Of a stretch of 22,181 bases of DNA, positions 1 to 22,181 are shown in pieces. The stretch's first letter is position 1, and each line of letters opens with the position of its first letter. The position numbers and the translations under genes were made by a program. The notes beneath the pieces are model-generated. The model had not been told where the DNA came from and searched no databases. It saw only the letters and a program-made list of their open reading frames with translations. The stretch covers positions 1 through 22,181 of the forward strand of contig JAOZPP010000053.1 in the NCBI GenBank assembly GCA_029932675.1, read 5' to 3'. This DNA comes from a bacterium (GTDB taxonomy: Bacteria > SM23-81 > DAOVCL01).

Positions 1-9
1 ATGTAACGC

Positions 10-243
10 CTATTTATTGCTTAAGCAAGTGTCCAATTTTTGGGGTGCAGTACAGAGACTCTTCTTGATGTCCTGCAAATTCCCTGCTTTGTTTCCTCCC
101 ATTAGATGAGTAATTTTCAGCAAAAATGATTCTCCACCTTTTCTAAGGCCTCTCATTACAAACCATCGAAGGAGAGCAAGTAGCAAAGTAGTGGTCCATA
201 GAAAAATTGCAGGGAAACAGAAGATTTGTAGGTTCATGTCCAT
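10..243 (-). CDS. Small hypothetical membrane protein (77 aa)
   Basis: I do not recognise this protein. Residues about 7-30 form one hydrophobic membrane segment rich in F, L and T. It is followed by basic residues (RGLRKGG), so the N-terminus is probably outside or periplasmic by the positive-inside rule, and the tail of about 45 residues is polar. The start overlaps the stop of the preceding ORF by one base (TGATG), an arrangement typical of translational coupling, which supports this start. It lies immediately downstream of an Rhs-like ruin, the usual place for an orphan tip or immunity gene, but nothing in the sequence proves that role. It could also be part of the same decayed gene. Confidence 0.4.
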   Translation of the reverse strand: MDMNLQIFCFPAIFLWTTTLLLALLRWFVMRGLRKGGESFLLKITHLMGGNKAGNLQDIKKSLCTAPQKLDTCLSNK

Positions 244-671
244 CAGAAAACTCCTCTATTTGGATGGTTCTTGTACCAAAGATAAGTTTGCCTAATCATA
301 AAAACACCTACGCTCAAATATGGTACTCCAACTGCAATACCGCCGATAACCCCAGGTACATTACCTATCATTAGTCCAGCTATAATAGAGCCACCCCCCC
401 AAATGTAGGCGTAATCGGCCGCTGTTGCCATGGCCATCCCAACGTCTAAAGGTGAATCAGGAGGCCAAGGAGATCGAACCATAATTATTGGTCCAAGCAG
501 TGGCTGTATTTGCGGCGGCTCGCCAAGGGGGACCTTTTGGTTCCCTTGATGGTGGGGGCTCCGGTTCCCCCTCAGGAGTAAGCTCTCTGCTTTATCCTTC
601 ATCCGGCACCCAGACCCAATCGTAATAGGGTTCTCATTCGGATTCACCCTCCCACGGTTCTGGCCATCCAT
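243..671 (-). CDS. Hypothetical ORF, probable Rhs C-terminal tail, likely frameshifted (142 aa)
   Basis: The C-terminal half (about residues 72-142) looks like genuine protein: an Ala/Gly-rich hydrophobic stretch (GGGSIIAGLMIGN, GVIGGIAVG) gives one or two membrane-seeking segments and is followed by a polar YKNHPN tail. Glycine-rich hydrophobic tails are common downstream of Rhs cores. The first 70 or so residues are poor in hydrophobic structure and look like an out-of-frame reading. Over the same DNA another minus frame reads Rhs-like text with stops (see the pseudogene at 457-768). The ORF's own ATG at 671 has no good ribosome site, whereas an ATG at 681 in the other frame has AAGGA five bases upstream. 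I infer a frameshifted remnant in which only the last part is in its ancestral frame. Confidence 0.35.
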   Translation of the reverse strand: MDGQNRGRVNPNENPITIGSGCRMKDKAESLLLRGNRSPHHQGNQKVPLGEPPQIQPLLGPIIMVRSPWPPDSPLDVGMAMATAADYAYIWGGGSIIAGLMIGNVPGVIGGIAVGVPYLSVGVFMIRQTYLWYKNHPNRGVF

Positions 672-768
672 TGAGATCCATATAGTTCCTTCAAAAGGCT
701 AAAGGCTCTGAAAGGTCAACGAAGTTAGTGGGGTTATTGTAACAGTAGCTATAAGGGCTTTGGCCTGT
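457..768 (-). pseudogene. Decayed 3' end of an Rhs / YD-repeat protein
   Basis: One minus-strand frame reads from 768 as YTGQ-like text and then SPYSYCYNNPTNFVDL. This matches the signature that closes the Rhs repeat-associated core (pattern Y-x-Y-x-x-N-N-P-x-N-F-V-D-P-x-G-L). The frame is broken by stops at 691-693, 634-636, 592-594 and 457-459. Between them it reads plausible text: NGWPEPWEGESE, then EPYYDWVWVPDEG, then a Pro/Glu-rich linker. No start codon or upstream Rhs repeats remain: 5' of 768 the frame runs into the palindromic element at 787-809. Intact Rhs proteins exceed 1000 residues and carry C-terminal toxins. Here only the end of the core and part of the variable tail survive. 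The coding frame probably shifts into the ORF at 243-671 near position 460. Confidence 0.6.
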
Positions 769-786
769 AAAATAGTATAAAATAGT

Positions 787-809
787 AAAATAGGGACACT
801 TCCTATTTT
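787..809. repeat. Palindromic REP/MITE-like element (8-bp arms)
   Basis: AAAATAGG at 787-794 and CCTATTTT at 802-809 are perfect inverted arms around the 7-base loop GACACTT. It sits where the Rhs core frame breaks off. The AT-rich echoes beside it (AAAATAGTA at about 770-790) look like partial duplication. The wording resembles short palindromes associated with IS200-like REP transposases; that attribution is from memory, not from a search. Confidence 0.55.
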
Positions 810-832
810 ATTCTGTGTAGTCTGCTCCTTTC

Positions 833-858
833 GGACAAAGCTGAAGCCCTATCCCTAC
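833..858. repeat. Degenerate interspersed palindrome ending TCCCTAC
   Basis: GGACAAAGCT, then GA, then AGCCCTATCC forms a hairpin with 7 of 10 pairs and continues into CTAC. It has the same layout as the perfect hairpin at 2320-2341 (GGACA…TCC followed by CTAC), so I read it as a mutated member of the same repeat class. Confidence 0.4.
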
Positions 859-1315
859 TGATGGCACTAAAATCCCAAAAAACAAAGGCCGGTCTGCCTT
901 AAATTTGCAGCCCGGCTATCCCCAGCTCATTACACTCCAGCTTGTATTGTTATTTGCTTCAGACCCCGGGCTCTGTGCCCTACCCCCCCCTCGGCCACAC
1001 TCTCCCGCAGGTCAAATGGGATGAACCCCGGTTTATGTCTCACTTAAAGGTAAGAATCCCCCTCCTTCAGTCAAGGATTTTTGGGGTTCTCTTCCAAATT
1101 AGGCCACAGCCCCTGCCAGCACCCATCCGCGCAGAAAATCAGAGGATGCCATAATTAATTATGCTTTTAGTTTTCTTCCTGGCCTTTTTGTAAGTTGCCT
1201 AGTCCTTATCTAAGAAGAAGGTTGCTGTTTCCTATTAACCTGTTAGCTAATGCAAGGGGTAAGCATAGGACGACGGCTCCTGCTATTCCCGCCATATGGG
1301 TGGTTTAGTTGTGTG

Positions 1316-1343
1316 CCATGCTTATATCAAGAAATAAGCATGG
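1316..1343. repeat. Perfect 10-bp inverted repeat, 8-base loop
   Basis: CCATGCTTAT (1316-1325) and ATAAGCATGG (1334-1343) are exact reverse complements around ATCAAGAA. No T-run follows on either strand, so it is not a typical intrinsic terminator. It could be a transposon end, a protein-binding palindrome or a REP-type element. Confidence 0.5.
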
Positions 1344-1515
1344 TGTGCTCCAAAATCCCCAGGCATAATCTTCACCCTCCCCTTCGTCTTCCCCCATCAA
1401 GGGGGGAGGAAACTCTCTTGAATGCCCATTGGTATGAGCAAGGAGGTTTACTAAATCAATGCCCGATCAAGTTGTCAAAAACCATAACCCCTGTTCCTCC
1501 CCCCCTGTATCAAAC

Positions 1516-1908
1516 TTACCAGATTACATTCACAATTCCAGCTTTCATAATTTCCTCGTCTCTGGAAATCAGTTTTACTTCATATCCGAGGACATCCCGA
1601 TATACCAAAGCTGTAGCACAAATAATGACATCATGGATGTCAAGATTTAAAGGAATCTTCTCCACTACCTCTTCATCTAAAGGATAAACCGTGCAATTAT
1701 CTGCTTCCAAGATGCCATTGGTAATCCGATCGATGTCGATCTTTATGCGTTTTTTCGAATAGAGAAACTTAATCTCTACCAAGACAATAGTAGGGATCAC
1801 AAGTTGAGAGGTTTTGTTTAATAAGATAGACCTCGCTTTCTCGCTTAGTCTCCTGTTCCCCTCAACAAACCAAGCCAACGTATGGGTATCAAGGATGTAA
1901 TGAGTCAT
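1516..1908 (-). CDS. vapC: VapC-type PIN-domain toxin ribonuclease
   Basis: This is a 130-residue single PIN domain, the standard VapC length. The four acidic positions expected to bind Mg2+ are visible: D7 in the opening YILDTHTLAW block, E45 in LVEIKF, D93 in HDVIICATA and D117 in SRDEEI. Family members cleave RNA, often tRNA or rRNA, unless bound by their antitoxin. It starts inside the stop of the upstream small gene (ATGA, four bases shared), so the two are translationally coupled in the usual antitoxin-then-toxin order. It sits in an accessory stretch between repeats, as mobile toxin-antitoxin modules often do. The family call is firm; the RNA target cannot be read from sequence. Confidence 0.9.
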   Translation of the reverse strand: MTHYILDTHTLAWFVEGNRRLSEKARSILLNKTSQLVIPTIVLVEIKFLYSKKRIKIDIDRITNGILEADNCTVYPLDEEVVEKIPLNLDIHDVIICATALVYRDVLGYEVKLISRDEEIMKAGIVNVIW

Positions 1909-2096
1909 CTAACCTTCTCTTCCTTTATCCGATATTCTGCCCCTTTAATCTCCTCATAGCTGGAATCAGCGATTCCTTGAAGCATCCCATATAAAGAAGA
2001 AAAATACCTTTCCTTCACTTTCCTTTTTTCGATCTTAGCCTTGAGCATCTGCAATTGGGCCTCTATGCTCTTAATCTGTGATTTTAGGGATACCAT
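1905..2096 (-). CDS. Probable VapC antitoxin, coiled-coil type (63 aa)
   Basis: The ORF lies immediately before vapC and overlaps it by four bases, which is the main reason to call it the antitoxin. Residues about 1-30 (from MVSLKSQIKSIEAQL) have heptad-like spacing of I/L with K and E between and should form a coiled coil. The tail SSYEEIKGAEYRIKEEKVR is charged and could wrap the toxin groove. I see no clear AbrB/MazE or ribbon-helix-helix DNA-binding motif at the N-terminus, where VapB proteins usually carry one. Autoregulation by this protein is therefore not evident. GGAGGAGA nine bases before the ATG is a strong ribosome site. Confidence 0.65.
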   Translation of the reverse strand: MVSLKSQIKSIEAQLQMLKAKIEKRKVKERYFSSLYGMLQGIADSSYEEIKGAEYRIKEEKVR

Positions 2097-2319
2097 AGAA
2101 AATCATCTCCTCCTTCCTTAATTCAAACGCTCACATGGGTAAGTATAGTTAAACCAGCACCTTAACCCTATCGGACAGATCTCCACCTGAGGCAAGTCAG
2201 GTCTCGATAACTTCCCCCTCCCTCGGGATTCTACCCAAAATTAACCTTATTTCCTAAACTAAGTCAAGACCATTTTAGACAAAACGGGTATGGGAAAAGC
2301 TCTCAAGGACCAAGCTCTT

Positions 2320-2341
2320 GGACAGGTCTAAAGACCTGTCC
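2320..2341. repeat. Perfect 10-bp hairpin followed by CTAC
   Basis: GGACAGGTCT (2320-2329) and AGACCTGTCC (2332-2341) pair perfectly around AA and continue into CTACGG. Short palindromes of the form GGACA…TGTCCCTAC recur between genes in many uncultivated-lineage genomes and behave like REP or MITE families. A damaged relative is at 833-858. A T-run occurs a few bases later on the plus strand only, so it is a poor terminator for the minus-strand genes around it. Confidence 0.6.
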
Positions 2342-2365
2342 CTACGGCTTTTTCGCTTGGGGTGG

Positions 2366-2381
2366 CAGAAGTCTTCTTCTG
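2366..2381. repeat. Short hairpin CAGAAG/CTTCTG
   Basis: A 6-bp perfect stem with loop TCTT, flanked by GG…CC pairs that could extend it with mismatches. It lies 25 bases from the larger palindrome and may be part of the same repeat cluster. Confidence 0.35.
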
Positions 2382-2529
2382 TGACCCTCCCTTTTGCCCC
2401 CAGGATCGGGGTTCTGCCAGCTCGGGGGGTTTTCTTCTACCCCGTTTTATTTTAGTAGAGGTAACGAGCTACGATTCACGATGATCCTTTGGTCGCAGCC
2501 CCGCTATGTAACCTGTGTAGTTCCCTTAT

Positions 2530-2940
2530 TTACGGATAATCCCCCTTGTTCCTCTCCATCCTGGCTGAGCCTGAAAGGGGAAACTCGGTTTCGATGAGCT
2601 CCTCATAGTAGCTCTGAGGTCGAAATCCCACGACGCTGCCCAGCAGCTTCCCATTTTCAAAGACCAAAACAGTGGGTGTGCTTCTGACCCCCAGGCTTTG
2701 GACCAGATGAGGGAAACTTCCAGCGTTCAATTCGCACACCTTAACTCGTCCCTTATATTTCGTGGCCAGGGCCCCCATAGTAGGGGCTAATTTCATACAG
2801 TAAGGACAGCCGAAGCTCCAGACATCCACAAGACAGGGCCCAGGATGTTGGAGCACCTCTTGGCGGAAGTTTGCTTCGTTGAGTGAAACCGGCGGAACCC
2901 GCGGTTTCCTTCCTCCAAACAGTTTGCTGAGGAATCCCAT
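2530..2940 (-). CDS. Thioredoxin-fold protein with CPYC active site
   Basis: This 136-residue thioredoxin-like protein has the redox pair C45 and C48 (WSFGCPYC) after the strand LVDVW. Further on, RSTPTVLVF supplies the cis-proline loop, and the family's final GSVVGF turn is present. CPYC is glutaredoxin-like rather than the CGPC of housekeeping thioredoxins, so its redox potential may differ. It has no signal peptide, which implies a cytosolic thiol-disulfide role. I chose the ATG at 2940 over the in-frame GTG at 2946. GAGGAAG lies at ordinary spacing from the ATG but directly abuts the GTG. It has a short basic N-terminal extension (LFGGRKPR). Its substrates are unknown. Confidence 0.88.
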   Translation of the reverse strand: MGFLSKLFGGRKPRVPPVSLNEANFRQEVLQHPGPCLVDVWSFGCPYCMKLAPTMGALATKYKGRVKVCELNAGSFPHLVQSLGVRSTPTVLVFENGKLLGSVVGFRPQSYYEELIETEFPLSGSARMERNKGDYP

Positions 2941-3066
2941 TGCCACCTTCCTCTACTTCATATTGCTGGCATCAATTTAGCCCCTTGGCGGCTATCTTCA
3001 AAATTGCGGCCACCAAGGTTTCAGTTTTTTTTGCCGTGGGGCGAAAAGAGAACCCTTGGATGGTAT

Positions 3067-3390
3067 CTATGCCATCCCTTTGCGTATCGTTCGCTTCAGG
3101 CGGTGTATCCGACGTCTTATCTCCTTTAGTTTCTTGTGGTCATGTGCTTCGAGGGCAGCATCGCGTTCAACCTTCAGCTCGCGGATCTGCTTCTTTATCT
3201 CGGCCTTGTTGATGCCCACAACCTTACGCTGCTTACGGGCAGCAATCCCCAAGGCCTTACAGAGAGCCAAGACCAACTGCTCCTTGTGCATCGTCTTATA
3301 ACCATGCAGGGCGTCGTGGTCAAGCCCTTCGGCGATCTCCCGCAGTTGGGCCACAGTTTTTTCCTTCAACTCCTCAAATGTGTAGTCCAC
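3067..3390 (-). CDS. Small Rho_N-domain protein (107 aa)
   Basis: Residues about 1-50 (FEELKEKTVAQLREIAEGL … KEQLVLALCKALGI) match the Rho termination factor N-terminal helical domain, a SAP-like fold found in nucleic-acid-associated proteins. The rest is a very basic helical or coiled-coil tail rich in K, R and E (DHKKLKEIRRRIHRLKRTIRKG). There is no Rho ATPase, so it is not the termination factor. I infer a small nucleic-acid-binding protein. I place the start at the GTG at 3390, which has AAGGAGG four bases upstream; the longer frame to 3486 begins with unrelated text and lacks such a site. Confidence 0.7.
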   Translation of the reverse strand: MDYTFEELKEKTVAQLREIAEGLDHDALHGYKTMHKEQLVLALCKALGIAARKQRKVVGINKAEIKKQIRELKVERDAALEAHDHKKLKEIRRRIHRLKRTIRKGMA

Positions 3391-3770
3391 AATGCCTCCT
3401 TCCCTTGTCTTGTTTTCCCTCTGGAGAGCCAAAATGACCTTCCGAGGTTGATTTGGCCCAAAGCCCCCAGAGAGAACAACGCTCACACTCTCTCTATATC
3501 AAAAAGATCGATGGCCTTAAACCATTCCTCTGAGATCTATAAGGGTGTTTGTCAACTCGAATTATTTTCATAGATCGCGAAGACCGTAGATTTTCACAGA
3601 TTACTAAGGTTCTTCAAGCATATGGGCTTTCACCTCTTGGCTAAAGGAGGGGTTTAATCTCAATTGGTATGACCTCTTTACTTTGAATGTCTTGTGAAAT
3701 CCTGTGGCTTCTTGGTACATAATCCGGGTCAGAGATAAGGTGGAGAACCTTCAACCGATGGATCGGCCCT
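3391..3770. other. Intergenic stretch with a near-duplicate 12-mer
   Basis: No gene is seen. ATTTTCATAGAT (3564-3575) and ATTTTCACAGAT (3590-3601) are the same word with one change, 26 bases apart. TGTCAA at 3550-3555 gives a perfect minus-strand TTGACA, but no -10 follows at 16-18 bases. Weak AGAGAG/CTCTCT complementarity lies near 3470-3500. A promoter for the Rho_N gene is expected here but was not pinned down. Confidence 0.45.
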
Positions 3771-4997
3771 CTAATGGAGGTCCTTTCTGGTATACATCTT
3801 CCCCCAGATGGGGTCATACTTGACCTCGATTAGCCCATCTCTCTCTAACTCATCAAGCACCCTATCGAGGTCCCAGGGGGAGAGTGGACTGAAGAGAGAG
3901 AGGTCATGGAGGGTGATCTCGACTGTTATCTTGGAAAGGATGTGATCCTTGATATCCATTGGCTCCACCAAGGGCAAAACAGGGGCCCTATCAAGATACT
4001 TCCTAAACGCTTCCTCGTCCTGGAAAATGGTGGCCAAGGCCCTCAGCAGCCTATGGGGGTCCTTCTCCAGCTCAAAGATGGTAAGGACAAAATCAGCCTG
4101 AGTCTGCCGCTTTTCTATCATCTGGGCAATCGTGATGAGATCCCCAACTTCTGCTCCTAAGAGGTTAATCCCCTCCTCGGCCAGATTAAGCATCTCCTTG
4201 AGCACATCTGTAACAGGCACTTCCTTTCCCTCCCAACGAAATATCGCCTGGAGGCCATACTTAGCTGCCCTCCATCTGTTTACTGAGTTCCAGAAGAACT
4301 CATCTGGATCATACTCCAGGGATTTCCTCTCCAGATTCCGGGAGAGCCCATACATCACCCCGGCGGTAAAGATGGTGCATTCGCACATCAGTCGCGGGTC
4401 CGATGTGCTATCTCCACATCTGAGCTCAATGGTAGGCTTGGAGGGAAGCTTGACTGATGTATCCTCCCCCCAGGATGGGCGGGCAAACCGGGGATGTTGG
4501 AGCCTTTGGGGCGTGGAACACCATTCAGCATTATGGGCAACCCGCAAACTTTTATACCCACCGACTTGAAACCTAGAGAGGGGACTATTGCACATCAAAG
4601 CTACAAAGCAAGGGACGTACTTCATCATTTGGTTGGTCAATGCAGTGGCCGCAGGATAGTCATAGACAGTGCCCACATGGATGTGAGATCCGATGGGCAT
4701 CTCCTCCGTTGGTCTTGCCCCTAAGGGGAGGATGAGATAATTTCTCTTGCCAGCGACCTTTTTCGCCTGGCGAAGGAAGGTCTGATTCCTCTCCAAGAGC
4801 TCATCCCAGTTTTTAATGATTCCTAATCTAGCCTCCAAAAGGTCCAGGTCTATCCCTACCCTTGACCAGGGGAGTAAGGTCCTCAAATCATTGGCTAATC
4901 TGGTGATCTCCTTCTCCCCAGCGGATTCCATCGTCTCTTGAAGAAGGGCCATCTCCCAATCATAGCCCATTGTCAATGGATGAAAGATACTTTCCAA
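3771..4997 (-). CDS. GCS2-family carboxylate-amine ligase (YbdK/EgtA-like)
   Basis: The protein has the layout of glutamate-cysteine ligase type 2 proteins, which join a carboxylate to an amine using ATP. Visible blocks are the N-terminal GYDWEMAL (family G-x-E-x-E), GSHIHVGT for the family's H-V-H-V-G, and PTIELRCGDS for T-I-E-x-R-x-x-D-S. A C-terminal extension of about 45 residues looks like a winged helix (SPWDLDRVLDELERDGLIEV), which is unusual for the family. I chose a TTG start at 4997, one base after the upstream stop. AAAGGGG in the upstream gene's last codons serves as its ribosome site, and translation then begins just before the conserved block. An ATG at 4970 is the alternative. 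The substrate is not predictable. Confidence 0.75.
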   Translation of the reverse strand: MESIFHPLTMGYDWEMALLQETMESAGEKEITRLANDLRTLLPWSRVGIDLDLLEARLGIIKNWDELLERNQTFLRQAKKVAGKRNYLILPLGARPTEEMPIGSHIHVGTVYDYPAATALTNQMMKYVPCFVALMCNSPLSRFQVGGYKSLRVAHNAEWCSTPQRLQHPRFARPSWGEDTSVKLPSKPTIELRCGDSTSDPRLMCECTIFTAGVMYGLSRNLERKSLEYDPDEFFWNSVNRWRAAKYGLQAIFRWEGKEVPVTDVLKEMLNLAEEGINLLGAEVGDLITIAQMIEKRQTQADFVLTIFELEKDPHRLLRALATIFQDEEAFRKYLDRAPVLPLVEPMDIKDHILSKITVEITLHDLSLFSPLSPWDLDRVLDELERDGLIEVKYDPIWGKMYTRKDLH

Positions 4998-4998
4998 T

Positions 4999-6387
4999 TT
5001 AGTCCCCTTTGAGTTCGCAAGCCAGGAATTCCTCCCCCTGATTAAACGAGGCACCGACCAAGGAGAATCCCCTTGGTATAGTTAAAGAGTTTTGAAACAC
5101 CTTTCCCACCTCAGGATAAATTCTGGGATTCAAATCCAACTTTTCTCTCCTCCCATCAGTAGAGATAGTTACTGAACATCTTTTATACTTCTTGGAGGTG
5201 CGGAGGATTACGGCTAAGGGTAAACCCACCGATGAGGGCTCACCCAGAGAGAGGAGGAGAAGGCTTTCTTGGTTGAGATCGTAAGCATCTGCTAAAGCAA
5301 AGAGAACTCCATAGGAAGCCTTTGCTTCTTTCCTCAATTTCTGGGGGGAGTGGGAGAGGAAGAGTCTGGGAGAGCGGCTATCGATACCCAACCAAACAAA
5401 GCTTACTTTCCGGGGATGAAAGAGGATGGCCAAACCGTCTCCCTTTCTTTCGTTGGTCAGAAGAACGAAACCTGGGGCGATGGACGACCACTTCTCCTTC
5501 CAGCCCCATCCTTCATCCTCCCACCTCCCCTTCCAGGCTGGCTTATGATACCTGGCGCGGACGAGCCCCTCCTTAGTGGGAACAAAGAAGAGGTTGTGGA
5601 AATTTGCCTCCCCCCCCATAGCGAAGAAGATCTTGGGACAATACTCAATGGAGATCTTCTCCCCTTTCTTTTTCTTCTTGTCCTTCTCTTTCCCTTTATA
5701 TTTGAACTGGGAAACCTGATAGACTATGGGAAGATCAGGTTCTATGCTTATTCCCTTTTTAGCCTCTAATCCCTCCTCTTTTTCAAAAGAAAAGCGATAG
5801 TTAAAGGTGGGTTGACGCTTACTTCCCTCCCTCTTGAAGTCTGCGTTCCACAGCTCATCAGGCTTCTCCATCCCGGAGGTTGATTCCTCCACCCCCCCCA
5901 GTTCTACCCACCCTTCCCGACCATAATTGCCCGTCCCGCATAGCTGGTTCTGACCTTTCCTCTTGGTCCACAACTCCCAGAGTCTGGCCCCATAGTGAGG
6001 GCCTATCACTGCTTTGAGAAAGGGGTTCTCTAAGATGTCCTCTTTAAGCCCGTCGAGATTAACATCTTGGGAGTATAAAAGGGCATGCTCAGGAGGGGAC
6101 TCCTCAACCCTTTGTGAGGGGGAAGGGGGGATGAGCGCCCTAATTACCTCTTTGCTCTCCTGAGGATCCAAAACCAAGCTATCCCCCGGTTTGATCTCCC
6201 AAGGAAGGAGGCATTGCCGCAAGATCCTTGCCCTTTTCCCCTTTATCCCCTTAGGCAGTCGGAAGATCTTTCTGGCCGCTCCCTTCACCTTTACCAGGCA
6301 TTCCACTTGGGAATACTGAAGGCCCTGTTTGTCCCAATATTCCCCTTTCCTTTCTACCTCTAAGACCTTTACCAACAGCCTCTGCAT
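4999..6387 (-). CDS. Unrecognised 462-aa protein, possible galactose-mutarotase-like fold
   Basis: I do not firmly recognise this protein. An N-terminal part of about 100 residues looks like a small beta domain (KVKGAARKIFRLP, PGDSLVLDP). From about residue 115 the text NPFLKAVIGPHYGARLWELW … GWVELGGVEES … PDELWNADF resembles galactose-mutarotase or aldose-epimerase-like proteins, which bind sugars in a beta-supersandwich. Later strands (APGFVLLTN, GLAILFHP) fit such a fold. A lysine-rich insert (KGKEKDKKKKKGEK) at about 230-245 is probably an exposed loop. There is no signal peptide. It starts 54 bases after cobO with GGAGG five bases before the ATG, and its last codons supply the ribosome site for the downstream ligase. 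The pair is probably co-expressed. The fold call is inference. Confidence 0.5.
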   Translation of the reverse strand: MQRLLVKVLEVERKGEYWDKQGLQYSQVECLVKVKGAARKIFRLPKGIKGKRARILRQCLLPWEIKPGDSLVLDPQESKEVIRALIPPSPSQRVEESPPEHALLYSQDVNLDGLKEDILENPFLKAVIGPHYGARLWELWTKRKGQNQLCGTGNYGREGWVELGGVEESTSGMEKPDELWNADFKREGSKRQPTFNYRFSFEKEEGLEAKKGISIEPDLPIVYQVSQFKYKGKEKDKKKKKGEKISIEYCPKIFFAMGGEANFHNLFFVPTKEGLVRARYHKPAWKGRWEDEGWGWKEKWSSIAPGFVLLTNERKGDGLAILFHPRKVSFVWLGIDSRSPRLFLSHSPQKLRKEAKASYGVLFALADAYDLNQESLLLLSLGEPSSVGLPLAVILRTSKKYKRCSVTISTDGRREKLDLNPRIYPEVGKVFQNSLTIPRGFSLVGASFNQGEEFLACELKGD

Positions 6388-6441
6388 CTATTCCTCCGCA
6401 CTTTGTATCCCCCATTTAACAATTCGAGGTTTAGCCAGCCC

Positions 6442-6975
6442 TTAGTACTCGATCCCCTCCCTAGCTTGGATCCCTTTTTGGAAATGATGTTTTACCTCCT
6501 TCATCTCCGTGACCAGGTCGGCAAGTTCGATCACCTCCTGCGCCGCATACCTTCCGGTAAGGACGAGTTCCACCTCTGGAGGCTTTCCTTTTATCAAATC
6601 AAGGAGTTCAGATAAGCCGATAAGTCCATAGTCAACGGCTACATTTATCTCGTCCAAGCAAACCATATCATAGCTTGCCCCCTGGACGACCTGCTTGGCC
6701 CGCTCAAACCCCTTTCGGGCCAGCTCCCGATCCTTTGGCGAGGGATTACCCCTTTCAACAAAAGTAGGTAGGCCATACTGTTCGATTTCCACTCCGGGGA
6801 CCTTTTCTGTGGCCTTCAGCTCGCCGTAGTTTATCTGCCCCTTCATAAACTGGATCACGATCACCCTCTGTCCATGGCCAGCAGCCCTTAAGGCCTGACC
6901 AAGGGCAGCGGTCGTCTTCCCCTTCCCATTCCCGGTATAGACCTGAACTGTCCCTATCTTCCCCTGAGGCTGCAT
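6442..6975 (-). CDS. cobO: Corrinoid adenosyltransferase (CobO/BtuR family)
   Basis: The 177-residue length is normal for the family. It transfers the adenosyl group of ATP to Co(I) corrinoid, making adenosylcobalamin or its a,c-diamide precursor. The P-loop GNGKGKTT (15-22) follows the typical VQVYTGNG strand. Other family blocks are VIVIQFMKG, MVCLDEIN and LVLTGR, then the closing EVKHHFQKGIQAREGIEY. The start overlaps the end of birA by 22 bases, so the two are likely translationally coupled. No other cobalamin genes lie in the window, so a salvage role is as likely as de novo synthesis. Confidence 0.95.
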   Translation of the reverse strand: MQPQGKIGTVQVYTGNGKGKTTAALGQALRAAGHGQRVIVIQFMKGQINYGELKATEKVPGVEIEQYGLPTFVERGNPSPKDRELARKGFERAKQVVQGASYDMVCLDEINVAVDYGLIGLSELLDLIKGKPPEVELVLTGRYAAQEVIELADLVTEMKEVKHHFQKGIQAREGIEY

Positions 6976-7661
6976 TCGCCTGCCAATACCTTTTCCTTAG
7001 AGCCATCAGGGAGCTTCAAAATAAGCCCTCCATCTGGCGCTATATCTATTGCCTTGCCTCCTAATATCCCCTGGGGGGTTCTCACCTCTACCTCCTGGCC
7101 AAGGGTGGTCGAATGCTCCCTCCATTTATTGAGCAATGAGTGGAGATTACCTTTTTTCAACAATTTATAGCTCTTCTCTAGTTCTCCTAAGATCAGTTTG
7201 AGAGCTTTCTCCCGATCATAGGTTTTGCCCGTTTCGAGGAGAAGGGAGGTTGCTTTGCCCTTTATCTCATCTGGGAAGCGGGAGATATTCAGGTTTAAGC
7301 CGATGCCCAAGATAATCCTTTCGCCCTCCAGTTCGGCAAGTATTCCCGCTACCTTCCTCCCTCCTATGATTATGTCATTGGGCCATTTTATCTTCACCTT
7401 GAAGCCAAATCCCTGTAGGGCCTCACAGACGGAGACACCGGCGAGCAGAGATAGGGGTAGATTATTCACCCTTCCCAAGACAACGGAAAACCAGAGCCCC
7501 CCTTCTGGTGAGTACCAATCCTTTCCCAGTCTCCCCTTCCCCCTCTTTTGTGAATCGGCAACTACCACCGTCCCTTCCCCGGCTCCATCAGCCAGCCCCT
7601 TGGCAAAATCGTTGGTGGAATCCAACTCAGTGAAGTGGTAAATCTTCCCTCCCATCTCCAT
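6954..7661 (-). CDS. birA: Biotin–protein ligase, monofunctional (BirA/BPL)
   Basis: The 235-residue enzyme activates biotin with ATP and attaches it to the acceptor lysine of carboxyl-carrier proteins. Motifs are TELDSTND, the biotinoyl-AMP loop as KRGKGRLGK (usually GRGRRGR), SPEGGLWFS, KWPNDI and GIGLNLN, with the small C-terminal beta domain ending the protein. There is no N-terminal helix-turn-helix, so it is not a bifunctional repressor. I chose the ATG at 7661, with GGAGG about ten bases upstream. The extra in-frame codons to 7715 carry no family sequence and lie over a receiver-like remnant in another frame. It overlaps cobO downstream. Confidence 0.93.
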   Translation of the reverse strand: MEMGGKIYHFTELDSTNDFAKGLADGAGEGTVVVADSQKRGKGRLGKDWYSPEGGLWFSVVLGRVNNLPLSLLAGVSVCEALQGFGFKVKIKWPNDIIIGGRKVAGILAELEGERIILGIGLNLNISRFPDEIKGKATSLLLETGKTYDREKALKLILGELEKSYKLLKKGNLHSLLNKWREHSTTLGQEVEVRTPQGILGGKAIDIAPDGGLILKLPDGSKEKVLAGECSLRGR

Positions 7662-7662
7662 T

Positions 7663-7791
7663 CTATCTCGCCCTCCGCATATCTCTGGGGCCATCCCCCA
7701 TAGGCAGCTCAACATCCAAGATGAGGATGTCTATCATCAGCCCCAAAACCCCTGGGTTTGACCAAAGCATCATAGAGATGGCCTTGCGCAT
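7663..7791 (-). pseudogene. Receiver-domain (CheB-like) remnant, 42 codons, abutting birA
   Basis: A minus-strand ORF of 42 codons ends one base before the birA ATG (TAG, A, ATG). Its text reads MRKAISMMLWSNPG and then DILILDVELPMGDG. In response regulators such as CheB these correspond to helix 1 (RKAI…ML…DP) and to the phosphoacceptor strand (DV-x-LD-x-E-M-P-x-M-DG). The roughly 25 residues that should separate them are missing. There is an in-frame stop just before the ATG and no ribosome site. I read it as a deletion remnant of a receiver domain. Alternatively it is a leader ORF that couples birA translation. Confidence 0.5.
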
Positions 7792-7833
7792 AAGGGCTTA
7801 ATCACGCCTGCTATTGCGAAACGGGAAGGGCCC

Positions 7834-8817
7834 TTATCCCGCCCCGCCAACCTTTGCGTAGGAGCAGAGCAACTCCAACGCTCTGGCCATATCCTCCCAC
7901 AATTGGCTGAAGAACTCTAAGTATTTCCCGGTCACCGGATGGTGAAGGCCTAAGAGGGAGGCATGGAGAGCCTGGCGGGGCATTATCTCTAAAAGCCTCT
8001 TGGCTACCTCTCTTTGGGAAGGGGAAATCTTACCCAACATTTTTCCTCTCCCTCCATATTTGGGGTCTCCCAATAAGGGGTGACCCAAGTGAGAGAGATG
8101 TACCCTGATCTGGTGGGTGCGCCCTGTGCCCAGCTTGATCATTAGGTAAGAACAGAGGCCATATTTTTCCAGGAGCTGATAACTTGTAACTGCATCCCGG
8201 CCTCCCAGCTCCCTAACGGCCATTTTCTTTCTATCCTTCCGGCTTCGGCCAATAGGAAGTTCAATTACCCCTTTCTCATCTTCCATCTCTCCCCAGACGA
8301 TGGCCTGGTATTCTTTTCTCACTGACCTTCTTTTGAACTGTGCAGAGAGCTCCAGATGAGTCAGGTCATCCTTAGCTACTACCATAACCCCTGTTGTATC
8401 TTTATCCAAGCGATGGACAATACCCGGTTTTTCAATCCCTCCTATTCCAGAGAGTTTTTTGCAGTGATGAAGAAGGAGGTTGACCAAGGTTCCGTGATCG
8501 ACTCCCCCACCCGGATGGACGGCAAGCTTAGGCGGTTTGTTTATTACCAGGAGGTGCTCGTCTTCATAGATGATATCTAACTCTCCCTCTTCCGGTTGGA
8601 GGGTGCATCTCTGGGGAGGGGGGATAGTTATGGTGACGAGCTCCCCAGGGGAGACCCGATGGCTTGGCTTGACCTTTCGGTGGTCCAAGAGGACATACCC
8701 ATCGTTTATCAGCCCCTTCAGACGGGAGCGAGTAAAACCTTGGAGGTTTCTGGCTAGCCAACTATCTAACCTAAGGGGTTCTTTTATCCCCTCTACCCTT
8801 AGATTCTTGGACTTCAA
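7834..8817 (-). CDS. rluD: RluA/RluD-family 23S rRNA pseudouridine synthase
   Basis: The 327-residue protein begins with an S4 RNA-binding domain (about 15-65: RLDSWLARNL … TRSRLKGLI). It continues into the pseudouridine synthase domain with YEDEHLLVINKP, the catalytic HRLDKDTTG (D138 is the expected nucleophile), RKEYQAIVWG and GRTHQIRVHLSHLGHPLLGDPKYG. This is the RluD architecture, which isomerises uridines in helix 69 of 23S rRNA; the exact site is not certain from sequence. The start is TTG at 8817 with only a weak GGGA upstream, as no ATG or GTG lies nearby. It follows lspA after a 157-base gap that contains a strong hairpin, so it may have its own promoter. Confidence 0.9.
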   Translation of the reverse strand: MKSKNLRVEGIKEPLRLDSWLARNLQGFTRSRLKGLINDGYVLLDHRKVKPSHRVSPGELVTITIPPPQRCTLQPEEGELDIIYEDEHLLVINKPPKLAVHPGGGVDHGTLVNLLLHHCKKLSGIGGIEKPGIVHRLDKDTTGVMVVAKDDLTHLELSAQFKRRSVRKEYQAIVWGEMEDEKGVIELPIGRSRKDRKKMAVRELGGRDAVTSYQLLEKYGLCSYLMIKLGTGRTHQIRVHLSHLGHPLLGDPKYGGRGKMLGKISPSQREVAKRLLEIMPRQALHASLLGLHHPVTGKYLEFFSQLWEDMARALELLCSYAKVGGAG

Positions 8818-8864
8818 TCTATTCCCAAATCACAATAGACTTAAAATTGGCCTTTAGCCAAATA

Positions 8865-8885
8865 TAGGGCCCTGAGAGGGCCCTA
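8865..8885 (-). terminator. Strong 9-bp hairpin between lspA and rluD
   Basis: TAGGGCCCT and AGGGCCCTA pair perfectly around a 3-base loop. On the minus strand only TATTTGG follows, so the U-tract is poor. It could be an attenuator, an RNA stabiliser or a weak terminator for the divIVA-to-lspA transcript. A smaller 5-bp hairpin at 8952-8964 (CCCAG/CTGGG), followed on the minus strand by TTACGTTTTT, is a second terminator candidate just after lspA. Confidence 0.5.
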
Positions 8886-8974
8886 ACTGTTACTGAATTG
8901 CGGATGGAGGAAATCCTTACTGTCTCCCCTTCCTATTTTTCAAAAACGTAACCCAGGCGCTGGGACTTGCCGGG

Positions 8975-9469
8975 TTAACCTTTCCTCTTTCTAAAGCTTG
9001 CCCATAGGAGGACAAAGATACCAATGGTAATAGCGCAATCGGCAATGTTAAAGGTGGGCCACCGATAGGGACCAATGCCGCAGTCAAGGAAATCCACGAC
9101 CTCCCCGCACCTTATCCGATCGACAAGGTTCCCTACTGCACCACCTAAGATCAAGGCAAGGGAGAACTTGTAAAGGGGGACCTTTACTCTCACCAAATAG
9201 AAACAGATCAACCCCACGGCAAAAATGGAGAGATAGAGATAAAATGGTTTCCCTCCCCAAAGGATGCCGAATGTCCCTCCTGGATTTCTCACCAAAATTA
9301 GCCTCAGGAAGGGCCCGATAACCTCCCGCGGGAGGAGGGAGGAGAGAAACTTGCTGGCCAGATATTTAGTGGCCTGATCTAAGCAAACGACGCCAAGGAA
9401 GATTCCCAGAAAGCGTAAAGAACTCCCCTCTTCGGGAATTTCCTCGTCTCGGTTAAGCAGAGGACTCAA
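8975..9469 (-). CDS. lspA: Lipoprotein signal peptidase (signal peptidase II)
   Basis: The 164-residue inner-membrane aspartyl protease removes signal peptides from lipidated prolipoproteins. Family blocks are present in order: DQATK, the RNPGGTFG variant of R-N-x-G-A-A-F, GGAVGNLVDRIRCGEVVDFLD and FNIADCAITIG. The last two contain the catalytic aspartates. Four hydrophobic segments are visible. The open frame runs to 9730, but its first 87 residues are the shadow of the zinc-finger gene. I chose the TTG at 9469, which gives the normal length and overlaps the upstream gene by 17 bases, although its ribosome site is tight (AGGGAG just before it). Confidence 0.92.
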   Translation of the reverse strand: MSPLLNRDEEIPEEGSSLRFLGIFLGVVCLDQATKYLASKFLSSLLPREVIGPFLRLILVRNPGGTFGILWGGKPFYLYLSIFAVGLICFYLVRVKVPLYKFSLALILGGAVGNLVDRIRCGEVVDFLDCGIGPYRWPTFNIADCAITIGIFVLLWASFRKRKG

Positions 9470-9866
9470 GCTCCCTTTTCTTCTCTTCTTCCCTCTGCTT
9501 GCACTTGATGCACAATCGGGCATGAGGGACAGCCTCCAGCCTCTCCAGGCTGATCTCCTCCCCACACTGCACACATCTCCCATAGGTTCCATTCTGCATG
9601 CGGCGAAGGGCTTCGTCAATGTGGTAGAGCAATCTCCCCTCCTTGGAGGCAAAATGGTAGGCTTTTTCCCTCTCCTGAGCGTCGGTTCCCAGGTCCGCCA
9701 TATGGTTGGTATAAGAGGAGAGAGTCCCAATGGAGTCCTTGAGGGAGGAGTTCATCAGCGCATCCTCGTAATGTCCAATGGATTCGAGAAGCTGTTTCCT
9801 CTTGGCCAAAAGCAGTCCCTCAAACTTCTTTAAGAGTTTGGCATCCATTTCCACCCCTTCTGTCAC
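9453..9866 (-). CDS. DksA/TraR-type C4 zinc-finger regulator
   Basis: The 137-residue protein has an N-terminal helical hairpin (KRKQLLESIGHYEDAL … DLGTDAQEREKAYHF) and a C4 zinc finger, CVQC…CIKC, in the C-terminal quarter. Proteins of this family enter the RNA polymerase secondary channel, or act as related small regulators. The text around SSYTNHMADLGTD is closer to the TraR/YteA branch than to E. coli DksA. The start could be the GTG at 9866, which overlaps the ileS stop (GTGA) with AAGGA six bases upstream, or the ATG at 9848 with GAAGGGG upstream. Its place between ileS and lspA recurs in Desulfobacterota-like genomes (from memory). Confidence 0.88.
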   Translation of the reverse strand: MTEGVEMDAKLLKKFEGLLLAKRKQLLESIGHYEDALMNSSLKDSIGTLSSYTNHMADLGTDAQEREKAYHFASKEGRLLYHIDEALRRMQNGTYGRCVQCGEEISLERLEAVPHARLCIKCKQREEEKKRELESSA

Positions 9867-12634
9867 AGTTCTTCCTTTAGGATCTTAGCACACCTGGCAC
9901 AGACACCAGGAAATTCTCTATTCTCCCCCACCGTGGGGGAGTAATTCCAACATCGATCACATTTTCTCCCTTGAGCCCGCTCCACCAACACCTTTAGGCC
10001 GAGCCCCTTATCCTGGTAGGTGTAGTGAGAAAGGGGGGATAGCTCAACCTGGGAACAGATGAAGAGGGTAGGGAGATCATCCTTATATCGAGTGAGAAGT
10101 CTCTTTAGTTCAACATTTGTGGCTTCCAAGCTTACCTTTGCCTCAAGCGAATTGCCAATTTCCCCCTTTCCCCTGAGTACCTCTATCCCCTTAAGCACCA
10201 CATCTCTCAGGATGTGCAGTTGTCGCCAATTTTTCTCCTCATCCTGGTCAAGCCAATTGAAGGTCGGTTCAGGGAAGAGTGATAGATGAATGCTGGCTGG
10301 TCGGTCCTCCGAACCGGGGATTGCTCTCCATACCTCTTCCGCAGTGAAAGGCATTATCGGGGCGATTAGCTTAGCCAAGGTGGTAACCAGCAGATAGAAA
10401 GCCGTCTGGCCAGACCTCCTCGCTGTGGATGCTTTGGCCCAGGTATACATTCTATCCTTGAGCACATCGAGGTAGAAGGCAGAAAGATCCACCGCACAGA
10501 AGTTGTGGAAGCTATGGTATACCTTGTGGAATTCAAACTCCTCATAGTATCCCCGCACCCTCTCTACTAAGTGGTCTAACCTCTGCAAAATCCACCTATC
10601 TATCTCCAGGAGCTTTCCCCGAGGTTGGAGATGGGATAAAGGGGAGAAGTCATATAGGTTCCCCAGAAGAAACCGGAAGGTATTCCGAATTCGCCGGTAG
10701 GCATCGACTACTTGCTGGATGATCGCCTCGGAGAGCCTCATATCTGAGGTGAACTCGGTTGAAGCCACCCAGAGCCGCAGGATGTCCGCCCCATATCGGT
10801 TGTAGATCTCCATTGGGGAGATTACATTTCCTCGGGACTTGTGCATAGCCTTTCCCTGGGCATCAAGCATCCAACCATTGGTGACCACCGTTCTATAGGG
10901 AGGTGAGCCCTTAATGGCCATAGAGATGAGAAGTGACTGATTAAACCACCCCCTGTGCTGATCTGTCCCCTCTAAGTATAGATCAGCAGGCCAACTCAGG
11001 TCTTGTTTCCCATCTAAAACGGCAAGATGGCTGCAGCCAGAGTCAAACCAAACATCAAGGATATCCTTCTCCTTATCAAATCTTTTCCCACCACAGAAGG
11101 GACATTTGAATTTAGGAGGAAGGAGCTCTGCGGCAGATAGCTCAAACCAGATATCAGAACCTCTCTCAGCCACCAAATCTTTAACCCTCTCGATAAGATC
11201 CCTTCTGATTATTTCCTTTCCACATTCCCTGCAGTAGAAGACAGGGATACCCACCCCCCAGTTGCGCTGCCTGGAGAGACACCAGTCCGGACGACCCGCC
11301 ACCATAGAGGTGATCCGATTTTGACTGGCGGGGGGAACCCATTTGACCTTTTCAATCGCCTTTAATGCTTTTTCCCTGAGAGAGAGGTGGTCAACAGCCA
11401 TAAACCACTGCACAGTGGCCCGGAAGATAAGCGGTTGATGGCACCTCCAACAGTGAGGATACTGATGGGTAATCCGAGAGTGATAGAGGAGGGTTCCTGT
11501 TTCCTCCAGATCCTGCAAAACAGCTTTGTTTCCCTCTTCCAAATCGAGGCCGGAATATTTGCCCGCCTGGGAGTTGAAGACTCCCGCCTCGTCCATCACC
11601 GATAAGACCTCCAAGCCCTCCCTCTTCCCCACCTCGAAATCCTCCTCCCCATGGCCAGGGGCGGTATGCACGATGCCCGTTCCTTCCTCCAAGGTGACAT
11701 GATCGGCAAGGAAGAGAGGAGAGGGACGGGTGAAGAGGGGATGTTTAAAGACTAACCCTTGGAGCCTATCACCCTTTAACTTCTTCAATACTCGGTATTG
11801 ACTTATCCCGGCCAACTCCATCACCTGAGGAAGAAGCTCCTCAGCTACCAAATAAGAGTCAGAGCCTGAAGAAACAATTACATAGGTAAATTCTGGGTTT
11901 ACCACCACCGCCTGGTTTGCTGGGATGGTCCAGGGAGTAGTTGTCCAAATGAGGCAGTACCCCTCCTTAGAACCGCCGAATACCCCTTGGGGATCCTTTA
12001 AGAGGGGGAAGCGAACCAAAATGGAATCTGACTCCTTCTTCCTGTACTCGATCTCCGCTTCGGCCAGAGCGGTGCGACAATGGGGACACCAATCAATGGG
12101 CCTCAAGCCCCTATATATATACCCTTTTTCGACAAGTTCCCCAAAGATACCGATGATCTTTGCCTCGAAGCCCTTGGACATTGTGAGGTAAGGCTCATCC
12201 CATTGGCCAATAACCCCCAGCCTCTTAAACTCCTCCCTTTGCAGTTCTACAAACCTACGGGCATAATCACGACAGCTCTTCCTCACCGCCATCCTCTCCC
12301 TTTGACCAGAGCTTTTGGTGGCCTCCATCTCAATGGGCATCCCGTGGTTGTCCCATCCAGGGATGTAAGGGCTATCGTAGCCGGACATAGACCTTGACCG
12401 AACTACTATGTCTTTAGCCACCTTGTTTAAAGCAGTGCCCATGTGAATGTGGCCGTTGGAGTAAGGGGGGCCATCGTGAAGGATGTACTGGGGAGCCCCT
12501 TTCCTCTCCCCCCTCAGCCTTTGATAGAGGTTTATCTCCTCCCAAAACTTCAGGAACTCCGGCTCCCGCTGGGGGAGGTTCGCCTTCATTGGGAAACCAG
12601 TCCGAGGAAGGTTTATGGTCTTCGAGTAATCCAC
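9863..12634 (-). CDS. ileS: Isoleucyl-tRNA synthetase (class I)
   Basis: The 923-residue length matches bacterial IleRS. It charges tRNA-Ile and hydrolyses mischarged Val-AMP and Val-tRNA. The Rossmann fold opens with DGPPYSNGHIHMGTALNK. The editing (CP1) domain includes TTTPWTIPAN and GTGIVHTAPGHG. WCLSRQRNWGVGIP and GTDQHRGWF follow, then the second catalytic loop KAMHKSRGN (595-603) and the anticodon-binding helices. A C-terminal zinc knuckle (CDRCW … CARC) is present. Two signature motifs are variant: HMGT (64-67) for HIGH, and AMHKS (596-600) for KMSKS. The GTG start has AGGA six bases upstream and lies one base after the PNP stop. Confidence 0.97.
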   Translation of the reverse strand: MDYSKTINLPRTGFPMKANLPQREPEFLKFWEEINLYQRLRGERKGAPQYILHDGPPYSNGHIHMGTALNKVAKDIVVRSRSMSGYDSPYIPGWDNHGMPIEMEATKSSGQRERMAVRKSCRDYARRFVELQREEFKRLGVIGQWDEPYLTMSKGFEAKIIGIFGELVEKGYIYRGLRPIDWCPHCRTALAEAEIEYRKKESDSILVRFPLLKDPQGVFGGSKEGYCLIWTTTPWTIPANQAVVVNPEFTYVIVSSGSDSYLVAEELLPQVMELAGISQYRVLKKLKGDRLQGLVFKHPLFTRPSPLFLADHVTLEEGTGIVHTAPGHGEEDFEVGKREGLEVLSVMDEAGVFNSQAGKYSGLDLEEGNKAVLQDLEETGTLLYHSRITHQYPHCWRCHQPLIFRATVQWFMAVDHLSLREKALKAIEKVKWVPPASQNRITSMVAGRPDWCLSRQRNWGVGIPVFYCRECGKEIIRRDLIERVKDLVAERGSDIWFELSAAELLPPKFKCPFCGGKRFDKEKDILDVWFDSGCSHLAVLDGKQDLSWPADLYLEGTDQHRGWFNQSLLISMAIKGSPPYRTVVTNGWMLDAQGKAMHKSRGNVISPMEIYNRYGADILRLWVASTEFTSDMRLSEAIIQQVVDAYRRIRNTFRFLLGNLYDFSPLSHLQPRGKLLEIDRWILQRLDHLVERVRGYYEEFEFHKVYHSFHNFCAVDLSAFYLDVLKDRMYTWAKASTARRSGQTAFYLLVTTLAKLIAPIMPFTAEEVWRAIPGSEDRPASIHLSLFPEPTFNWLDQDEEKNWRQLHILRDVVLKGIEVLRGKGEIGNSLEAKVSLEATNVELKRLLTRYKDDLPTLFICSQVELSPLSHYTYQDKGLGLKVLVERAQGRKCDRCWNYSPTVGENREFPGVCARCAKILKEEL

Positions 12635-12635
12635 C

Positions 12636-13457
12636 TCACATCCTCTCTATGGTAAGCATCATCAGTTTGGTGAGCTTTGGCTCTGCCTGAGAGGCGGTCT
12701 TTACGATCTCGATATGGCTGGCCGGTTTTAGGGCATCGGGTAAACATAGATCAGTGACCACAGAGAACCCCAAAACCTTCATTCCCGAATGGACAGCCAC
12801 GATGGTTTCCGGCACAGTGGACATTCCGACCACATCAGCCCCAATCCCCCGTAAAAACCTGTATTCTGCTCTGGTCTCTAAGTTCGGTCCCTGCACTCCC
12901 ACATAGACCCCTTTCTGCAACTTAATTCCCGCTTCTAAGGCCACCCTTTCAGCCAAGGCTATCAGTTCTCGACTATATGGTTCGGACATATCGGGGAAGC
13001 GAGGGCCAAGGCTTTCATCGTTTGGCCCGCGCAAAGGATTGTCACCAAAGAGGTTAATATGATCCTCAATCACCATAATATCCCCGCGGGAGAACTGAGG
13101 ATTCATCCCTCCACAGGCATTAGAGACTACAAGGGTGTCCACCCCCATTGCCTTCATTACCCTTACTGGGAAGGTAACTTCCTGGAGGCTATAGCCCTCA
13201 TAATAATGGAACCTCCCTTGCATAGCCATCACCTTCTTTCCCCCCAAAACCCCTAAAATCAACCTTCCCTCATGGCCATAGACAGTAGAAACAGGGAAAT
13301 GGGGTATATCCCGGTAAGGGATGGTAGTTTCCACCTTAATTTCCTTGGCCAAGGCCCCTAAACCAGTGCCCAGGATGATCCCCAGCTTAGGCTTGATCTT
13401 CGATTTAGAGGATATAAAGGCTTTCGCCTCTGAGATATTCCTCTTTAGATCTTCCAT
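12636..13457 (-). CDS. Purine nucleoside phosphorylase, trimeric (PNP-I) family
   Basis: The 273-residue enzyme splits purine nucleosides with phosphate for base salvage. Motifs are the phosphate loop GTGLG (30-34), HGR-type block [32 protein letters not shown] with E194, and VVGMSTVPE. At the base-recognition position, where mammalian 6-oxopurine-specific enzymes have Asn (…T-N…), it has D236 (SVVTDLC). This is found in a bacterial branch and may alter base preference. The ATG at 13457 has a strong AAGGAGA upstream. It follows divIVA by 63 bases and nearly touches ileS. Confidence 0.95.
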
Positions 13458-13520
13458 ATCTATCTCCTTGGCTGAAACTTGTTTCCTCTAAACAACCCTT
13501 GGGTGGTGTGGGCAAGCTCC

Positions 13521-14045
13521 CTATTCTAAATTTGCCGCTTCGCTGAGGTTAGCCCCTGATTGGGCAACCACATCCCGCAGGGGTAGCTGCTCCTTTCCTT
13601 CCCTTTCTATTGCCTCAAGCATCTCCTCTTGGGCTGAAAGCAAAGCCTTGAGACGAGTGATCAGTGAAGCCTTCAAATTACTTAAATCGGCAATATCCCT
13701 CTCATACTTTAGAGCTTTTGCCTTAGCTTCCTCAATGAGTTTCTCACCTTTGAGTCGGGCATCGCTGAGGATCAGTTCGGCTTCCTTCTCCGCATTTTCT
13801 ATCTTTTCATCTGCTGCCTTCTCGGTGGTAATTAGGGCCTTATGGAGGTCCTCTTTCATCTCCTCATAATCTTTTAGCTTCGACTTCAGAGCCTCGCATC
13901 TCTCCTTAAGCTCATTCCTCTCCCGGACCAGGGATTCCATCTCCTCGGCCACCACCGCTAAGAAAGCATCTACCTCTTCCGGGTCATAACCTCGGAAGCT
14001 CTTATGGAACTCCTGTTTCTTTATCTCCAGAGGGGTTATCTGCAA
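13521..14045 (-). CDS. divIVA: DivIVA-domain protein
   Basis: The 174-residue protein opens with the membrane-binding N-terminal module (ITPLEIKKQEF, FRGYDPEEVDAFL), the defining DivIVA/GpsB signature. A long parallel coiled coil rich in E, K, L and A follows to about residue 150. Family members mark poles, septa or curved membrane and recruit division or growth partners. I chose the TTG at 14045, because GAGGTGA lies five bases upstream and the product then begins right at the conserved module. The longer frame to 14066 has no ribosome site. It is the first gene of the minus-strand run, behind the promoter at 14200-14228. Confidence 0.9.
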   Translation of the reverse strand: MQITPLEIKKQEFHKSFRGYDPEEVDAFLAVVAEEMESLVRERNELKERCEALKSKLKDYEEMKEDLHKALITTEKAADEKIENAEKEAELILSDARLKGEKLIEEAKAKALKYERDIADLSNLKASLITRLKALLSAQEEMLEAIEREGKEQLPLRDVVAQSGANLSEAANLE

Positions 14046-14084
14046 ACTAGTCACCTCTTTTGCCAAAGGGTTTTTACTTACCTT

Positions 14085-14113
14085 AAAGCCTTTTTGTCAA
14101 ACCGAAAGGCTTT
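14085..14113. repeat. 9-bp inverted repeat in the divIVA leader
   Basis: AAAGCCTTT (14085-14093) and AAAGGCTTT (14105-14113) pair perfectly with an 11-base loop. In the divIVA transcript this hairpin sits 40 bases before the start and contains a TTGACA word in its loop. It could be an operator, an attenuator or a stabilising stem. Confidence 0.45.
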
Positions 14114-14156
14114 TATTATTGGAAAGGGCTACATAAAAATAGGTCCGGCCAGCAAA

Positions 14157-14179
14157 GGGGAGAAAAGGAATCTGTCCCC
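14157..14179. repeat. REP/RAYT-like terminal element (GGGGA…TCTGTCCCC)
   Basis: GGGGA (14157-14161) and TCCCC (14175-14179) bracket GAAAAGGAATCTG. The wording AATCTGTCCCCGTT is like repeat ends associated with IS200-like REP transposases in environmental genomes (recollection, not a search). TCTGTCC (14171-14177) also pairs with GGACAGA (14191-14197). Confidence 0.4.
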
Positions 14180-14199
14180 GTTACCGCCATGGACAGAAT

Positions 14200-14228
14200 A
14201 TTATACTATCTTTTTGTCAGAAAAGCAA
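14200..14228 (-). promoter_or_regulatory. Sigma70-type promoter for the divIVA-PNP-ileS run
   Basis: On the minus strand TTGCTT (14223-14228) and a consensus TATAAT (14200-14205) are spaced 17 bases apart. Transcription would begin near 14193, inside the TCTGTCC/GGACAGA inverted repeat, leaving a leader of about 150 bases before divIVA. Confidence 0.7.
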
Positions 14229-14361
14229 CTCCAAAATTTAAAAATCTTGGCTGATGTCCCCTATGGTAACCACCCTTTATGGATTTCTGTGCTGGGAGGG
14301 CTCCTCTCCTGGCCGGGGAAGTCCTAATTATTATTCAAAGGTTCGACTCCGTTCACTTCTG

Positions 14362-14446
14362 CAAAAAGCAAGATCTGACCCCTACCCACCCGCTGGAGAA
14401 CTCTGCTTTTTGGTGCATTGGTAGGTGCCTGGGTGCTGTGCGGGTG
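14362..14446. other. Block of crossed inverted repeats with an AGATCTGACCCC word
   Basis: CAAAAAGCA (14362-14370) pairs with TGCTTTTTG (14404-14412). CACCCGC (14387-14393) pairs with GCGGGTG (14440-14446). The order A-B-A'-B' is crossed, as in a pseudoknot. The word AGATCTGACCCC between the arms resembles REP-type repeat ends. It may be a decayed mobile repeat rather than an RNA. Confidence 0.3.
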
Positions 14447-14468
14447 TGGGATCGCCTTTAAAAAACCC

Positions 14469-14497
14469 TTGCCAACCCTCCCAAAATTTAGTATAAA
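14469..14497 (+). promoter_or_regulatory. Sigma70-type promoter for the mla-to-recJ run
   Basis: TTGCCA (14469-14474) and TATAAA (14492-14497) are separated by 17 bases. Transcription would begin near 14504, about 100 bases before mlaE. Confidence 0.7.
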
Positions 14498-14607
14498 GCA
14501 TTCTTAGGGGTAGTCACCAGGGTCCAAATTTATGGAAGGTATAGCCCTGTGACTTGGCTAATTGGCAATCACCGAATTTGCTCTTTTGGCTGAAAGGGAT
14601 CAAAGTT

Positions 14608-15381
14608 GTGAATCCGTTTTTCTTTATTGGAAAGGAAATTATAAAGTTTTCCTTCCACTTGGGGAGGATGGTCCACCTGTTGTGGGAGATGGTGAAGGCC
14701 CTTCCCGATTTTCGCACCTATTCTAAACCCTTGATCAAACAGATGCTGGTCATCGGAAACAGATCCTTTACCATTATCTTCTTCATCTCCATCTTGGCCG
14801 GGATGACCGTCTCGGTGCAGACGGCCTACAACCTGGAAAGCTATGCCCCCCTTTACCTTATGGGGAGCACCATGGAGAAGACCATCCTTCTGGAATTTGG
14901 CCCCCTGCTTGCTGCCTTTATCTTGGTGGGCAGGGTGGGAGCTACAATTGCCGCTGAGTTAGGGACGATGCGGGTCACCGAGCAGATAGATGCCCTGGAA
15001 TCCTTGGCCTTCAACCCGATCTCCTACCTAGTCCTCCCCCGGGTGATAGCGGGGATGATTATGGTTCCAGTGCTGACCATCTTTGCCGATGCCATTGGAA
15101 TAATAGCGGGTTGGTTAACCTCTATAGCGAAGACCAATGTTACTACCCATCAGTTCTTTTACGGCTTTAAATCGGTATACCAAACTTTTGATCTCAATTT
15201 CGGCTTAATAAAGGCCGTCTTCTTCGGCCTGACCATTACATTTGTTAGCTCTTATGAAGGATTTTATGCCCGCCAAGGGGCGGAAGGGGTTGGCAAAGCT
15301 ACTACCAGCTCAGTGGTCATCGCCTCCATCATCATTCTGGTTTTGGACTATTTCTGGGCAACCACTCTTTTGGGATTCTAA
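14608..15381 (+). CDS. mlaE: MlaE-family ABC permease, lipid transport
   Basis: This 257-residue inner-membrane permease belongs to the MlaE/DUF140 family. With MlaF and MlaD it moves phospholipids between inner and outer membranes. The family core is plain: LLEFGPLLAAFILVGRVGATIAAELGTM (as overlapping family blocks), then RVTEQIDALES, NPISYLVLPR and the terminal helix after GKATTSSVV. About five hydrophobic segments are visible. The open frame extends to 14554, but I chose the GTG at 14608, which has AAAGGGA eight bases upstream and begins at the amphipathic FFFIGKEIIKF helix typical of the family. The next gene starts two bases after its stop. Confidence 0.93.
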   Translation: MNPFFFIGKEIIKFSFHLGRMVHLLWEMVKALPDFRTYSKPLIKQMLVIGNRSFTIIFFISILAGMTVSVQTAYNLESYAPLYLMGSTMEKTILLEFGPLLAAFILVGRVGATIAAELGTMRVTEQIDALESLAFNPISYLVLPRVIAGMIMVPVLTIFADAIGIIAGWLTSIAKTNVTTHQFFYGFKSVYQTFDLNFGLIKAVFFGLTITFVSSYEGFYARQGAEGVGKATTSSVVIASIIILVLDYFWATTLLGF

Positions 15382-15383
15382 CC

Positions 15384-16136
15384 TTGATAGAACTAAAGGG
15401 CTTGACGAAAAGCTTCGGGGACCTCAAGGTACTCAGGGGGGTTGATCTAAAGATCGGTAGGGGGGAGACAGTAGGCATAATCGGGGAGAGTGGCTGTGGG
15501 AAGAGTGTTCTCTTAAAGATGATCATTGGCCTTCTCAAGCCAGACTCCGGTTCAGTCTTCCTTGATGGTCAGGATTTAACTAAGATAAAATATAAGGAGT
15601 TGGTGGAGATAAGGAAAAGGTTTGGCATGGTCTTTCAGGGCTCCGCCCTCTTTGATTCCCTTACTGTGGAAGAAAATGTAGGCCTGGGCCTGCGTCGACA
15701 TACAAAGCTCTCTGAAGGGGAAATAAGAAAGAAAATAAAGTGGTGTTTGGACCATGTGGGGTTGGAAGGTGTAGAGGACAAATTCCCCGCCCAGCTCTCC
15801 GGGGGAATGAAGAAGAGGGTGGCCTTTGCCAGGGCCATAGCTATGGATCCTCAATACCTTCTTTATGACGAGCCTACTACCGGGCTCGACCCCGTCACCG
15901 CCAGAAAGATAAACCAGCTTATGGGCTATCTTAACCGGAAACTATCGGTTACTTCTGTCATCGTCACCCATAACATAATTGCAGTCTCCCGGATAGCCGA
16001 TAGGGTGGCTATGCTCCACCGCGGGGTGATTAGGTTTGAGGGGAGTTCAGAGGAGCTAATCGGAACGGAAGATCCAGTAGTAAGACAATTTGTGGATAGT
16101 TCGAAGTATGGAAGGGAGGGATATGAAACGGTTTGA
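15384..16136 (+). CDS. mlaF: MlaF-family ABC transporter ATPase
   Basis: The 250-residue cytoplasmic ATPase powers the Mla permease. Walker A is GESGCGKS (34-41), the Q-loop is at Q85 in VFQGSALF, the signature is LSGGM (138-142), Walker B is LLYDEP (159-164), and the switch His is H196 in VTHN. VFQGSALFDSLTV is the usual MlaF text. The start is TTG at 15384, two bases after mlaE, with only a weak site upstream, so translation is probably coupled. It overlaps mlaD by 14 bases. Confidence 0.95.
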   Translation: MIELKGLTKSFGDLKVLRGVDLKIGRGETVGIIGESGCGKSVLLKMIIGLLKPDSGSVFLDGQDLTKIKYKELVEIRKRFGMVFQGSALFDSLTVEENVGLGLRRHTKLSEGEIRKKIKWCLDHVGLEGVEDKFPAQLSGGMKKRVAFARAIAMDPQYLLYDEPTTGLDPVTARKINQLMGYLNRKLSVTSVIVTHNIIAVSRIADRVAMLHRGVIRFEGSSEELIGTEDPVVRQFVDSSKYGREGYETV

Positions 16137-16968
16137 GTTAGAGACGAAGGTTGGTATGGCCATCATCTTCGCCTTTCTTCTATTCCTTCTGGGAGATATG
16201 TTCCTACGCGGTGTATCGATAGGAGGGCGTGGGTATAGGTTGATCACCAAGCTGAGAGATGTGGCCGGACTGATGCAAGGGGATAGGGTGACTGTAATGG
16301 GGATGGGGGTGGGGAAGGTGGGAAAGATGCGCTTGGAGGGGGAGGAGGTGGTGGTCCCGTTGCACATCGACAATTCCGATCTTCGACTCCCCTTAGACTC
16401 TATTGCCAAACTGAGGAGCTCCAGCCTTTTTGGGAGGAAGGAGATAGCTATCGTTCCTGGGAAAAGCTCTCAAACCCTCACAGATGGGGATTATATCGCT
16501 GGAATATATGAATCTCCCCTCTCTGCAGTGACCTCCACAATAGGCCCAATTGGAGAGGACCTGATGGACCTTTTGGAAAGGTTAAGGCTGATATTCAGTC
16601 AAGAGGCTCGAAAAAACATTCAGGGAAGCCTCAGCGATCTGAGGGTTTTTACCCAAAAGATGCGGGAAAATGGAGAGACCTTAGACACCCTATTGGCCCA
16701 TCTGGCCAGTTCATCGGCTGGCCTAAAGGGAGAGGAAATCGAAGGGGTTTTAAGCTCCTTAAGAGAGGCAACCAACAACTTGGATCAACTCATAGCTTCT
16801 TTACAGGAGATAACAGAGAGGATGAAAAGGGGAAGGGGAACCTTGGGAAAGCTCTCTCAGGATGAAGCCCTATACGAGAACCTGAAGAACCTCAGCCAGG
16901 ACTTGGACAGTTTAGTGAGGGACGTCAAACAGAACCCGAAGAAGTATTTCAAGTTTAGCGTCTTCTGA
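16123..16968 (+). CDS. mlaD: MlaD-family MCE-domain lipid-binding protein
   Basis: The 281-residue protein has one N-terminal membrane anchor (about 7-28) and a periplasmic MCE domain (about 35-125: YRLITKLRDVAGLMQGDRVTV … LRSSSLFGRKEIAIVPG … LTDGDYI). A long helical tail with heptad character follows and ends in the NPKKYFKFSVF motif common in MlaD proteins of non-enteric bacteria. MCE hexamers form the lipid channel above MlaE. I chose the ATG at 16123 with GGGAGGG just upstream, overlapping mlaF. No mlaC- or mlaB-type gene follows, unlike in E. coli. Confidence 0.92.
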   Translation: MKRFELETKVGMAIIFAFLLFLLGDMFLRGVSIGGRGYRLITKLRDVAGLMQGDRVTVMGMGVGKVGKMRLEGEEVVVPLHIDNSDLRLPLDSIAKLRSSSLFGRKEIAIVPGKSSQTLTDGDYIAGIYESPLSAVTSTIGPIGEDLMDLLERLRLIFSQEARKNIQGSLSDLRVFTQKMRENGETLDTLLAHLASSSAGLKGEEIEGVLSSLREATNNLDQLIASLQEITERMKRGRGTLGKLSQDEALYENLKNLSQDLDSLVRDVKQNPKKYFKFSVF

Positions 16969-17017
16969 TAAAACCTGATTTGATCTAAGTCCCCTTATAG
17001 GCTATGGGATAACAGAG

Positions 17018-17488
17018 ATGAGTTTCTGTAAGGAGAGGAAGAGCCTTCTCTCTGGGGGAGAGGTTACATACGACTGCGAACTGATTGGCCTGCAGGAAGG
17101 ATTTGGACTGCTGAGGCACCTGATTGGTCGCCAATATGAAGTAGGAAGCCTTACCTTGATTCCGGGAATGGTTTCCTATGGATTCTACTGGACAGGGAAG
17201 CCATATACACTATATTTATGGTTGCAGGGGAATGGGGGAAGGGTGGGATATTATTTCAACTTGGCTGATAGCATAAGCCTTTCCCCTAAGGAGTTTAAGT
17301 GGAGGGACTTGGCGGTGGATGTCCTCATCCTCCCGTGGGGGGAAGTGGAGATCCTTGATGAGGATCAGCTTCCCTCTAACCTACCTGGAGATCTAAGATC
17401 TTACATTGAATCGGCTAAAGGGATGGTGCTCAAAAATTATGGGGCAATCATCGAGGAAGCCAATAATATGTTGGTAAAGTGGGTGTAA
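17018..17488 (+). CDS. DUF402-domain protein
   Basis: The 156-residue beta-rich protein contains the DUF402 core in its second half: GYYFNLADSI followed by WRDLAVDVLILPWGEVEILDEDQLP, matching the family's D-L-x-L-D-x-x-x-x-P and L-D-x-D-E motifs. Characterised DUF402 proteins hydrolyse phosphate esters of nucleotides or small metabolites using metal bound by these acids. The present substrate is unknown. It lies 49 bases after mlaD and ends two bases before the chosen threonine aldolase start. The ribosome site at the ATG (GAG immediately before it) is poor, but no better start is available. Confidence 0.7.
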   Translation: MSFCKERKSLLSGGEVTYDCELIGLQEGFGLLRHLIGRQYEVGSLTLIPGMVSYGFYWTGKPYTLYLWLQGNGGRVGYYFNLADSISLSPKEFKWRDLAVDVLILPWGEVEILDEDQLPSNLPGDLRSYIESAKGMVLKNYGAIIEEANNMLVKWV

Positions 17489-17490
17489 AG

Positions 17491-18525
17491 ATGGATATTA
17501 TTGATCTGCGAAGCGATACGGTGACCAAGCCCTCCCGCGGGATGAGGAAGGCGATTTCCAAAGCCGCGGTGGGCGATGATGGATTTGGAGAGGATCCCAC
17601 AGTAAATAGGCTGCAGGAGATGGCCGCTGAGCTCCTCGGTAAGGAGGAGGCTCTCTTTACAGCAAGTGGAACGATGAGCAATCAGATAGCCATCAAAGTC
17701 CTCACTAACCCCGGTGACGAAGTTATCTTAGAGGTTGACTCTCACACCTTCAACTATGAATCCGGAGCTCCTGCAGTTATCTCCAGGGTGCAGCTTCGCC
17801 CCTTAAAGGGAAAGCGGGGAATGCTCACCGCAGAGCAGATTGCCCAGACGATAAGGGGGCCGGAGACCCCTTATTTGGAGACCAAACTCGTCTGTTTAGA
17901 GAACACCCACAATCGGGCAGGGGGAACTGTCTTCCCCTTGGAGGAGATGAAGAAGATAGGGGACTTATGTCGGGCTAAAGGGATTAGGGTATATCTCGAT
18001 GGTGCTCGCCTCTTCAATGCCAGCGTGGCTACAGGTATTAGCCTGGCCGAATATGCCCGAAACTGTGATGCCGTCTCAGTATGTCTCTCCAAAGGCCTTG
18101 GGGCGCCGGTTGGTTCTCTCCTGGCTGGGGATAAGGAGTTCATCCGTCGCGCAAAGAAGGCTAGGAAGCTTTTAGGTGGGGGGATGCGGCAAGTGGGGAT
18201 TTTAGCCGCTGCCGGTATCTACGCGCTGGAGAACAACTTAGGGAGGTTGGCCGAAGACCATCGAAGGGCCCGCTACCTTGCCGAGGAGATCAATGGGTTG
18301 GGAGGAATCGAGATAGATATGGATGCGGTGCAGACCAATATAGTGGTGATGAGCTTGGCCAACTGCAAATTAACGGTTCCCCAAGCCATTGAGGGATTGA
18401 AGAAGGAAGGGGTTTTGGTTGTCCCCTTTGGCCATCAGAGGATAAGGGCGGTGACCCACCTCGATGTCAGCTTGAAAGATATACGCAAGGCGGTGGAGAT
18501 CTTTAGGCGGGTTTTTGCAAGGTGA
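17491..18525 (+). CDS. ltaE: L-threonine aldolase, low-specificity type
   Basis: This 344-residue PLP enzyme cleaves L-threonine or allo-threonine to glycine and acetaldehyde. It opens with the family text [12 protein letters not shown]. Further landmarks are [21 protein letters not shown]85 in DSHTFNYE (stacks on PLP), [19 protein letters not shown] with D170 and R173, and the Schiff-base lysine K201 in [12 protein letters not shown]. The usual length is 330-350. I chose the ATG at 17491 rather than the in-frame GTG at 17479, which overlaps the previous gene, since the product then begins right at the conserved block. Confidence 0.95.
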
Positions 18526-18544
18526 CCTTTTCAAAGGAGGGATG

Positions 18545-18865
18545 ATGATAGTTACCACTACCCCTTACATTGAGGGGAAGAAGGTGAGCCAATACTTAGG
18601 GATAGTCACCGGTGAGGCCATTATGGGAGCGAACATCTTCAAGGATATTTTCGCTTCCATTACAGATGTCATCGGGGGGAGGGCTGCGGTATATGAGAAG
18701 GAACTCTCCCGCGCCCAGAGGATTGCCTTGGAGGAGATGGAGGAGAGGGCCAAGGGGATGGGGGCGGATGCTGTAGTGGGGGTGGACTTAGACTACGAGA
18801 CCCTCAAAGAGGGAAGTATGCTGATGGTTACGGTGAGCGGAACCGCAGTGAAAGTCAATTCCTAA
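18545..18865 (+). CDS. YbjQ / UPF0145 family protein
   Basis: The 106-residue protein begins [11 protein letters not shown] and has the family's [18 protein letters not shown], the Arg/Ala-rich helix, then [15 protein letters not shown] and the closing [10 protein letters not shown]. Family members form small pentamer-like oligomers of unknown function, often linked to heavy-metal or envelope genes. AAAGGAGG lies four bases before the ATG at 18545; an adjacent ATG at 18542 would be too close. It follows ltaE by 19 bases. Confidence 0.9.
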
Positions 18866-18888
18866 TCATTGCAAGCGGAGGAGGTAAA

Positions 18889-19767
18889 ATGGCAAGGCTA
18901 ACCAGAAGGGGATTTCTCAGGTGGGGCACATTTGCTGCTCCCTTCCTCTTCTTCTGGGGGAAGATACCTTCCCTTTTTGCTGGAGTATGGGAGAGGAGTA
19001 GATCGGTAAACTATTGGCAAGGAAAAAGCTTCCATCAGACAAACCTAAAAGTGGTGAAAGCTGGTCTGTTGAGGGCGAAGATCAACGGCAATTGGCAGGA
19101 GTTTCAGCCCCGGGAGCTGAGCCCTGAATTTATAGACTGGAATCTTAAGGCTAGGTTGGAGACGATTGAGGCCCTCAAGAAGGGGGGACCTCCTTCCTTG
19201 GCCGGACCGCATAGCGCTGCGGTGGCCACCTATGGGGGAGGGAGACGTGACTCAAGCTTCACAGTGAACAACGCCATTAAAGGTATAGGATTTGTCCCCA
19301 AACCAGAGAGGATTGGAGCAAAGATAAGAGAACTCAAGGCAAACTTCGATGCTCCAATGCCGCAGAAGCTGGAGATCCTCTCCGCCGGTTATCGGGACAG
19401 GTCCCTCTGGGATAGGACAAAGCAGGTTTCTTTAGAGCTGTATACGACTCCCCGATTTGAGACCCATACCTTCCTCAATTTGATGGCTAACCCCGTGGCT
19501 TCGGTTGTCTTCTTGGACTATCCCAGCTATGAGTTACGCACCTTGGTGAGAATGGTCCATCCGGAGGATAAATCCATCAGCGAGGAGGAAAGGGAGATAC
19601 TGGAGTATATCAACTTAGTCCATAGCTTCTTCCATGGCAGGTTTGAGGAGAAGTTTATCGCTATGATCTTCTATCTGATCGAGGAATTCAACAATACTCC
19701 GGGAAGTAAAGAGGGAATGGGGAGAAGGGTCGTTCCCCCTTTAGAGTTTGTCCCCTCGGGAAGGTAG
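18889..19767 (+). CDS. Tat-exported protein of unknown function (292 aa)
   Basis: I do not recognise the mature domain. The N-terminus is a clear twin-arginine signal, TRRGFLRWG followed by a hydrophobic stretch (FAAPFLFFWGKIPSLFAG), so the protein is probably exported folded, perhaps with a cofactor or partner. The mature part shows ELYTTPRFETHTFLNLMANP and a strand SVVFLDYPSYELRTLVRMVHP, then a helical, acidic C-terminal segment (SISEEEREILEYINLVHSFFHG). No Cys pairs, CxxC, haem or iron-sulfur motifs are seen. GGAGGAGGT sits just before the ATG. It ends three bases before recJ, so the two are co-transcribed, although one product acts outside and the other inside the cell. Confidence 0.65.
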   Translation: MARLTRRGFLRWGTFAAPFLFFWGKIPSLFAGVWERSRSVNYWQGKSFHQTNLKVVKAGLLRAKINGNWQEFQPRELSPEFIDWNLKARLETIEALKKGGPPSLAGPHSAAVATYGGGRRDSSFTVNNAIKGIGFVPKPERIGAKIRELKANFDAPMPQKLEILSAGYRDRSLWDRTKQVSLELYTTPRFETHTFLNLMANPVASVVFLDYPSYELRTLVRMVHPEDKSISEEEREILEYINLVHSFFHGRFEEKFIAMIFYLIEEFNNTPGSKEGMGRRVVPPLEFVPSGR

Positions 19768-19770
19768 TCG

Positions 19771-21351
19771 ATGGAAGCATTAGCCCGGAAACTTGGGGTC
19801 TCTCCGTTCCTGGCCGGCATATTGGTTAAAAGAGGCTTGGGGGATCCAGAGGAGGCGGAGAGATACCTTTCCCCTCAGCTTGAGGACCTCCATTCTCCAT
19901 TTCTCCTCAATGGGATTAAAGAGGCTGTGGAAAGGGTGGGGGAGGGTATCGCCCGCCGGGAGAAGATACTGATTACTGGCCATGACGATATCGATGGGAT
20001 AACCAGCACCCTGGTGGTGATGAGGACCTTAAGGAGCCTCCATCCCCAGGTCCAATATTACATACCGGACAGAAACAAGGAGGGATACGGGTTTTCTAAG
20101 GAGCTACTCCAAAGCTTTTCCTCCCAAGGGGTAAAATTGATAATCACCGTCGACTCAGGAACAAGCGACCTCCAAGGTGTGGAGTGGGCCAGGGGATTGG
20201 GTATCGAAGTCATCGTTACCGATCACCATGAGCCACAAGAGAAGCTTCCTTCAGCCCTAACAGTGATCAACCCGAAGAGGAAGGATTCGACCTACCCTTT
20301 CCGCTCCCTTGCTGGTGTAGGGGTCGCTCTAAAGTTTTCCTTAGCCCTCCTGGAGAGCTTTGGGGGAGGGGATAGGGGGTTTCTTAAGGAGTTTCTTCCC
20401 TTAGTTGCCCTGGGAACGATAGCCGACAAGGTCCCTTTGAACGAGGAGAATAGGGTGCTGGCCAAGCTGGGAGCAGAGGAATTGGAGTTAAGCACTAGGC
20501 CGGGGATACAGGCTCTCAGGGGAATGGTTGGAATCTGTCCTGGATTTGGTTCAATTGACGATATAATTGAATTTCTTAGGTTTGGCCAGATCAAAGATGG
20601 GAAGAGCAATATCGTTGAACTTCTCTCCATAAGGGATAGTGTAAGGATTGAAGCTATTTGTAAAGAACTTAAACAATCGGGGAGGGAATGGAGGAAGAGA
20701 GCTGAAGAGGCTAAGAATCAGGTAAAGAAGAAGGCAAAGGTTGACAAGGGGATTATAGTGGCAGTTGTCCCCGAGATAGGAGTTAACTTCCTTGGTTATT
20801 CTGCAGGTTCCTTGAGCAAAGAAATAGGGAAGCCAGCCGTAGTCATCGGCAAAAGGGGAGATGTGTTGGTTGGGGAGGGGAGAACCCCTCAAGGTTTCGA
20901 CCTCTTCGCCGCTTTTAGTTTCTGCAAAGATTGTTTTATTCAGTATGGTGGGCACAAACGGGCAGCGGGGTTCTCTATGCATCCAGACAGGGCAGAAGAG
21001 TTTATCGAGCGCATAAAGCTCTATTCCCGAGATCATCCCCCCCTTTCCCCCTCCGCGGAAAGCTATGACCTTAAACTACCTCTGGCACTTCTAAACCAAG
21101 AAGTGCTTGCGGACCTGAAGAGGCTAAGCCCTTTTGGTCAAGCCAATCCGGAACCGAGATTTTTAACTACTGGGGCAGAGATTCAAGAGCTAAAGGAATT
21201 TTATGAAGGGGAACGGAAGTTCTCGGAGGCGATGATAGATGGGCGCCCTTTCATTATCTGGGGCGATCCTCCTCCGGAGGGGAGAAAGGACCTCATCTAC
21301 TCCATAAGGGGAATGCACCAAGGGAAACTATGCTTGAGGATTCATAGATAG
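19771..21351 (+). CDS. recJ: RecJ-like DHH-family nuclease with altered catalytic motifs
   Basis: The 526-residue protein keeps the RecJ order: a DHH domain with TVDSG (127-130), VTDHHEP (149-155) and GTIADKVPL (215-223), then a coiled linker, then DHHA1 with QYGGHKRAAGFS and the OB-like end with SPFGQANPEPRF. RecJ degrades single-stranded DNA 5' to 3' in recombination and repair. Two points differ. Motif I is GHDDIDG (70-76), where bacterial RecJ has GDYDxDG, so the first metal-binding Asp is His. The usual P-R-I-N-A-A-G-R block appears as LRFGQIKDGK. It is also somewhat short. It could be a divergent RecJ or a paralogue with another substrate. Confidence 0.82.
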   Translation: MEALARKLGVSPFLAGILVKRGLGDPEEAERYLSPQLEDLHSPFLLNGIKEAVERVGEGIARREKILITGHDDIDGITSTLVVMRTLRSLHPQVQYYIPDRNKEGYGFSKELLQSFSSQGVKLIITVDSGTSDLQGVEWARGLGIEVIVTDHHEPQEKLPSALTVINPKRKDSTYPFRSLAGVGVALKFSLALLESFGGGDRGFLKEFLPLVALGTIADKVPLNEENRVLAKLGAEELELSTRPGIQALRGMVGICPGFGSIDDIIEFLRFGQIKDGKSNIVELLSIRDSVRIEAICKELKQSGREWRKRAEEAKNQVKKKAKVDKGIIVAVVPEIGVNFLGYSAGSLSKEIGKPAVVIGKRGDVLVGEGRTPQGFDLFAAFSFCKDCFIQYGGHKRAAGFSMHPDRAEEFIERIKLYSRDHPPLSPSAESYDLKLPLALLNQEVLADLKRLSPFGQANPEPRFLTTGAEIQELKEFYEGERKFSEAMIDGRPFIIWGDPPPEGRKDLIYSIRGMHQGKLCLRIHR

Positions 21352-22161
21352 CTTCTTGTCCCAATGCTCCAAGATCTTCCCTTTCAATGCCTCTACCCCC
21401 CAGCGTTTAAACACGGAGAGAAAGCAAGCATTAGGGTATAGGATTTTGAATGCTTTTATCTGGTTGGGGTGAAGAAGGTCAATTTTGTTGAAGGCTAAAA
21501 TAGTTGGTTTGAAGAGCACCTTTAAATCCCTGAGCGCTTCTCTCACAGTAAGGATACGGGGCTCGAGGTCAAAAGCTGAGGAGTCTATGAGGTGGATTAA
21601 AAGGTCTGCCTCCTTAACCACTCCCAAGGTACTCCTAAAGGAGGCCACAAGGTGAGGGGGAAGCCTCCTGATAAAACCAACGGTATCGGTGAGGAGAGCC
21701 TTTCTTCCCGGGGCCAACCAGATCATTCTGGAAGTGGAATCCAGGGTGGCAAAAAGCCTTTCCCTCACTTCTACCGTGGAGTGGGAGAGGAGGTTCAAAA
21801 GGCTTGACTTGCCTGCATTCGTATATCCTACTATGGTTATCTTGTAGAGCCTGCCTCTCCTTTTTCTTTGGACTCTTCTCTCCGCCTCTATTTTTTTCAG
21901 CGTTCTCTGGAGGTCAGATATCCTCTGGCGCACCCTCCTTCTATCCACCTCCAATTGGGTTTCACCTGGTCCTCTGGTGCCAATTCCTCCCTCCTGACGG
22001 GAGAGGTGGGTCCATCTCCGGGTTAACCGGGGAAGGAGCCATTTAAGTTGGGCCAGTTCCACCTGAGTCTTGGCCTCCCTGCTTTTGGCCCGGCGGGCAA
22101 AGATGTCCAGTATAAGGCCACTTCTGTCTAGCCCGACTTTCGCTTTTCTATTTAGCGTCAA
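21328..22161 (-). CDS. hflX: HflX-type GTPase, N-terminal domain missing or beyond a break
   Basis: Visible from residue 1 is the family text VGLDRSGLILDIFARRA, the helical linker GTRGPGETQLEVDRRRVRQRI, and the G domain: GYTNAGKS (112-119), DTVGFIRRLPP (159-169) and NKID (225-228). HflX binds the ribosome and splits stalled 70S particles. The usual protein is 370-430 residues; here only 277 fit. The frame is closed by a TAA at 22174-22176, just upstream of the TTG at 22161, so the N-terminal domain is not in this frame. With 20 bases left in the window I cannot tell truncation from a frameshift. The tail overlaps recJ by 24 bases. Confidence 0.85.
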   Translation of the reverse strand: MTLNRKAKVGLDRSGLILDIFARRAKSREAKTQVELAQLKWLLPRLTRRWTHLSRQEGGIGTRGPGETQLEVDRRRVRQRISDLQRTLKKIEAERRVQRKRRGRLYKITIVGYTNAGKSSLLNLLSHSTVEVRERLFATLDSTSRMIWLAPGRKALLTDTVGFIRRLPPHLVASFRSTLGVVKEADLLIHLIDSSAFDLEPRILTVREALRDLKVLFKPTILAFNKIDLLHPNQIKAFKILYPNACFLSVFKRWGVEALKGKILEHWDKKLSMNPQA

Positions 22162-22181
22162 CAGCCTAAGAATTTAGCTAA

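Follow-up and report, generated by a model that had tools for sequence, protein, structure and literature searches.

A YbdK/GCS2-like carboxylate-amine ligase linked to a galactose-mutarotase-fold protein in several candidate phyla

The products of amidoligases with the glutamine synthetase (GS) fold include glutamine, glutathione precursors and Pup conjugates, and ATP-dependent amide formation is the established chemistry of the superfamily. The described systems closest to the ligase analysed here are YbdK/GCS2 (PF04107; PDB 1R8G and 1TT4) and plant glutamate-cysteine ligase (GCL; 2GWC), followed by PafA and Dop of the pupylation pathway, which share the carboxylate-amine ligase fold. Motifs of the superfamily are GhExE in strand 1, acidic residues in strands 2 and 3, [HD]x[NH] in strand 4 and Ex[RK]x2D in strand 6, together with an Arg in strand 5 and another Arg in the preceding loop (PMC2588565). 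Other families of GS-fold amidoligases likewise have a companion, either a fused transglutaminase or GATase or Aig2 neighbours; these partners are of hydrolase or cyclotransferase type, and a mutarotase-like partner is not mentioned there (PMC2588565).

In the window (the whole stretch of DNA analysed, 22,181 nt), a ligase gene of this superfamily lies directly behind a gene for a protein with a galactose-mutarotase-like core, referred to as the partner. We read the pair as a two-subunit amidoligase with a predicted substrate-binding partner, acting on a substrate that is not glutamate plus cysteine, and assign this reading a probability of about 0.5. The earlier note on this DNA knew of no pathway with these two proteins, and a search of the open-access literature likewise yielded no published description of the pair.

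Gene junction and linkage across genomes

Both genes are located on the minus strand. The partner gene (4999..6387, 462 aa) starts with ATG at 6387 and ends with TAA at 5001-4999, and the ligase gene (3771..4997, 408 aa, TAG included) starts with TTG at 4997-4995. A single A (4998) separates the partner TAA from this TTG, which is the one-base distance that the earlier note had described. The note had also proposed that the last codons of the upstream gene serve as ribosome site. At the junction (4995..5010), the Shine-Dalgarno-like AAAGGGGA was indeed found at approximately 5010-5003 within the final codons of the partner (K-G-D-stop), ending 5-6 nt upstream of the TTG; it contains AAGGGG and is a partial match only to a Shine-Dalgarno sequence. 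Although the longest ligase ORF could open at GTG 5054, the TTG is preferred because the N-termini of relatives align with it.

Equivalents of this junction occur in the relatives. At 14 of 14 independent loci, including one that is truncated at the contig start and still has the partner tail, the ligase start ranges from an 8-nt overlap with the partner to a position 3 nt past its stop (-8 to +3). The partner adjoins the ligase in unchanged order at every close ligase relative having upstream sequence; at locus L023 (genome G400), which is cut by a contig edge, the partner tail is still visible. Across four groups, positional conservation is limited to these two genes. The ligase and partner trees have the same topology, and their pairwise distances correlate at 0.97.

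Within a sample of 386 genomes, close ligase relatives were found in three genomes besides that of the window (G072, G006 and G293), and a profile scan over 84,980 species genomes yielded ten loci. In two phyla searched in full, the ligase is present in 8 of 20 and 4 of 17 genomes, one of the four being a fragment. Organisms bearing the pair include Candidatus Effluviviaceae, Candidatus Eisenbacteria, Candidatus Cloacimonadota and UBP14. Full-length partners are confined to ligase-bearing genomes (4/386, 8/20 and 3/17). Across the 386 genomes and the two full phyla, the sole exception to a both-or-neither distribution is genome G414, with a C-terminal ligase fragment that begins at a contig edge. 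The identical sets of 8 out of 20 genomes in the phylum of G072 would arise by chance in 1 of 125,970 cases, a rough guide given that related genomes are non-independent. Of the window's phylum, four genomes were covered, and the pair is patchy there, since both genes are absent from the other three. The loci of distant YbdK-type ligases (L006-L017) contain no partner.

Synteny and co-occurrence rule out a chance adjacency of the two genes. The fixed pair postulated in the earlier note, for which conservation beyond this genome was the suggested check, was thus recovered in several candidate phyla. In three close pairs, the ligase has a dN/dS of 0.09-0.19 and the partner one of 0.17-0.37, which places both under purifying selection. 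Pattern scans of genome and viral contigs with single sequences gave no match. The same was true for a profile scan of viral contigs, for which the partner profile is too divergent, and for a tblastn search of plasmids with the partner as query. Neither protein matched libraries of defence and phage proteins. A scan for promoters and terminators gave no more signals than shuffled sequences.

Ligase fold, active-site motifs and C-terminal tail

The AlphaFold model of the ligase (pLDDT 86) shows the GCS/glutamine synthetase fold and matches YbdK with a Z score of 34 over 313 residues, followed by plant GCL (Z 29), E. coli GCL (Z 22) and Dop/PafA (Z 16-21). ATP-dependent amide formation, as claimed in the earlier note, is thus predicted from fold and motifs. 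The window ligase scores 21.9 bits against Pfam GCS2 (PF04107), just above the gathering score of 21, and 11 of 11 relatives match this model as well. Against TIGR02050, which represents the YbdK subfamily, it reaches 51.9 bits, which is below the curated cut-off of 176.4.

As in YbdK/GCS2, the ligase features HxH, ExRxxD, the D/E residues of strands 2-3 and an NR motif. H105/H107 (HxH), E191/R193/D196 (ExRxxD) and D50/E55 are invariant in 14 of 14 ligases, and so is the loop residue R152. The strand-1 signature differs: all 14 ligases carry GhDWE, whereas GhExE was found in nine of nine YbdK-type comparators. In strand 5, 12 of the 14 sequences have Lys and the other two have Arg. Judged from its sequence, the ligase is not a standard GCS2/YbdK member, though it is expected to work like one; despite passing the Pfam GCS2 cut-off, it is placed outside this group because of the deviating strand-1 signature. 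GhDWE and the strand-5 Lys could mean an altered activity.

The number of residues from one motif to the next hardly varies inside the ligase family and differs from that of the nine YbdK-type sequences. The spacing is 49 versus 75 residues between E55 and H105 and 38 versus 54 residues between R152 and E191, and two segments (26 and 16 residues) are absent at fixed places relative to the YbdK types. N240 is followed by 168-180 residues up to the C-terminus, compared to 88-104 in the YbdK types. The family forms a clade apart from the YbdK types with a support of 100/100 and branch lengths of 1.5 and 2.3, and the constant presence of the partner gene is a further difference from YbdK/GCS2.

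These data bear on the reading that the ligase is a small-molecule ligase for gamma-glutamyl or similar amino-acid products, with a purely regulatory or stabilising partner. By analogy, animal glutamate-cysteine ligase has a modifier subunit. The nearest folds are those of YbdK and glutamate-cysteine ligases, the majority of active-site motifs is retained and the pair sits among housekeeping genes, all in favour of such an enzyme. However, two YbdK segments are missing and the family is distant from YbdK. In addition, glutathione synthetase (PF02955) was found in 0 of 12 genomes, nine of them with the pair, while control genomes were positive; a glutathione role for the ligase is therefore unsupported. 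We give the gamma-glutamyl reading a minor, though real, chance.

In structural comparison, Dop and PafA come directly behind the GCLs, and the absent segments could open the ligase site. By analogy, a pupylation-like modification can be considered, in which the ligase would link the carboxylate of a peptide or protein to lysines of a target. It appears quite improbable: the strand-6 motif is ExRxxD in 14 of 14 ligases instead of the PafA-type [QH]x4D (PMC2588565), and among ORFs of at least 90 aa no Pup-like gene was seen adjacent to the pair, the only small conserved ones there being HU and NfeD in one phylum. Unlike PafA/Dop, the ligase has a mutarotase-fold partner. The partner C-termini are variable, and the Shine-Dalgarno sequence overlaps the codons of their common -LEA ending. 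A role of the partner itself as a Pup-like tag is ruled out, as its C-termini vary and overlap this signal.

About 70-80 extra C-terminal residues, absent from YbdK-type ligases, include a winged-helix-like tail (3774..3959, minus strand, approximately residues 347-408). According to DSSP on the model, it consists of helices 349-356, 363-367 and 374-386 and strands 390-395 and 399-404. Of the winged-helix-like tail proposed in the earlier note, an additional C-terminal domain with helix-helix-helix-strand-strand order stands, and the winged-helix assignment is based on the secondary structure of the model together with weak profile matches (E 0.07 or worse), mostly to winged-helix proteins. 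Together with the GhDWE and Lys substitutions, such a tail would fit a degenerate, non-catalytic sensor that binds DNA through it. This is extremely unlikely, given that the other catalytic residues are invariant across deep divergence, the dN/dS of the ligase is low and conservation is lower in the tail than in the catalytic core.

Partner fold and the DxDxDGxxE motif

The partner model (pLDDT 75, with values below 50 at residues 88-103, 132-152 and 285-296) comprises an N-terminal beta-rich domain (approximately 1-86), which had no significant sequence match, and a galactose-mutarotase-like core (approximately 100-447). The core has the beta-supersandwich of galactose mutarotases and aldose-1-epimerases, with Z scores of 15-16 over 200-243 residues (best 16.0 over 243 residues). 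The periplasmic domain of YidC was also among the Foldseek matches. In the model, the partner thus does not fold into an unrelated known family.

The DxDxDGxxE motif and the first core strand are encoded at 5941..6093 (minus strand, approximately residues 99-149). This stretch is common to the C-terminal domains of GH57 enzymes (AmyA-gluTrfs_C, PF09095; hhalign probability 96.5% over 49 columns), and comparison to PDB 1k1w yielded E=4e-4. The PF09095 score of the partner is 15.4 bits over 40 residues, below the gathering score of 22. Other genome matches to the partner profile are short and lie within ORFs of mostly about 570-800 aa, two of which were read and resemble GH57 enzymes. The partner differs from these domains and from mutarotases in being a stand-alone protein with a separate N-terminal domain.

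Galactose mutarotase uses catalytic His and Glu residues, which are H96, H170 and E304 in GalM of L. lactis. Among the partner sequences no His is invariant, and within the core, invariant acidic residues are confined to the DxDxDGxxE loop. Mutarotase chemistry is therefore unlikely, and the partner is probably not a mutarotase. Regarding the sugar-binding-like fold suggested in the earlier note, the galactose-mutarotase-like domain is supported by the model, whereas the catalytic residues of mutarotases are not conserved.

A fold that also occurs in carbohydrate-active enzymes and a stretch in common with the C-terminal domains of GH57 enzymes would suit carbohydrate amidation. In this reading, the partner binds a saccharide containing uronic acid, whose carboxylate the ligase joins to an amine or amino acid. 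However, the same fold is present in YidC, a protein with no role as a sugar enzyme, and in no phylum does a glycan gene cluster recur beside the pair, so that we regard this specific reading as unlikely.

Proposed function and neighbouring genes

In the preferred reading, ligase and partner form one functional unit, a two-subunit amidoligase whose subunits would be in physical contact. The ligase would follow the mechanism of the GS fold, with phosphorylation of a carboxylate by ATP and subsequent attack of an amine to yield the amide. The partner would be a cytoplasmic, non-catalytic subunit, the mutarotase-like beta-supersandwich of which binds and presents the substrate or lends allosteric support to the ligase. 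As the pairing is fixed, the partner would be needed for the reaction. The winged-helix-like tail probably contacts the partner or the target. Because the two YbdK-type segments are missing, we infer a different substrate, probably not glutamate plus cysteine; it may be a larger molecule, e.g. a saccharide, peptide or protein. More tentative, and in our view possible rather than probable, is the narrower proposal of a two-component amidoligase of candidate phyla with a GhDWE-type catalytic site that conjugates a macromolecular or saccharide carboxylate, recognised through a mutarotase-fold subunit.

A deeply conserved branch with altered signature residues and a seemingly obligatory mutarotase-fold partner would point to an amide-forming reaction of uncultured phyla that has so far escaped recognition. 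Both proteins are moderate in size and obvious membrane segments are absent, which makes the pair directly testable in E. coli.

The neighbours of the pair vary by phylum. In the window, a gene for the corrinoid adenosyltransferase CobO/BtuR (6442..6975, minus strand, assigned by Pfam) lies upstream, 54 nt before the partner, and a BirA-like gene is also located upstream on the same strand; CobO/BtuR is not linked to the pair in other phyla. Elsewhere, for example, a lamin-tail gene is found. No third gene recurs with the pair across phyla, and the co-occurring glycan or peptide genes that the earlier note suggested looking for were not recurrent.

Some neighbourhoods are conserved locally. 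In the phylum of G072 (locus L040, 8370-12526), LptD and HU-type DNA-binding genes are located upstream and NfeD/SPFH genes downstream, of which HU and NfeD/SPFH are conserved. In UBP14-like genomes (L041, 10431-16243; L048, 429-6191), three large conserved genes lie beside the pair; two carry DUF3857, one of them also with a transglutaminase core. A gene reading as ribosomal protein S7 is another neighbour of the pair, along with DUF3857/transglutaminase-like genes.

Other genes of the window include one for a small Rho_N-domain protein downstream of the ligase (3067-3402, minus strand). A 292 aa ORF without Pfam or PHROG match (18889-19767, plus strand) is situated between genes of the YbjQ family and a RecJ-like DHH protein. 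At 14554-16968 (plus strand), consecutive genes for an MlaE permease, an ABC ATPase and MlaD form a lipid-transport (Mla) operon.
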